DNA of 64,000 nucleotides from a bacterium (lineage in GTDB: Bacteria > Cyanobacteriota > Vampirovibrionia > Gastranaerophilales > Gastranaerophilaceae), in the NCBI GenBank assembly GCA_017652265.1, contig JAGCBH010000006.1, forward strand, positions 1-64,000. The letters are read 5' to 3'. A program made the translations under genes and the position numbers. Of this stretch, positions 1 to 64,000 are shown in pieces. Every line of letters begins with the position of its first letter. Position 1 is the first letter of the stretch. The notes under the pieces are model-generated. The model was not told the origin of the DNA and did no database searches. It saw nothing but the letters and a program-made list of their open reading frames with translations.

Positions 1-4
1 ACAA

Positions 5-33
5 AACCGGTATGGCAAAATGCTACACCGGTT
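5..33 (-). terminator. Probable terminator of the tRNA-Ser gene
   Basis: Inverted repeat AACCGGT (5-11) and ACCGGTT (27-33). On the minus strand it lies just beyond the 3' end of the tRNA and is followed by a short T-rich run. The loop is long (15 nt) and the T tail is weak. Confidence 0.45.
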
Positions 34-39
34 AAAATA

Positions 40-129
40 CGGAGAAGGTGGGATTCGAACCCACGGTACAGGTTGCCCCATACAACACCTTAGCAGGGTG
101 CCGCCTTAAACCTACTCGGCCACTTCTCC
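40..129 (-). tRNA. tRNA-Ser(GCU)
   Basis: Read on the minus strand, the gene has a 7-bp acceptor stem (GGAGAAG with CTTCTCC), a D-arm, a 5-bp anticodon stem around loop CTGCTAA (anticodon GCU, reading AGC/AGU), a long class II variable arm and a T-loop GGTTCGAATCC. The discriminator base is G, as usual for serine tRNAs. The 3' CCA is not encoded, so it must be added after transcription. About 90 nt. Confidence 0.96.
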
Positions 130-244
130 TTATTCTGTTGTCATATGCCTAAAATAAGCACTATTCAAATCTATCACAAAAATATTTTTTTACAACCTTA
201 GCAAAAAATATTTTTACGTGTTTTAATTCTTATAAGAGGATCTC

Positions 245-709
245 ATGATAAATATTAAACCTATACAATTTAATAACACACCTCAACACACAAAATATAA
301 CAATAACGTATGTTTCGGAAACGGTTTTAATGTACCATTATCGCCAAAAGCGATTTCTATGCTGAAGCAAAACATTTTTAACGTAATACCATGCACAGAA
401 TTAAATGAAGTAAATAAAATTATGCCTTACATGGTAAAACGTCAAAAAACTTTATATCCGCAAAGTAAATCAATAGCATTGTTTAAGTTGACCGATAATG
501 ATTTAAAAAATTTTGTGGAAAAATCCGGTGAAAAAATATATAATTTACCGTATTTTGAAGGTATAGGCATTGCAATAGGGGACTGCGGTACTTCCATAGA
601 AAAATGGAACAATGTTTATGAAACAATAGTATGCTTAGTGCCAAAAGTAAACGCCGAATCTTTTAAATACCGGGTTTTTGCAGAAAACATTGCAGCTATG
701 CAACGATGA
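245..709 (+). CDS. Hypothetical protein with N-terminal NVCFGN motif
   Basis: A 154-residue protein not matched to a family. The start is set by an SD-like AAGAGGA just upstream (about 233-239). There is no signal peptide or membrane segment; the predicted product looks soluble. The first 26 residues are Asn-rich, low-complexity and end in N-V-C-F-G-N (21-26). Similar motifs start three other unknown proteins in this window (5239-5961, 10180-10884, 61943-63649), which may mark a shared N-terminal tag. The rest looks like a compact alpha/beta domain. Function unknown. Confidence 0.75.
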   Translation: MINIKPIQFNNTPQHTKYNNNVCFGNGFNVPLSPKAISMLKQNIFNVIPCTELNEVNKIMPYMVKRQKTLYPQSKSIALFKLTDNDLKNFVEKSGEKIYNLPYFEGIGIAIGDCGTSIEKWNNVYETIVCLVPKVNAESFKYRVFAENIAAMQR

Positions 710-729
710 ACTGATTGTAATTTTGCAAA

Positions 730-2211
730 TTACAGTTCTTCGTATACTTCTATTGGTGCATAGAAAGATATTTCTTCTCTGCAGGTTACAGTTATTTCGT
801 TAAAGTAGCATGACAACATTTTATATATCAAATATCTGAACTCTAACGGTACCAGAACTGTATTGCAATCGTATTTTTTTATTAATTTTGCGATTTTCTT
901 TGCCAATTTATCCGCATATTTTGCATCAATTTTAATGATTTCACCATATTCATCTTCATCAACAGTTCTGTCACAAATTTCTATCAAAGAGTCTTCCGTT
1001 ATTTCAAGCGCTTTTACAACACCTGTTTCATCCGATAATCTTTTGGCAATACGACTGCCGAGTGATAATCTGAGTTTCCTAAGAATATCGTCTTTTTCGC
1101 TTTCGCCGGCCAAATCGTTGATTTTTTCAAATATATAAGTTATATCTTTTATAGAAATTCTTTCATTGATTAGCCCTGTTATAATGTATCTCAAATCCGC
1201 AAAGCTTAACAAATTAGGAACCAGATTATCTACAAGAAATTCATTGTTTTTTTCAACAACATCAATATATTTATCCAATTCCTTGTAATCAAGCAAATCG
1301 TCAACGTGTTTTACGGTAACAAATTCCAGCGCTCTTGTTATGCACTGAGCTCCGGAAAGTCCCTGTTCCCAAAAATCTTTGCACTTATCTTTCGGAACCC
1401 AGACAATCTTTTTATCCGTAATAACATCAGTATCATAAATAAAGTCTTTTGACTTTTTCGCAAGATTAAGATCATCGGCAAAGAACATCAAATGTCCCGG
1501 ATAAACATTCGCACGTAATACATCTATTCCTCTAATACGAATTGCAAATTCATAAGGATTAAGAGATTCATCATCCTTAAAAATAATTTTCGGTATAATA
1601 TAACCTAATTCATCGGTCAATTTTACACGTAATTTAACTGTTTCCGCTATAAGTTCTTCTTCATCAATATCCTGTTCCGGATCTATATAGCCGATAATTT
1701 CTTCACTCATACGTATAACAAGTTTGTCTTCGGACAGATTTTTATACATCCCGTCAGGAGATGTCGTTTCAGCTAACTGACGTTTTAAATCGTCCATTTC
1801 CTTCAGACCTGAGGAAATAGTATTATTGAGACGTTTTCTGCCTGCAGCTTCCAAATCTTCCTTTTCAAGCTCTTTTTTAGCTTTGTTAATTTTATTTTTA
1901 ACCTCTTTTAATTTCATCTGAATATCAACGCATTTTTCATAAGGGGTAAGTTTTGGAGAAAGAAGTTTTTCCATCTGGCTCTTAAAATTGGAAATACTGA
2001 CTTCATCAATGTTTTTTGTAAGCGAAAAGCTTGAATCACTGCGCATAAATATACAATTGTACTGAATATCGCCGTCATTAACCTCAACTTCATTAATTGC
2101 ATAAAGTTCCCAGCCGTCTTTTGACATCTCATTTAATAAATTTTGTAATGCCTCAACATCCTCACTGGGACAAGTGCGTATTACATACTGAACTTTTGAG
2201 TCTTTGAACAT
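730..2211 (-). CDS. DUF4177-like / FlhA (FHIPEP) cytoplasmic-domain fusion protein without export-gate membrane region
   Basis: 493 residues. I chose the ATG at 2211 because GGAG lies 7 nt before it; a TTG four codons upstream overlaps that SD. Residues about 7-57 resemble DUF4177 (WELYAINEVEV, YNCIFMR). About 98-148 form a charged coiled coil. About 165-490 match the cytoplasmic domain of FlhA/SctV, the export-gate protein of flagellar and type III secretion systems: ELGYIIPKIIFKDDESLNPY, RGIDVLRANVYPGH, VDNLVPNLLSFADLRYII, ERISIKDITYIFEKI and LRLSLGSRIAKRL follow the family's block order. In FlhA this part sits below about eight membrane helices and forms a nonameric ring that docks chaperone-substrate complexes. 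Here there are no membrane segments and no flagellar genes in the window. It may be a soluble ring or adaptor; its function is not known to me. Confidence 0.85.
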   Translation of the reverse strand: MFKDSKVQYVIRTCPSEDVEALQNLLNEMSKDGWELYAINEVEVNDGDIQYNCIFMRSDSSFSLTKNIDEVSISNFKSQMEKLLSPKLTPYEKCVDIQMKLKEVKNKINKAKKELEKEDLEAAGRKRLNNTISSGLKEMDDLKRQLAETTSPDGMYKNLSEDKLVIRMSEEIIGYIDPEQDIDEEELIAETVKLRVKLTDELGYIIPKIIFKDDESLNPYEFAIRIRGIDVLRANVYPGHLMFFADDLNLAKKSKDFIYDTDVITDKKIVWVPKDKCKDFWEQGLSGAQCITRALEFVTVKHVDDLLDYKELDKYIDVVEKNNEFLVDNLVPNLLSFADLRYIITGLINERISIKDITYIFEKINDLAGESEKDDILRKLRLSLGSRIAKRLSDETGVVKALEITEDSLIEICDRTVDEDEYGEIIKIDAKYADKLAKKIAKLIKKYDCNTVLVPLEFRYLIYKMLSCYFNEITVTCREEISFYAPIEVYEEL

Positions 2212-2338
2212 TTTTTTCTCCAATCTTTTTTATAATTATAACATATTTTTTGAGAATTGCCATAAGTAAATTTCAGAAAATCATTTTTACAAAAATTAAC
2301 ATGCAAAATTAGCAATAAAATTTTTTTTCTGTTTTTGT

Positions 2339-2344
2339 TATAAT
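2339..2344 (+). promoter_or_regulatory. -10 element upstream of the P-loop kinase gene
   Basis: Perfect TATAAT 22 nt before the kinase start codon, with an SD (AAGGAAA) between them. The -35 region is an AT run without a clear hexamer. Confidence 0.5.
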
Positions 2345-2365
2345 GTCAAAAAGGAAATTTTAATT

Positions 2366-3199
2366 ATGTTAGAATCTGTTTATAAAAATGCTGCAGCTTT
2401 AACCGAAAAAATGACCGCATTGCCGGTATCAAAGATTTTTTCTTCAATAATATTAAAACAGCATTCACAGATACAATCATTGATAAAATATAATTCATCT
2501 TTAGATAATCCGGTTTTTAATTCCATGAAATCGGATTTTTTGTATAAACTCAAACGCCTGACATCAAAAAAACGACCGGTCATGGTCGCTATCACAGGCG
2601 AAAGTGCAAGCGGAAAGTCATTTTTCACACAAAATTTAAGAAAATATCTTGCAGAAAACGGTTTTGACTGTTCATTTATAAGCTGCGATAATTTTTACCA
2701 CGATATTTCCTGCTACTACGAAAAATACGGAAACTACGGCAACGCACTGGCAGCAGGCGTAGATTTAGAAGGGCCTTTTGCATTTGATTTGGAAGAATTA
2801 GCCAAAACTTTAGACGATATTTCTTCGGGCAAAGATGTATGTATTCCGAAAATGAACTTAAGCAACGGTGTTTGTATTAAAAATCAAACTCCGGTTAAAT
2901 CCGCACCAATTATACTTGTTGAGGGTATTGCTTCAATGTGGAATGACTTAGACAAAAAATTTGATGTAACAATATACGTTGAACTTGACGAAGAAACAAG
3001 AAAAGCAAGACACCTTGAGCGCGCGGCAAGCAGAAATAAATCTCAGTCAGAAGCTCTGCAGATGTGGAAATACATGTCTGCATCCGCTGAATTGCACATA
3101 AAACCACACCGCAACAAAGTTGATGTTGTTTTAAACGGCAGTTATGACATCAATGATTTAAATACCGTTTTCGATAAAATCAACAACGCTATAAAATAA
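2366..3199 (+). CDS. Uridine kinase/phosphoribulokinase-like P-loop kinase
   Basis: 277 residues, with SD AAGGAAA upstream. The Walker A motif GESASGKS is at 78-85, followed by FISCDNFYHD, the position where uridine kinases and PRK-type kinases carry the catalytic Asp and lid residues. ILVEGIASMWND matches the Walker B/substrate strand, and a basic lid (RKARHLERAASRNKS) follows. The fold is that of nucleoside/PRK-family kinases, which phosphorylate uridine, ribulose-5-phosphate or similar hydroxyl groups. A 70-residue N-terminal extension is not typical of Udk, and the substrate cannot be told from sequence. Confidence 0.8.
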   Translation: MLESVYKNAAALTEKMTALPVSKIFSSIILKQHSQIQSLIKYNSSLDNPVFNSMKSDFLYKLKRLTSKKRPVMVAITGESASGKSFFTQNLRKYLAENGFDCSFISCDNFYHDISCYYEKYGNYGNALAAGVDLEGPFAFDLEELAKTLDDISSGKDVCIPKMNLSNGVCIKNQTPVKSAPIILVEGIASMWNDLDKKFDVTIYVELDEETRKARHLERAASRNKSQSEALQMWKYMSASAELHIKPHRNKVDVVLNGSYDINDLNTVFDKINNAIK

Positions 3200-3201
3200 G
3201 T

Positions 3202-3231
3202 TTGACACCCGTTCGGTTATTATGGTAAAAA
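3202..3231 (+). promoter_or_regulatory. Promoter predicted to give a leaderless mannosidase mRNA
   Basis: TTGACA (3202-3207), an 18-nt spacer ending in TGG (extended -10), and TAAAAA (3226-3231). The expected transcription start falls at about 3238, the A of the ATG. There is no SD before the gene. Confidence 0.5.
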
Positions 3232-3237
3232 TAACTT

Positions 3238-5244
3238 ATGAAGAAGAGAGTTATTGCATATCTGCATACACATTGGGATAGGGAATGGTACAGGGAATTT
3301 GAAGTTTTCCGCTTAAGACTTCTGAGAGTCTTTGACAATGTTTTGGATATGTTAGAAGACGGCACTATCCCATCATTTTATTTTGACGGACAAGTTGTAG
3401 CGCTATTGGATTATCTTGAAATCCGCTCTGAAAAAGAAGCGCTTATACGCCTTCTTATTAAAGAAAAGAAATTATTTATCGGACCTTTTTACTGTCTTGT
3501 TGATGAATTTCTAACCGACAGAACCTGCTTCGAAAAAAATCTTGAAATCGGTATGAAAATTGCATGCGACTTTGGTTGTGAAGATTTTGTAGGTTATTTG
3601 GCAGACACATTCGGTCATAGCTGTAACATTCCTGCGATTCTTAAAAAATTTGGGATTGATAAGTGTGTTGTTTGGAGAGGATGTCCTGATGTCATTCCGG
3701 CGGAGTTTAAATTTAATGGTGTTAATACGGTAAATCTTGTACGCGGTTATTTTATGGATTGTCTTGAACCGGAATTTTTAAAGAAAAATTTAGATTTGAT
3801 AGCTGAAAAATCGGGTAATGTGCTGCTTCTGCCGATAGGTGCTGACCATAGGGGTGTGGATAAAGATATTAACGAAAAAATCAGGTACGCGAATGAAAAA
3901 TTAGATGATTATGAAATAGAACTTGGCTCAATTTTTGATTACTTTGATGCTGTTAAAGACAGATTTAATTTTGAATGGAATGATGAATTGCGGAGCAACG
4001 AAAATACTTTCATTCTTGAGGGAAGCTATTCCGCCAGATCACGGATAAAACAATTAAATTCTAAAGCGTGTTACAAGCTTCATTTTGCGGATAAATTAAG
4101 AAAATATTTTGATGAAGATTACGACAACATAGTTGAATACGCATATAAACTTTTGCTAAAAAATCAGGCACATGACGGAATTTGCGGATGTTCAACCGAT
4201 GATGTCCATAAAGAAAACGAAATCCGATACAAAAAAGTATTACAAATCGCAGACACAATTATTGAAGAATTGAGGCAAAAACACTCTGATTTGGTTAATT
4301 TTACCGATTACAAAGGTGTTATTGAATTTGACACAACAGAACCTCAAAGCCAAGTAATAAAAGAGCGTAAAGGTTTTGAAACACATTTGTTGCACGACAC
4401 GCAAAGAATTCCTGTAACGGAAGATTACACAACAATTTATACAAACTTAAAAGAAATTGAACAAAGTGATGATGTTTTGCATATTTTAGATACCGAAATA
4501 GGTAATTCTCACCTGACATTAAAAATAGAGCAGGGTGAATTTAATTTGTATATTAACGATAAAAAATATGAAAATATCGTAGAATTTATCCGTTTAAGAG
4601 ATATGGGCGATACTTATAACCACGGATTTTTAGCAGATGATAAACCCGAACGTGCTTTCATAAAGTCATACGATATTTCCTTTGAGGGAGATTTGCGCTC
4701 AGGTTTGCTTGTTAACACAACATTCTTCAATGTTTTGATTACTTTAAACAAAAACTCAAAACTTTTAAATTTTAAAATTATCTGGAATAACACCCTTAAA
4801 AATACCCTTTGGCAGGCAAAAATTAACCTGCCGGAAGCCGTAAAAGAAACGTATTCGGAAGATATGAACGAAATTATACGGCGCGAATTTGATCCGGATT
4901 TAGATGTAAAGGGAAATTTGCCGAAAGAAAAAGGTCTTGAAGCAAAAATGAATTTTGCCCCTATGGGAAGATTTGTCTGGGCTCAGAATGTCGGGATTAT
5001 AACAAATGGCTTAAGAGAATATGAAGTGGCAGGAAATTCAATAAGCATAACCTTATTACGTTCTGTAGGTGTTATTTCTAATCCTCAGAACCCATGCCGG
5101 ACAACTCCTGCAGGCCCGCCGATTGAAGTACCCGAAGCACAACAGCTTGGAGAAAATACGGCTGAATTTTCTCTTGGAGTTTTCCCTGTAGAAGAAATTA
5201 TGGCTATGGTCAGTGAAATTTATCCGCAGTTTATACAACTATGA
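3238..5244 (+). CDS. GH38 alpha-mannosidase-like glycoside hydrolase
   Basis: 668 residues. The opening HTHWDREWY is the GH38 signature; H12 and D14 match zinc ligands. D123 in ADTFGHS matches the catalytic nucleophile and H312 in QAHDGICGCS the third zinc ligand position. The family cleaves alpha-mannosides in retaining fashion. No signal peptide, so probably cytoplasmic, as for MngB-type enzymes acting on imported mannosyl compounds. Bacterial relatives usually have about 850-1000 residues, so the C-terminal beta domains are shortened. The gene has no SD (see the promoter entry) and its end overlaps the convergent next gene by 6 nt. Confidence 0.9.
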   Translation: MKKRVIAYLHTHWDREWYREFEVFRLRLLRVFDNVLDMLEDGTIPSFYFDGQVVALLDYLEIRSEKEALIRLLIKEKKLFIGPFYCLVDEFLTDRTCFEKNLEIGMKIACDFGCEDFVGYLADTFGHSCNIPAILKKFGIDKCVVWRGCPDVIPAEFKFNGVNTVNLVRGYFMDCLEPEFLKKNLDLIAEKSGNVLLLPIGADHRGVDKDINEKIRYANEKLDDYEIELGSIFDYFDAVKDRFNFEWNDELRSNENTFILEGSYSARSRIKQLNSKACYKLHFADKLRKYFDEDYDNIVEYAYKLLLKNQAHDGICGCSTDDVHKENEIRYKKVLQIADTIIEELRQKHSDLVNFTDYKGVIEFDTTEPQSQVIKERKGFETHLLHDTQRIPVTEDYTTIYTNLKEIEQSDDVLHILDTEIGNSHLTLKIEQGEFNLYINDKKYENIVEFIRLRDMGDTYNHGFLADDKPERAFIKSYDISFEGDLRSGLLVNTTFFNVLITLNKNSKLLNFKIIWNNTLKNTLWQAKINLPEAVKETYSEDMNEIIRREFDPDLDVKGNLPKEKGLEAKMNFAPMGRFVWAQNVGIITNGLREYEVAGNSISITLLRSVGVISNPQNPCRTTPAGPPIEVPEAQQLGENTAEFSLGVFPVEEIMAMVSEIYPQFIQL

Positions 5245-5961
5245 TGCGAGTTGAGGATATCGTCTTTTAAGTGTACTCAGCTCTGTATCGTTTAGTTCAA
5301 AACGTGCAATATGTTTTGTATCTACTTTTAAATCGTGATTTTTATTAAGATTAAAATGCTTTGAGCAAAGTGATTTTATATCTTTTAATGCAGTATTTGC
5401 AAAATCAACAATTCCCGACCAGGCATCTACAATGATGGTCTGATTATTTTTGATTGTGCCGTCAAAAGGGCTTCCGTCTCTGTTAAATATACAAATTTCA
5501 TGGTTTACTTCTTTTTCACCATTTTTTACGGTGGCAATGTAAACATCTTCAATACCATTCATTTTAAGTATTAAAGCAACACTTTCTGCCGATTCTCCAC
5601 AATTACCGAAGTGTACTGAACTTACATAATCTAATAATTTTTTCGCACTCTGGAAGTTAAGTTTTTTACCGGCGGTCCTTCTGTTAGAACCCAACAGGTC
5701 AGAACAATCCAGGTACGCAGTAAGTATATTGGCTATTCTTCCGCCTCTTCTTTCAAAATTTGAATAATTATTTCTTAAATCTTCAAAAAATTCCATTGCC
5801 TCAACATTCGTTACTTGAAGTTCACTTATGAAGGGTTGCTTTTTGGTGGTTGAGTATAAGCTGATTTTTCGGCAAGCAGTACGTGCCGTTTCTATAGAAC
5901 GACATCTTGCGGTAAATGTAATATTAGAATTTTGTTGGTCAGTGTTAAATTTGATAAGCAT
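5239..5961 (-). CDS. Putative papain/transglutaminase-fold protein with Cys-His-Asp triad
   Basis: 240 residues, no recognised family by name. C121 in FGNCGESAES, H154 in EVNHEICIF and D179 in IIVDAWSG occur in the order and local context of papain-like and transglutaminase-like enzymes (Cys at a helix start, His and Asp on strands). The N-terminus has no signal peptide but carries S-N-I-T-F-T (12-17), shared with the protein at 10180-10884. It could be a cysteine peptidase, amidase or acyltransferase. A -10 TATAAT-like box lies about 20 nt before the start. Substrate unknown. Confidence 0.7.
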   Translation of the reverse strand: MLIKFNTDQQNSNITFTARCRSIETARTACRKISLYSTTKKQPFISELQVTNVEAMEFFEDLRNNYSNFERRGGRIANILTAYLDCSDLLGSNRRTAGKKLNFQSAKKLLDYVSSVHFGNCGESAESVALILKMNGIEDVYIATVKNGEKEVNHEICIFNRDGSPFDGTIKNNQTIIVDAWSGIVDFANTALKDIKSLCSKHFNLNKNHDLKVDTKHIARFELNDTELSTLKRRYPQLAS

Positions 5962-6071
5962 GATAAAATCTTCTGTATTTATTATAAATGCCGTAAAAAA
6001 ATTTTTTGCCAGTGTAAATTTTATTGCCTTTTCAAAAAAATATGTTAGAATAAAACCGAAAGAGGGGGATT

Positions 6072-6263
6072 ATGGCGATAAGAGTTTTGATTTTTTTGCT
6101 TGCATTTGTTGTTATAGCAAATTTAATAATATCACTTGTCGGTTTGATTTTCGGGGTTAATTTATACAAATCATATAGTAAATCAATATTGATAGGTCAC
6201 GCAGGTTTTGCACTTGTTGTAGCGGTAACATTTATAATAATGGCAATTGTGGGGCTGATGTAA
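6072..6263 (+). CDS. Small membrane protein with two transmembrane helices
   Basis: 63 residues, almost entirely two hydrophobic helices (about 4-28 and 41-62) joined by a short polar loop (NLYKSYSKS). A strong SD (GAGGGGG) lies before the ATG. The stop codon overlaps the next start as TAATG, so translation is probably coupled to the SPFH protein. It may be a partner of that membrane protein; no family recognised. Confidence 0.75.
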   Translation: MAIRVLIFLLAFVVIANLIISLVGLIFGVNLYKSYSKSILIGHAGFALVVAVTFIIMAIVGLM

Positions 6264-7345
6264 TGAAAAAAAGTTTTACTTTAGCGGAAATGCTTATTAC
6301 CCTGGGCATAATCGGCGTTGTTGTTGCAATGGTTTTACCTGAGTTAAAAGGAGTTAGTTTTTCGGATATTTTTATAGTTTTTGTCATTCTGGCAATAGTA
6401 TTTGCGGCCCCGATATGGGAAGCATTGAATAAAACAAAGAAACCCGCATATAAAAAAGCAAAAGTTCAATATGACTACGATGCAAAAATAGTCAAAGATT
6501 ACGCAGGTAAAGCAAAAGACTTTATAGACAAATTTTTTGATAATGAAAAGAAAGAGGTAAAAATGGAAAGAAGTGGTTTGGCAGGTATAGTTGCCGTAAT
6601 TATTTTGTTCATCGTTGCAGTAATGCTATGTAATCCGATAGTTGTTGTCGGAGCAGGTGAAAGAGGTGTAAAAGTTACTTTGGGTAAAGTTTCTCAGGAA
6701 AGTTTCGGTGAAGGTATGCACTTTATAACACCTTATATTTCAAAAATCGTAAAAATGGACGTTAAAACTCAAAAGTACAGTACACAGACTCACGTTTACA
6801 CAAAAGATATTCAACAGGCAACAATTTCTTACGTTGTAAACTATAATCTGCTTGCAGACAGCGCTTTCAGAATGTATCAGGAAGTCGGCATGGATTACGT
6901 TTCAAAAGTTATAAACCCGGTTTTGGAAGGTACAATTAAAGACGTTATCGGTAAATGGAACGCTCAGGATTTGGTTGCAAACAGAGAAGAAGCAACAAAC
7001 GACATCCTTTATAAACTTCGTGATCAGCTTATGGACAGATACGTAAACGTAACAAGTTTCCAAATCGTTGATATAAATTATTCCGAAGTTTTTGAACGCG
7101 CTATTGAAAGTAAAGTTACGGCTGAACAAGATGCACTGAAAGCTAAAAACAAAACTGTTCAGATCCAGGAAGAAGCACGCCAAAAGGTTATTTCTGCTGA
7201 AGCTGAAGCAAAATCAATGAGTATAAGAGCAAACGCTTTAACTCAAAACAAAGCTCTTGTCGAATATGAAGCTGTTCAAAAATGGAACGGTATTCTCCCG
7301 ACATACATGATGGGTAACTCTGTTCCGTTTATTAATCTGAGATAA
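6263..7345 (+). CDS. SPFH/Band 7 (prohibitin-like) protein with prepilin-like N-terminal extension
   Basis: 360 residues. Residues 1-28 read like a type IV pilin/pseudopilin head (KSFTLAEMLITLGIIG), but Ser replaces the usual Gly before the cleaved Phe. A second hydrophobic stretch is at about 34-50. A third (about 106-126) leads directly into a Band 7 domain: VVVGAGERGVKVTLGKV, then the SPFH core to about 300 and an Ala/Glu-rich coiled coil (RQKVISAEAEAKSMSIRA). Ordinary prohibitins begin just before that third segment. An in-frame ATG at 6563 (codon 101, MERSGLAGIV) has its own SD (AAAGAGG, 6551-6557), so a standard-length SPFH protein could be made from the same gene. SPFH proteins form large membrane-bound rings. 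Coupled to the upstream two-helix protein. Confidence 0.85.
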   Translation: MKKSFTLAEMLITLGIIGVVVAMVLPELKGVSFSDIFIVFVILAIVFAAPIWEALNKTKKPAYKKAKVQYDYDAKIVKDYAGKAKDFIDKFFDNEKKEVKMERSGLAGIVAVIILFIVAVMLCNPIVVVGAGERGVKVTLGKVSQESFGEGMHFITPYISKIVKMDVKTQKYSTQTHVYTKDIQQATISYVVNYNLLADSAFRMYQEVGMDYVSKVINPVLEGTIKDVIGKWNAQDLVANREEATNDILYKLRDQLMDRYVNVTSFQIVDINYSEVFERAIESKVTAEQDALKAKNKTVQIQEEARQKVISAEAEAKSMSIRANALTQNKALVEYEAVQKWNGILPTYMMGNSVPFINLR

Positions 7346-7365
7346 ATTAATAAATAATTATATAA

Positions 7366-7404
7366 AAAGAAGAGGTTTGGAAATTTCTGAACCTCTCTTT
7401 TTTA
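7366..7404 (+). terminator. Rho-independent terminator after the SPFH gene
   Basis: AGAGGTT (7371-7377) pairs with AACCTCT (7390-7396), flanked by an A run before and CTTTTTT after. Confidence 0.8.
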
Positions 7405-7548
7405 TCTTTTAAATACATTATTTACAAAACTTAATAAAAAATATGAGAGATAAAACTCAATAAAATGAATGGTTTTCGTTGATTTTCAAAATTTTTAAAT
7501 ACAAATATTTCTGAAAAGTAGATAATGTTCTTTTCAAAAAAATATTTG

Positions 7549-7557
7549 TGTTATAAT
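7549..7557 (+). promoter_or_regulatory. Extended -10 promoter of the TolC-fusion gene
   Basis: TGT-TATAAT (7549-7557), 50 nt upstream of the start codon. No convincing -35 hexamer, as is common with an extended -10. Confidence 0.5.
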
Positions 7558-7606
7558 AAAAACATTAAGAAAAAAGATTACTAAATTATTCTAATTGGAG
7601 GAATTG

Positions 7607-10054
7607 ATGAAAAAGAAGATTATGAGCGCAATACTGGCAATATTATTTATGTTCAGTTACGGTTGCAACATTACGCTCGCTATTCAGGAAAAAAACGGAG
7701 CACAAAAAGCTCCTCAACAGGTGCAATTGTCACCTAACGCAAAACCTATAGAATTTGCATTTGTATTTGATGGGCCGTCAGATAAAAATGCTCAAATGTT
7801 AAAGACATTCCAAAAAGAAATCACTAAGTCTTTGGCACCGGATTTCAAACCTGTATTTAATGAAAAGAATGTTTTTGTTGGTAACTGGACGGAAGCAGGA
7901 GTTAAGGCAGCTTCTGATAAAGCATTAACTTCCAGTGCAAGAACTGTTATTTCAATGGGGTATATGTCAAGTATTTACCTTGAAAAGAAAACAAACACTA
8001 GCAAGTTTATCATTACTATTGATGAATACGGTTTGAGAGAATTTGGCAGTGCCGCATTCTTCAACCCATTGAAACAATACGTTAATGATTTTATTTTGTT
8101 CAAAAAATTAGTTCCAACGCAGCATAAAACAGCAATATTGCTGAATGAAAGTTTTTACAAATTACAAAAAGACTGGAATTCAATAATCAAACAAAAATTT
8201 GCGGAACAGAACTGTGATCTGGATTTTGTTGTTTTATCAATAAGCGACAAAAATTACATGGATACGTTGAAAAAACTTCCGTCAGATGTTGATTCTGTTT
8301 TCGTAACACCATTATTCAATTTGTCTGTTGAACAACGTAAAGAAATGTATGATTACCTCAGCAGCAAAAAATTGCCTACTTTCTCGGGTCTTGGCAAAGA
8401 AGATGTTGATTTAGGCGCAATGCTGGGTACTTCAACTCCTGATACTGACAGAAAAATTGCTGAAGCTGTATCATTTAATATTCACGGTTACTTACACGGC
8501 AACCCGGTAAAAAATCAGAAAATTTCATTCTACGATGACAAAGTTATTTTCTATAACAAAGACACCGGTGAACTTGTAGGTTACCATGCACCTTTAAGAT
8601 TATTAAATAACTGCGAAATCATTTCGCATAAAGAAACACCTAAATATGATCTTTCATACGTATTCAACCGTATGGAAGAAAGCAACCTTGACATCGCACA
8701 GAAGAAGTTCCTTGTAGATGCCGCAAGACGTGCTACCGTTGGTGCATATTTAAGATACTTACCTACTTTCAGAATTGATTTGGGTTATCAGTCATACAAC
8801 GATGATTACGCAAAATCATATTCAAATGTTCCGACTCACGTAGGACAGTTTGTAATGGCAATGGATCAGGTCATTTACTCTCCTGATTTGGTTACAAACA
8901 TTATCGTAAAACACAAAAAATTGAAATTTGATAAAGCGGAAAAAGTTTTAACAGAACAGCAAATCGGTTTACAAATCGGTTTCTTGTACTTAGACACTTT
9001 GATGCTTGAAAATATGATTAAAGTCCAGGAAGAAAGACTTGCTGAAACTCGTGAAAACCTTGCTATAGCAAGAGTAAGACAAGCAAAAGGTCTTTGCGGT
9101 CCTGAAGAAGCTCTTCGTTGGGCAGGTCTGGTCAGTGAAGATGAGAAAAAACTTCTTGGTATGAAAGCTGAATACAAGAACGTTAAAGTTCAGGTTAACA
9201 AGCTTTTATATAAAGACCAGAAAGAAGAATATTCTTTTGCACCGCTTGTTTCACATGATCCTGCGTTCTTTACTTCAGACATCCACATTCTGGATCACGT
9301 AAGAACACCTGAAAAACTTGATAAATTCACCGATATGCTGGTTGAAGAAGTTCAATATCTTTCACCTGAAACTGTTAAGTTAAAAGCCGCAATAGCAATG
9401 AAAAAAGCAGAAATGGCAAACTATGCTCAGAAATTCATTATGCCTAACGCAAAATTATCTCTTGAGTATGGCTCTCAATTTGACAGAAGTTTGCCTTATG
9501 AAACAGAAGGTCACTTACAAATGGCATCGACATACGCAAGTACAATGGGTATGATGGGAACTCCTTGGTTAAATCTCGACAAAACATCAGGCAGAGTTCT
9601 TATTGCAGCTCAGTGGAAACCTATTGAAGGCGGCTACAAAATTGCCGAAATCGCAAGATGCAAATCTGAATTAAATCAGTTAAATGCTTATTTGACAGAA
9701 GTTAATACAGCATTAGAAATGACAATCAGAGAAGTAGTAAACAGAGCAATCTCCAAATACTTTATGATTGAAAAATCTTATAAGGCAATGTTTGCTGAAG
9801 GCGAAAGTTATCAGAGAGTAAAATCCGGATACTTAATGGGTGAAGCACCTATCACTCAGCTTGCTGATGCTCAGGATTTATATACTCAGGCTAAAGTTGA
9901 TGCTTTGAACTCACAGTACGACTTCTTCAAAGAATTACTTTGGGTACAAAGAGGACTTGTTTCAATTAACTGGTCTAAAGCAAATAAAGAAGCTAAAGAC
10001 TTCATACATCACATTCCGGAAGTCTTACCGGCTGAACCTGATTTCACTTTATAA
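7607..10054 (+). CDS. ABC substrate-binding-like domain fused to a TolC-type outer membrane efflux domain
   Basis: 815 residues from the ATG at 7607, which has GGAGG at 7597-7601. A signal peptide (MKKKIMSAILAILFMFSYGC) may carry a lipid-attachment Cys. Residues about 45-345 look like an ABC substrate-binding (periplasmic binding, two-lobe) domain: PIEFAFVFDGPSD, SARTVISMGYMSS, DSVFVTPLFNLS, FSGLGKEDVDLGAMLGT. Residues about 365-790 have the paired helical repeats of outer membrane factors (YLPTFRIDLGYQSY; LGFLYLDTLML-like and NRAISKYFMIEKSYK helices). It would be an outer membrane channel with its own periplasmic sensor or capture domain. A monocistronic gene with terminators on both sides. 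Confidence 0.8.
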   Translation: MKKKIMSAILAILFMFSYGCNITLAIQEKNGAQKAPQQVQLSPNAKPIEFAFVFDGPSDKNAQMLKTFQKEITKSLAPDFKPVFNEKNVFVGNWTEAGVKAASDKALTSSARTVISMGYMSSIYLEKKTNTSKFIITIDEYGLREFGSAAFFNPLKQYVNDFILFKKLVPTQHKTAILLNESFYKLQKDWNSIIKQKFAEQNCDLDFVVLSISDKNYMDTLKKLPSDVDSVFVTPLFNLSVEQRKEMYDYLSSKKLPTFSGLGKEDVDLGAMLGTSTPDTDRKIAEAVSFNIHGYLHGNPVKNQKISFYDDKVIFYNKDTGELVGYHAPLRLLNNCEIISHKETPKYDLSYVFNRMEESNLDIAQKKFLVDAARRATVGAYLRYLPTFRIDLGYQSYNDDYAKSYSNVPTHVGQFVMAMDQVIYSPDLVTNIIVKHKKLKFDKAEKVLTEQQIGLQIGFLYLDTLMLENMIKVQEERLAETRENLAIARVRQAKGLCGPEEALRWAGLVSEDEKKLLGMKAEYKNVKVQVNKLLYKDQKEEYSFAPLVSHDPAFFTSDIHILDHVRTPEKLDKFTDMLVEEVQYLSPETVKLKAAIAMKKAEMANYAQKFIMPNAKLSLEYGSQFDRSLPYETEGHLQMASTYASTMGMMGTPWLNLDKTSGRVLIAAQWKPIEGGYKIAEIARCKSELNQLNAYLTEVNTALEMTIREVVNRAISKYFMIEKSYKAMFAEGESYQRVKSGYLMGEAPITQLADAQDLYTQAKVDALNSQYDFFKELLWVQRGLVSINWSKANKEAKDFIHHIPEVLPAEPDFTL

Positions 10055-10070
10055 TAAATCATTAATAATA

Positions 10071-10106
10071 ATAAAAGAGCCTGTATGAAAATACAGGCTC
10101 TTTTAT
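10071..10106 (+). terminator. Strong rho-independent terminator
   Basis: A 16-bp perfect stem (10071-10086 with 10091-10106, core AAAGAGCCTGTAT) with GAAA tetraloop. The descending arm ends in TTTTAT. Confidence 0.92.
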
Positions 10107-10179
10107 TACAAATGTTAAACAAATACACAAAGATTATAATTCTCATGGTAAAATTATGTATCCGAAAGGAGAAAGAAAA

Positions 10180-10884
10180 ATGGAAATTCAGGCAATAAAA
10201 CCCACTGACATCTACACTATCAGAAGCGTTTTAACTTCAAGTAACATAACTTTCACCGAAAAGTCTGACTACGTACGCAAGAACAGGACTGAAATAAAAA
10301 ATATCTTGGGAACGGAAATTTCAACATCAGAATACAAAGGTCTGATGCAAAACCGACCGCTCAAAAAGTTTCGCCCTATTAAAAACTCTTTCACAAAACG
10401 CGGTGATAAAATTTTACTTGCAAAAACATTGGGCATTGAACCGGCTGAAGTTGACGATTACATAGAGAATGTTCAAGATGCTCTCAAAAACATAGATGAG
10501 CTGGATTTTTTGCCGCAAAGCAAAATAGAGGCAATAAAAACATACGTATATAGGCACGGCTCCGCAGACGGAGTTATTTCCTTTCTTGACTATGAACTCA
10601 GCCACTCAAAAAATATTCTAAAAACTCTCTATACAACACTTGAATATCATACAGGCGGAGCTGCGGATTACTTTATCCGCCCGGTACATCGTATGTCAAA
10701 CACAACCATGATCCAACTTTATAATGTTATAGACAAAAATATTGAAGCAGCCCGCTCAAGCGGCTGTATATCGGAAGAAGAAACCAATGAAATTGCTCGC
10801 TGGTCTCTTGTTGCAATATATAATATTCAAAACAATTCAAAATTTATCAACGCAGTCAAGACATACAAAATTTTAAATCAATAA
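10180..10884 (+). CDS. Hypothetical protein with N-terminal SNITFT motif
   Basis: 234 residues; the ATG at 10180 follows SD AAAGGAG. No family recognised. Predicted soluble and mostly helical, with no signal peptide. Residues 21-26 (S-N-I-T-F-T) repeat exactly the motif at 12-17 of the papain-like protein at 5239-5961. The segment RPIKNSFTKRGDKILLAKTL is basic; the rest is a helix-rich domain with a possible helix-turn-helix-like stretch (LAKTLGIEPAEVDDYI). Function unknown. Confidence 0.72.
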   Translation: MEIQAIKPTDIYTIRSVLTSSNITFTEKSDYVRKNRTEIKNILGTEISTSEYKGLMQNRPLKKFRPIKNSFTKRGDKILLAKTLGIEPAEVDDYIENVQDALKNIDELDFLPQSKIEAIKTYVYRHGSADGVISFLDYELSHSKNILKTLYTTLEYHTGGAADYFIRPVHRMSNTTMIQLYNVIDKNIEAARSSGCISEEETNEIARWSLVAIYNIQNNSKFINAVKTYKILNQ

Positions 10885-11032
10885 AATATTTAATTAAAAT
10901 TATAAAAAATTAAAATATTAAGAAAATTTTACAATTGCATTAGAAAGTTTTGATATATCGGCAAATTGCCATAATGCGATTATATTGAATAAATCATATT
11001 TTTAAATAAACATTTTTAGATGCGATTAAAAA

Positions 11033-11104
11033 ATTCCTGCATGTAATCGATAAAAAACGCTTGCAAATAAATATTTTCCAAGTAGTATAGAAAAGTGCAG
11101 GAAT
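11033..11104 (+). promoter_or_regulatory. Possible structured leader upstream of infA
   Basis: ATTCCTGCA (11033-11041) and TGCAGGAAT (11096-11104) form a perfect 9-bp stem enclosing 54 nt, ending about 40 nt before the infA start. The rest of 10885-11032 is very AT-rich and shows no clear gene. Confidence 0.3.
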
Positions 11105-11144
11105 ACCTGTGCGAATTTTAGCCGAAATTTTTAAAGGAAAACAA

Positions 11145-11363
11145 ATGGCAAAAGACGATGTAATAGAACTTGAAGGAACAATTCTTGAATCAATGCCGAA
11201 TGCAATGTTCAAGGTGAAGTTGGAAAATGATCACGAAATTCTTGCTCACATTTCCGGTAAAATCCGTAAAAACTTCATAAGAATATTACCGGGCGACAAA
11301 GTAAAAGTTGAAATGACACCATACGATTTAACGAGAGGCAGAATTACCTTCAGACTTAAATAA
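11145..11363 (+). CDS. infA: Translation initiation factor IF-1
   Basis: 72 residues, the normal IF-1 length, from the ATG at 11145 with SD AAAGGAAA. Single OB-fold: [20 protein letters not shown], then [20 protein letters not shown] and [11 protein letters not shown], all standard. IF-1 occupies the ribosomal A site during initiation. First recognisable gene of the operon that continues to rpsI. Confidence 0.98.
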
Positions 11364-11403
11364 GAAAAACAATCTCACGATATAAAACTAAAAGGAAACA
11401 GAA

Positions 11404-11517
11404 ATGAAAACAAGATCATCAGTAAAACCTATGTGCGACAAGTGCAAGGTTATCAAAAGAAAAGGCAGAGTTGCCGTAATTTGCGAAAACCCTAAACATA
11501 AACAACGTCAAGGGTAG
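11404..11517 (+). CDS. rpmJ: 50S ribosomal protein L36
   Basis: A 37-residue protein, [20 protein letters not shown] onward, ending KHKQRQG. It keeps the zinc ribbon ligands (C-x2-C at CDKC, then Cys and His in CENPKH), so it is the zinc-binding type of L36. SD AAAGGAAA upstream. The stop codon directly abuts the first 123-bp structured element. Confidence 0.97.
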
Positions 11518-11640
11518 CGGATTTTGTGTAGGCTGAAGTGAGCATCTGCGAACGGAATGCCAAAGTAACGCGAAGCAAATGAGTGGAAATTTTACAAAGT
11601 AAAATGTAACGAATGACTGCGAAGCGTGAAACAATAATCC
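11518..11640 (+). repeat. 123-bp structured intergenic element, copy 1 (rpmJ-rpsM)
   Basis: Same length as the element at 12609-12731 and about 85% identical by eye. Ends GGATT/AATCC are complementary. Folded stems: ACGC/GCGT (11568-11571, 11624-11627), GCA/TGC (11575-11577, 11618-11620), GT/AC (11583-11584, 11609-11610), and ATTTTAC/GTAAAAT (11589-11595, 11599-11605) with an AAA loop. GA-rich internal loops (GAA opposite GAA) separate them. A smaller 5' hairpin (GGC/GCC with GT-GA-GC/GC-GA-AC) precedes. Four pairs differ from copy 2 by compensatory changes, so the fold seems to be selected. No ORF. Could be a cis-acting RNA or a mobile palindromic element. Confidence 0.8.
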
Positions 11641-11809
11641 AAGCCAGCAATTCCCGAAACGACGGGGAACGGTCGTTGGGGAGGAAGTATTTATCCCTCC
11701 TATATAAAAAAATCTAACACCCGGGCATAATATTTGTAGGGTAATGGTTCTGGAACGAACAACACTTTATTCAGGTAGTTATGCCATAAGCCAAAAGGAG
11801 AAAATAAAC
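11641..11809 (+). promoter_or_regulatory. rpsM leader region with hairpins
   Basis: Between the structured element and rpsM. AACGAC/GTCGTT around an 8-nt loop, then GGAGG/CCTCC, give two adjacent hairpins; the second has a weak U tract (ATATAAAAAAAT). SD AAAGGAG precedes rpsM. It may be a ribosomal-protein autoregulatory leader or a partial attenuator; no protein of its own is apparent. Confidence 0.4.
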
Positions 11810-12184
11810 ATGGCAAGATTAGTTGGGGTAGATTTACCTCGTAACAAAAGAATGGAAGTCGCGTTGACTTACATCTACGGCATAGGGCCGACAAGAGCTA
11901 AGAAAATCTTAGAAGAAACAAAAATATCACCTGATTTAAGAACAGATGATTTAACAGATGAAGACATCAAATTATTGAGAAATGCACTCGCCGCATACAG
12001 CATCGAAGGTGACTTGCGCAGAGAAGTTTCTCAACACATCAAACGTCTTCAGGAAATAGGTTCATATAGAGGTTTGCGTCACAAACGTAATCTTCCTTGC
12101 AGAGGTCAAAGAACAAAAACAAATGCAAGAACTCGCAGAGGAAAGAAAACCGGACCTATCGCAAACAAAAAGAAAGCAGTATAA
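11810..12184 (+). CDS. rpsM: 30S ribosomal protein S13
   Basis: 124 residues from the ATG at 11810 with SD AAAGGAG. Begins [19 protein letters not shown]; helix-hairpin-helix [15 protein letters not shown]-terminal [20 protein letters not shown] motif that contacts the 30S head and P-site tRNA. Normal length for the family. A 38-nt gap separates it from rpsK. Confidence 0.98.
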
Positions 12185-12221
12185 TTAACGATTTTAATTT
12201 ATAAAAACAAAGGATAAAAAA

Positions 12222-12608
12222 ATGGCAAGACCAGTAAAAACAAAGAAAAAAGAAAAAAAGAATGTATTGCAAGGCGTTGTACATATTCAGTCAACCTTTA
12301 ACAATACAATCGTTACCTCAACAGACACTCAAGGAAACACTATTGCATGGGCAACAGCAGGTGCAACAGGTTTTAAGGGTGCAAGAAAAGGTACACCGTT
12401 TGCAGCTCAATCAGCAGCTGAATTGGTGGCTAAAAAATCTATTGATCAAGGTATGAAAAAAGTAGAAGTCTACATCAAAGGACCTGGTTCAGGCAGAGAA
12501 ACAGCTATCAGAGCAATTCAGGCAGCAGGCTTGGAAATCACACTTATTAAAGATGTTACTCCAATCCCTCACAACGGCTGCAGACCACCAAAGAAACGCA
12601 GAGTATAA
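12222..12608 (+). CDS. rpsK: 30S ribosomal protein S11
   Basis: 128 residues. [36 protein letters not shown] and the ending [16 protein letters not shown]-type tail (here [16 protein letters not shown]) are diagnostic. It binds 16S rRNA on the 30S platform. The stop codon abuts the second structured element. Confidence 0.98.
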
Positions 12609-12731
12609 CGGATTTTGCGTAGGCTGAAGTGAGCGATAGCGAACGGAATGCCGAAGTAACGCGAAGTTAATGAACGGAAATTTTACAAAGTAAAATGTAG
12701 TGAATTGCAACGGAGCGTGAACCAATAATCC
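12609..12731 (+). repeat. 123-bp structured intergenic element, copy 2 (rpsK-rpsD)
   Basis: Second copy of the element at 11518-11640, in the same orientation and directly after a ribosomal protein stop codon. The terminal GGATT/AATCC, the ACGC/GCGT stem and the ATTTTAC-AAA-GTAAAAT hairpin are unchanged. The GCA/TGC stem of copy 1 is GTT/AAC here (12666-12668 with 12709-12711) and GT/AC is AC/GT (12674-12675 with 12700-12701): both sides changed so pairing is kept. The base after the element (G, 12732) extends the terminal stem to CGGATT/AATCCG. Confidence 0.8.
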
Positions 12732-12732
12732 G

Positions 12733-12816
12733 AGAAGAATTTATTACAACCGCGGGGGCTTGAGAATTCGCCAAATTCTTAAACCATAGATGCCCCGCAA
12801 ACAAAAGGAGAAAATT
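12733..12816 (+). promoter_or_regulatory. rpsD leader with nested hairpins
   Basis: GCGGGG and CCCCGC form a long-range stem; inside it AGAATT/AATTCT form a second. The closing arm ends just before the SD AAAGGAG of rpsD. Position and shape fit an S4-type autoregulatory leader, but the known S4-binding consensus cannot be confirmed by eye. Confidence 0.4.
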
Positions 12817-13419
12817 ATGGCAAGATACACAGGACCTAAAAACAAATTATTCCGCAACTGGGGTGTAAAAGATTTGTCTAACAGAAAACTTACATCTTCA
12901 ATGCGTCAGAGTGCATCAGGTCAGCACGGTGCAGTAAGAAAGAAACTTTCCGAATATGCACTTCACTTAAACGAAAAACAAAAAATCAGATTAACTTATC
13001 TGGTTAGCGAAAAACAATTTGCAAAATACTACACTGAAGCTGCAAGAAGAAAAGGTGTTACAGGTACAATTTTGCTTCAATTACTTGAATCAAGACTGGA
13101 CAACGTTCTTTTTAGAGCAGGTTTCGGTATTACACGCAGCCAAACAAGACAAATGGTTAATCACGGCCACGTTCTTGTTAACGGTAAGAAAGTTGACATC
13201 CCTTCATACTTATTGAAAGCCGGTGATGTTGTTACCGTTAAAAGCAGAAGTGCAAACTTCTTCAATACCGTAATCGGTTCAATTGATGTAGCATGCGCAC
13301 CTGCGTGGATGACAATAGATAGAGAAGCTTTGAAAATCACTTTCGACAGATTGCCTGAAAGAGAAGAATTGGACCCTGATTTCAAAGAACAACTTGTAAT
13401 TGAGTACTATTCAAAATAG
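12817..13419 (+). CDS. rpsD: 30S ribosomal protein S4
   Basis: 200 residues from the ATG at 12817 with SD AAAGGAG. MARYTGPKNKLFRNWGVKDL, QLLESRLDNVLFRAGF and the S4 RNA-binding domain SRSQTRQMVNHGHVLVNGKK-type segment (here TRSQTRQMVNHGHVLVNGKK) are typical. No N-terminal zinc cysteines, so a zinc-free S4. S4 nucleates 30S assembly and often represses its own operon. In cyanobacteria rpsD usually lies elsewhere, so its place before rpoA is notable. Confidence 0.97.
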   Translation: MARYTGPKNKLFRNWGVKDLSNRKLTSSMRQSASGQHGAVRKKLSEYALHLNEKQKIRLTYLVSEKQFAKYYTEAARRKGVTGTILLQLLESRLDNVLFRAGFGITRSQTRQMVNHGHVLVNGKKVDIPSYLLKAGDVVTVKSRSANFFNTVIGSIDVACAPAWMTIDREALKITFDRLPEREELDPDFKEQLVIEYYSK

Positions 13420-13432
13420 GAGACTAAAAAAC

Positions 13433-14404
13433 ATGGAATTAAAAATTAAATGTGTAAGTACAACAACAAGCTCAGACGGTTCACAGTACGGTAAATTTGT
13501 TATCGAACCGTTGGAAAAAGGGTTCGGAACAACTATTGGGAACTCTTTAAGACGTGTACTTTTATCAAGCCTTGAAGGAACAGCGGTAACCGCAGTTCGT
13601 ATTGAAGGTATAACTCACGAATACACATCTATTCCGGGTGTCCAGGAAGACGTTATTGATGTAATGCTTAACTTAAAAGGACTTGTATTCAAAACTGATT
13701 ACAAAGAACCTCAAAATTTAAGAATAGACGTTGATAAAGCCGGTGTCGTTCTTGCAAGTGACATTCAGTTACCTGCTGGAGTTAAAATTGTTAACCCTGA
13801 CTGGGTAATCTGTAACGTAGCAGATGGCGGCAGTTTCCATGCAGACATCACTATTGAAAGCGGTAAAGGCTATCGTTCTAACGATATAACAAAAGACACA
13901 AGAGGCGTATCAATAGATATTTTACCTATTGATGCTACTTTTATGCCTATTAAAAGAGTTAGTTACACTGTTGAAAACACTCGTGTCGGCGACATGATTG
14001 ATTTTGACAAACTTACTCTTGAAATCTGGTCTAACGGTTCTGTTGATGTATCAACAGCATTAGGTCAGGCTTCAAATCTGTTAATTGAAAAATTTGTTCA
14101 GATTGCATCTGTTTCCGGTCAGGCATCTCCTGTTCAGGCAGCACTTGAAGACATTGTTGAAACTCAGGAAGATGAAGATGCTCCTACAATGACAATTGAA
14201 GAATTGGAATTGTCAGTAAGAGCATACAACTGCCTGAAACGCGCAAGCATAAATTCAATGGCAGAATTACTTAAAAAATCAGAACACGATTTATTAAATA
14301 TCAAAAACTTCGGTAAAAAATCTTCCGATGAAGTTATTGAAAGACTTCATCACTTCGGTTTGAGCTTGGCTCCAAATCCGGTAGAAGATGAAATTATCGG
14401 CTAA
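13433..14404 (+). CDS. rpoA: DNA-directed RNA polymerase subunit alpha
   Basis: 323 residues from the ATG at 13433 (SD AGGAGA), 13 nt after rpsD. The N-terminal dimerisation domain shows YGKFVIEPLEKGFGTTIGNS, LRRVLLSSLEGTAVTAVRIE and VSYTVENTRVGDMIDFDKLT. The C-terminal domain has EELELSVRAYNCLKRASINS and LLNIKNFGKKSSDEV, which contact UP-element DNA and activators. Length is normal. Confidence 0.98.
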   Translation: MELKIKCVSTTTSSDGSQYGKFVIEPLEKGFGTTIGNSLRRVLLSSLEGTAVTAVRIEGITHEYTSIPGVQEDVIDVMLNLKGLVFKTDYKEPQNLRIDVDKAGVVLASDIQLPAGVKIVNPDWVICNVADGGSFHADITIESGKGYRSNDITKDTRGVSIDILPIDATFMPIKRVSYTVENTRVGDMIDFDKLTLEIWSNGSVDVSTALGQASNLLIEKFVQIASVSGQASPVQAALEDIVETQEDEDAPTMTIEELELSVRAYNCLKRASINSMAELLKKSEHDLLNIKNFGKKSSDEVIERLHHFGLSLAPNPVEDEIIG

Positions 14405-14424
14405 CAATATAAGGAAAAATAATA

Positions 14425-14847
14425 ATGAGACACCAAACTAAAAAACATCAACTAGGAAAGGCGCAGGACCAGAGAAAAGCGTTATTACGCTCTTTGGCAA
14501 CCGAACTTTTCGTACATGGTGAAATAATTACAACTATGGCAAGAGCAAAAGCTCTTAAACCATACGCTGAACACGTTATTTCCTTGGCGAAAAAAGGCGA
14601 CCTTAACAGCCGCCGCGTGGCAGGCAGATACATTTTTGATAAAGAAATCGGCGATTTCATTAACCTTCAAACAGGTGAAATCAATGCGGTTAAAGATGAC
14701 AAATCAGCACCGCAAACGGTTTTGAGAAAATTATTTATCGTCATCGGCAAACAGTATTCATCAAGACAAGGCGGATTCACAAGAATCTTCAGACTTCCGC
14801 CAAGACGTGGTGATGCTTCTGAAATGGCATTAATTCAATTAGTATAG
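14425..14847 (+). CDS. rplQ: 50S ribosomal protein L17
   Basis: 140 residues. MRHQTKKHQLGKAQDQRKAL, the central TMARAKALKPYAEHVISLAK and the terminal GGFTRIFRLPPRRGDASEMA identify L17. The C-terminal part is slightly longer than the 116-127 residues common in other bacteria because of an insert around 75-100. truA follows after 4 nt. Confidence 0.97.
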   Translation: MRHQTKKHQLGKAQDQRKALLRSLATELFVHGEIITTMARAKALKPYAEHVISLAKKGDLNSRRVAGRYIFDKEIGDFINLQTGEINAVKDDKSAPQTVLRKLFIVIGKQYSSRQGGFTRIFRLPPRRGDASEMALIQLV

Positions 14848-14851
14848 AAAA

Positions 14852-15634
14852 ATGCCAAGATACGCTTTAAAAGTTCACTATATCGGTAAAAACTATGCGG
14901 GAAGCCAAATCCAGTTTGATAAAGACGGGTTTGAAATCGCAGAGCCGACAGTACAGGGTGAATTGGAAAAAGCACTTAGTACATTGATAATCGGGGGGGA
15001 CCCTGATAAAAGACCTAAAAGACCGATAAAAACAGTCTTTTCCGGAAGAACTGACAGCGGTGTCAATTCAGCAGGACAGGTAGTTCATTTTGATACGGAC
15101 AAAACAATTGTTGCTTCAAAGTTTGTCTATTCGCTGAATGAAATTTTGCCTGATGACATTTCTGTTTGTGATTTTAGAGAAGTTGAAAAGAATTTTCACG
15201 CTCAAAAGTCTGCTAAAAAGCGAATTTATGAATACGTATTTATTAATCGCAGATGTAAAGATGCTTTTGACGGCGATTTGATGAGAGTGAAATATCCTTT
15301 AGACATTGAAAGAATGCAAAAATCTCTCAATTACCTAAAAGGCGAACACGATTTTTCTTCCTTTAAAAGTTCCGGAACGCTTAACCCAAGCAAGATTTGT
15401 TTGATATATTCCGCCGAAGTCATCCCAAAAGACAACGACAGAATAGTTGTACGGCTTGAGGGAAACAGATTTCTCTACAACATGGTTCGTGCAATTGTCG
15501 GAACCCTTCTTGAAATAGAAGGACATAATTTGCCGCCGGAACATATGAAAGATGTTCTGGATGCAAAAGACCGGAAAAAAGCCGGTCAAACTGTCAGTCC
15601 TTACGGATTGACATTAATTGAAGTAACATACTAA
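14852..15634 (+). CDS. truA: tRNA pseudouridine(38-40) synthase TruA
   Basis: 260 residues. Catalytic D68 lies in FSGRTDSGVNS, matching the family GRTDxGVHA motif, with H to N and A to S variation at the end. RFLYNMVRAIVGTLLEIEGH near the C-terminus is the family signature. It converts uridines 38-40 of the anticodon stem to pseudouridine. Placement between rplQ and rplM is the cyanobacterial gene order. Confidence 0.95.
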   Translation: MPRYALKVHYIGKNYAGSQIQFDKDGFEIAEPTVQGELEKALSTLIIGGDPDKRPKRPIKTVFSGRTDSGVNSAGQVVHFDTDKTIVASKFVYSLNEILPDDISVCDFREVEKNFHAQKSAKKRIYEYVFINRRCKDAFDGDLMRVKYPLDIERMQKSLNYLKGEHDFSSFKSSGTLNPSKICLIYSAEVIPKDNDRIVVRLEGNRFLYNMVRAIVGTLLEIEGHNLPPEHMKDVLDAKDRKKAGQTVSPYGLTLIEVTY

Positions 15635-15652
15635 ACAAACGGAGAATAAAGC

Positions 15653-16090
15653 ATGAAAACATATTCAGCTAAACCTCTTGAAGTTGAAAGAAAATGGTAT
15701 TTAATTGATGCTGAGGACGAAATCCTTGGCCGCTTGGCTACCAGAATAGCAAACATTTTAAGAGGAAAAAATAAACCTGAATACACTCCTAATGTTGATA
15801 CCGGTGATTTTGTTATCGTTATCAATGCTGACAAGGTTCGTGTAACAGGTAAAAAAGAAACTGACAAAATTTATTACCACCATACAAAATATCCGGGTGG
15901 CTTAAAAAGTGCAAGTTTCAATGAATTGATGGAAAAAGACGGCAGACTGGCTATTGAAAAGGCAGTCAGAGGAATGTTGCAGCACAATACTTTAGGTGAT
16001 GAGCAATTCAACAAACTTAAAGTTTATACAGGATCCGAACATCCGCATGCCGCACAAAAACCTATACAACTTGAAAAGGAGGCTAAATAA
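15653..16090 (+). CDS. rplM: 50S ribosomal protein L13
   Basis: 145 residues. [40 protein letters not shown] and [20 protein letters not shown] are diagnostic. The stop overlaps the rpsI start as TAATG, coupling the two, as in most bacteria. Confidence 0.98.
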
Positions 16091-16485
16091 TGGCAAATAA
16101 CGAATTTATGGCAACAGGCCGCAGAAAAACCTCTATTGCAGTTGTAAAATTGGTTAAAGGTTCAGGCAGAATTTTTGTTAACGGCAAAAAACTTGCTGAT
16201 TACATCGGAAACAGTCCTGCAATTGAACTTTTAATCCGCAGACCGATGGCTTTAACTGAAACTCAGGACAGATATGATGTCAGAGCAAAAGTTATCGGCG
16301 GTGGTATCGTATCTCAAGCAGGTGCTATCAGACACGCAATTTCAAGAGCATTGTTGAAATCTAACGAAGAATTCAAAAATGTATTGAGATTAGAAGGTAT
16401 GTTAACCCGTGATGCACGTGTTAAAGAACGTAAAAAATACGGTAGAAAAAGAGCAAGAAAACGCTTCCAATTCTCAAAAAGATAA
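16090..16485 (+). CDS. rpsI: 30S ribosomal protein S9
   Basis: 131 residues. ATGRRKTSIAVVKLVKGSGR, a GGGIVSQAGAIRHAISRALL segment and the basic tail KKYGRKRARKRFQFSKR, whose last residues reach the P-site tRNA. SD GGAGG lies inside the end of rplM. Last gene of the operon; a terminator follows. Confidence 0.98.
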   Translation: MANNEFMATGRRKTSIAVVKLVKGSGRIFVNGKKLADYIGNSPAIELLIRRPMALTETQDRYDVRAKVIGGGIVSQAGAIRHAISRALLKSNEEFKNVLRLEGMLTRDARVKERKKYGRKRARKRFQFSKR

Positions 16486-16506
16486 TTATATTATCATATA
16501 CACACC

Positions 16507-16534
16507 AAAAAACTCCCGAAAGGGAGTTTTTTTA
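16507..16534 (+). terminator. Terminator of the infA-rpsI operon
   Basis: AAAAAACTCCC-GAAA-GGGAGTTTTTTT, a 10-11 bp stem with GAAA tetraloop and T run. Confidence 0.93.
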
Positions 16535-16544
16535 TACTCAAAAT

Positions 16545-16573
16545 TTGCAATTAAGTTGTGTCCATTGTACAAT
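16545..16573 (+). promoter_or_regulatory. gpmI promoter
   Basis: TTGCAA (16545-16550), exactly 17 nt, TACAAT (16568-16573). The same two hexamers and spacing occur before adhE (37264-37292). Confidence 0.65.
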
Positions 16574-16608
16574 TATTCAAGATAACTAGTTTTTTAAGGA
16601 ATAGTACT

Positions 16609-18138
16609 ATGACACAAAGAGTTTTGTTATGTATAATGGACGGTTGGGGAATAGCTCAAAATCATGAAGAGTTTGATGCTACCAAGCTTTCGGGCGCAGT
16701 TAACTTTAAACGTTTAAAAGAAGAAAATCCTCATATTCAGATCTTCGCTGACGGAGAAAACGTAGGATTACCAAAAGGTCAAATGGGAAACAGCGAAGTC
16801 GGACATTTGAATTTAGGTGCAGGCAGAATTGTTTATCAGGATTTATCAAGAATTAATAACGCCATAAAAGATGGATCATTCTTTAAAAATCAGGCATTTT
16901 TGGACTGCATTGCACACGTAAAAAAATATGATTCCGCATTGCACATCTATGGACTTATTTCAACAGGCGGAGTACACTCTTCATTAGACCACGTTCTTGC
17001 TCTCATTAAACTTTCAGCAGATAACGGTCTCAAAAAAGTGTATGTTCACGCATTTTTAGACGGCCGTGACACACCACCTCAAAGTGCCTGTCAATATGTT
17101 GAAATTGTTGAAAATGAACTCAAAAAATACGGTTTGCCACCTGTTGCAACGGTTATTGGCCGTTATTATATAATGGACAGGGATAATCGCTGGGAAAGAG
17201 TTGAAAAGGGCTACAATGCTTTATTACTTGGCGAAGGCGAACACGCAAAAACTGCCGTTGAAGGAATAAAAGCATCATACACAAAAGGTGAAAATGATGA
17301 ATTCGTTTTGCCTACCGTTATAGGCGGGGAAGAATCAAGAATACACGATAATGACGGAATAATTTTCTTCAATTACAGACCGGATAGAGCAAGAGAAGTT
17401 TCCAAAGCAATGATGTTCTCTGATTTTAACGGATTTGACCGTAAAGCAGTCCGCAAAAATCTGCATTACACAACAATGACTCCTTATGATGAAACTTTTA
17501 CGTTCCCTGTCGCATTCCCTAAAGAAAAACTCGTAAATATCCTGGGTGATGTTTTGCAGGCAAACGGAGTTAAACAATTCAGGACAGCAGAAACGGAAAA
17601 ATACGCTCACGTTACATTCTTCTTCAATGGCGGTGTTGAAGAACCGCAAAAAGATGAAACAAGAGTTCTTGTTCCGTCACCTAAAGTTGCAACTTACGAT
17701 ATGCAGCCTGAGATGAGCGCACCTGAGGTATGCGAAAAAGTTTTGGGTGCAATAAATAATCCTGACTACGGATTTATTCTCGTAAACTTTGCAAATCCTG
17801 ATATGGTAGGCCACACCGGAGTTCTTGAAGCCGCAGTTAAGGCTTGCAAAACCGTTGACGAATGTGTCGGCAAAATTGCTGATGAATGTAAAAAACATAA
17901 TATTGTAATGCTGTTGACGGCAGACCACGGCAATTCGGAAGTTATGGTAAATACGGAAACCGGAAAACCGCAAACCGCTCACACAACAAATCCTGTTCCA
18001 TTTCTTTTAATTAATGCGCCTAAAGGTACTAAATTAAAAGAAACAGGTGCTCTGTGTGATGTTGCACCGACAGTTTTGGATATAATGAATATAAAACAAC
18101 CTGCAGAAATGACAGGTAAATCACTTATAGACAGATAA
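16609..18138 (+). CDS. gpmI: 2,3-bisphosphoglycerate-independent phosphoglycerate mutase
   Basis: 509 residues, normal for iPGM, from the ATG at 16609 (SD AAGGA). MDGWGI opens the alkaline phosphatase-like domain with a metal Asp. S62 in GNSEVGHLNLGAGR is the phosphorylated nucleophile. HAFLDGRDTPPQS and GRYYIMDRDNRWER belong to the phosphotransfer domain, and NPDMVGHTG with TADHGNSE supply metal ligands. It interconverts 3- and 2-phosphoglycerate with two Mn ions, without a diphosphoglycerate cofactor. Confidence 0.98.
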   Translation: MTQRVLLCIMDGWGIAQNHEEFDATKLSGAVNFKRLKEENPHIQIFADGENVGLPKGQMGNSEVGHLNLGAGRIVYQDLSRINNAIKDGSFFKNQAFLDCIAHVKKYDSALHIYGLISTGGVHSSLDHVLALIKLSADNGLKKVYVHAFLDGRDTPPQSACQYVEIVENELKKYGLPPVATVIGRYYIMDRDNRWERVEKGYNALLLGEGEHAKTAVEGIKASYTKGENDEFVLPTVIGGEESRIHDNDGIIFFNYRPDRAREVSKAMMFSDFNGFDRKAVRKNLHYTTMTPYDETFTFPVAFPKEKLVNILGDVLQANGVKQFRTAETEKYAHVTFFFNGGVEEPQKDETRVLVPSPKVATYDMQPEMSAPEVCEKVLGAINNPDYGFILVNFANPDMVGHTGVLEAAVKACKTVDECVGKIADECKKHNIVMLLTADHGNSEVMVNTETGKPQTAHTTNPVPFLLINAPKGTKLKETGALCDVAPTVLDIMNIKQPAEMTGKSLIDR

Positions 18139-18151
18139 CGGAAGTATAAAG

Positions 18152-21115
18152 ATGACCGATAAATTTGACATAGATTTTTCATTCAAAAAGAACAACGTTG
18201 ATGAATTGTTTTTTAACCTCAGCGAAAACCCTGACGGTTTTAAAAACAAAGATTTCAGATACACTCTGAGTCTTATTTATCAGATTGTTGAAGAAGAATT
18301 TGCAGGAGTTTTCTTAAGCCCGAATGCACCTGCACGCAACACAGATTTCTTTTTGGTGAACAATAACGGCAAATTATCATTTTTCGTCACTCCGACCAAT
18401 AATTTTGATTATTATCTGAAATCCAAAGGCTCACTTTTCAGACTTCATTCATCCGTTTTAGAGGGCAAAGTCGGATATGCAATGGATTTTGATATGGTAA
18501 TGGATTATTTCGGCGGTTTCGGAAACATTGTCGGCATGGATTCTATGACGGAAACCTTTACCTACATAAACAAACTGACTTATTTTGTTCTTAAACTTGT
18601 TGAAAATCTGTACTTTATTCCGACGGTAAAAATCAGAGGTTCAATGTTCAGAATTGTTTATGAACCTATCATCACAAATCAGACACTTGCAAGAATTATC
18701 AACCAGTTTGAAGAATATTTGCCTGAAAATTTGTTTATCTCAGGTGAAAAACCAGAACATTTTGTAAGAGATTTTATTTATGATTATCTGAATTACGTTA
18801 TTTATAAGTTTTTAGGAATAAAGGCATATAAATTTAAAGACATAAAATCAGGCACCTACCTTGTTAAAGATTTAGAGCAAAAATGCATGATGCGCTCAAC
18901 CGATTTAGCGGAAAGCTTTAACAGCTGGTTTGATGAGCTTTACCTGGGCAAATACGATATTATTCCGTTCTTGAAAATAGAAAAAATTGAAGATGAACTT
19001 TTTAGAATGAAAGTACATATCAAAGACAGGAAAACGGGCGAAACCGTTTTAATAGATAAACTTTATACTGATGAAACAGTATTCGGCGCAAGATCGGATG
19101 ACATTGCAAAAATCGTTGAAAAACAATTAAACTATGCTATCCGTTATATGCCCGAACTTGAAAATTTATTTGAAGATGAAGAAAAGCTTTGTCTTGATTT
19201 GAATTTGACGGAAGTTTACAAAATAATTACCCAGACAGCATACTATCTTCAAAAAGCGCAGATTGAGGTCATTTTGCCTGAAGAACTGGTGCATGTTGTT
19301 ATCCCAAGAGCATCCATAAATGCAAAAGTCCGTGCAAAACGGGCAGCTGATTTGGCAGATATTTTTAATACCCCGTCAGCATCAAAGATTTCTCTTGACG
19401 ATATTTTGGAATTTAACTATGAAATTTCACTGGGTAACGAAAAAATCTCACTTGAAGAATTTCAAAAACTTACTAAAGATGCAAATGGTCTTATAAAATA
19501 TAAAAACAAATATATTCTTATTGATAAAGATGAAACATCAAAAATATTTGAACAGGTTGCAAAATCTGACATAAAAACCATGTCCAGAATGGAATTAATC
19601 CACGCATCAATATCAGGGCAATTAAAACAGTACGATTTTGATTATGATGAAGCGTTCGCTAATATTATAAAAGACTTCAATAAACCTGTTGAAGTTACTC
19701 CGCCAAAAACACTGACAGGCACCTTAAGACCGTATCAGGTTACAGGTTTGAAATGGCTGTGGACAAATGTTTCTAAAGGATTTGGCGTTTGTATGGCTGA
19801 TGATATGGGGTTAGGTAAAACTATCCAGATTTTGAGCCTTATACTCAAACTCAAAGAAGAAAATAAACTTTCAAAACCTGTTTTGGTTATCTGTCCTACC
19901 ACATTAATAGGTAACTGGATGAAAGAAATCAAAATGTTTGCGCCATCGCTTGATGCAGTTATACATCACGGAACAGAACGCAAGCTTGATGTCAATCATG
20001 ACGTTGTTCTCACAACATATGCAATTATGAGAATTGATGTTGAAGATTTCAAAAAACACAACTGGGGTATGATTATCGTTGATGAAGCACAAAACATGAA
20101 AAACCCTGACACCGCACAAACTCTTGCAATTAAACTTTTGAAATCAGATATTAAAGTTGCAATGACGGGTACTCCTGTTGAAAACAGACTTGTTGAACTT
20201 TGGAGTATTTTTGATTTCATAAATCCGGGTTATTTGGGAACGCTACGGGAATTCCAAAAAAGTTATGCAATACCTATTGAACGCTTTAAGGAAATTTCAA
20301 GGGCATCAAAACTTCGCCTATCTGTTTCGCCGTTTGTTTTAAGACGTTTAAAAACAGATAAAAAAGTTATCTCTGATTTGCCTGATAAAATTGTTCTTAA
20401 TGACTACTGTTATCTCAACAAGGCACAGGCAATTCTTTATGAAAAGACTTTGAACGAAATGATGGCAAAAATCAGCGAATTTTCAGGTATTAACAGACGA
20501 GGTAATATATTTAAACTTATTACCGCTCTGAAACAAATCTGCAACCACCCTTATCAATTCCTTAAATCTGGCGAAATGACAAGGGAAATGTCCGGAAAAC
20601 TTGATAAGTGTATGTCTTTGGTTGAAACCATTTTAGACAGAGGCGAAAAAACTCTTGTATTTACTCAGTACAGGGAAATGGGCGACATTTTAAATAAGGT
20701 TATTGCAAACGAATTAAATATTGACCCGTTATTCTTCCATGGCTCTTTGACAGTTAATCAGCGTGAAGAACTGATTAAAAGATTTCAGGAAAATGATGAT
20801 GATAAGATTATGATATTGTCCCTGAAAGCCGGCGGAACAGGTTTGAACCTCACAAGCGCAACAAATGTCATTCACTACGATTTGTGGTGGAATCCTGCGG
20901 TTGAAGACCAGGCTACCGACCGTACATACAGAATCGGTCAGGATAAAAACGTTATGGTTCACAGACTCATCACTCTTGGTACATTTGAAGAAAAAATTGA
21001 TGAGATGCTGAAAACCAAAAAAGAACTTGCAAATCTTGCCGTATTTGAAGGTGAAAAAATTATTACGGAACTCTCAGACGAGGAGATCTACGAAATCTTT
21101 TCACTTACGGTTTAA
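18152..21115 (+). CDS. SNF2-family DNA-dependent ATPase (helicase-like)
   Basis: 987 residues. The N-terminal half (to about 530) is a poorly conserved region as in bacterial HepA/SNF2 proteins without zinc-finger SWIM cysteines visible. The ATPase core starts with TLRPYQVTGLKWLW, Walker A DDMGLGKT at 550-557, motif II DEAQNMKNP, TGTPVENRLVELWSIFDF, and in the second lobe LVFTQYREM, GGTGLNLTSATNVIHYD and DQATDRTYRIGQ. Such proteins translocate on double-stranded DNA and remodel protein-DNA or polymerase complexes. It follows gpmI by 13 nt and is probably cotranscribed. Confidence 0.93.
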   Translation: MTDKFDIDFSFKKNNVDELFFNLSENPDGFKNKDFRYTLSLIYQIVEEEFAGVFLSPNAPARNTDFFLVNNNGKLSFFVTPTNNFDYYLKSKGSLFRLHSSVLEGKVGYAMDFDMVMDYFGGFGNIVGMDSMTETFTYINKLTYFVLKLVENLYFIPTVKIRGSMFRIVYEPIITNQTLARIINQFEEYLPENLFISGEKPEHFVRDFIYDYLNYVIYKFLGIKAYKFKDIKSGTYLVKDLEQKCMMRSTDLAESFNSWFDELYLGKYDIIPFLKIEKIEDELFRMKVHIKDRKTGETVLIDKLYTDETVFGARSDDIAKIVEKQLNYAIRYMPELENLFEDEEKLCLDLNLTEVYKIITQTAYYLQKAQIEVILPEELVHVVIPRASINAKVRAKRAADLADIFNTPSASKISLDDILEFNYEISLGNEKISLEEFQKLTKDANGLIKYKNKYILIDKDETSKIFEQVAKSDIKTMSRMELIHASISGQLKQYDFDYDEAFANIIKDFNKPVEVTPPKTLTGTLRPYQVTGLKWLWTNVSKGFGVCMADDMGLGKTIQILSLILKLKEENKLSKPVLVICPTTLIGNWMKEIKMFAPSLDAVIHHGTERKLDVNHDVVLTTYAIMRIDVEDFKKHNWGMIIVDEAQNMKNPDTAQTLAIKLLKSDIKVAMTGTPVENRLVELWSIFDFINPGYLGTLREFQKSYAIPIERFKEISRASKLRLSVSPFVLRRLKTDKKVISDLPDKIVLNDYCYLNKAQAILYEKTLNEMMAKISEFSGINRRGNIFKLITALKQICNHPYQFLKSGEMTREMSGKLDKCMSLVETILDRGEKTLVFTQYREMGDILNKVIANELNIDPLFFHGSLTVNQREELIKRFQENDDDKIMILSLKAGGTGLNLTSATNVIHYDLWWNPAVEDQATDRTYRIGQDKNVMVHRLITLGTFEEKIDEMLKTKKELANLAVFEGEKIITELSDEEIYEIFSLTV

Positions 21116-21129
21116 AATTTTTGTTTATT

Positions 21130-21163
21130 AAAAGAGCCGGCACACAGTACCGGCTCTTTTTTC
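21130..21163. terminator. Bidirectional terminator between convergent genes
   Basis: AAAAGAGCCGG (21130-21140) and CCGGCTCTTTT (21150-21160): 11-bp stem with A run on one side and T run on the other, serving both the SNF2 gene and the SLH gene. Confidence 0.92.
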
Positions 21164-21178
21164 GTTGTTATTTCACGT

Positions 21179-22324
21179 TTAGTTTTCCAATATCCAACCG
21201 TTTGTAAGGTCTATCTTTAACGGGCTGAACGTCTTAATGAAGATTGTTGTTTCAGGAGCAACATCAAGTTTTTCGCCCTTGAATACCGCTCTGACAAACT
21301 TCATAAACCAGTTTCTTTCCTTTTTGATATCAGAATAACCTTTAAGTTTAACCGTTTGGTCGTTAACTGTTGTAATAAGTGCATTGTCCAGATATAAAAC
21401 ACCATTCTTTACGAACCATCTGCCTTTTACAACATCAAGCAGCTGACCTCTTACATAAGCACCTTCCTGCAACAACATGTAATTTTCTGAAGTTACACAG
21501 TTTTGTGCAATGTAAGCAGTATAAATATCACCTACAGATGAAGATTGAGAACTTATGTAATTCGTCAATTTAACCGGCAAATATGTTCCGGCAGGAATTG
21601 TTGCAATAACACCATCAACTGTAACGTTCGGAATTGTATACCCGGTACCGGTTTTCTTTGTCATTGCCCATGCCAGTTTTTCGTTAGGATTTAATTTTGC
21701 CTGTTCTTTCATCGTGTATAAAACAGTTGCACATTCCGCTCTTGTTGCTGCTCTGTGAGGAGCGATAAGATTTTTGTCTTCCATAGGGGAAGTTGAAATC
21801 AAACCGAAAATTTCGGCTTTGCCGTATTTGATAATAGCTTCATTGGAAAGTGTGTTTACATCAGAATATTTCGCTTTCAAAATTTCCTGAGCTTTTGCCA
21901 AACTGATATTTTTATCAGACAAAGCATTAGCAGCAACCATAATTGCTTCTTCTCTTGATACGGAATCATAAGGTCTGAATTTTTCAGCACTTGAAGAAAT
22001 CAAATCAAAGAACAGCGCTTTTTGAATAAAATTGTAAGCCCAAAAATCGCTGTCAATATCCGTAAACATAACAGGCTGAGCAACTTGGGCATGTTCTTGT
22101 CCCAATGCTCTTATAGCCATTGAAGCAAATTCCGCTCTTGTTACAAGATCATCCGGCTTAAAAGTGCCGTCCGGATATCCATATAAAACACCCTGCTCAG
22201 ACAATTCATTAATCTGCTTTGCCGCCCAGTGATTAGCCGGAACATCAGGGTACGCCATTACGGTATTACTTGTAAAAAATACCGCAAACGCTGCCAAAAT
22301 ACCTACTAGTAATTTTTTCATCAT
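21179..22324 (-). CDS. Secreted S-layer homology (SLH) domain protein
   Basis: 381 residues (380 if the second of two adjacent ATGs is used, which is better spaced from SD AAAGGTGG). A signal peptide ends near VMAYPDV. SLH repeats: FPDV-type YPDVPANHWAAKQINELSEQ with GVLYGYPDGTFKPDDLVTRA; a second at about 85-130 (DIDSDFWAYNFIQKAL, SREEAIMVAANAL); and a more diverged third (about 150-205). The C-terminal 150 residues form a beta-rich domain (DGVIATIPAGTYLPVKLTNY) with no recognised name. SLH domains bind peptidoglycan-linked polymers. In cyanobacterial relatives, SLH proteins often tie the outer membrane to the wall. Confidence 0.9.
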   Translation of the reverse strand: MMKKLLVGILAAFAVFFTSNTVMAYPDVPANHWAAKQINELSEQGVLYGYPDGTFKPDDLVTRAEFASMAIRALGQEHAQVAQPVMFTDIDSDFWAYNFIQKALFFDLISSSAEKFRPYDSVSREEAIMVAANALSDKNISLAKAQEILKAKYSDVNTLSNEAIIKYGKAEIFGLISTSPMEDKNLIAPHRAATRAECATVLYTMKEQAKLNPNEKLAWAMTKKTGTGYTIPNVTVDGVIATIPAGTYLPVKLTNYISSQSSSVGDIYTAYIAQNCVTSENYMLLQEGAYVRGQLLDVVKGRWFVKNGVLYLDNALITTVNDQTVKLKGYSDIKKERNWFMKFVRAVFKGEKLDVAPETTIFIKTFSPLKIDLTNGWILEN

Positions 22325-22340
22325 ACCACCTTTCTACTTT

Positions 22341-23879
22341 CTAAATTTCAAAGTCATTTATCATTAATATTTGTATTTCACTCGCACTTAAATCAACGTT
22401 AATCTTATTTTTGCCAATAATAGGAGCGCCCGTTATTCTTACCGGCATAATTATCAAGTCAGGATTAATCTTTTTAATCTTAACTTCGCCTTTTGCATAG
22501 CCGCTCTTGTTCAGGTTACCTATCACAATAAGAGTATTTCTGTTATACGAAATTGCATAAGCAAATACGCTTGGATTATTTGTTTTCAATACGTGGAATG
22601 TACCCAGATTTAAATGTTTTACCAGATATTTTTTAAGCATGTTAGACATAACATATTCGTTTATAAGTATCTCATTATTGCCGTACGGAACGGGTGAATA
22701 GTTATATATGTCCATTTTTCCGCGCTGTACAAAATATCTGTTATCGTCAGTATCTGATTCTTTGGCAACTTTATTACCCCAAGGATATATGAAGTTTGCA
22801 CCGTTTTGATTACCATCCAAAATATATGAATTAACCGGCAGTGTCGCACCTAACCAGTATTCCATAATACAGAAATCAGCGCCCTGATTTAAAAGAACAC
22901 TTTCATCATCGTGAGAATCAAATACTCCCATAACCGCTTTCGGTTCATTGCCTTTTCTTATCGAAGAAATATAATTTGAAAGCTTTGTTGTAAATTCATT
23001 TGCACTGGTAATATTTTTAAATTCTTCAAAGAATCCGTAATATCCGTCAAACCCCGCATTCAAAAGAGCTTCTTTGGAAGTGTTAACAGGAGAAATTTTA
23101 ACTAGTTTCTGATTATCTTCAACCTGCGCAATCCAAAGGAATTGAGGATCCATTTTTCTTGAATAAGAAATTAAATCTTTCCAGAAAGATGCAGGCTTAA
23201 GTTCCGGTTCACTGGCTCTTACACCGTCAACCCCAAGTTCAAGCATCAAATCTACAAAACTTTTATAAACTTCATACAATTCCCTGTTGTATGCTTCTTC
23301 CGTACCTGCGTTAAACATTTTGACATCAGTCCACTCTCCTGCCTGCTGAGCGTCACCGTTTTTATCCTTTAAAAATAATTCCGGACGTTTAAGATACAAG
23401 TCATACGCGCCACATGGCGGAAGGTCAACAATAATTCTTATATCATTTTCATGTGCAGCTTCTATAAATTTCTTTGCCTGATCGTTAGCGGAAAGTATTG
23501 ATTTATCACTAACAAGCTGATGATTTAATTTTGAAAAATCCGAAACCGCATACAAAGAACCCGCCGTTCCCAACGCCTTAACTTTTCCTACTTCATTAAT
23601 AGGCATAAGCAAAAGAGTGTTAATACCATATGAAGGCATTACTTTTATACGTTCTATTGCGTTCAAAAAATTACCGCTTTCTTCGCCCTGCGATTTCATT
23701 ATAAGGCCGTCACCGTCAGTATCCAAAGCGGCAAAACTCCTCATATTTACTTCCATAATTATCGCGGAATTATTTAAAAAAGCTGTTCTTAAATCGTTTA
23801 TCCATACTTTATTTGCAGCGTAAGCCTGATTTAATCCCAAAAGAACCACGCCTAACAAAAGAAATAATACTCTTTTCAT
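22341..23879 (-). CDS. Secreted GH13-fold protein, probable catalytically degenerate (GlgE-like)
   Basis: 512 residues from the ATG at 23879 with SD GGGAG. Signal peptide to about 22 (QAYAA). A TIM-barrel alpha-amylase fold is visible: YGINTLLLMPINEVG, RIIVDLPPCGAYDLY, ELGVDGVRASEPELKPASFW, LWIAQVED and FDSHDDESVL. The segment at 215-233 lines up with the GH13_3 (GlgE) motif G-V-x2-x-R-V-D-N-P-x2-K-P, but Ser223 stands where the nucleophile Asp should be, and Gln252 aligns with the acid/base Glu. It may bind glucans without cutting them, or use unusual chemistry. Sixteen nt separate it from the SLH gene, so the pair is likely one operon. Confidence 0.75.
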   Translation of the reverse strand: MKRVLFLLLGVVLLGLNQAYAANKVWINDLRTAFLNNSAIIMEVNMRSFAALDTDGDGLIMKSQGEESGNFLNAIERIKVMPSYGINTLLLMPINEVGKVKALGTAGSLYAVSDFSKLNHQLVSDKSILSANDQAKKFIEAAHENDIRIIVDLPPCGAYDLYLKRPELFLKDKNGDAQQAGEWTDVKMFNAGTEEAYNRELYEVYKSFVDLMLELGVDGVRASEPELKPASFWKDLISYSRKMDPQFLWIAQVEDNQKLVKISPVNTSKEALLNAGFDGYYGFFEEFKNITSANEFTTKLSNYISSIRKGNEPKAVMGVFDSHDDESVLLNQGADFCIMEYWLGATLPVNSYILDGNQNGANFIYPWGNKVAKESDTDDNRYFVQRGKMDIYNYSPVPYGNNEILINEYVMSNMLKKYLVKHLNLGTFHVLKTNNPSVFAYAISYNRNTLIVIGNLNKSGYAKGEVKIKKINPDLIIMPVRITGAPIIGKNKINVDLSASEIQILMINDFEI

Positions 23880-24025
23880 ACACATCTCCCTCTTGAAAAT
23901 ACTATACCCCAAAAATAATAATAAAGCAATAATTTTCAAGTATTCAGGCAAACAAAAAGCGGACATCAGCCCGCAGTGAATTATTTGTGTGTAGTGTGAG
24001 TAAAAGTAAAATGCTTATATTAGAA

Positions 24026-24436
24026 CTAAATCAAACTTTCGTCATAAAGAGCATCCATCAATGCTGCATTGCCGAATAGAGTTTCAATGTTTTTTTCGGT
24101 TTCAAATTCAGCAAATTTAGCCAAATCGCCTTTTGTAACACCGGCAATTCTTGCATATTCAGATGCTGTAGGCAATGGCATATGTGAAATGCCTGCCATT
24201 TCAAAAAGCTCTTTTAAATCCTTTTCCGTCTGTCTGTCAAGTCTTTCTTTGTTGACAAACATCAACGCATCATTCGCAACACGTGTAGACTTAAGTAATT
24301 CATCCCCTTTGTCAACAAATTTTGCCTGTTTGTTTTCATCAACAGCAACTTCCCTAACTACTTCCTGCTTGACTTCCTTTTCATTTTTCACGAAATAATT
24401 TCTGTTGTTTTCAAAATTTCCGTCTATTCTGACCAT
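24026..24436 (-). CDS. Hypothetical soluble protein
   Basis: 136 residues, strong SD AAAGGAGG before the ATG. No recognised family. Highly charged; the N-terminal third is Lys/Glu/Asn-rich and probably disordered; the centre (DKGDELLKSTRVANDALMFV) and C-terminal part are helical. No membrane segment or signal. Monocistronic. Confidence 0.7.
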   Translation of the reverse strand: MVRIDGNFENNRNYFVKNEKEVKQEVVREVAVDENKQAKFVDKGDELLKSTRVANDALMFVNKERLDRQTEKDLKELFEMAGISHMPLPTASEYARIAGVTKGDLAKFAEFETEKNIETLFGNAALMDALYDESLI

Positions 24437-24562
24437 TATTGGCCTCCTTTTCTCAATTCAGTTTTACTCACATAAATGTATTCGGCATATATGAGTAAAA
24501 ACTTTAATAAAAAAGAAGGTTTTGTTACATAACTTAATAATAAATCTTAAAAGCCCGTCATA

Positions 24563-25321
24563 TCAGGCATTTAAATATTCATAAACTTTCAAAAGACCTC
24601 GCAAAGTCAGGTCGGGTTCGACATAATCAAACAAATTTTCCGTATATTGTGAAATAAATTCCGCCAGGCCGCCGGTTGCAATAACCACAAATTTATCCGG
24701 CGCAAGAGCTTCCCTGTAGCGCTTTACTATACCTTCAGCCATTGCCGCGCTACCGTAAACAACACCTGCAAGCATGGCGTCAACCGTATCCGTTGCAATA
24801 AGTTTTTTTGGCGCTGAGACCTTTGTTTCAGGCAATTTACTGGTTTTAGATGCCAAAGCGCCAAGCTGAATATTTATTCCCGCCGTTATCAGCCCGCCTA
24901 TAAACTCTTTATTTTTTGTCACAATTTCAACTGTAGTAGCCGTTCCGAAATCTACTATCACGCAATTTTCATGATATAACTCAACCGCACCGAAAGAATT
25001 TGCAATTCTGTCTGCGCCAAGTTCTGCAGGCACATCCGTTTTAATTTTCAATCCCAAAGGCAAATCATAAGTCAGCACAAGCGAATTCAGAGAGAACTGT
25101 TTATCAAGAAAATTTTTAAATCTTAAATCAAGTCCTGTTACAACAGATGCTATCACACAACCCGAAATGTTAAATCCAACGGTTTGCTCTTTTATCTTCT
25201 CACCGTATTCAAAATCCGAAACAGCATAATTTGACGGCAAACAAAACTTTTTAGTTAAGTTTTCACCGTCAAATATACCAAACGTTATATTACTGTTACC
25301 AATATCAATAGCTAATATCAT
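24563..25321 (-). CDS. coaX: Type III pantothenate kinase
   Basis: 252 residues. ASKHA-fold phosphate 1 motif MILAIDIGNSNITFGIFDG, pantothenate/dimer motif ELGADRIANSFGAV, phosphate 2 motif VIVDFGTATTVEI and GGLITAGINIQLGALAS are all present. It phosphorylates pantothenate, the first step to coenzyme A, and unlike CoaA is not feedback-inhibited by CoA. There is no SD; the -10 box is 9 nt from the ATG (next entry). Confidence 0.97.
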   Translation of the reverse strand: MILAIDIGNSNITFGIFDGENLTKKFCLPSNYAVSDFEYGEKIKEQTVGFNISGCVIASVVTGLDLRFKNFLDKQFSLNSLVLTYDLPLGLKIKTDVPAELGADRIANSFGAVELYHENCVIVDFGTATTVEIVTKNKEFIGGLITAGINIQLGALASKTSKLPETKVSAPKKLIATDTVDAMLAGVVYGSAAMAEGIVKRYREALAPDKFVVIATGGLAEFISQYTENLFDYVEPDLTLRGLLKVYEYLNA

Positions 25322-25330
25322 AACAGTTCG

Positions 25331-25339
25331 ATTATATCA
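25331..25339 (-). promoter_or_regulatory. Extended -10 promoter of coaX, giving a 2-3 nt leader
   Basis: On the minus strand TGA-TATAAT ends 9 nt before the coaX ATG, so transcription should begin 2-3 nt before the start codon. No SD is present. Confidence 0.55.
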
Positions 25340-25353
25340 TGAAAAGATTTCAG

Positions 25354-25530
25354 TTAGCCTACCAAGGCATTAGCCCCTGAATCACCAGAATCACCGAACA
25401 TTTTATGTAAAACATCTGCAAAATTAAAGTCAAACTTCGGTACTACTGGAGGTGTTTGCTGTGGATTCCCAGTTACATCTTTGTTATCCAATTTTACAGA
25501 AGAAACTGCTGGTATCGCATCGTCTTTCAT
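25354..25530 (-). CDS. Small 58-residue protein, unknown
   Basis: Begins MKDDAIPAVSSVKLDNKDVT and ends in a Gly/Ser/Asp-rich tail (GDSGDSGANALVG). A strong SD (GGAGG, 11 nt before ATG) supports it as a real gene. No Cys, signal peptide or membrane helix. The central FDFNFADVLHKMFG could be an amphipathic helix. The shape (polar leader-like part, short Gly-rich tail) recalls peptide precursors, but no modifying enzyme is adjacent. Confidence 0.6.
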   Translation of the reverse strand: MKDDAIPAVSSVKLDNKDVTGNPQQTPPVVPKFDFNFADVLHKMFGDSGDSGANALVG

Positions 25531-25712
25531 AATTATCCTCCATTTTTAAGCATAGTATATCCACTTTATATACTTATAAAGTATTTTTTTTCATGGAAAT
25601 TGCGCTCTTTATATAAATTCGTTACAAACCTTTACATTTCGCCCGAAATATTAAAGTTTTCGCCCAAACATGCCGAAATACTTCATGCAAACCAAATATA
25701 AGGGGTACAAAA

Positions 25713-25862
25713 ATGAGTTTCAAAGCAGAATACAGATGTGAACGCAAATGCGTTAAATATATATTAAGAGGAGCAAGGAAGCGCAGATATAAAGCGCAGA
25801 ATGCCGTTAGAGAAGTAGTTTGTACGGCAGGTATTCAAAAGGCGTTGTACGCCGTAAGGTAA
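25713..25862 (+). CDS. Small 49-residue basic protein, or structured RNA
   Basis: MSFKAEYRCERKCVKYILRG then an Arg/Lys-rich part ending LYAVR; three Cys. SD AAGGGG lies before the ATG. The nucleotide sequence is unusually rich in short inverted repeats for a coding region (AACGC..GCGTT near 25749; GGCGT-TGT-ACGCC near 25841; ACGGC..GCCGT), and AGG/CGC codons are more frequent than in neighbours. It may therefore be a small RNA instead of, or as well as, a peptide. Confidence 0.45.
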   Translation: MSFKAEYRCERKCVKYILRGARKRRYKAQNAVREVVCTAGIQKALYAVR

Positions 25863-25889
25863 ATTCCGGAAATAAGAAGTGAGTTTTCC

Positions 25890-25920
25890 GGGCCGTCCGA
25901 TATCGGACGGCCCTTCGTGT
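25890..25920 (+). terminator. Perfect 24-nt palindrome, probable terminator
   Basis: GGGCCGTCCGAT followed at once by its complement ATCGGACGGCCC (25890-25913), then TTCGTGT. Another inverted repeat (CCGGAA..TTCCGG) lies just before it. The T tail is poor for a rho-independent terminator. Confidence 0.55.
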
Positions 25921-25974
25921 ATCAAAAATTTCAACAAAACGCTTGATTTTTAATCTTGTTTATATTAAATTTCC

Positions 25975-26119
25975 TCTTGTAGAGTGCTTACGCCAAACAG
26001 CTACTCAACCGGCCGAAAGGGTGCAGAAACAGGGAATCGGATACTGACAAAATGAGTGGTACAACGAATACCCAAGTTATAAAGCTCCTTATTGGCTGAA
26101 TAAAAAAAGGAAAGAAAAT
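25975..26119 (+). promoter_or_regulatory. rpsO leader, possibly autoregulatory
   Basis: About 145 nt before rpsO, not coding. It contains GC-rich, GA-rich segments unlike the AT-rich surroundings (ACCGGCCGAAAGG; GGTA..TACC). S15 commonly controls its own mRNA through leader structure; here this is inferred from position and composition only. Confidence 0.35.
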
Positions 26120-26395
26120 ATGTCAATTAATTTGAAACAAGAACAGAAAAAGCAACTCGTAAAAAAATACGGTTCTGATGCAAAAGACACAGGTTCTCCT
26201 GCGGTTCAGATTGCATTAATGAGTAAAAAAATTACTGAATTAACCGAACACCTTAAATCAAACAAAAACGATAACGCAACAAAGCGCGGTCTTTTGATGA
26301 TGGTAGGTAAGAGAAAAAGACTTCTTTCATACTTGAAAGAAAAAAATCTTGAAGAATACCGTGATTTGGTTAAAAAATTAGGTATCAGAGGTTAA
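26120..26395 (+). CDS. rpsO: 30S ribosomal protein S15
   Basis: 91 residues, standard length. The pattern KKYGSDAKDTGSPAVQIALM, then LTEHLKSNKNDNATKRGLLM and GKRKRLLSYLKEKN is diagnostic. S15 is a primary binder of the 16S rRNA three-way junction. SD AAAGGAAAG upstream; own terminator downstream. Confidence 0.98.
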   Translation: MSINLKQEQKKQLVKKYGSDAKDTGSPAVQIALMSKKITELTEHLKSNKNDNATKRGLLMMVGKRKRLLSYLKEKNLEEYRDLVKKLGIRG

Positions 26396-26413
26396 TTTAA
26401 AATTTGACAGTTT

Positions 26414-26442
26414 AAAGGCGGGACTCGTGTCCCGCCTTTTTA
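26414..26442 (+). terminator. rpsO terminator
   Basis: AAAGGCGGGAC-TCGT-GTCCCGCCTTTTT: 11-bp stem, 4-nt loop, T run. Confidence 0.95.
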
Positions 26443-26525
26443 ATTCTAAACATTCCTTAACCATTTGCCATAAAACAAAAAAAAAAGTAAAATCTTAGTG
26501 TGTTTTAATTACTGGTGGTATAAGT

Positions 26526-26909
26526 ATGAAAAAAATATTAATTGTTGATGATGAGCAGGATATTGTAGAGAGTTTAAAATTTGTGCTGGAATTGGCAGGA
26601 TATTCCTGTTTCTGCGCATTTAACGGCGAAGACGGACTAAAAATGGTAAAAGAAATCGTTCCTGATTTAATAATACTTGACGTCATGATGCCTAAAATTA
26701 ACGGATTCAAAATTAGCCGACTACTTAAATTTGACAAAAAATACAAAGATATTCCGATTATAATGCTCACTGCACGTTCTCAGGCAGGAGACAAACTTAT
26801 TGGTGAAGAAACAGGGGTTGATGAATATATTACAAAACCTTTTGATTTGGATAACGTTACGGAAACCGTAAATAAATATTTGAGGAATGTGAATGCAGGC
26901 AGTAACTAA
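26526..26909 (+). CDS. Single-domain response regulator (CheY-like receiver)
   Basis: 127 residues, one receiver domain without output domain. Acidic pocket D8/D9, phospho-acceptor D52 (LIILDVMMP), T82 and K104 (TKPF) are all present, so phosphorylation is likely. The end overlaps the next gene by 17 nt, which suggests that it works with the PilB/GspE-like protein, perhaps as its regulator. No histidine kinase in the window. Confidence 0.93.
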   Translation: MKKILIVDDEQDIVESLKFVLELAGYSCFCAFNGEDGLKMVKEIVPDLIILDVMMPKINGFKISRLLKFDKKYKDIPIIMLTARSQAGDKLIGEETGVDEYITKPFDLDNVTETVNKYLRNVNAGSN

Positions 26910-28275
26910 CAAAACTCTTGAAAAACTTAAATATGACCTTGTAAGAGACGGACTTGTATCATTTGAGGACGTAAATCAGGCGACTCAACTTGCGCAGTCC
27001 CAAAACACAAACATCGGACAAGTATTGATAAATTCAGGCATCCTGTCGGAAGAGGCTATTTTAAAGTTCCTGGAAGACAAACTGCATTTGCCTTTTGTAG
27101 ATCTTAACGATTATTCAATTGATACCAAAACGCTTAAGTACGTATCCTACGGTGATGCAAAAAAATACAAGATTCTGCCGATGTTCAAAATTGAAGATAT
27201 TTTAACTGTTGCAATGGCTGATCCTATGGATTTGTTCGCCATTGACAAAATCGTTGAAACGGCGGAATGTTCAATTGAAGCAGTAATTGTATCGGAAAAC
27301 GCTCTTTTGGAAAAAATTGACGAATACTATAATGAAGTTTCCGATTCAGATAAAATTCTGGCGGAATATGCTATTGATGCTCTGGACTGGCGGAAAGAAC
27401 TTCATAATGAAGATTTAAGCGATGAACACATCCGCAAAATTATAAGCACAATTCTTTGTCAGGCTGTTTCCGAAAATGTTCACGAAATAATTTTCAGAAT
27501 GGGTGAAAACGGCTTTGAAGTTACATTTAAATCCGCTGATAAGACCGAAAGCAAAGGCTTTATACCTGAAGTTTTAACAGATTCGTTCATCGCAAAGCTG
27601 AAAAATGCGGCTAAGCTGGATGCATCCGTCAGCGAAGTTCCTCAATTAGGCAAAATTGATTTTAAAATGGGTGATTTATCACTTGTTGCAAGTGTTTCAA
27701 CATTCCCGACAATTATGGGTGAGAGAATTTACATAAAACTGTATAAACCGCCGGTTAAACTCAGCAAATTAATAAATAATCCGGATAAATATAATCTTTT
27801 AATTAATACTTTATCAACTCCGGGTGTTATATTCGTTTGCGGACCGCAATTATCAGGGAAAACCCACCTCATATATGCTCTATTGAATGAAATATCGGGT
27901 TCTAACAAAAATATAATGACGCTGGAAAGTATCGCAAAATACAATTTGCCTAATGTTAGCCAGTGCGAACTGAACGAAAATGTCGGATTTAACATGGATA
28001 AAGCCGCAAAATTTATAGAATTTCAGTCGCCTGACATAATTTATCTTGAGGGAATGAAAAACAAAGAAACTTTTGACTATTTTTCCGAACTTGTATTTAA
28101 CGACAAAGTTATCATAATGGAATTTCTTGCAAACAACATGGAGGATTTGAGGGATAAAATCGCCTATACGGATTTTGAAACCCTGAAATCTCTGATTTCA
28201 TGCCTGATATTTATGCACTCATACGACAGTATAGAAGTTTTTGATAAAACTACGGCGCAGAAATATCTGGCATAA
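26893..28275 (+). CDS. PilB/GspE-like protein with degenerate ATPase domain
   Basis: 460 residues; ATG at 26893 with GAGG upstream inside the receiver gene. Residues about 1-150 match the GspE/PilB N-terminal domain (FEDVNQATQLAQSQNTNIGQ, LLINSGILSEEAILKFLEDK-like, DLFAIDKIVE). The second half has the ATPase fold: Walker A GPQLSGKT at 317-324. The Walker B/Asp-box region reads PDIIYLEGMKNKET where active enzymes have PDIIMVGEIRDxET, so the Glu is shifted, Arg is Lys and Asp is Asn. The CxxC zinc motif is missing and the length is about 100 residues below PilB. It may bind but hardly hydrolyse ATP. Confidence 0.8.
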   Translation: MQAVTNKTLEKLKYDLVRDGLVSFEDVNQATQLAQSQNTNIGQVLINSGILSEEAILKFLEDKLHLPFVDLNDYSIDTKTLKYVSYGDAKKYKILPMFKIEDILTVAMADPMDLFAIDKIVETAECSIEAVIVSENALLEKIDEYYNEVSDSDKILAEYAIDALDWRKELHNEDLSDEHIRKIISTILCQAVSENVHEIIFRMGENGFEVTFKSADKTESKGFIPEVLTDSFIAKLKNAAKLDASVSEVPQLGKIDFKMGDLSLVASVSTFPTIMGERIYIKLYKPPVKLSKLINNPDKYNLLINTLSTPGVIFVCGPQLSGKTHLIYALLNEISGSNKNIMTLESIAKYNLPNVSQCELNENVGFNMDKAAKFIEFQSPDIIYLEGMKNKETFDYFSELVFNDKVIIMEFLANNMEDLRDKIAYTDFETLKSLISCLIFMHSYDSIEVFDKTTAQKYLA

Positions 28276-28277
28276 AC

Positions 28278-28976
28278 CTATTTAGCACTGCAAAGTTTTA
28301 AATTTTTAGTCTGATTTAGCGCAGACAACATCTTTAGGCTTCTTTTTGCGCTTTTATAGACATTTACATTCGCCGTCAATGTTGCGGCCTTTCTTAATGC
28401 CCTTCTTGCATGGGTTATTTTGCCTGTTTTTCGGTAACAGGTCCCCAAAAGTTCAAAAATTCTGCCGTCTGAAATATCTTCTGACAATAATCCTGTCAGC
28501 AATTCAATAACATCATCATAACGTTCGGAACTCATGAGCAATTCGGATTTTTTTATAAATCCTTCAATAAAATCAGGATTTGTGTCATTAAGCCTGCTGT
28601 ATATGAGTTCTGCCATGTCGGGCTCATCGCACATTTCATGCGCAAGTCCCAGATTTAATATTGCATAAGGATGATTTGGATTCAGTTTAATTGCTTTTAT
28701 AAAACTGTTTACGGAAAGGCATGTATCTTTTAGTTTTGCAGCACAAAGTCCGCACTCATAAAAGGCCTCAAAACACTCAGGATTTTGCTTAAATGCCTTT
28801 GTAAAATATATTATTGCCTTTTCGTAATTTCCGGTTTTTTTATAACAAAAACCGGCAAGAAGGTATAATCTGTAGTTATTTCTTTCCCGCATAGCATAAT
28901 TTAAAATATTTTTTAAATTATTTTTATAAAATTCGCTCACACTTTGCGGTTTTTGCGCCTGCTTTAATAAATCCAT
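28278..28976 (-). CDS. TPR repeat protein
   Basis: 232 residues with about five tetratricopeptide repeats: YRLYLLAGFCYKKTGNYEKA, FEAFYECGLCAAKL, HPYAILNLGLAHEM, and C-terminal RIFELLGTCYRKTGKITHAR. No signal peptide. TPR proteins serve as protein-binding scaffolds; location next to pilus-like genes suggests an assembly role. Convergent with the PilB-like gene (2-nt gap); SD AAAGAGG about 11 nt before the start. Confidence 0.85.
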   Translation of the reverse strand: MDLLKQAQKPQSVSEFYKNNLKNILNYAMRERNNYRLYLLAGFCYKKTGNYEKAIIYFTKAFKQNPECFEAFYECGLCAAKLKDTCLSVNSFIKAIKLNPNHPYAILNLGLAHEMCDEPDMAELIYSRLNDTNPDFIEGFIKKSELLMSSERYDDVIELLTGLLSEDISDGRIFELLGTCYRKTGKITHARRALRKAATLTANVNVYKSAKRSLKMLSALNQTKNLKLCSAK

Positions 28977-29088
28977 AACGTATAAATAACCTCTTTACGG
29001 TAACAATTGTATTTCATAGCCCGAAAAAAAAGAACAACTGTTTGATGTATAAATTTCTCAACCATTTGGTTTAAAAAAATAAATATCA

Positions 29089-29097
29089 TGGTATAAT
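29089..29097 (+). promoter_or_regulatory. Extended -10 promoter predicted to give a leaderless mRNA
   Basis: TGG-TATAAT with the final T 6 nt before the ATG at 29104. Transcription would start at the A of the ATG. No SD. Confidence 0.6.
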
Positions 29098-29103
29098 CTT
29101 GGT

Positions 29104-29922
29104 ATGAGGAAGTTAGTCTCACTGGTAGTATGTTCAATGTTATTGGCACCTTTATCCGTTTCGGGTGAAGAATTGAGCCTGCCATATTCCGATAAAATTG
29201 AAGTAATTATTCCGGAAACAAAAATTCCGCCGAAAGAATCACTGGTTACAAGCGAAGAAAAATATCTTGACGAAATTATCGGGCTTCAAAGAGAAAAAGA
29301 CCTTGAGGATATTGAAAACCTTTGGGACGGAACGGTCAGCAATAATCAGGTTATAGCATTTGCTCTGAAAAAACTTGCAACCCCCGAAAATCAAAGGCGT
29401 ATCCATTCTTCACTGATGTCCAAAACCCTTTCTGCAATGGTTGCGGGTGCATCTTTTCTGCCGATGTTTACCGGACAAAATTACATGGTTCAGTCAGGCG
29501 CGTTTGCTGCCGGAAAACTGGCGCAAAATCTTATAAACAAAAAGAATATTCCTCAGGAAACTCCCCTGACGGATACCGAAATGATAGAACTGGCAGGACT
29601 TGTTGAAAATTTACAGGATAAAATCATAAGTACCTATTATTCCTACAAAAATTCACTTTCAAAACTTAAAGAAGTCAGAACAAAAATGCTTCTTTACGGA
29701 AAAAATTATTCAAACGCTCTTGAAAATGAGGATTTGCTTGAAATCACAATATCTTCGGCCTTGTATGAAAACTCTCAGATAGATGAATTTTATTACCTGG
29801 AATCGGCAAAAAAATACCGTATTGAACTTCAGCGTCTTGTGGGCAAAAAAGTGGTTGATAACCTAAATTTGGTACAATTTGACAATAACATTCTTATCAA
29901 GCAGAAAGGGGGTAAAAAATGA
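29104..29922 (+). CDS. Secreted helical protein, first of a tandem paralogous pair
   Basis: 272 residues with a signal peptide (MRKLVSLVVCSMLLAPLSVS). The core shares its plan with the next protein: an acidic segment ending LWDGTVSNNQVIAFALKKLA, a small-residue hydrophobic hairpin (TLSAMVAGASFLPMFTG, AAGKLAQNL), then long amphipathic helices (LVENLQDKIISTYYSYKNSL; YYLESAKKYRIELQRLVGKK) that resemble half of a TolC/outer membrane factor barrel-helix unit. Probably periplasmic or outer-membrane associated. Overlaps the next gene by 4 nt (ATGA). Family not recognised. Confidence 0.75.
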   Translation: MRKLVSLVVCSMLLAPLSVSGEELSLPYSDKIEVIIPETKIPPKESLVTSEEKYLDEIIGLQREKDLEDIENLWDGTVSNNQVIAFALKKLATPENQRRIHSSLMSKTLSAMVAGASFLPMFTGQNYMVQSGAFAAGKLAQNLINKKNIPQETPLTDTEMIELAGLVENLQDKIISTYYSYKNSLSKLKEVRTKMLLYGKNYSNALENEDLLEITISSALYENSQIDEFYYLESAKKYRIELQRLVGKKVVDNLNLVQFDNNILIKQKGGKK

Positions 29923-30833
29923 AGAAAATAATCACTTCATTACTTATCTTATGTGCAATACCCGCTTTCGGCACAGAAATAAGCGTTAACGATATTCCAA
30001 AAGCTCCCGCATACCGATTTGGCCTGTCTGATGAACCCGAAGTAAAATATACGGAAGCGAAAAATAAAATATATGCAAATTTGCAAACAACTCAGAAAAA
30101 CATAGATTATTCAATAGATAAAATATCCTCAGATAACGATGAAACAGGGGATCTCAGCCGATTAACCTATGCGGATTTGAGTATAAAAAGGCTATCCAAT
30201 GAATTGGGAAAAGATTTGGAATCTGAAGACAAACAGATGCTTGCCGACTTGTCTTTATTATGGAAAGGAGCTGCAACCCAAAGTGATACAATAAATTATG
30301 CACTTTATAAACTTGCAAATCCTGATGAAGATAAGCCTGACAGCAAATCCATAAAAAGTTTTCTATCAAACATTGCAGGGCTGTCATCTCTTGCGGGCGC
30401 GACAATCGGAAATCCGGCGCTTGCGGCAGGATCATTTTTGGGCGGAAATCTGCTTGGAATATTCTCTCAAGACACAAAAGCCCTGAATTATAAATATACA
30501 AAGGTCAACGATGCTGATATGGTTATACTGGTCAGAAAAATTGAAGAATTACAGCAAAAAACAATTAATCTTTACTATGACTACATAACTTCAAGAAAAA
30601 AAGTTCAAATGCTTGAAAAAATCGCAAAGAAAAGACTTGATAATTACGAATTATCCCAGAATTCGCCTAAGGAAATTTTACTCATATCGGATGCTTATTA
30701 CCGCAATGCAATTGATGCACTGTCAAATGCAACATCGGAATTTTACACAAACCGCGCCACATTAGAACAATTTGTCGGACATGAAGTTTTTGTCCAGTTT
30801 GAAGAAGATGTTATGACAAGAGATAAAGAGTAA
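29919..30833 (+). CDS. Secreted helical protein, second of the tandem pair
   Basis: 304 residues with a signal peptide (MKKIITSLLILCAIPAFG). Matches its neighbour in order: DLSLLWKGAATQSDTINYAL then a Gly/Ala-rich hydrophobic segment (GLSSLAGATIGNPALAAGSF) and long helices (LVRKIEELQQKTINLYYDYI; NRATLEQFVGHEVFVQFEED). SD AAAGGGGGT lies at the end of the first gene, so the two products are made together and may form a heteromer. Function unknown. Confidence 0.75.
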   Translation: MKKIITSLLILCAIPAFGTEISVNDIPKAPAYRFGLSDEPEVKYTEAKNKIYANLQTTQKNIDYSIDKISSDNDETGDLSRLTYADLSIKRLSNELGKDLESEDKQMLADLSLLWKGAATQSDTINYALYKLANPDEDKPDSKSIKSFLSNIAGLSSLAGATIGNPALAAGSFLGGNLLGIFSQDTKALNYKYTKVNDADMVILVRKIEELQQKTINLYYDYITSRKKVQMLEKIAKKRLDNYELSQNSPKEILLISDAYYRNAIDALSNATSEFYTNRATLEQFVGHEVFVQFEEDVMTRDKE

Positions 30834-30851
30834 ATTCGTTTCAATATATAA

Positions 30852-30890
30852 TTGTAGGGTGCGTCGTTTAACGCACCCTACAAATTTTTT
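30852..30890 (+). terminator. GTAGGGTGCG hairpin with T tail
   Basis: TTGTAGGGTGCGT (30852-30864) pairs perfectly with ACGCACCCTACAA (30871-30883) around loop CGTTTA; ATTTTTT follows. Works as a terminator for the paralogue pair; the sequence also resembles short palindromic repeats seen in many genomes. Confidence 0.75.
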
Positions 30891-31248
30891 GTTAGTCATG
30901 GTGAGTGCTTTTACAAAAAATTTACAATAATTGCCCGGAAAATGCCCGATTTGAGAACTGTCATTATGAAAGAAAGACAGTGCAAAAGTCGTTCAGACTT
31001 GAGCATTGTCGACACGAGAAATGGAAAAATGGCAGAAATAGACGATTTACTCACATTACGCAACGAGTTAATGCAAAGAGATTTAGGGATAGTTGTTTTA
31101 CGTTTTTTGCAAGACACCGTTACGTCTTATGCGGTGATCTTGATGCCATGGAGATAAAGGGAATGTACAGGCTCATACAATATAGCCAGGTTGATTAATT
31201 TATTTTTAGTCATTTTTAGAGCAAAGTCTTATTAAAGGAGTTGAGAAA
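30891..31248 (+). other. Gene-poor stretch before the radical SAM gene
   Basis: About 360 nt without a convincing gene. One ATG-initiated frame (30966-31157, 63 residues, MKERQCKSRSDLSIVDTRNG onward) has somewhat protein-like composition but no SD; an overlapping frame starts at 30905. Either could be a remnant or a small peptide. An SD (AAAGGAG) for the radical SAM gene lies at the end. Confidence 0.4.
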
Positions 31249-32100
31249 ATGACTAATACTATTTACCAAACACCGGTTTGCAAAATGAAAATCTTTAAAA
31301 ATCTTTTTATAGAATTAAGTGCAAAAAATTGCAATATGCACTGCAAACATTGTTATATTGATTTCCCTTCAACAAAAAATATCAAAGATTTTATAAATAT
31401 AAACTACCTGAGGGAAAATCTGGCTTACCTCAAAAAACAAAATCCGGAATGTATATATCTTACCGGTGCAGAACCCATGACACATCCCGATTTCAACACT
31501 ATTTTAAGAATGTGTCTGAAAATTACCAATGTCTGCATAATTACAAACGGCTCATTTATTAATGAAAAAAAAGCAAGATTTTTAAAAAAAGTGCAAAATG
31601 AAAGTTCAAACGAAATAATAACAGAATTGAGTTTTGCGCACTTTGATGAACTAAAAAATGATGAAGTCCGCTCAAGGGGTTCTTTCAGAATATCGCTTAA
31701 TGCAATAAAAAATCTTGTTAAATACGGCTTTAGTCCGATTATACTGTTCACAAATTTTTATAATGAAAATCCAAATCTGATATACGAAAACTTGAAAAAA
31801 CTATGCCAAAAAGTAAATTACGAAATAGATGAAGAATACATAAAGATAAATAATTACACAGACGAAAACCAAAATGATGAAGAGCAGATTTCCAACTGGA
31901 CACAGCTGGACTGCGAATACGGCAGAACACTAACCGCAAACGGAGTCTATGTGTGCCCGTTTTTATCAAATGATTACAGAGGGAGAAGCGGAGCAACGCT
32001 TGCCGACTTTTCTCAAAAAAATACTCTTGAGACAAACTTCTGCGCGGATTGTGCAAAAAATTGCGAAATGTACTATGGAATAGATTTCAGCAAGTTTTAA
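31249..32100 (+). CDS. Radical SAM protein with SPASM-like Cys-rich C-terminus
   Basis: 283 residues. C28, C32 and C35 (CNMHCKHC) are the CX3CX2C ligands of the SAM-binding 4Fe-4S cluster; YLTGAEPMTHPDF corresponds to the GGEP motif. The C-terminal part has further Cys (LDCEYGRTLTANGVYVCPFL; CADCAKNCEMYYG), as in SPASM/twitch-type enzymes that bind extra clusters and modify peptides or proteins. Its substrate is unknown. The end overlaps the convergent PilO-like gene by 4 nt. Confidence 0.9.
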   Translation: MTNTIYQTPVCKMKIFKNLFIELSAKNCNMHCKHCYIDFPSTKNIKDFININYLRENLAYLKKQNPECIYLTGAEPMTHPDFNTILRMCLKITNVCIITNGSFINEKKARFLKKVQNESSNEIITELSFAHFDELKNDEVRSRGSFRISLNAIKNLVKYGFSPIILFTNFYNENPNLIYENLKKLCQKVNYEIDEEYIKINNYTDENQNDEEQISNWTQLDCEYGRTLTANGVYVCPFLSNDYRGRSGATLADFSQKNTLETNFCADCAKNCEMYYGIDFSKF

Positions 32101-32762
32101 AATTCCACTGATAATTCACCGGCATTTGGAGCCGGAACACCACCTCCGGCAGCAGCATTTCCGGTCTTTTCAGCATACAGATTCAAAACCATAACTATAT
32201 CCAAAATTGATTTATCTTTTTTGTATGGTTTTATATCAACTGACTGAATATCAAGAAAATGTTCATGTTTATACAAATCTTTCAAAAAGCCTTGAAATTT
32301 CATATAATTTGAAAACAGTTCCAAATCCATTCTGCAAACACTATATTTGTCTTTTTCGCTCTTATAAAAAGGGTCGTTTTCATCATCATAAGTATAATTA
32401 ACTTTATAAACCTTGATACCGTAGTACTTTATGAGGTCATTAATTTCCTGAACTTCACCTGCTAAAATATCCGCAGACAAGCCCCCGGCAGCTTTTATAT
32501 TCTTATAAAAAACTTTCATTTCGTTATCAGGTATACGTGCCGCTTCTGCTTGAGCGATATTATCTTTAAGACGCTGTACTTCTGTTCTTTTCTGTCCCAG
32601 AGAAGCCTTGTCCTCACCCAGTTTTTTAATATTCTGGAAACTGCCTGTCATTTTAGGTACTGCTATCATAAGTAAAACTATTGCCAAAACAAGAGCTCCG
32701 GCTGCTATACCGATAGATACACGAAACATTGAAAAATATCTTTTTAAAAGTTCTTTATCCAT
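32097..32762 (-). CDS. PilO-like type IV pilus alignment protein
   Basis: 221 residues: short cytoplasmic N-terminus (MDKELLKRYFSMFR), one transmembrane helix (about 16-36), a coiled coil (SLGQKRTEVQRLKDNIAQAE) and a ferredoxin-like periplasmic region (YSVCRMDLELFSNYMKFQGF; LDIVMVLNLYAE), the plan of PilO/GspM. The tail is Gly/Pro-rich. Downstream of the fused PilM-PilN gene on the same strand, as PilO follows PilN in other bacteria. Identity by architecture and context; the sequence itself is diverged. Confidence 0.75.
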   Translation of the reverse strand: MDKELLKRYFSMFRVSIGIAAGALVLAIVLLMIAVPKMTGSFQNIKKLGEDKASLGQKRTEVQRLKDNIAQAEAARIPDNEMKVFYKNIKAAGGLSADILAGEVQEINDLIKYYGIKVYKVNYTYDDENDPFYKSEKDKYSVCRMDLELFSNYMKFQGFLKDLYKHEHFLDIQSVDIKPYKKDKSILDIVMVLNLYAEKTGNAAAGGGVPAPNAGELSVEF

Positions 32763-32787
32763 TTATACATTAATCCTTATTTTATCA

Positions 32788-34410
32788 CTATTTTTTATCC
32801 GGTGCCGGCGGAGGCGGCGGATATGCATCATCATTTGTAATTATAAAATCATAATAATGACTTTGAGCAACCGCTGCGTCAACATTACCATCATCTTCCA
32901 TTGTTGCATTTTTCAATTTTAATCCGCTATCCGGCAGAACGTTTATGATATTTCTGTGGAATTTGTTGATATCATCTATATTTCCGCTTACACCTTCTAT
33001 AATTATTTTGCCGTCATTGTACGTCTTAAAATATGTCATCCAAACTCTTCTTGGAATAACTTCACCAATAGTTCTGTATGCAATCAATTTAATTCTGTTA
33101 TTATTCAAAACATTTTTTATCTCTTGTTTTGCATTAAACGCATCCTGCGCACTGGCTATTTTACTCAGTTCGTCAATTTCGCCCTGAAGTTGTTGAATTT
33201 CCGTTTCAATCTTCTTAATTTTACTGTTCAAAGACGAATCCGTTATGGTAAAAATCAATGCCATAAGTCCCAATATAACAACAACAGCAATTAAAAGAAT
33301 TATTGAATAGGTTTTAGCTGTGTTAGGAGTTATTTCATAAATATTTTTACCGATAGCAAATGTAACAACTTCATTATCCGTATTTTGTTTAACATTTGAT
33401 TTTATAAAATCAAAATGCAGAATTGACGGCATGGTATTAATATCAAGCATACCCAAAAGTTTCAGAGATGGCTTAAGCTTGTATTTCTGATCTACTTCGG
33501 CAGAGATAGGAACAAATTCCTCTTTACGAAAGATATTATCATCAATATAAATAACTTCTTTGTATTCCAAAGAGCCGGTTGCCATAAGTGATGAACATAA
33601 TTCTTCAGCATTTATAAGGTCGCATTCCGACACCACAACCAAAGAATCCGCCGTAAATCCTAACAATGCCAATTCAACAGCCTGCGCCAGAGAGTTATAG
33701 ACAGTGTCAGAACTTTCCGCCTCAACGGAAAAATCTTCCTGTACATAATCCAATATCTTGTTTGCTGTCATCGAAAATAACGCATAACCGTCAGAATTTA
33801 TAATCAAAAAATTCCATGTTGATTCAGGCATTAATTGATTACGGATTAAATTTGTACGCGCTAAACCATTTAAAATTGACGTGTATGACGTTTCAATACC
33901 GATTATTTTGGCCCCAAAACTCTTAAACAAGTCTTTTATTTTTGCAATAACTTCATCCTGCAATGCACTATAGAAAACATCACGCATACCGACATTTTCA
34001 CCGGCTTCAAAACTGTCCCAGTCAAATAACGGCAGATAACGGGAAAAGATATATGAGTTTTCAATTTCCGACAAAACAGACTGTCCAATAGCGGTATCAT
34101 CCAGCATTGAAGGCAATTCTCTTGAGCCCATAAGAACAGTAGGAACGTTCAGTATAACATCACTGTTAGCTTTTATATCCAGTTCGGTCAACAACTCCAG
34201 ATACGTATCACGGAATTTTTCCAAATCAGCAATTTCTTTGGTATTTATATCGTACGGAATAACCGAACTTGCATACTTAGATAATTTACCGGTCAATTCA
34301 TCATACTGGCAAACTTCTAAAATTCCGGACTGGGAAACAGACACGTAGGTCTTTTCCTTATTCCCCATCCCTAATTTACCCATAAGGTCATTTATAATAT
34401 TTATACTCAT
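32788..34410 (-). CDS. Fused PilM-PilN-like pilus alignment protein
   Basis: 540 residues. The first about 360 form an actin-like (PilM/GspL-type) cytoplasmic domain: YVSVSQSGILEVCQY, VILNVPTVLMGSRE, KIIGIETSYTSILNGLA, FTADSLVVVSECDL. A transmembrane helix at about 374-395 (IILLIAVVVILGLMALIF) is followed by a coiled coil (KIKKIETEIQQLQGEIDELS) and a PilN-like periplasmic ferredoxin fold (RRVWMTYFKTYNDGKIIIEG), ending in a Pro-rich tail. PilM and PilN are usually separate proteins that bind through the PilN N-terminus; fusion makes the link permanent, as in GspL. Confidence 0.8.
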   Translation of the reverse strand: MSINIINDLMGKLGMGNKEKTYVSVSQSGILEVCQYDELTGKLSKYASSVIPYDINTKEIADLEKFRDTYLELLTELDIKANSDVILNVPTVLMGSRELPSMLDDTAIGQSVLSEIENSYIFSRYLPLFDWDSFEAGENVGMRDVFYSALQDEVIAKIKDLFKSFGAKIIGIETSYTSILNGLARTNLIRNQLMPESTWNFLIINSDGYALFSMTANKILDYVQEDFSVEAESSDTVYNSLAQAVELALLGFTADSLVVVSECDLINAEELCSSLMATGSLEYKEVIYIDDNIFRKEEFVPISAEVDQKYKLKPSLKLLGMLDINTMPSILHFDFIKSNVKQNTDNEVVTFAIGKNIYEITPNTAKTYSIILLIAVVVILGLMALIFTITDSSLNSKIKKIETEIQQLQGEIDELSKIASAQDAFNAKQEIKNVLNNNRIKLIAYRTIGEVIPRRVWMTYFKTYNDGKIIIEGVSGNIDDINKFHRNIINVLPDSGLKLKNATMEDDGNVDAAVAQSHYYDFIITNDDAYPPPPPAPDKK

Positions 34411-34467
34411 ATTCTAAAACTCTCCGCTAAATAATTCTAGAATAAAACCGTATAAAAGTAAACTATG

Positions 34468-34481
34468 TTAAGTTAACTTAA
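34468..34481. promoter_or_regulatory. 14-bp perfect palindrome between divergent genes
   Basis: TTAAGTTAACTTAA lies 13 nt upstream of the nadA -35 element and 58 nt upstream of the divergent PilM-PilN start. Such a site could bind a dimeric regulator of nadA or both genes. Confidence 0.4.
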
Positions 34482-34493
34482 TTAAAGGCACGA

Positions 34494-34521
34494 TTGTTAA
34501 ATTTTATTTTTGTATTAAAAT
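34494..34521 (+). promoter_or_regulatory. nadA promoter
   Basis: TTGTTA (34494-34499), 16 nt, TAAAAT (34516-34521). An AAAGGA ribosome site lies between it and the ATG. Confidence 0.5.
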
Positions 34522-34550
34522 GTTAGCTAAATAGCCAAAGGAATTCGCAG

Positions 34551-35474
34551 ATGAATGAACTGGTTGAAAAAATAAATAAACTAAAAAAAGATAAAAATGC
34601 AGTAATACTGGCTCATTGTTACCAAAATATTGAGATTGATGAGGTTGCGGATTTTGTCGGCGACTCCCTGTATCTCAGCCGTCAGGCAGCAAAAACCGAT
34701 GCCGATATAATAATTTTTGCCGGAGTATATTTCATGGCGCAGGTTGCCAAAATACTTTCACCTGACAAACGTGTTTTTCTTCCGCGTATGGAATCAGGAT
34801 GTCTTATGGCAGACATGATTACTTTAAAAGATTTAAGAGAATTTAAATCGCAGCATCCGAACATACCTGTTGTTTGCTACATAAATTCAACAGCTGAAGT
34901 AAAAACAGAATGTGATATTTGTGTCACAAGTTCAAATGCCGTTGATGTAGTGAGAAGTTTAAATGTTCCGGAAGTTCTTTTCCTGCCTGATACATATCTG
35001 GGTAAATGGGTTGAAAGACAGCTTAACGGAACCAAAGTCATAACTTATCCCGGGTTTTGCCCGACACATATGAGAATAAGACCGGCAGATATTGAAAAAG
35101 CAAAAAAGCTCTTGCCTAATGCTAAAGTCCTTGCTCACCCTGAGTGCAAAAAAGAAGTAACCGATATTGCGGATTTTGTAGGAAGTACAAAAGATATAAT
35201 GAACTTTGTAAAACACAGTTCGTATGACAAATTCATAATTGCAACAGAAAAAGGTGTTACTGACAGGCTGACAAGAGATTATCCGAATAAAAACTTCATT
35301 CCTGCTGCCGAAAATTTAATCTGCCCTAATATGAAATGGAATACTTTGGCGGATATTTATAATGTACTTTTGAACGAAGAAAATGAGATATTTGTTGCTG
35401 AAGATATTGCGAAAAAAGCTATCAAATGTGTAGACAGAATGTTAGAGGTTACGGAGAAATGTCTGACGAAATAA
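34551..35474 (+). CDS. nadA: Quinolinate synthase A
   Basis: 307 residues. Three-fold pseudo-symmetric NadA with cluster ligands C84 (ESGCLMADM), C170 (PGFCPTHMR) and C258 (NLICPNMKW), matching the known three Cys of the 4Fe-4S cluster. AHCYQNIEIDEVADFVGDSL holds substrate residues. Condenses iminoaspartate with dihydroxyacetone phosphate to quinolinate, a precursor of NAD. nadB and nadC are not in the window. Its end overlaps the next gene by 16 nt. Confidence 0.97.
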   Translation: MNELVEKINKLKKDKNAVILAHCYQNIEIDEVADFVGDSLYLSRQAAKTDADIIIFAGVYFMAQVAKILSPDKRVFLPRMESGCLMADMITLKDLREFKSQHPNIPVVCYINSTAEVKTECDICVTSSNAVDVVRSLNVPEVLFLPDTYLGKWVERQLNGTKVITYPGFCPTHMRIRPADIEKAKKLLPNAKVLAHPECKKEVTDIADFVGSTKDIMNFVKHSSYDKFIIATEKGVTDRLTRDYPNKNFIPAAENLICPNMKWNTLADIYNVLLNEENEIFVAEDIAKKAIKCVDRMLEVTEKCLTK

Positions 35475-36205
35475 TTTTTGGCAAAAATTCCGTAATTGAA
35501 GCACTTTCCAATCCCACAAGAGAAATAAACAAAATTCTCATATCCCAAAACATTCACACAGATACTAAGATAGAAAAAATTAAAGAACTTGCGAAACAAC
35601 GCGGAATAGTTTATCAGTTTTGCGGTCGTGACAAATTCAGACCTTATGAGGAATTCTCCCATCAGGGCGTTGTGGCACTTGTCTCACCGATAGAATATTT
35701 GGAATTAGAAGATTTTATAGAAAAGAAACACGAAAATTCATCTGTTGTCATTTTGGACGGTGTTGAAGATGTGCACAACATGGGGGCAATCGCAAGAACC
35801 TGTGTCTGCGCCGGAGTTGACGCAATAATTATTCCGTCAAGACGTAATGTTTCAATAAATTCAACAGTTGAAAAAATAAGCGAAGGCGCCGTAAATCACA
35901 TTCCGATTATAAAAGTCAACAGCCTTGTAAGCGCCGTTCAGAAATTAAGAGAATCAGACTGGTGGATAATTGCGGCAGATGCAAAAGGAAAAGATAATTA
36001 TTTTGATGTAGATTATAATGACATGAATTTTGCTATAATAATGGGAGCTGAGCATGCCGGAGTTTCAAAATCTTTGTTGAAACTTGCGGATTTTACGGTA
36101 AAAATTCCCATGCTCAGAGATTTTAATTCACTAAACGTTTCAAATGCATTCAGCGCAATAATATTTGAAACTGTAAGGCAAAAACTCAAAAAAGCCGTTA
36201 GGTAG
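35459..36205 (+). CDS. rlmB: SpoU-family RNA 2'-O-ribose methyltransferase (RlmB/TrmH type)
   Basis: 248 residues from the ATG at 35459 (SD GGAG). The N-terminal substrate domain starts DEIIFGKNSVIEAL, as in RlmB. Then the three SPOUT knot motifs: DGVEDVHNMGAIART, FAIIMGAEHAGVSKSL and IPMLRDFNSLNVSNAFSAII. RlmB methylates G2251 in 23S rRNA; other TrmH-family targets are possible. Overlaps nadA; likely cotranscribed with the sigma factor gene. Confidence 0.9.
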   Translation: MSDEIIFGKNSVIEALSNPTREINKILISQNIHTDTKIEKIKELAKQRGIVYQFCGRDKFRPYEEFSHQGVVALVSPIEYLELEDFIEKKHENSSVVILDGVEDVHNMGAIARTCVCAGVDAIIIPSRRNVSINSTVEKISEGAVNHIPIIKVNSLVSAVQKLRESDWWIIAADAKGKDNYFDVDYNDMNFAIIMGAEHAGVSKSLLKLADFTVKIPMLRDFNSLNVSNAFSAIIFETVRQKLKKAVR

Positions 36206-36214
36206 GAGATTTAT

Positions 36215-37222
36215 ATGAAAAACGAACTTGAAAAATTTCAGTTTGACCAGGATGAAATATCTGACGAAGATATTGATTTTTCAACCATAGAAGAACCCGA
36301 ACTTGAAGCGGATGATCCGGAAACTTTGCTGGAAGATAAAAGAAGCGGAGAGGATTATAACAGTATAAAAGCTGATGACAACGTAAAAATCTACCTGCAC
36401 CAAATCGGTAAAATACCACTTTTGTCAATGGAAGAGGAATTTGAACTTTCCAAGAAAATTCAGGAAAAAAACGACAAATTTTCAAAAAACATCCTTGTTA
36501 ACGCTAATTTAAGACTTGTCGTCAGTATTGCTAAAAAATACGTAGGCAGAGGTCTTTCTTTCCTAGATTTAATTCAGGAAGGCAATGTGGGACTGATGAA
36601 AGCGGCAGACAGATTTGATTACACAAAAGGCTACAAATTTTCAACTTATGCGACATGGTGGATACAGCAGGCAATAACAAGGGCTATAGCTGATAAGTCA
36701 AGATTAATAAGACTTCCTATCCATTTGATTGAATCACTGAGCCGTATAAGACGGGTAACCATTGATTTAACAACCGAACTTGGGCACACACCGACCAAGC
36801 AGGAAATTGCTCACAGAATAGGTATGAGCGAACAAAAATTATCGGAAATAATAAAAGCCGCACAATCTACCGTAAGTATGGATACTCCGGCGGCATCTTC
36901 AAAAGATGAAAATGCAAAAATTGCGGATTTCATAGTTGATGACAATTCAATTGCACCTGAGAGCAAAGTTTCACAGGAAAATATGTTTGTTGATATAAAG
37001 AAAATGCTGAATATTTTAAGCCAGAAAGAACGTGATATTCTCATAATGCGATATGGTATTGACAATGACGGCAAGCACAGAACGCTTGATGATATCGGTA
37101 CTCAATACGGGGTTTCAAGAGAAAGAATACGTCAAATAGAAAACCGAGCCATTGCAAAACTTAAAAAATACTGCAAAAATAAGAATTTAACGATAGATTT
37201 GAAGAGTTACTTCGGTAATTAA
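36215..37222 (+). CDS. RNA polymerase sigma-70 factor (RpoD/SigA-like)
   Basis: 335 residues. After an acidic N-terminus without full region 1.1 come region 1.2 ([20 protein letters not shown]), region 2 ([56 protein letters not shown]), region 3 ([16 protein letters not shown]) and region 4 with helix-turn-helix [20 protein letters not shown]. All promoter-recognition residues look intact. The length suits a primary sigma factor of reduced size or a cyanobacterial-type group 2 sigma; which one cannot be settled from one window. Confidence 0.93.
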
Positions 37223-37263
37223 ACATAATTATTAAAAAATAATAAAGATTGTGCTTCAGACAC

Positions 37264-37292
37264 TTGCAAGGCATGGCGGTTTAGTGTACAAT
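37264..37292 (+). promoter_or_regulatory. adhE promoter
   Basis: TTGCAA (37264-37269), 17 nt, TACAAT (37287-37292), identical in both hexamers and spacing to the gpmI promoter. SD AAGGAGA lies before the ATG. Confidence 0.6.
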
Positions 37293-37341
37293 TTTCCTGA
37301 TAAGTTGATTTAGAGGGAATTTTTTAAGGAGACGTTGTATC

Positions 37342-40005
37342 ATGACAACAAACAACAAGCAGGTTATAGAATCTTTGGAGAAAGCGCTTAACAACAACTC
37401 ATCCGTTGTAGATTCGCCTGAAAAACTGGAATTATTAATAGAAAGAGTAAAAAAAGCCCAGAAGATTTTTGCAACATTTTCACAGGAAAAAGTTGATGAA
37501 ATATTCAAAGCAGCGGCAGTTGCGGCAAACAGAGCACGTATTCCGCTTGCACAGATGGCCGTTGAAGAAACGGGTATGGGTATAGTTGAAGATAAAATAA
37601 TCAAAAACCATTTTGCTTCGGAATACATTTACAACAAAAATAAAGATATAAAAACATGCGGAATCATAAAAGAAGATAAAATTAACGGAGTTAAGATTGT
37701 AGCGGAGCCTTTGGGCGTTATCGCAGGTATCATTCCAACAACAAACCCTACATCAACCGCTATTTTTAAATCCTTAATCTGCTTAAAAACACGCAACGGC
37801 ATAATCTTTTCACCGCACCCGAGAGCAAAAAAATCAACTATCGCTGCCGCTAAACTTGTACTTGATGCAGCAGTTGCAGCAGGGGCTCCAAGCGATATTA
37901 TCGGATGGATAGATGTTCCGTCAGTTGAATTATCAGGGATTTTAATGAAACACCCGTCAATTGACTGTATTCTTGCAACCGGCGGACCAAGCATGGTTAA
38001 AGCTGCATATTCATCAGGGAAACCGGCACTGGGCGTAGGTCCGGGTAATGTTCCTGCAATAATTGACGAAACAGCCGATATTAAAACCGCAGTTTCTTCA
38101 ATTATTATGTCAAAAACCTTTGACAACGGTATGATTTGCGCTTCGGAACAGTCGGTAATCGCCGTAAAAGACATTTACGATGCCGTTAAAAGCGAATTGA
38201 GTTACAGAGGTGCATATATAATGACCGATTATGAAGCACAAAAAGTTTCTTCAATAATCATGGTAAACGGTTCCGTTAACCCAAAAATCGTAGGACAATC
38301 CGCTCATACAATCGCAGAACTTGCAGGAATATCCGTTCCGAACAATACAAAAGTGTTAGTCGGTGAGGAAACCTCGTTAAATACGGAAAATCCTTATGCG
38401 CACGAAAAATTATCACCGATTTTAGCATTGTACAGAGCTGAAAGTTTTGAACAAGCTATTGAATATGCCCACGCACTTGTTCTTTTAGGCGGTGCAGGCC
38501 ACACTGCAGTGCTGCATACTGATGCCAGAAAACAAGACCGCATAGATTACTTTGCAAACAAAATTCCGACAGGAAGATTAATGATAAATTGTCCGTCATC
38601 ACAGGGAGCTATCGGTGATTTGTACAATTTTAAACTTGAACCGACTTTAACAATCGGCTGCGGTTCATGGGGCGGAAATTCCGTCAGCGAAAACGTAAGC
38701 GTAAAACATCTATTAAACTATAAAACAGTTGCTGAAAGGAGAGAAAATATGTTATGGTTTAAAGTTCCTTCAAAAGTATATTTCAAACGGGGTGCAATAG
38801 ACCTTGCGTTGAGAGAACTTCAGGGCAAAAAACGTGCCTTTATAGTAACTGACAGTTTCTTGTTTAATTCGGGCGCTGTAAATAAGGTAACGGCGATTTT
38901 AGAAGAAATCGGATGCGAATACGAAATCTTCTTTGACGTTAAACCTGATCCGACACTATCAACAATTAATCAAGCAATGAGCATAATAAGACCTTATGAG
39001 CCGGATGTAATTATCGCGCTTGGCGGCGGTTCTCCTATGGATGCCGCTAAAATCATGTGGCTTATGTATGAACAGCCTGATACGGTATTTGAAAATATTT
39101 CAACAAGATTTATGGATATAAGAAAAAGAATTTGTTCAATTCCTGACCTTGGTAAAAAAGCAACTATGGTTTGCATACCTACAACATCAGGTACAGGTTC
39201 TGAAGTTACACCGTTTGCTATCATAACGGATGATGAAAGCGGCGTAAAATATGCTATTGCAGATTACGCTTTAACACCGAATATGGCAATCATTGACCCT
39301 AATTTTGTTGATAACATGCCAAAAGGCTTAACATCGGCTTCAGGTATTGACGCTCTTGTTCACTCAATTGAAGCTTATGTTTCCGCTATGGCAACGAACT
39401 TCACAAATTCAAATGCACTGGAAGCAACAAAACTTGTATTCAGATACCTTGAACGTGCATATAAAGAGGGTGCTAACGATCCTATAGCAAGAGAAAAAAT
39501 GCACTATGCGGCAACTATCGCAGGTATGGCATTTGCAAACTCATTCTTGGGACTTTGCCATTCTATGGCACATAAATTAGGTGCAATGTTCCACGTTCCG
39601 CACGGTGTTGCAAACGCACTTTTAATCAGACAGGTTATAAAATATAATTCAACAGACTGCCCTAAAAAACAGTGCGTATTCCCGCAATACAAATTCCCTA
39701 ACGCAAAAGCAAAATACGGTCAGATTGCGGATGAATTGAATTTGGGCGGAAATAATGATGATGAAAAAGTTGAACTTCTTATACAGGCAGTAGACAAGCT
39801 CATGTCTGCTATTGAACTTCCGAAGTCAATTAAAGATTTCGGTATCTCAGAAGAAGACTTTATGTCGAAACTGGATGAAATGGTTGAACTTGCGTTTGAC
39901 GATCAATGCACAGGCGCAAACCCTGCATATCCACTTATGTCCGACATAAAACAAATCTACATGGACGCTTTCTACGGAACAGTAAGAGATTATCAGGAAG
40001 TTTAA
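37342..40005 (+). CDS. adhE: Bifunctional acetaldehyde-CoA/alcohol dehydrogenase
   Basis: 887 residues, full length. The N-terminal ALDH-like half (to about 440) has EPLGVIAGIIPTTNPTSTAI, ILATGGPSMVKAAYSSGKPA and the catalytic Cys in GMICASEQS. The C-terminal iron-dependent ADH half begins near VPSKVYFKRGAI and holds ALGGGSPMDAAKIMW, PTTSGTGSEVTPFA, HSIEAYVS and HSMAHKLGAMFHVPHG (metal His residues). It reduces acetyl-CoA to ethanol with NADH, regenerating NAD in fermentation, and forms long filaments (spirosomes) in other bacteria. Confidence 0.98.
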   Translation: MTTNNKQVIESLEKALNNNSSVVDSPEKLELLIERVKKAQKIFATFSQEKVDEIFKAAAVAANRARIPLAQMAVEETGMGIVEDKIIKNHFASEYIYNKNKDIKTCGIIKEDKINGVKIVAEPLGVIAGIIPTTNPTSTAIFKSLICLKTRNGIIFSPHPRAKKSTIAAAKLVLDAAVAAGAPSDIIGWIDVPSVELSGILMKHPSIDCILATGGPSMVKAAYSSGKPALGVGPGNVPAIIDETADIKTAVSSIIMSKTFDNGMICASEQSVIAVKDIYDAVKSELSYRGAYIMTDYEAQKVSSIIMVNGSVNPKIVGQSAHTIAELAGISVPNNTKVLVGEETSLNTENPYAHEKLSPILALYRAESFEQAIEYAHALVLLGGAGHTAVLHTDARKQDRIDYFANKIPTGRLMINCPSSQGAIGDLYNFKLEPTLTIGCGSWGGNSVSENVSVKHLLNYKTVAERRENMLWFKVPSKVYFKRGAIDLALRELQGKKRAFIVTDSFLFNSGAVNKVTAILEEIGCEYEIFFDVKPDPTLSTINQAMSIIRPYEPDVIIALGGGSPMDAAKIMWLMYEQPDTVFENISTRFMDIRKRICSIPDLGKKATMVCIPTTSGTGSEVTPFAIITDDESGVKYAIADYALTPNMAIIDPNFVDNMPKGLTSASGIDALVHSIEAYVSAMATNFTNSNALEATKLVFRYLERAYKEGANDPIAREKMHYAATIAGMAFANSFLGLCHSMAHKLGAMFHVPHGVANALLIRQVIKYNSTDCPKKQCVFPQYKFPNAKAKYGQIADELNLGGNNDDEKVELLIQAVDKLMSAIELPKSIKDFGISEEDFMSKLDEMVELAFDDQCTGANPAYPLMSDIKQIYMDAFYGTVRDYQEV

Positions 40006-40027
40006 AAATTTCTTAAATATAATTTTG

Positions 40028-40057
40028 GAGAGGGTATTAAACACCCTCTCTTTGTTT
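40028..40057 (+). terminator. adhE terminator
   Basis: GAGAGGGT (40028-40035) and ACCCTCTC (40043-40050), 7-nt loop, then TTTGTTT. Confidence 0.85.
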
Positions 40058-40165
40058 AGGAAATATTTGCAAAAAAGACTATTATTTGATAAAATTATCA
40101 GCAGAAAGTATGAACATTTATTTCCTGTTATTCGTTATAATACAGGGAGTAAGGAAAAAGTAATT

Positions 40166-40636
40166 ATGAAAAAATTATTATATATTTTACTGGCACTGTT
40201 TTTATTTGGTTTTGGGCCTGCAATGGCTAACGATAAGCAAGATGCTATCAATTTCTTTAATTTTTATGTTAAATCAGCAAACACTTATGATACTGTTATA
40301 GGCAGTTTTTATTCTCCAAGTGCCAAAATCATACGTCAGGTAGTTAAGCCCGATGGCACAACGGTTGATGTTGATACCGATACAGCAACTTACCTTAAAC
40401 AGTTAAAATTAGGTCAGGCAACAGCAAAACTCAGAAAATATACCAATTCCTATAAAAATATTACGGCAGAAAAAGTGCCTACAGGTATAAAAGTCTCTTC
40501 ACTCCGCCAGCCCAAAGGAGAATCGTACTGGCTCAAAGCATATATGATTCTGACAAAACAACCTAACGGCAAATGGCTGATAACAGAAGAAATGATGCAA
40601 ACTAAAGAACAAATATTTTTAAGATACGCAAAATAA
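40166..40636 (+). CDS. Secreted protein, NTF2/DUF4440-like size
   Basis: 156 residues from the ATG at 40166 with SD AAGGAAA and TATAAT (40136-40141) upstream. A signal peptide ends near GPAMAND. The mature part (DAINFFNFYVKSANTYDTVI; SPSAKIIRQVVKPDGT; WLKAYMILTKQPNGKWLITE) has the alternation of helix and strands seen in NTF2-like secreted proteins. No catalytic residues recognised. Precedes aroC by 9 nt. Confidence 0.75.
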   Translation: MKKLLYILLALFLFGFGPAMANDKQDAINFFNFYVKSANTYDTVIGSFYSPSAKIIRQVVKPDGTTVDVDTDTATYLKQLKLGQATAKLRKYTNSYKNITAEKVPTGIKVSSLRQPKGESYWLKAYMILTKQPNGKWLITEEMMQTKEQIFLRYAK

Positions 40637-40645
40637 GGATATTAA

Positions 40646-41701
40646 ATGGGGAATTTCAGATTTTTGACATCAGGAGAGAGTCACGGCAAAGCCTTAACTG
40701 CAATAATTGAAGGGTTGCCGGCAGGATTTGATATTGATGAAAACTTTATCAACAATGAACTAAAGCGCAGACAACAAGGGTACGGCAGAGGGAAAAGAAT
40801 GGAAATTGAACACGATACCGTTGAAATCCTGTCAGGTATTCGTTTCGGCAAAACTCTGGGTTCTCCTGTCACATTAATGATTAAAAATAAAGACTGGGAA
40901 AACTGGTCTGAGATTATGAGTGTGAATGCCAAAGATTTCACTGAAGAAAAATCTTTCACCACCCCTCGCCCGGGACACGCTGATTTTGCCGGTGCAGTTA
41001 AATATTCACACGAAGATTTGCGTAATGTATTAGAACGTGCAAGTGCCAGAAAAACTGCAATAGAAGTAGCAGTGGGCGCAGTTGCAAAACAGATTTTGGC
41101 ACAATTTGGAATAAATTGCCATTCTGAAATTTTACAAATAGGAAAAACAACAAATCCTGACGATTTTGAAAACGAAATAAATTCGGCGAGAGAAAAAGGA
41201 ATTTCTTTAGGCGGAAAATTTAAAGTTATTTACCAAAATTTACCTGTCGGACTTGGCTCATACGTACATTATGACAGAATGATAGACGGTAAAATCGCAC
41301 AGATGGTTATGAGTATCCCTGCCGTACGCTCTGTTTCTATAGGTGACGGAGAAAACTGTGCCTCCGCATACGGAAACGAATTTCAGGATGAAATTTATAC
41401 GGAAAACGACAAAATAGTCCGCAAAACAAACCACGCAGGCGGAATAGAAGGCGGAATGACTAATGGTGAAGATTTGGTTGTTGTTGCAAGTATGAAACCG
41501 ATTCCTACAATGAAAACCGCTCTAAAAACCGTTGATTTAAAAACAGGAAAAGAAACCGAAGCTCATTTTGAACGCTCTGACACCTGTGCTGTTGAGGCTT
41601 GCGCCGTTATTGCGGAAAATCGTATTGCATGCGTTTTGTTAGATGAATTTTTACAAAAATTTGGCGGCGACAACAAAAAAGAAATTGAAAATTTATTTTA
41701 A
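40646..41701 (+). CDS. aroC: Chorismate synthase
   Basis: 351 residues. FLTSGESHGKALTAIIEGLP, RRQQGYGRGKRMEIEHDTVE, RPGHADFAGAVKYSHEDLRN with VLERASARKTA, and NHAGGIEGGMTNGEDLVV are the family signatures. Converts 5-enolpyruvylshikimate-3-phosphate to chorismate with reduced FMN. It feeds the TyrA encoded at 57357-58112. Confidence 0.98.
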   Translation: MGNFRFLTSGESHGKALTAIIEGLPAGFDIDENFINNELKRRQQGYGRGKRMEIEHDTVEILSGIRFGKTLGSPVTLMIKNKDWENWSEIMSVNAKDFTEEKSFTTPRPGHADFAGAVKYSHEDLRNVLERASARKTAIEVAVGAVAKQILAQFGINCHSEILQIGKTTNPDDFENEINSAREKGISLGGKFKVIYQNLPVGLGSYVHYDRMIDGKIAQMVMSIPAVRSVSIGDGENCASAYGNEFQDEIYTENDKIVRKTNHAGGIEGGMTNGEDLVVVASMKPIPTMKTALKTVDLKTGKETEAHFERSDTCAVEACAVIAENRIACVLLDEFLQKFGGDNKKEIENLF

Positions 41702-41706
41702 AACCC

Positions 41707-41735
41707 TTGTCAGCATTGACAATTTTTGCTATAAT
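41707..41735 (+). promoter_or_regulatory. Promoter of the helicase-nuclease gene
   Basis: TTGTCA (41707-41712), exactly 17 nt, TATAAT (41730-41735). SD GGGAG precedes the ATG at 41759. Confidence 0.7.
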
Positions 41736-41758
41736 CAGGGAAATCGGGAGATGAATTG

Positions 41759-44700
41759 ATGTTACAGGAAGCGACTCGCGCCATAAATTCGGCGTTCAAT
41801 AACAGTTTTATAAAAAAATTAAGTCAATATTTACACGACTGCGTAAGGGAAGAGGTTAAAAGTTCAACTTTCCGTAACTTAAAAGGAGATAAGGAAAATA
41901 AATGGCTGTTTTTAGATGGCGAAGAACAGCTTTTTACCAATTTTCAGGAATATATCTCTCTTGACGGTTCAAATCCTAAATTAACAGAATTAATGCTACA
42001 GTCAGAACTGGGAACACGCGACAAATACCTTATTTACGGATATTTATTCATTGTCGGAAGAAACGGCAAAAGCAAAAAATATAACGAATTCCTGACACCT
42101 TTACTTTATATGCCGTGCCGTCTTGAAAGAAACGGTGTCAACATAAACTGCTTCCCGCTTGACGAAGTTTTGTCACTCAATACAGGCGCCCTTGCCGCTT
42201 TAATGCGCAAAACGGATGACGATGAAGTAGATATTATGCTTGAAGGAATTTTGAATGTTGTGCCTGATTTACCGATTACAAAAGAAAAACTGGACATTTT
42301 TCTGACAACATTGAAGTCTTTAATTCCTGAAATAGAAATCACTTCAAATCAGGAAGATTATATTGAAGAAGATAACATAACAAAAGCAGCAAAAGAGTTT
42401 TATACGGAAGAAAACAAAACAATAAATGCTGAAAATGTTGAAGAAATAATTGATGAGGAAGAACAAAACCAAAAAGCCTCAGTCAAAATGGAAAAATTGT
42501 ATTTAACATACCAAAGCGCAATTATTTTGACAAAAAGACCGGCTGTAACAGCGGGCGTTCTTCACGAATTAACTCAAATTGCCGAAAAGCCAAGCGGTGT
42601 TTACAGAGAAACCGCGCTGAGCATAATTAATTCCGAATACGTTCAGGCAAAAGAAAAATCTGTTCCGGTTCAGGATTTGAAAAATATAACCGATTTTTAC
42701 CCGATAACCCCGTTATCATTAAGCGACTCACAGGCAAACGTTATTAAAAACATTGAAAATAGCCGTCTTGTCGCAGTTCAGGGGCCTCCTGGAACAGGTA
42801 AATCTCAGACAATAGTAAACCTTGTTGCACATTTGGTCGCAAACGGAAAAACCGTTCTTGTGGCTTCACGTATGGACAAAGCGGTTGATGTCGTTGCTGA
42901 CAGGCTTAATGAACTTGGTGCAAATTATATGGCGCTCAGAGCCGGCAGGCTTAATTATCAAAGAATGTTGAGTGACGAATTAAATAATCTGCTTGCTGAC
43001 GACAGCGTTCTTAATGAGGATATTGAGGACAGCCTTTTTGCAACGGTTGATGATATGAAAGATCATCTTGATTATATAAAAGAGCTTGAGGATAAATGCG
43101 AAAAAATCATAAAACTGGAAAAAGACTGGCACGACAAAAGCCTTGTAGTTGACGAACAGGAAAATATAGTCGGCGATATGCAGTTTATAAAATCATCACT
43201 TAAAAAACTTGATATTGATACCCTGAAACTTATTTCAAAAACATTAGAAAAAAATCTTGAAAAAATGGGCTTTTTCTCTAAAATCCTTAATTTCTTCAGC
43301 AAATATAAATTAAAGAAAACCCTGAATTTGAAAGATTTTGATGTCAATATGGAAAATCTGAACAGGCTAAATGAAGAATTGGATTTTGAGACTTTGCTCT
43401 ATGATCTCAGAAAAGTAGAGAACGAAATTCAAAAAACAGGTAATCTGCATGCGTTAACAGAGCATATCAATAAGAAAAAAGAAGAGCAAAAGACTCTTGC
43501 CGTAAATATTTTGCGTAACAGACGCAGAGAATCTTTAAAATCATTGTTGAATGACGAAAACAAAAAGCGCAGATTAAAAATCCACGCCAAAGCATTGAGA
43601 GCAAACAGAAAACGTATTCAAGATGTAATTTTGGAAGAAGAAGATTTTACGCCGTTATTAGACGCATTTCCTTGCTGGTGCGTAACAACTTTTGCAATAT
43701 CGGATTCCTTACCTATGAAACCGGGCCTCTTTGATGTCGCCATAGTTGATGAAGCATCACAATGCGATATTGCAAGCTGTTTCCCGATTTTATTCCGAGC
43801 AAAAAGTGCAGTAATTGTCGGCGATGACAGACAGTTACCGCATTTATCATTCCTGGAAAAAGCGAAAGAGCAGTCTTTCCTGAGTCAGTACGGAATTCCT
43901 GAAAAATATCAGTTAATCTGGCGATTCAGAACAAACTCTATGTTTGATTTGGCCGATTACTACTCAATGAATTCTGTTATGCTGGATGAACATTTCCGCT
44001 CATTACCGCCTATTATAAATTTCTCTAATCACGAATTTTATAATGACAGAATAAGAATTATGCGCAAAGATTTCGCAACGGAACCTGTTTTGGAACTGGT
44101 AGAAGTACCTGACGGTTACGTTGATTCCGATGCAACACGTAACTTGCCGGAAGTTGAAGCCGTTGTTAAAAAACTCTATGACATAGTTGTTGAAGATGAA
44201 CGCAAAAATCCTGATAATCCTGTATCAATAGGCTTAATTTCGCCATTCAGAGCTCAGGTGGAACAATTAAAAATTTCTGTTTCAAAAGTCCTATCCGATG
44301 CAATGATAAGAAAGCATCAGATAGAAATAGGCACCGCTCACACCTTCCAGGGAGATGAAAGGGATATAATGCTTATTTCATGGGCATTTGCAAATAACAG
44401 TTTCCCTCAGAGTCTTATTTTCTTACAAAAGCCAAACCTGTTTAATGTTGCAATAACAAGAGGGCGAAATAAGGTCATAAACTTTATTTCCAAAGATTCT
44501 ACGGCTCTGCCTGAAGGATTATTCAGAAATTATATTTCCTATATTAAACAGTATCAGGATAGGTACAAACTCATGCACTCTGAAGATTTTGACGAAAACA
44601 TTTATAAAAATTCACTTGAAAAAGAAATCGCAGAGGAAATTCGCAAGCTTGATCATAAAGTCATCGCAGGAAGCGAAATTGCAGGTCTGAGCGCCGATTT

Positions 44701-44884
44701 ATTCATAGATAATAAACTTATCGTAGAAGTTGACGGTGTTGAAGATAATCAAAAATCCAAAATTTCCAATATGAAAAAACAGGCAATTATGGAACGTTCG
44801 GGCTTCCCTGTAAAACACATCACCTATCGTGAATGGCATTATTCAAAAGATGCATGCCTCACCAGAATTTTAAAAGACCTTTAA
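41759..44884 (+). CDS. Superfamily 1 helicase fused to a C-terminal REase-fold domain
   Basis: 1041 residues from the ATG at 41759. Residues about 1-325 are an N-terminal region without clear motifs. The UPF1/DNA2-like core begins PITPLSLSDSQANVIKNIEN; Walker A GPPGTGKS at 342-349; a long coiled-coil insert (about 430-620); motif II DVAIVDEASQCD; VGDDRQLPHLSF; LISPFRAQVEQ; GTAHTFQGDERDIM; NVAITRGRNKV. The last 90 residues (ADLFIDNKLIVEVDGVED then KKQAIMERSGFPVKHITYRE) match the Vsr/DUF559-like (MTES_1575 type) endonuclease domain. Such proteins are common in accessory and defence contexts, but also occur alone. Confidence 0.88.
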   Translation: MLQEATRAINSAFNNSFIKKLSQYLHDCVREEVKSSTFRNLKGDKENKWLFLDGEEQLFTNFQEYISLDGSNPKLTELMLQSELGTRDKYLIYGYLFIVGRNGKSKKYNEFLTPLLYMPCRLERNGVNINCFPLDEVLSLNTGALAALMRKTDDDEVDIMLEGILNVVPDLPITKEKLDIFLTTLKSLIPEIEITSNQEDYIEEDNITKAAKEFYTEENKTINAENVEEIIDEEEQNQKASVKMEKLYLTYQSAIILTKRPAVTAGVLHELTQIAEKPSGVYRETALSIINSEYVQAKEKSVPVQDLKNITDFYPITPLSLSDSQANVIKNIENSRLVAVQGPPGTGKSQTIVNLVAHLVANGKTVLVASRMDKAVDVVADRLNELGANYMALRAGRLNYQRMLSDELNNLLADDSVLNEDIEDSLFATVDDMKDHLDYIKELEDKCEKIIKLEKDWHDKSLVVDEQENIVGDMQFIKSSLKKLDIDTLKLISKTLEKNLEKMGFFSKILNFFSKYKLKKTLNLKDFDVNMENLNRLNEELDFETLLYDLRKVENEIQKTGNLHALTEHINKKKEEQKTLAVNILRNRRRESLKSLLNDENKKRRLKIHAKALRANRKRIQDVILEEEDFTPLLDAFPCWCVTTFAISDSLPMKPGLFDVAIVDEASQCDIASCFPILFRAKSAVIVGDDRQLPHLSFLEKAKEQSFLSQYGIPEKYQLIWRFRTNSMFDLADYYSMNSVMLDEHFRSLPPIINFSNHEFYNDRIRIMRKDFATEPVLELVEVPDGYVDSDATRNLPEVEAVVKKLYDIVVEDERKNPDNPVSIGLISPFRAQVEQLKISVSKVLSDAMIRKHQIEIGTAHTFQGDERDIMLISWAFANNSFPQSLIFLQKPNLFNVAITRGRNKVINFISKDSTALPEGLFRNYISYIKQYQDRYKLMHSEDFDENIYKNSLEKEIAEEIRKLDHKVIAGSEIAGLSADLFIDNKLIVEVDGVEDNQKSKISNMKKQAIMERSGFPVKHITYREWHYSKDACLTRILKDL

Positions 44885-45196
44885 AAATCGCATGCCTGTA
44901 CAGGCGCAATTGTCTGTTTTACAATTTTAAGTAATGTTAATTTTTTTAAAGTTTGGGGTTGTTAGAGGTTTTGAAACATTTTATACTGATAATGTAGGAT
45001 ATTTTAACGCAATCGGGGTATATTGGAAGGTCTTATGTGTTTTCTGTAAAGTTAAAATAACTTACATCTATCTAGTGTATTGTTTTGCGGGCAAAATAAT
45101 AGTAAAATAAATTTTAAGTAATGTTAAAATATTACCAAAATTAGGCAATATTTAAGTTGGACTGTTTTTAAAAAATGAAAGTGCAGTAGGTGCGTT
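44885..45196 (+). other. Intergenic region with 17-bp direct repeat
   Basis: 312 nt without a gene. ATTTTAAGTAATGTTAA occurs at 44924-44940 and again at 45111-45127. A small palindrome GCCTGTACAGGC is at 44893-44904. The region probably holds the promoter of the GGDEF/HD-GYP gene; the repeats could be regulator sites. Confidence 0.5.
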
Positions 45197-47107
45197 TTGA
45201 CAAAGGAAAAGGTCGAAAAAATTAAAGAAAAGGTTTCTTTTAAGAGTGTTTCTTCAAATCCGATAAAGGAGGTAAAACACTCTCCTAAACTTGCTTTGCC
45301 TGAAAACACGATTCCTGTAAATTCTGAAAACGAAGTTGATTCGGAAATTATTTCAACCCTTAATAACTTCAGCATGTTCAAAACGCCAAACAGACTGTAT
45401 GGCGGACGTGTCAGCAACCCTATTACCGTAAACAAAATAATCAACGGTAACGAAGTTGCTCAGGCAATTTGCTCCGCGCTGCAAAATAAAAATGAAATAA
45501 CGGAACTGTTTGCTTCCGTTACAAATGCTCTTTGCGAAAAATTGAATTGTGTATATGTAGGTTTCGGGCTTTACCACGAAACATCAAAATGTATTGATTT
45601 TAAACTCTTTTCCCAAAATGCCGGTTCTTATGCGTCAAAAATAACCCAATCCGAAACGGATAATCCTATTATGGAATGTTACACAACGCATAAAACTATT
45701 TTCTGTGAGGATAATAAGTTTTTAAATATACCTTATATTTCATCAATTGAAACTTTGGTTTTACCTTTGATGTCAATTGACAAATGTCTTGGCGTAATGG
45801 TTCTGAACCGTAATAATCTTCAGGAAAACAAAGAGCTCTTTGGTTTTATTGCAAATTACTGCGGACTTTTCATTCACAATTTTGCTTTGAGAGAAAGCGC
45901 TAATAAGTATGCAAATACCGATACTTTGACAGGACTTTATACACACAGAGGCATACAGGAAGTTCTTTCTGCAGAACTGAAAAAAGCAAAAGAAAACAAA
46001 ACAAAATTATCCGTCATAATGTTTGATATAAACAATATCTCCAAAATCAACAGAGAATTATCTCACGCAAAAGGGGATGAAGTTATCAAACTTTTGGCAG
46101 AAAAAATCAAACAAAATTCAAGAAGTACGGATATCGCAGGACGTTACGGCGGTGATGAAATTGCTCTCATACTGCCTGAAACAGATACCGACAATGCAAA
46201 ATACATTGCAGAATATATTACCTACTGTCTGTCTTGCTGCTTTGTAGATGATGTCGGCCCTGTTAAAGTTTCTGTCGGTATTTCAACATATCCTGACTGT
46301 TCTGAAAATCAGGAAAAATTACTGATTTTAGCGGAACAAGCTATGTATATCTCTCAAGCTAAAGGTTACAAAGAGGGTATGTCAGCCATCATAAGTTCGT
46401 CAGACTACGACTTCTGGGATGACGATGCTCTGAGTTCTTTTGCTACCGTACTTGCAAAACGCCATGCACAATTAGGAATAAATTATGAGGATGAATTAGT
46501 TCACAAATTCAACAGTGAACAATTAAAATCTACAAACAGTTTAATAGAGATGGTAACTTCACTGACCGGTGCAATAGATGCAAAAGATACCTATACAAAA
46601 GGTCACTCAACATCCGTTGCAAGGTACTCCGAAGCTCTTGCGAGAGCCGTCAACCTGCCTGAAGAAGAAGTACAAAGAATTACTCTTGGCGCTTTACTGC
46701 ACGATGTCGGAAAAATCGGTATTCCTGAAAACGTATTGAGAAAGACAGAAAAACTTTCTCCTGAAGAATGGGAAATAATGAAACAGCACCCTACAATAGG
46801 CGCTGATAAAGTGCTTGCTCCAAACCAAGGTTTAAGAGATTTAATACCTATGGTTAAATATCACCACGAAAAAATTGACGGAACAGGATATCCCATGGGC
46901 TTAAAAGGTGATGAGATACCTTTTGAGGCACGTATAATTTCCGTTGCAGATGCATTCCACGCTCTCATAAGTGACAGACCATACAGAAAAGGAATGTCAG
47001 CGGAAAAAGCCTGCGCAATTTTGAAAGAAGGTGCCGGTACTCACTGGGATAGCGACTTGGTAAGACAATTCATCGCCATTGCACCGTCTTTATCGACAAC
47101 GGTATAA
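45197..47107 (+). CDS. GAF-GGDEF-HD-GYP cyclic di-GMP signalling protein
   Basis: 636 residues from a TTG start with AGGTG 6-8 nt upstream; no ATG is suitably placed. Residues about 85-230 form a GAF-like sensor (CVYVGFGLYHE; LVLPLMSIDKCLGVMVLNR). The GGDEF domain (about 240-395) has NTDTLTGLYTHRG and GRYGGDEIALIL, i.e. GGDEI in place of GGDEF. The HD-GYP domain (about 455-636) has GHSTSVARYSEAL, LLHDVGKIGIP and HHEKIDGTGYP, so phosphodiesterase activity is likely. No membrane segments. It may both make and break c-di-GMP, or use the GGDEF part for GTP sensing. Confidence 0.93.
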   Translation: MTKEKVEKIKEKVSFKSVSSNPIKEVKHSPKLALPENTIPVNSENEVDSEIISTLNNFSMFKTPNRLYGGRVSNPITVNKIINGNEVAQAICSALQNKNEITELFASVTNALCEKLNCVYVGFGLYHETSKCIDFKLFSQNAGSYASKITQSETDNPIMECYTTHKTIFCEDNKFLNIPYISSIETLVLPLMSIDKCLGVMVLNRNNLQENKELFGFIANYCGLFIHNFALRESANKYANTDTLTGLYTHRGIQEVLSAELKKAKENKTKLSVIMFDINNISKINRELSHAKGDEVIKLLAEKIKQNSRSTDIAGRYGGDEIALILPETDTDNAKYIAEYITYCLSCCFVDDVGPVKVSVGISTYPDCSENQEKLLILAEQAMYISQAKGYKEGMSAIISSSDYDFWDDDALSSFATVLAKRHAQLGINYEDELVHKFNSEQLKSTNSLIEMVTSLTGAIDAKDTYTKGHSTSVARYSEALARAVNLPEEEVQRITLGALLHDVGKIGIPENVLRKTEKLSPEEWEIMKQHPTIGADKVLAPNQGLRDLIPMVKYHHEKIDGTGYPMGLKGDEIPFEARIISVADAFHALISDRPYRKGMSAEKACAILKEGAGTHWDSDLVRQFIAIAPSLSTTV

Positions 47108-47109
47108 AT

Positions 47110-48540
47110 TTATTCGCTGAAATTGACAATGTCATCTTCATCGGGATTAATATTTTTCCCGATAGCACGCTCTACTTCGGCTCTGGCGGCATTATATTGA
47201 TACAGTGCATCATAGTAGTTTAACTGCGCCGTTTGATAAAGGTTTTGAGCATCTTTTAATTCTATCGGACTTGCCTCACCGACTTTATATCTGCCGTAGG
47301 AAAGTTCGTAGTTTTCTTTTGTCTGTTTAACCTGCAAAAGCGCAACCGGAACGGAATTTTTCTTTTCTTCCAGTCTTAAATATGCATTTTGAATTTCAAG
47401 ATAAATATCGTTTTGCAGTTTTTTTGCAAATGCAAGCTGCTTATCATATAAATAACGAGCTTCCTTTATTTCGTTTTTAATGAGCATACCGTTTATAGTC
47501 GGGAATGTCAGATACGCTCCGTAATTATAACCATCGTTGGAATTTGGATGCCGACCGCCACGGACATACTGACCTTCAATCGTAATTGACGGGAAAAATG
47601 ATTTCTTCATGAGTTTCAGGTTCTGTTTCGCTGTTTCTACCTGAATTTCAGCCTGTTTAAGTTCCGGTCTCGCACCACGCGCAATATCTATTAAGTCTTC
47701 AAAATTCAAATCAAATTTCGGAAACATTAAATTGTCTTTAGGCTCATAACTATCCATATAAGGAATACCCATAACATTATTCAGCCTTGCAACCGCAAGT
47801 TTTACGGAGTTTTGAGCACTTATTAATTTAAGTTTTGCATCCGAAAGATTTGCCTCCGCTATCGTTACATCAACTTTTGGGTTTAAACCGATTTCATAAA
47901 AAGCACGTGCCTGATTATAGAATAATTCGAATTTTTTAACGGTATCAAGAGCAACAGCACGCTGCTGATAAGAATATAAAAGATTGTAGTAAGCATCTTT
48001 CGTCTGATAAATTACATCATTAATCACCGATGCAAGAGTTTGTTTTGAATTTTCATAGTTTAATCTTGCAATAGTGGCCTGATTTTGTGTAACTCCAAAA
48101 TCATAAAGCATCTGCTGAAGCGTAATTTGGCCTAAAGCCCAATAGTTATATGTTAAATTTGTACCTAAAGCATCCGATAATTGAAGCTGTTTTATTTTGG
48201 TATAACCTGACTGCCAACTGAATTGAGGAAAATAATTTGACCACGCCTGACGAATTCTGGTATCCGATGCCAAAGTATCATGGAACGCAATATTTATCTC
48301 AGGATTGTTACCCAACGCCAGTTCAATACAATTTGCAAGAGTTAAATTTATATTTTTTTCAATGCCGGTTTCCAAAATCATTGTGCCGTCATCATTTGTT
48401 TCAACATAGTCGTACGGCAAAATATCCTCGGCGGCAGGATATTCGGTTTCATCAATTTCGTTATTCCACGGAACTTCAGAAGCATGTACCGTTAATGCCA
48501 TAAGTACAACTATTAATATAAGACTCAGTTCTTTTTTCAT
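47110..48540 (-). CDS. tolC: TolC-family outer membrane efflux protein
   Basis: 476 residues from the ATG at 48540, which overlaps the stop of the RND gene as ATGA. Signal peptide MKKELSLILIVVLMALTVHA. Two OEP repeats: LTLANCIELALGNNPEINIA with RQAWSNYFPQFSWQSGYTKI, and LIDIARGARPELKQAEIQVE with KKSFFPSITIEGQYVRGGRH. YKVGEASPIELKDAQNLYQT closes the helical barrel. Last gene of the efflux operon and its outer membrane channel. Confidence 0.94.
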   Translation of the reverse strand: MKKELSLILIVVLMALTVHASEVPWNNEIDETEYPAAEDILPYDYVETNDDGTMILETGIEKNINLTLANCIELALGNNPEINIAFHDTLASDTRIRQAWSNYFPQFSWQSGYTKIKQLQLSDALGTNLTYNYWALGQITLQQMLYDFGVTQNQATIARLNYENSKQTLASVINDVIYQTKDAYYNLLYSYQQRAVALDTVKKFELFYNQARAFYEIGLNPKVDVTIAEANLSDAKLKLISAQNSVKLAVARLNNVMGIPYMDSYEPKDNLMFPKFDLNFEDLIDIARGARPELKQAEIQVETAKQNLKLMKKSFFPSITIEGQYVRGGRHPNSNDGYNYGAYLTFPTINGMLIKNEIKEARYLYDKQLAFAKKLQNDIYLEIQNAYLRLEEKKNSVPVALLQVKQTKENYELSYGRYKVGEASPIELKDAQNLYQTAQLNYYDALYQYNAARAEVERAIGKNINPDEDDIVNFSE

Positions 48541-51500
48541 TTTGCGGCACATCCCTTTATTTTTTCTTTCATTTTGATTTTAAATTCTTCAATTATGACA
48601 TAAAAAGCAGGTACCAAAAACGTTCCTATAAACGCAACAGCTAACATACCGCCAAATACAGTCATACCAACCGAATGTCTGCTTGTCGCGCCTGCACCTC
48701 TTGCAAATACCAGCGGTAAAAGCCCTAATAAGAAAGCAATATTTGTCATCATGACGGCTCTGAAACGCAGAAATGCTGCTTTCAATGCTGCTTCTCTAAC
48801 AGGCATACCATCTTTTTCATGGGCATCTTTTGCAAACTCAATAATCAAGATAGCCTGTTTTGTACTTAAACCGATTAACATTACAAGACCTATTTGGGCG
48901 TAAATATCAAGCGCACCGCCAAAAATCGACTGTATTGAAAGTAATGCCAGTGCGCCTACCATTGCAACAGGCGATATCAATAGTACGGCAACCGGCAGCA
49001 TCCAGCTTTCATACAAACCTACAAGGAACAAATAAACAAACAACAGTGACATCGCAAGTATCCCGCCGATTTGTCCGCTCGATTTTTTCTCCTGCAAAGA
49101 CGTTCCTGACCAAGCATAACCTATATCCTCAGGCAAAATTTTATTGGCAAGCTGCTCAAATTTTTCCATCGCAGCCCCGGAACTCTTACCGCCCTTAAGA
49201 CTTGCATTAACCGTTACGGCAGAATACATGTTAAACCTTGAAATACTATAAGGACCGGTTACACTTTCAGATTTTATAACCGAATTTAACGGTAACATTT
49301 TTCCTTTGTTATTTCTTATGAAGACTTTGTTTATATCAGATGGATTTTCTCTAAATTCTGAATCAGCTTGCAAATAAACCCTATATACTCGGCCAAATTT
49401 ATTAAAGTCATTTATGTAATAATTACCAAAATATCCTGATAATGCAGCATAAACAGAAGATATTGAAACACCTTGTGAAAGCGCTTTATCCTCATCAACA
49501 ATCATCATCATTTGCGGCAAATTTGCAGTAAATGATGTGTATACCGTAGAATATTCCGGTTCTTTTGATGCCGCAGCTATGAATTTCATTGTCTCATCAT
49601 ACAGTTCCTGCGGAGTCCTTTCTCCTTTATCAAGTATTTGAAATTCTAACCCGCCAAAGAAACTTAAGCCAGAAATTGCAGGAGGCGGAAAAGATGCAAT
49701 TATTGCAGACGGATAGTTAGCGAACATCGCATTTATTTTGCCGAGAATACTATTCATTGAAAGTTCTTTTTTCTTTCTGTACTTGAAATCTTTGAGCTCG
49801 GTTATGATGAATGCCGTATTTTCACCATTCATACCAACAAGAACAATTGTGCTATCGACTCCATCAATTTCTCTTATTTTCTTATCAATTAAATCTGCAA
49901 CTTCATCTGTTCTGGAAGCAGAAGAACCTTCAGGAAGCTGTATTTGAGTAAATATTGTTCCTTTATCTTCCGTAGGAATAAAACCGGTCGGTAATATTGA
50001 AAATAAAATAAAAATCAAAACCAAAATAGTACCGTATACCGTAAAAGTCAGTTTGGCAGAAGATAAAAATTTCTTAGTAATATTTAGATATTTTTCCCTG
50101 ACTTTATCAAACCAGATATTAAATTTATCAATAAATACAAAATCAGCTTTTTCCGTATTACTATCCAGTATCATTGCACACATAGCAGGTGCGAGGGTTA
50201 ATGCCGCAATAGTAGATAAACCAACTGAACTTGCAATACATAAAGCAAACTGCCTAAACATTTGTCCAGTAATACCGGTCATAAACGAAACAGGGACAAA
50301 TACCGCCATCAAAACAAGTGACGTTGCAACAACGGCGCCAAAAACTTCCTGCATGGTAATTTCTGTCGCTTCTTTTGGCGATTTTCCATCCTGAATATGC
50401 CGTTGAGTATTTTCAAGAACAACTATAGCATCATCAACAACAAGTCCTACAGCCAACACAAGTCCGAAAAGTATGAGCATATTTATCGAAAATCCAAACA
50501 TACTCATAAAAATAAATACACCTATCAAAGATACCGGAATTGCACAAAATGGTATTAATGCAGATCTTTTACTCTTTAAGAACAAATAAGTAACCAGACC
50601 AACGAGCAAAATTGCTAACCCAATTGCACTTATAACTTCATTAATAGATTCCTGTACAAACTCTGTATCATCATATTGAATATGGTATTCTATACCCTGC
50701 GGTAATGACTTACTTAATTCTGCCATTCTTTTCTTAATCTTTTTGGCAAGTTCAATAGCATTTGCCTCAGGCAATTTGTTAATTACAATAACGGCAGAAT
50801 TTAATCCGTTAATTCTCGAAAAATAAGAGTAACTTTCAGCACCCAGTTCAACACTGGCAACATCTCTTAAGCGCACATTTGAACCATCTGCTTTTGCTTT
50901 TATAATTATATCTTCAAATTCATCTGTTGTAGAAAGTCTGCCTTTTGTCCTGAGTGTGAGTTTTATAAGCTGAGGAGTCACCATTGGTTCATCACCCAAA
51001 TCACCTGCCGGAACTTGTGTATTTTGTTCTACAACAGCTTTTGTAATATCTTCTACCGTAACACCCAAATTAGCCATTTTGTTCGCATCAAGCCAAATTC
51101 TCATAGCATAATCAGCTGAACCAAATACATTAATTTGACCTACACCATAAATTCTTGCAAGTTCATCTTTCAAATAAATTGATGCATAGTTTGCTATATA
51201 AAGATTATCATAGGTGCCGGTAGGAGAGTTGACCGAAATCATCATAAAACCCGGCCCGCCGGTTGATTTTTTTACTGTTAAACCATATCTCTTAACATCT
51301 TCCGGTAACCTCGGTGTAACAAGTTGAAGCTGGTTTTGAACGTTTACGACAGCCATATCAGGATCAGAACCGACCTCAAAATATATATTAAGCTGATAAC
51401 TTCCGTTTTTGGAAGTCGAATTCATATAAATCATGCCCTCAACACCGTTTAATTGCGCTTCTATAGGAGCCGCAACGGTCGCCTCTACAACATCAGAACT

Positions 51501-51668
51501 TGCACCCGCATAATGTGCCGATACAACAACCTGAGGAGGTGTAATTGAAGGATATTCTTCCAAAGGAAGAAGATTTACTGCTAAAAAGCCCGCAAGCATT
51601 ATTACTAATGATATTACTATTGCTAATTTTGGTCTTCGGATAAATAGATTCCCTTGTTTTTCAGACAC
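48537..51668 (-). CDS. acrB: RND multidrug efflux transporter, HAE-1 (AcrB/MexB) family
   Basis: 1043 residues from a GTG start overlapping the adaptor stop (TAGTG), with GGGGAG as SD. Twelve transmembrane segments and two large periplasmic loops: FIRRPKLAIVISLVIMLAGF, TPPQVVVSAHYAGASSDVVE, NMLILFGLVLAVGLVVDDAI with VVLENTQRHI (proton-relay acidic residues, motif of TM4), and GLVMLIGLSTKQAILIIEFA (TM10 region). It exports hydrophobic compounds by proton exchange in a trimer with AcrA and TolC partners. Normal length. Confidence 0.97.
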   Translation of the reverse strand: MSEKQGNLFIRRPKLAIVISLVIMLAGFLAVNLLPLEEYPSITPPQVVVSAHYAGASSDVVEATVAAPIEAQLNGVEGMIYMNSTSKNGSYQLNIYFEVGSDPDMAVVNVQNQLQLVTPRLPEDVKRYGLTVKKSTGGPGFMMISVNSPTGTYDNLYIANYASIYLKDELARIYGVGQINVFGSADYAMRIWLDANKMANLGVTVEDITKAVVEQNTQVPAGDLGDEPMVTPQLIKLTLRTKGRLSTTDEFEDIIIKAKADGSNVRLRDVASVELGAESYSYFSRINGLNSAVIVINKLPEANAIELAKKIKKRMAELSKSLPQGIEYHIQYDDTEFVQESINEVISAIGLAILLVGLVTYLFLKSKRSALIPFCAIPVSLIGVFIFMSMFGFSINMLILFGLVLAVGLVVDDAIVVLENTQRHIQDGKSPKEATEITMQEVFGAVVATSLVLMAVFVPVSFMTGITGQMFRQFALCIASSVGLSTIAALTLAPAMCAMILDSNTEKADFVFIDKFNIWFDKVREKYLNITKKFLSSAKLTFTVYGTILVLIFILFSILPTGFIPTEDKGTIFTQIQLPEGSSASRTDEVADLIDKKIREIDGVDSTIVLVGMNGENTAFIITELKDFKYRKKKELSMNSILGKINAMFANYPSAIIASFPPPAISGLSFFGGLEFQILDKGERTPQELYDETMKFIAAASKEPEYSTVYTSFTANLPQMMMIVDEDKALSQGVSISSVYAALSGYFGNYYINDFNKFGRVYRVYLQADSEFRENPSDINKVFIRNNKGKMLPLNSVIKSESVTGPYSISRFNMYSAVTVNASLKGGKSSGAAMEKFEQLANKILPEDIGYAWSGTSLQEKKSSGQIGGILAMSLLFVYLFLVGLYESWMLPVAVLLISPVAMVGALALLSIQSIFGGALDIYAQIGLVMLIGLSTKQAILIIEFAKDAHEKDGMPVREAALKAAFLRFRAVMMTNIAFLLGLLPLVFARGAGATSRHSVGMTVFGGMLAVAFIGTFLVPAFYVIIEEFKIKMKEKIKGCAAK

Positions 51669-52849
51669 TATTTCTCCCCTCTTTTATTTTCTCTTGTTTC
51701 GGAAGTTTCCGTCATATGAGCCTTTTCTTCAGGCGTAATTTCTTTAACTTTACTTCCCGGAACGACTTTCATAAAGCCATCCGTAATCACCCTGTCGCCT
51801 GCTTTTAAACCCTCTTTTATAATCCAGTTATCGCCAGTCTGCTCACCTGTTTTTATATATGTCAATGCTGCAACATTATCATCATTCACCGTATAAACAT
51901 ATTTACCGGCTTGATTTTCCTGAACTGCAACCTGAGAAACAACCGGCACTTTAATTTTATTATTTGAATAAAGTTTTACGTTAACAAATTCCCCATGAAG
52001 AAGAATGTTTCTGGGATTTTCAAAAGTCGCTCTCATAGTTACCGTACCTGTTGTTTCATCAACTTTGTTATCGTGAAAATCCTGAACTCCGTCTAACTCA
52101 TACTTAACACCGTTTCCAAAATACAATTCAACTTTTCTGTTTTGTTCATTACCCTTATCTGTCATCATAAGCGTTGCAAAATCTGCCGTTCCCATAGGGA
52201 AAGTTACGTAAATCGGATTCATACTGTTAATAGTCGTAAGCGGCCCTGATGACGGTGTAACGTAGTTTCCCAAGGTAACAGTAATCAATCCCACTCTGCC
52301 GTCAACCGGAGATTTTACTTCTGTATAACTGAGATTTCTGCGGGTATCGGAATTTGTTGCCTTCGCAGATGCAAGCTGAGCCATAAGGGAATCTCTTTCT
52401 GCCAGCATTGCTTCATATTGAGATTTGGAAATATAGTCGTTTTTAACCAGTTCTTCCGCCCTTTTTAATTGATTTTGAGCATATGTTAAACGTGCCTGAA
52501 TATTTTGAACATTTGCTTTTGCAACATCAGCCGCATTTGAAAATTCTTCAGGCTCTATCTGAAAAAGCACTTGCCCGGTTTTTACAAAATCGCCCTCTTT
52601 AAAATAGCTTTTCTGTAAATAGCCATTGATACGGGCAAGAACATTAACCTGATATTTGGAAACAATTCTGCCCGGAGCGTCAAATGTCCAGGTTATTTCC
52701 TCTTCCTGCACCGGCTCTATTATAACCTGCGGTGCGTTACCTGCGCGTTTAGCCGCAGATTTCATCTTGATAAACTTATATACCCCAAAGGCACACAACA
52801 AAAATGCAACTACAATTATCGCAATAATAACAATGCGTTTCTTTGTCAT
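51668..52849 (-). CDS. acrA: RND efflux periplasmic adaptor (membrane fusion protein)
   Basis: 393 residues from the ATG at 52849 with SD AAGGAGA. One N-terminal membrane anchor (RIVIIAIIVVAFLLCAFGVY), lipoyl half-motifs (VNVLARINGYLQKSYFKEGD; SPVDGRVGLITVTLGNYVTP) around a helical hairpin (QARLTYAQNQLKRAEELVKN), a beta-barrel domain and a membrane-proximal domain (GLKAGDRVITDGFMKVVPGS). Links AcrB to TolC. First gene of the operon. Confidence 0.95.
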   Translation of the reverse strand: MTKKRIVIIAIIVVAFLLCAFGVYKFIKMKSAAKRAGNAPQVIIEPVQEEEITWTFDAPGRIVSKYQVNVLARINGYLQKSYFKEGDFVKTGQVLFQIEPEEFSNAADVAKANVQNIQARLTYAQNQLKRAEELVKNDYISKSQYEAMLAERDSLMAQLASAKATNSDTRRNLSYTEVKSPVDGRVGLITVTLGNYVTPSSGPLTTINSMNPIYVTFPMGTADFATLMMTDKGNEQNRKVELYFGNGVKYELDGVQDFHDNKVDETTGTVTMRATFENPRNILLHGEFVNVKLYSNNKIKVPVVSQVAVQENQAGKYVYTVNDDNVAALTYIKTGEQTGDNWIIKEGLKAGDRVITDGFMKVVPGSKVKEITPEEKAHMTETSETRENKRGEK

Positions 52850-52994
52850 CAAAACTCTCCTTGAAAATCAAAAATTTCCCTGTAATATTTATATCAAAGT
52901 AGTTCTGAGATGTCAAATAAATATAGCAGTTTGAACATTTTAATAATAATTTACAATCCTAAAGTTCTGCATCAAAAATACCGATAAAATCAGT

Positions 52995-53378
52995 ATGAAA
53001 ATTTCTTTTGTTCAAAAACCAACATGTCACATTTGCCTGAGTAATTCAATAGATGAAGAATACAAAAAAATCATTGAAAAGCTTCTTGCCATCGGTATTC
53101 AACCGACGGGTAACAAAACTGCCGACAAAGCCAAATTACGTCAGTATGAAATGCAGCAGTTAAAAATTGCATTGGGAGCCAACGGGAAAGGCGAGGTTAA
53201 TAAAGCCGATTATCTGACTATTTCGGCAAAAGAAATTGAAACAATGAAAGATAATTTAAAAATAAATGCCGAAGAAGAGAAGCTTGTTGAAAATATTAAT
53301 GAAGATTTTACGGGAAGAACAAAAAAGGCAATGTTAAACCGTTTCTTTATTGAAAAAAAGAAAATTATTGAAGAGTAA
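52995..53378 (+). CDS. Hypothetical soluble protein
   Basis: 127 residues, family not recognised. Begins MKISFVQKPTCHICLSNSID, with a CxxC pair early, and is otherwise charged and helical (GNKTADKAKLRQYEMQQLKI). Upstream, TAAAAT lies only 4 nt before the ATG and there is no SD. It lies divergent from acrA; panD follows downstream with its own promoter. Confidence 0.6.
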   Translation: MKISFVQKPTCHICLSNSIDEEYKKIIEKLLAIGIQPTGNKTADKAKLRQYEMQQLKIALGANGKGEVNKADYLTISAKEIETMKDNLKINAEEEKLVENINEDFTGRTKKAMLNRFFIEKKKIIEE

Positions 53379-53391
53379 ATTATTCCTAACT

Positions 53392-53418
53392 TTGACATGA
53401 CAATTTTTTTGTTATAAA
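53392..53418 (+). promoter_or_regulatory. panD promoter
   Basis: TTGACA (53392-53397), 15-nt spacer, TATAAA (53413-53418). The SD GGAGTGAGG follows. Confidence 0.5.
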
Positions 53419-53438
53419 TTAGTCGGAGTGAGGATATT

Positions 53439-53789
53439 ATGCTACGTGAATTTTTAGATTCCAAAATCCATAGAGCAACAGTGACCGATGCCAATTTAGA
53501 ATATGTCGGCTCAATTACTATTGATGAAGCTCTTATAAATGCCGCAGGAATGAAAGAATGGCAAAAAGTAGAGATTTTGGATGTAAATAACGGCGAAAGA
53601 TTTCAAACATATATCATTAAAGGCGCCCCAAATTCAGGTGTCATTTGCTTAAACGGTGCAGCAGCAAGAAAAGTTCAAAAAGGGGACAAAGTTATAATCG
53701 TAACTTATGTTACCCTTAATGAAACCGAAATGCTTAATCATAAACCGAAAATTGTTATAGTTGACGATAACAATAAAATTATTTCGTAA
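53439..53789 (+). CDS. panD: Aspartate 1-decarboxylase
   Basis: 116 residues. The self-cleavage site Gly24-Ser25 in [17 protein letters not shown] generates the pyruvoyl cofactor from Ser25. K9 and H11 of the entrance (SKIHRATVT) and [19 protein letters not shown] are conserved. Makes beta-alanine for pantothenate, upstream of CoaX in the same pathway. Overlaps the convergent ubiE gene end by 11 nt. Confidence 0.97.
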
Positions 53790-54432
53790 AGTATTGCGCC
53801 GATATTATTCCCAAAAGGTAGTTATTGGTTTTTAAGTGCTTAAACCCGTTTTGTTCAATGAGTTTTATTAGTTGAGCGCTATCGGGGAATTCTTCTTTTG
53901 ATTTTAACAGATACTCATAGTTTTCATTTTTAAAGGATTTTACGATTTTTTCAAAAACATAATCAGCTAATTTTGATTTTTTATCAAAATCAAGATGAAC
54001 GAAAATTCCTCCGCTTTTTAGTACCCGATTTATCTCAATGACCGCTTTTTCATAATTTTCGGTATTTCTTAAACCAAAACTTATCGTTGCAAGGTCAAAG
54101 GTATCGTCTTTAAACGGCAGATTCAAACAATCCGCACAGATAAAATCAATTTGGGAATGTTTTTTACGTGCAATATTCAGCATTTCTTTTGAAAAATCAA
54201 CCCCGACAACATTTGCCGATTTGTATCTGTTTTTCAACATGACGGCAATGTCGCCCGTACCCGTACACAAATCAAGAATTTTAGGATTCTGCGGTAATTT
54301 CCCGACAGAAGCAATTACAAGATACTTAATGATTTTATGGGTAAAAAGTGAAATTATATTGTTGTTTCTGTCATAATCCGCCGCAAGTTTGTCAAACATT
54401 GCGGATATAATTTCTTTTTTGCGTTCAGTCAT
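53779..54432 (-). CDS. menG: UbiE/MenG-type quinone methyltransferase
   Basis: 217 residues. SAM-binding motif [16 protein letters not shown], acidic strand [17 protein letters not shown], post-[21 protein letters not shown] and [20 protein letters not shown] follow UbiE/MenG (C-methylation of demethylmenaquinone or similar). Slightly short: the FSxW/PYY-type insert before the last helix is reduced. Its start overlaps the cysK stop (TAATG). Whether a quinone is made cannot be judged from this window; a related methyltransferase function is possible. Confidence 0.85.
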
Positions 54433-55352
54433 TACTCAAAAAGTTCTCCAGACAGGTATCTTTCACCGGTATCACAAATAATGGTAACGATTTTTTTATC
54501 CTTATTTTCAGGAAGTTTAGCAAGTTCGAGCGCTTTAGCAACATTTGCCCCTGCTGAAATTCCGCATAAAATTCCTTCTTTTTTAGCCAAATTTCTTGAT
54601 GTTTCAAAGGCAAGCTCATTACTGCATGTCAAAACCTCATCAACCAATTCTCTTTTAAAATTTTCTGGTACAAAATTTGCACCGATACCTTGTATTTTAT
54701 GCGCACCTGCCTGACCTTTTGACACAAGCGGCGAACTTTCAGGTTCTACTGCATAAATTTTTACATATTTTTTTTCAGCTCTGAAAACTTTTGCACATCC
54801 CGAAACAGTTCCGCCGGTACCAAACGAAGCAACAAAAACATCGGGAACTTCATCTAAATCATCAATTATTTCTTTTGCGGTAGTTAGTTCGTGCGCCAAA
54901 GGATTAGACGGGTTATAAAATTGTCCTATTATTATTGAATTTTCATTTTCCTTTAAAAGTGTTTCCGCTCTTTCAACAGAACCTTTCATTCCTTCAGCGG
55001 CGGGCGTTAAAACAAGTTCTGCGCCATAAGCTTTTAAAATTTTTCGTCTTTCTACAGACATACTTTCGGGCATCACAAGAACAAGTTTATAACCTTTAAC
55101 CGCACATACAAGCGCAAGGCCTATCCCTGTATTACCGCTTGTAGGCTCAATTATGATAGTATCTTTGTTAATTTTACCGACCTTTTCAGCGTCTTCTATC
55201 ATCCTTAACGCAGGTCTGTCTTTAACCGAACCTCCCGGATTTTTGCTTTCAAGTTTTACAAAAACGCGTCCGAAACCGCCCTCATTAATTTTTTTCAGTT
55301 CCAAAAGCGGGGTTTTGCCGATAAGTTCAAGAATATTGTCATATATTTTCAT
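54432..55352 (-). CDS. cysK: Cysteine synthase (O-acetylserine sulfhydrylase)
   Basis: 306 residues from the ATG at 55352 (SD AGAGGG). PLP Lys44 in NPGGSVKDRPALRMIEDAE, Ser/Asn loop EPTSGNTGIGLALVCAVKGY, phosphate-binding GTGGTVSGCAKVF and the C-terminal GILCGISAGANVAKAL are complete. Makes L-cysteine from O-acetylserine and sulfide. Translationally coupled to menG. Confidence 0.96.
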   Translation of the reverse strand: MKIYDNILELIGKTPLLELKKINEGGFGRVFVKLESKNPGGSVKDRPALRMIEDAEKVGKINKDTIIIEPTSGNTGIGLALVCAVKGYKLVLVMPESMSVERRKILKAYGAELVLTPAAEGMKGSVERAETLLKENENSIIIGQFYNPSNPLAHELTTAKEIIDDLDEVPDVFVASFGTGGTVSGCAKVFRAEKKYVKIYAVEPESSPLVSKGQAGAHKIQGIGANFVPENFKRELVDEVLTCSNELAFETSRNLAKKEGILCGISAGANVAKALELAKLPENKDKKIVTIICDTGERYLSGELFE

Positions 55353-55409
55353 ATATTTCGCCCTCTTTACATATTTGAGTAATTTAAACAATACACATAT
55401 TATTATAAT

Positions 55410-56804
55410 ATGAAAAATTTGGCAAACATAATAGCCCGAATATTGTTGATATTGATGATTTCAGTAGCAGGAGTTTATCTTTTGCCTGACGGAAATTTAA
55501 GAATGAAATACATTATGTCAAAAATTATTCCGTCAATGGAATATGCTCCGCAGACAGAAAGCGATTATACAAGTACGAATGAAGATAATGCAAAATCTAA
55601 TCAGAAGATAACCGTTCCTTTTATTCAAAATGAAGCAAAAACAGAACCTGCTCATGATATTGCCCCGACCGAAAAACTGCGCTCAAACAGACGTGCGGTA
55701 AAAAATCTTATCGGCGAAAATTATCTTGATGCGGTACTATCCGCCGGAAAACTTGAAAGATGGAATCCTGGAAGTTTTCCTTTAAAAGTTTATATGGCAA
55801 CAGACAGCGGAACACCAAAAGACTATGTGAATGAAGTATATAACGCGTTTTCAACCTGGGAAAAAGAAACTAACGGTTTTATGCGTTTCACATACACAGA
55901 TAACCTAAGTACTGCAAATTTTGTCTGCAATTTTAAATCAGACCTCAAAAACAGAGGCTGCGATGGCAACGGCGCAGGAATGGCGGCATATCAGTATTTT
56001 ACTTATAAAAACAACCGTATTGATCAATCAATAGTTAATTTTTCCGCATACGCATGCAACGGACAGCCTTGGCCAAAAGACTTTTTCTACAGCTGTGCGC
56101 TCCACGAAATCGGGCACGGATTAGGATTAAGAGGACACAGTACGAACAAAAGTGATTTAATGTACCCGGTTGCAACAAATATGGGCAGAATGAAGATTTC
56201 AAAAGCAGATATGACAACTCTGAGAGCAATTTACTCAATAATCCCTGATATTACGGATGTTCCTCTAACCGCTGAACAAAAGAAAAAGCTTATAACGACT
56301 GATGATTTCTACGGAAACAGCTACGTCAGAGCGGATTTTCAGATACAGCAATTAAAACAAAATATAAGACTTACACCGAATCAATACGGTCTGTATATAG
56401 AACTTGCGCGTGCGTACAAAGATAAACAAGATTACAACAATGCAATTGCCGCATATTCCGATTCTCTGAAAATGATTGATGATAAAAACACTGCAGTGGC
56501 AATTTTGTGCGAAGTTTCACAGTTATATATAGAACTTAAAAAATATCCGTCCGCAGAAAAATGCCTTAAAAAAGCACTTAGTTACGGCAATAATGATACG
56601 GCTGCGGCACTTCTTATAAACATGGGGGTTGAGTTAGGTAATCATAACAATTATTCTGAGGCAACAAGACTTTTTGAAATGGCACTGAACAGTACTCAAA
56701 ATGTCGAATTAAAACAACTCACATATAAAAACCTGTGCTGGATAGCACAAAAAAGTAAAGACAAAGTGTTGTATAACAAATATTCTAAACTTATAAGCAA
56801 ATAA
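55410..56804 (+). CDS. Matrixin-like zinc metalloprotease with C-terminal TPR repeats
   Basis: 464 residues. An N-terminal signal-anchor (about 6-26), then a linker. The peptidase domain begins near WNPGSFPLKVYMA; the metzincin motif HEIGHGLGLRGH gives zinc ligands H232, H236 and H242 with catalytic E233, and the Met-turn is SDLMYP. From about 305 come four TPR-like repeats (LYIELARAYKDKQDYNNAIA; AVAILCEVSQLYIELKKYPS). Probably exported or membrane-anchored; the TPR part may present substrates. TATAAT lies immediately before the ATG, so the true start could be further inside (next Met at 16). Confidence 0.88.
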   Translation: MKNLANIIARILLILMISVAGVYLLPDGNLRMKYIMSKIIPSMEYAPQTESDYTSTNEDNAKSNQKITVPFIQNEAKTEPAHDIAPTEKLRSNRRAVKNLIGENYLDAVLSAGKLERWNPGSFPLKVYMATDSGTPKDYVNEVYNAFSTWEKETNGFMRFTYTDNLSTANFVCNFKSDLKNRGCDGNGAGMAAYQYFTYKNNRIDQSIVNFSAYACNGQPWPKDFFYSCALHEIGHGLGLRGHSTNKSDLMYPVATNMGRMKISKADMTTLRAIYSIIPDITDVPLTAEQKKKLITTDDFYGNSYVRADFQIQQLKQNIRLTPNQYGLYIELARAYKDKQDYNNAIAAYSDSLKMIDDKNTAVAILCEVSQLYIELKKYPSAEKCLKKALSYGNNDTAAALLINMGVELGNHNNYSEATRLFEMALNSTQNVELKQLTYKNLCWIAQKSKDKVLYNKYSKLISK

Positions 56805-56808
56805 AAAA

Positions 56809-56837
56809 ACGAAATCATTTTCAGATTTCGCTTTTTC
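56809..56837. terminator. Terminator between convergent genes
   Basis: CGAAATC (56810-56816) and GATTTCG (56824-56830), 7-nt loop, A run before and CTTTTTCTT after; can act in both directions. Confidence 0.8.
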
Positions 56838-56872
56838 TTCTTTTTCTTTCTCTTTATTTTAAAATCTTTTTA

Positions 56873-57259
56873 TTAGCAGGATGCTGAAAAACTGTCACCG
56901 CCTCCGCAAGAGCAACCACAGTCGCCGCCCGCAAATCCGCCGTCAAATCCGCCGGAGAAATCACCGCAAACATCTCCGCCTTCAAATCCGCTTCCCATAG
57001 AAAGCATATTTGCCATTGCTACAGAATATGTTGTTTCGCTATTTCCTGCTTTAGGAGCCTGAGCATAATTTGAATAATCCACGTAACCGTGAGCAAAAGG
57101 ATTAGATGCTGAAAATTCATCGTATGCATCGTCACTCATAAAAATTGCTTCCGGTAAACAAGCTAAAGGACCTGCGGTTTCAACTGATGTCTGGCCGCCT
57201 GTTGCAAAACCTTTTTGAGTTTCTCTGTCAACCTCATTAATTCTTGTAATCGTGCTCAT
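56873..57259 (-). CDS. Small protein with Gly/Cys-rich C-terminal tail
   Basis: 128 residues, family not recognised. An uncharged N-terminal half without signal peptide is followed by a tail of about 40 residues made mostly of Gly, Asp, Ser, Phe and Cys, starting near GSGFEGGDVCGDFSGGFDGG and ending in C; six Cys in all lie between the VCG and the final residue. Gly-rich tails with Cys occur in heterocycle/thioether peptide precursors, metal-binding proteins and some secreted structural proteins. No maturation enzyme is adjacent. SD GAGAG upstream. Confidence 0.7.
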   Translation of the reverse strand: MSTITRINEVDRETQKGFATGGQTSVETAGPLACLPEAIFMSDDAYDEFSASNPFAHGYVDYSNYAQAPKAGNSETTYSVAMANMLSMGSGFEGGDVCGDFSGGFDGGFAGGDCGCSCGGGDSFSASC

Positions 57260-57356
57260 CTCTCTAAAACCTCTCTTATACTTACATATAAATAAAGTAT
57301 TTTTTTAAAGGTCAAATTCACGAAACAGTTATTTTGTTACAAAAGTTAACATTTCC

Positions 57357-58112
57357 TTAAAACATCTTTTCCCGCTGCTCTTTTATACTGCAAATCATAT
57401 TTTTATAATCTCCATGAGTCAGTTCGCCGACAGATTTATACAATTTTAAAATAGCGGTCTCAATATTTTGGGAATTCATATTAAACATATCAAGTGCCAT
57501 TTCCTCATTTGAAAGAGCAAGCCTTGTCATATCACGGAAACCGCTTGATGCCATTTTCAGAGCCAGTTCGTTGTCACTCGCGGCCAGAAATAATGCCTGC
57601 GCAATAATCATAGGCATATGAGAAATCAAAGCTGCCGCCTCATCATGCCTGTCAGGCGTGGTAACCAGAGTTTGTGCACCCATTTTTGTAATTAAGTCAG
57701 TTAAAATATCCATTCCGTCATCACCAAAAACAGGCGTTAAAACCCATATTGCACCACTAAACATTTCAGGAAACGAATTTTCAAACCCTTTCTTCTCAGT
57801 TCCGGCCATCGGATGAGAGGGAATAAATTTATAAGAGCGCGCCTTTTTGCAGACAAAATTTTTAAGACTGCAAACATCGGTTACAACTGTTTCAGCGGGT
57901 AAAATTTCTTCTAATTTATCAAGGGCGGCAAGACATTTATTCATAGGTGTACAGACAAAAACAACATTACAGGATTTCAAATCGTTCCAGTCAGATGTGA
58001 TATTTTCACCGCTTTGAGATTTTGAAATACCTATAACATCAAAACCCTGTTCTTTCAGATTTTTAAAAATTGAACCGCCTATTAAGCCAAGCCCTATAAC
58101 ACCTATTTTCAT
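57357..58112 (-). CDS. tyrA: Prephenate/arogenate dehydrogenase
   Basis: 251 residues, no ACT or chorismate mutase domain. Rossmann motif MKIGVIGLGLIGGSIFKNLK; VVFVCTPMNKCLAALDKLEE; catalytic His in FIPSHPMAGTEKKGFENSFP; SSGFRDMTRLA helix. Oxidatively decarboxylates prephenate or arogenate toward tyrosine. It follows proA with no gap (stop at 58113, start at 58112), so it is in the proB-proA-tyrA operon. Confidence 0.93.
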   Translation of the reverse strand: MKIGVIGLGLIGGSIFKNLKEQGFDVIGISKSQSGENITSDWNDLKSCNVVFVCTPMNKCLAALDKLEEILPAETVVTDVCSLKNFVCKKARSYKFIPSHPMAGTEKKGFENSFPEMFSGAIWVLTPVFGDDGMDILTDLITKMGAQTLVTTPDRHDEAAALISHMPMIIAQALFLAASDNELALKMASSGFRDMTRLALSNEEMALDMFNMNSQNIETAILKLYKSVGELTHGDYKNMICSIKEQREKMF

Positions 58113-59357
58113 CTACAACTCCTTATGAGTAAATTTTTTGTTACCGCTGACGTAATCCGCAACAACCTGACCGTTACCGCGAAGTTTATATTTGTAAATA
58201 ACAAGCCCTTCCAAACCTACAGGCCCACGTGCATGTGTTTTATTTGTTGAAATACCGACTTCTGCCCCGAAACCGTATCTGAAACCGTCGGCAAACCTTG
58301 TTGATACATTGTGATAAACACCCGCACTGTCAACTTTATTCAAAAATAGTTCCGCATTTTCAATACTTTCGGTCATTATACAATCAGTATGCCCGGAACC
58401 ATATGTGTTTATATGTTCTATTGCTTCATCAATATTTTCAACAACTTTACAGGATAAAATTTTATCACCATATTCAAAAGACCAAGTTTCCGGCTCTTTA
58501 ATAATTTTTATGCCCGCATTTTCGAGTTTTTCCAAAAGTTCTTTTTTAGAAGCAAAATTTTTGTGTATTAATACTGTTTCAACAGAGTTACATGCACTCG
58601 GATATTGTGTTTTAGCATCAATTATAACCCCGGCTGATTTCTCTAAATCAGCGCTTTCATCAACAAAAATATGACAAATACCGTCAGCGTGCCCCAATAC
58701 AGGAATTTTTGTATTTTCTTTTATAAATTTAACTAACTTATTTCCTCCGCGCGGAATTATAAGGTTAATATATTTATCACATTTGAGCATTTCAGCAACA
58801 TCATCCCGGGTAAATACCTGCTGAACCACGTTTTTAGGATAACCGACTTCGCCAAGCGCTTTCGTTATAATTTCAAAAATCGCCTTATTTGTGTTCACTG
58901 CTTCTTTTCCGCCTTTAAGAATTACAACATTACCTGATTTAATCGCAAGCGAACATATTTGGGAAATTACATCAGGTCTTGCCTCAAAAATTATCCCCAA
59001 GACTCCTATCGGACAGGATACTTTTTCCAGAATCAAACCGTTATCCAGTTCACGTTTGAATAAAGTTTTCCCAGACGGATCTGGAAGTTCAGAAATATCA
59101 ACAACTCCCTGAATCATATCGCGCATTTTGTTTTCATCAAGTTTCAGGCGATTAAAAGTAGCGCCGTTGAGCTCGCCTATTTCAACAAGTTTCTGTGCTT
59201 CCGCTAAATCTTTTTTGTTAGCCTCAAAAATTAAGCCCGAATTAGTTTTTAAATATTCGGCAATTTTTTCCAGCGCCTGATTTTTCCGAACAACAGTAAT
59301 GTCTGAAATATTGTCAAATGCCGTTTTTGCTCCTTTAGCAATTTCTAGAAAATCCAT
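58113..59357 (-). CDS. proA: Gamma-glutamyl phosphate reductase (glutamate-5-semialdehyde dehydrogenase)
   Basis: 414 residues, normal length. LEKVSCPIGVLGIIFEARPD, KSGNVVILKGGKEAVNTNKA, LIIPRGGNKLVKFI and the catalytic Cys in TQYPSACNSVETVLIHKN identify it. Reduces glutamyl phosphate made by ProB. Seven nt downstream of proB. Confidence 0.97.
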   Translation of the reverse strand: MDFLEIAKGAKTAFDNISDITVVRKNQALEKIAEYLKTNSGLIFEANKKDLAEAQKLVEIGELNGATFNRLKLDENKMRDMIQGVVDISELPDPSGKTLFKRELDNGLILEKVSCPIGVLGIIFEARPDVISQICSLAIKSGNVVILKGGKEAVNTNKAIFEIITKALGEVGYPKNVVQQVFTRDDVAEMLKCDKYINLIIPRGGNKLVKFIKENTKIPVLGHADGICHIFVDESADLEKSAGVIIDAKTQYPSACNSVETVLIHKNFASKKELLEKLENAGIKIIKEPETWSFEYGDKILSCKVVENIDEAIEHINTYGSGHTDCIMTESIENAELFLNKVDSAGVYHNVSTRFADGFRYGFGAEVGISTNKTHARGPVGLEGLVIYKYKLRGNGQVVADYVSGNKKFTHKEL

Positions 59358-59364
59358 TTTACTC

Positions 59365-60510
59365 CTATAAAAGCGTAATATTATCCCTTACAATAATTTC
59401 ATCATAGTTTTTGAAACCAAGAACTTCCGCAATATTATCCGAATGACATCCGACAAGTTTACGGCAGGAAATACTGTCATAATTGACAATTCCACGTGCA
59501 ATTTCTTTATTTTCTTCATCAATAATAGAAATTACATCACCCTTTTTGAAATCTTCAACAACACCGACAACACCTATCGGCAAAAGGCTTTTGCCCTGCA
59601 ATAAAGCCTCTTTGGCACCGGAATTAACTACAATTTTACCGATAATATTTGTGGCATAGCCTATCCAGCGTTTTCTGCCTGAAAGCATCTCTTTTGACGG
59701 TAAAAACATTGTTCCGATTTCTTCGCCTGAGAAAATTTTATTAATAACGAACGGAATTTTGCCGTTTGCAATCAAAACTTTTCCGCCAAAACGGTTTACA
59801 AGTTTAGCAGCCTCTAGTTTTGTCCTCATTCCGCCTCTGCCGCCGTCTGAAACACCGCTTGCAAGCGCTAAAACATCATCAGTTACCTCATCAACTTCCC
59901 TGATTAATTTTGCACTCTGATTAAGTTTAGGATTACTGTCGTAAAGCCCCTCAATATCAGATAAAATTATAAGTAAATCTGCATCAAGTTCACTTGCAAC
60001 AAGCGCTGAAAGCTTGTCATTATCAGAAAAACATGCAATTTCTTTCTTTTCATTTGTTGTTTCAAGAAGTTCTATTGTAGAAACCGTATCGTTCTGGTTA
60101 ATAATCGGTATTGCCTTCATTTCAAGAAGTTTGTTAAGGGTAATTCTCAGACTCAAATAACGGCTGCGGATAGAAAAATCATCTTCCGTCAAAAGAATCT
60201 GTGCGGCAATAATTCCATATTCATCAAATCCGCTTTCGTAAACCGACATCAACTTACTCTGACCTATGGCGGCACATGCCTGTTTCAGTGCCATTCCTGC
60301 TGTACTTTCAAGATTTAATCTTTTTTTGCCAAACCCAACAGCACCTGACGTTATAAAAATAACTTCTTTACCAGCTTTAACAAGCTGAGATATGTCTTCA
60401 ATAAACGAATAAATTCTTGGCAGTGCAATCTGCCCGTCATCCCCTCTTAAAACGTTTGTCCCGACCTTAATTACAATACGTTTTGCATTAATAAAATCAC
60501 TTCTTTCCAT
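59365..60510 (-). CDS. proB: Glutamate 5-kinase with PUA domain
   Basis: 381 residues from the ATG at 60510. The kinase domain has KRIVIKVGTNVLRGDDGQIA, EVIFITSGAVGFGKKRL, IPIINQNDTVST and SDGGRGGMRTKLEAAKL. A C-terminal PUA domain follows (about 285-375). It phosphorylates glutamate for proline synthesis and usually responds to proline. An upstream in-frame extension exists but has no SD and spans hydrophobic non-homologous sequence, so I reject it. The -10 box is 7 nt from this ATG. Confidence 0.95.
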   Translation of the reverse strand: MERSDFINAKRIVIKVGTNVLRGDDGQIALPRIYSFIEDISQLVKAGKEVIFITSGAVGFGKKRLNLESTAGMALKQACAAIGQSKLMSVYESGFDEYGIIAAQILLTEDDFSIRSRYLSLRITLNKLLEMKAIPIINQNDTVSTIELLETTNEKKEIACFSDNDKLSALVASELDADLLIILSDIEGLYDSNPKLNQSAKLIREVDEVTDDVLALASGVSDGGRGGMRTKLEAAKLVNRFGGKVLIANGKIPFVINKIFSGEEIGTMFLPSKEMLSGRKRWIGYATNIIGKIVVNSGAKEALLQGKSLLPIGVVGVVEDFKKGDVISIIDEENKEIARGIVNYDSISCRKLVGCHSDNIAEVLGFKNYDEIIVRDNITLL

Positions 60511-60517
60511 AAAATTT

Positions 60518-60526
60518 ATTTTAACA
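60518..60526 (-). promoter_or_regulatory. Extended -10 promoter of proB, predicted leaderless
   Basis: On the minus strand TGT-TAAAAT is followed by 7 nt and then the proB ATG, so transcription should start at or next to the start codon. No SD. Confidence 0.5.
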
Positions 60527-60588
60527 CAAATTTTAAAAAACTTAATATTATTAAGTTTTTTGTTGTTCTTAAAACACTTTGGTTTTAG

Positions 60589-63649
<3,061 letters not shown>

Positions 63650-63711
63650 ATATTTATAAAAACATATTTTGGGCAAAACTTGCCAATTTACCAGATTTTT
63701 TATAAGAAATA

Positions 63712-64000
63712 TTACAAGTTTTTAATAATTATTTTAGCCGCTTCAGCACCTGAATTTTTATCGGATAATTTTGATTTTACCAGGCTCAATTCTTCAAGAT
63801 ATTTTTTGCGGTACTCTTTGTTATATAAAAGGTTTTCGGTTTCACCAACAATATTTTTTACTTTAAGTTTATGCTGAACCAATTCCTTTACCACATCTTT
63901 ACCAAGAATTATGTTTGGCAGGGACACACGCTTGATACACCTTACAAGAAGATATACCAAATAGAAAAACCAAGGGCCCCTGTAGGCAATAAGCATAGGT
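63712..64000 (-). CDS. lpxB: Lipid-A-disaccharide synthase, C-terminal part (cut by window edge)
   Basis: Partial; the gene runs off the right edge. The visible 95 residues begin PMLIAYRGPWFFYLVYLLVR and continue RVSLPNIILGKDVVKELVQH, matching the conserved end of LpxB (P-M-x2-x-Y-R and S-L-P-N-I-L-x-G/E-x2-V-P-E-x2-Q). LpxB joins UDP-diacylglucosamine and lipid X, so the organism probably makes lipid A. Confidence 0.88.
   Translation of the reverse strand, partial: PMLIAYRGPWFFYLVYLLVRCIKRVSLPNIILGKDVVKELVQHKLKVKNIVGETENLLYNKEYRKKYLEELSLVKSKLSDKNSGAEAAKIIIKNL

What the first reader, a model, noticed from the sequence alone, without database searches (positions are those of the whole stretch)
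730..2211. FlhA-type cytoplasmic ring domain without the export gate, fused to a DUF4177-like domain
The C-terminal 325 residues follow FlhA/SctV cytoplasmic motifs, yet there are no membrane helices and no flagellar or type III genes nearby. In known systems this domain exists only below the gate. A soluble version with a coiled-coil linker and DUF4177 head would be a repurposed secretion docking platform.
Basis: partly seen in the sequence, partly recalled or inferred. Interest (0 to 1): 0.8.

Follow-up and report, generated by a model that had tools for sequence, protein, structure and literature searches.

The report
Gate-less FlhA ring protein, gut bacteria
Nearly every species of a group of gut bacteria carries a free-floating copy of the docking part of a protein-export machine, alongside a second, filament-less flagellum-like exporter that earlier work read as incomplete flagellar gene sets.

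Summary
CDS 730-2211 (minus) is a 493-aa protein with no membrane helix. Its C-terminal ~340 residues are FlhA_C (PF00771 positions 321-653, 147.5 bits; AlphaFold model matches FlhA_C crystal structures, E 4e-21). Before it come a beta-alpha-beta-beta, DUF4177-like head (below Pfam cut-off) and a helical hairpin. I call it FlhA-S.

The 'no flagellar or type III genes' part is true only of the neighbourhood. The genome (Gastranaerophilales) has an intact full-length FlhA of a divergent kind (FlhA2), with FliE, FliF, FliH, FliI, FliP/Q/R, FlhB, FliM/N-like and rod proteins. It has no flagellin and no hook-type rod-family hit. This 'system 2' occurs in flagellin-free relatives and beside flagella in others. 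FlhA-S was found in 282 of 286 genomes of the order, in all seven families sampled, and in no other order sampled. It is one clade (100/100) on the FlhA2 side of the tree, dN/dS 0.02-0.06. So it is not a split flhA or a remnant.

Best explanation (confidence 0.5): a soluble accessory docking or regulatory subunit of system 2, derived from FlhA2. Homology, spread, descent and constraint are shown; function is inferred. Its genome neighbourhood gives little support.

The parts
730..2211 (-). CDS of FlhA-S, 493 aa plus stop (a TTG 12 bases upstream, at 2223, is an alternative start)
   Evidence: Open frame; homologues align from this ATG; found in 282 of 286 order genomes
2038..2193 (-). Head, residues 7-58, beta-alpha-beta-beta, DUF4177-like
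   Evidence: Model secondary structure; DUF4177 16.4 bits, below cut-off 25; 14 of 24 relatives at E <= 1, best 3e-4; highly conserved across the order
1765..1944 (-). Helical hairpin (coiled-coil linker), residues 90-149
   Evidence: Helices 90-115 and 122-149 in the model
733..1788 (-). FlhA_C domain, residues 142-493, without the membrane export gate
   Evidence: PF00771 positions 321-653, 147.5 bits; Foldseek to FlhA_C 6ch2, E 3.8e-21

Best explanation
FlhA-S is a soluble accessory subunit of a second flagellum-type export apparatus ('system 2') that these bacteria keep whether or not they also build flagella. It arose once, at the base of the order, when the cytoplasmic domain of the system-2 gate protein FlhA2 was copied without its membrane part and joined to a DUF4177-like head and a helical hairpin. 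Most likely mechanism (inferred): the FlhA_C body docks on or beside the FlhA2 ring and/or the FliH-FliI-FliJ complex, while the head and the altered cleft bind a cargo, chaperone or regulator that FlhA2 itself does not take, so that it escorts or gates a subset of substrates. Shown here: homology, fold, distribution, single origin from the FlhA2 side, strong purifying selection, and loss of the classical chaperone-site and hinge residues. Not shown: any physical contact, ring formation, cargo or expression.
For: FlhA_C by sequence and fold. One clade, 100/100, on the FlhA2 side of a 99/100 branch. Present in 282 of 286 order genomes, with or without flagella. dN/dS 0.02-0.06. System 2 parts present in the window's genome. 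A related gate-less variant in G041 is fused to a stretch homologous to the system-2 protein encoded between FliF and FliH. In genus g41 FlhA-S is encoded just before fliJ-fliK-flgD-flgE.
Against: No conserved linkage to system-2 genes; the fliJ adjacency is limited to two genomes of one genus, concerns the FliJ beside the hook genes, and is absent in the sister genus. Other orders run FlhA2 without FlhA-S. At least three order genomes (G122, G218, G238) show FlhA-S and no full-length FlhA, perhaps through assembly gaps. Chaperone-site and hinge residues are changed, so it may bind something else. No interaction or oligomer test was possible.
Confidence: 0.5

Rival explanations
1. FlhA-S is a decoy or brake: it holds FliJ, chaperones or substrates in the cytosol and so limits or times export by system 2 and, where present, by the flagellum.
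For: Soluble; keeps the FlhA_C fold; next to fliJ in genus g41; present in flagellated and unflagellated species alike.
Against: The residues by which FlhA_C is known to bind chaperones are mostly changed (F459 and T490 positions), which argues against plain competition for them; no regulatory context found.
Confidence: 0.2
2. FlhA-S has left secretion and serves another role, for example as a ring-forming scaffold linked to the cell envelope or to translation.
For: Neighbours are housekeeping genes: BamA and a Skp-like protein upstream in several genera, infC-rplT in family f7. Long stem branch of 1.46 changes per column. Hinge and dimple residues lost.
Against: Neighbours differ between lineages; the gene stays alongside system 2 across the order.
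Confidence: 0.22
3. FlhA-S is a remnant or one half of a broken flhA left over from flagellar loss.
For: The order contains lineages without flagellin, and earlier papers read the remaining genes as partial flagella (PMC4040986, PMC3787301).
Against: Intact flhA2 elsewhere in the genome; same ~490-aa architecture in all seven families of the order, including flagellated ones; dN/dS 0.02-0.06.
Confidence: 0.02

Closest known systems
FlhA cytoplasmic domain (FlhA_C) of the flagellar export gate
   Same: Same fold and domain order; D456 position kept; significant PF00771 match
   Different: No membrane gate; added head and hairpin; GYXLI glycine and F459/T490 positions changed
SctV cytoplasmic domain of injectisomes
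   Same: Same fold family; among the 50 best structure matches
   Different: Weaker sequence match (88.4 against 130.9 bits for FlhA)
FlhA2, the second full-length FlhA of Vampirovibrionia (this report)
   Same: Closest full-length relative by tree and score
   Different: FlhA2 keeps the whole membrane gate and a cytoplasmic domain of its own
Flagellar-type FliI, FlhA and FliF in the unflagellated Chlamydia pneumoniae (PMC2830194)
   Same: Precedent for flagellar export proteins kept without a flagellum
   Different: That report names three flagellar orthologues and an interaction with the injectisome; here there is a fuller set with rod proteins and a soluble FlhA_C
DUF4177 (PF13783)
   Same: Likely relative of the head (GWEL-type motif)
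   Different: Single sequences mostly score below the curated cut-off; I found no report of a fusion to FlhA_C in the literature searched

Membership tests
FHIPEP (PF00771) | Score over the curated cut-off | tested here: met
   147.5 bits against 29.1
FHIPEP (PF00771) | Full length: membrane gate plus cytoplasmic domain | tested here: not met
   Only profile 321-653 matched; no membrane helix
FlhA (TIGR01398 equivalog) | Score over the equivalog cut-off | tested here: not met
   130.9 against 772.1 bits
FlhA (TIGR01398 equivalog) | Conserved GYXLI hinge motif and chaperone dimple (D456, F459, T490) | tested here: not met
   Gly position is Ser in 17 of 18 and Asn in one; F459 position Thr/Ser in 15 of 18; T490 position mostly Arg/Lys/Glu; only D456 kept in 18 of 18
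SctV (TIGR01399 equivalog) | Score over the equivalog cut-off | tested here: not met
   88.4 against 692.25 bits
DUF4177 (PF13783), head only | Score over the curated cut-off | tested here: inconclusive
   Window protein 16.4 against 25; 14 of 24 relatives at E <= 1, best 3e-4
FlhA_C nonameric ring | Forms a nine-subunit ring | not testable with these tools
   Only single-chain prediction is offered
Bacterial flagellum (for system 2, own genome) | Flagellin and hook protein | tested here: not met
   No flagellin match; rod family gives two small-protein hits and no hook-sized one. The genome is 96.9% complete, so absence is not absolute
Bacterial flagellum (for system 2, own genome) | Export gate, MS-ring and rod proteins | tested here: met
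   FlhA2, FliP/Q/R, FlhB, FliF, FliE and FlgB/C/F/G-like proteins; several fall below flagellar equivalog cut-offs
Injectisome (non-flagellar type III system) | Dedicated secretin and needle proteins | not tested

The most novel reading that the evidence does not exclude
Gastranaerophilales and other Vampirovibrionia run a third kind of type III exporter, a hookless and filamentless basal body with its own rod, ATPase and gate, vertically inherited beside the flagellum; in Gastranaerophilales it gained a soluble FlhA-like docking subunit that adds a second, gate-independent substrate-sorting platform.
Probability: 0.35. Interest if true: 0.85.

Novelty: new variant of a known kind. Interest (0 to 1): 0.7.

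Why it matters
FlhA_C is normally studied as the lower ring of one membrane protein. A natural gate-less FlhA_C, kept under strong selection across an order common in animal guts, would offer a way to ask what that ring does on its own. It also points to a conserved export machine in gut bacteria without flagellin, whose genes earlier papers took as incomplete or reduced flagellar sets, and whose substrates are unknown.

Tried and rejected
Split or pseudogene flhA: rejected. Binning contamination: unlikely, since the protein is in 282 of 286 order genomes. Viral origin: 42 pattern matches in viral contigs, none encoding a relative. Conserved operon: sought in about 40 neighbourhoods, only local synteny found. 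Head identity by PDB sequence profile: only chance-level matches. A proposed N-terminal export-signal motif: no hit with a strict pattern, one own-genome ORF with a looser one, not pursued. Literature: no paper found in the searches made that describes a soluble FlhA_C protein or a second export system in this group; the library is open-access only. A first phmmer query meant to be FlhA2 picked a wrong ORF; only its FlhA-S results are used.

Full report
Observation. The ORF at 730-2211 minus is intact (493 aa). Pfam finds FHIPEP over protein 142-482 against profile 321-653 only (147.5 bits). NCBIfam gives FlhA 130.9 bits and SctV 88.4 bits, both far below their equivalog cut-offs. PDB sequences give FlhA_C at 1.7e-19. 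An AlphaFold model from 50 family members (mean pLDDT 78.5, pTM 0.67) shows a beta-alpha-beta-beta head (7-58), a helical hairpin (90-149) and an FlhA_C body. Its 50 best PDB matches are all FlhA/SctV cytoplasmic domains. There is no membrane helix. The DUF4177 label for the head is plausible but below the cut-off.

The genome. Most named close relatives are Candidatus Gastranaerophilales or Melainabacteria metagenome-assembled genomes. The genome (1.59 Mb, 66 contigs, 96.9% complete) also holds a full-length FlhA of a second kind at C63:10125-12224, after FliE, FliF, an unassigned 'FliG-position' gene and FliH. Other pieces: FliM/N-like, FliO, FliP, FliQ, FliR on C65; FlgC-, FlgB- and two FlgF/G-like proteins on C62; FlhB on C47; FliI on C17. 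Flagellin is absent. The rod family gives only two small-protein hits in this genome, whereas flagellated relatives give strong hook-sized hits as well. A FliJ-like ORF at C59 is below cut-off.

Two export systems. In the order, 115 of 286 genomes list an FHIPEP match over 800 bits (FlhA1; my count); nearly all the rest have the ~730-bit kind (FlhA2) as their best match. In a 14-genome sample, flagellin and a second FliP occur together in eight genomes and neither in six, while FliP2 and FliI2 occur in all. In G006 rod genes, a gene in the place of the transglycosylase of G007, FliE, FliF, the FliG-position gene, FliH and FlhA2 form one operon-like run, while its flagellar FlhA lies elsewhere. 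The full-length tree parts FlhA1 from FlhA2, and both clades hold several families of the class outside this order, so the split is older than the order. Most system-2 proteins tested fall just or well below flagellar equivalog cut-offs; FliP2 passes. Soo et al. 2014 and Di Rienzi et al. 2013 read such genes as incomplete or reduced flagella.

FlhA-S distribution and descent. A search with the window protein gives best E < 1e-70 in 282 of 286 order genomes; the four others (G028, G135, G223, G229) show only full-length FlhA-level matches. All seven families of the order have it. Genomes of other orders sampled have none of this architecture, though some have FlhA2 and other gate-less FlhA_C proteins. 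The C-domain tree puts the 18 FlhA-S rows in one clade (100/100) on the FlhA2 side (99/100), on a stem of 1.46 changes per column. dN/dS between near relatives is 0.02-0.06.

Residues. Against Salmonella FlhA numbering (the PDB row used is the F459A mutant), D456 is Asp in 18 of 18 FlhA-S. The GYXLI glycine, reported as critical for domain motions (PMC9431611), is Ser in 17 and Asn in one; it is Gly in all FlhA2 and FlhA1 rows. The F459 position is Thr or Ser in 15 of 18, and the T490 position is mostly Arg, Lys or Glu. So the classical chaperone site and hinge are not kept as such. The head is among the most conserved parts.

Context. FlhA-S has no order-wide conserved neighbours. In genus g41 (G007, G013) it precedes fliJ, fliK, flgD and flgE, but not in sister genus g47. 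A different gate-less variant in G041 (593 aa, two membrane peaks) starts with a stretch homologous to the system-2 FliG-position protein and lacks the D2 part.

Interpretation. Homology, fold, single origin, near-universality and selection are shown. Membership of system 2 is inferred from descent, co-occurrence and, indirectly, the G041 fusion. The docking or escort mechanism is inference at about 0.5; a brake (0.2) or a role outside secretion (0.22) remain open. Limits: the genomes searched appear to be mostly draft metagenome assemblies, no oligomer prediction was possible, no injectisome secretin search was made, and system-2 gene names rest on profile matches.

Noticed in passing
window 6263-7345 +: A Band_7/SPFH protein (115.8 bits) whose first 25 residues resemble a type IV pilin methylation motif (N_methyl 19.3 bits, just under the cut-off): an unusual combination.
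   Followed up: no
L179:5042-6823 (G041), L180:4972-5979 (G016), L174:5295-6956 (G313), L178:3998-4867 (G311): Other FlhA_C proteins without a full gate in the same class, with different N-termini; two of them lack the D2 part. FlhA_C seems to have been copied more than once here.
   Followed up: partly
L003:8301-9401, L134:4872-5831, L138:11977-12933: The gene between FliF2 and FliH2, where FliG would lie, has no family match in the window's genome and only a sub-threshold FliG_C hit in G007; its N-terminal stretch recurs in the G041 FlhA_C fusion.
   Followed up: partly
L134:8485-9102 (G007): A transglycosylase (SLT, 118 bits) sits between the FlgC2 and FliE2 genes of system 2, as expected of a machine that crosses the cell wall.
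   Followed up: no
L277:519-866 (own genome, C47): A 115-aa protein about 4 kb from flhB2 with an N-terminus (SSQKSLLTMRKNDLQ) loosely like one in G006 (L280:2641-3537); a possible lead to system-2 substrates, untested.
   Followed up: no
window 40-129 -: tRNA-Ser (gct), the only tRNA in the window.
   Followed up: no
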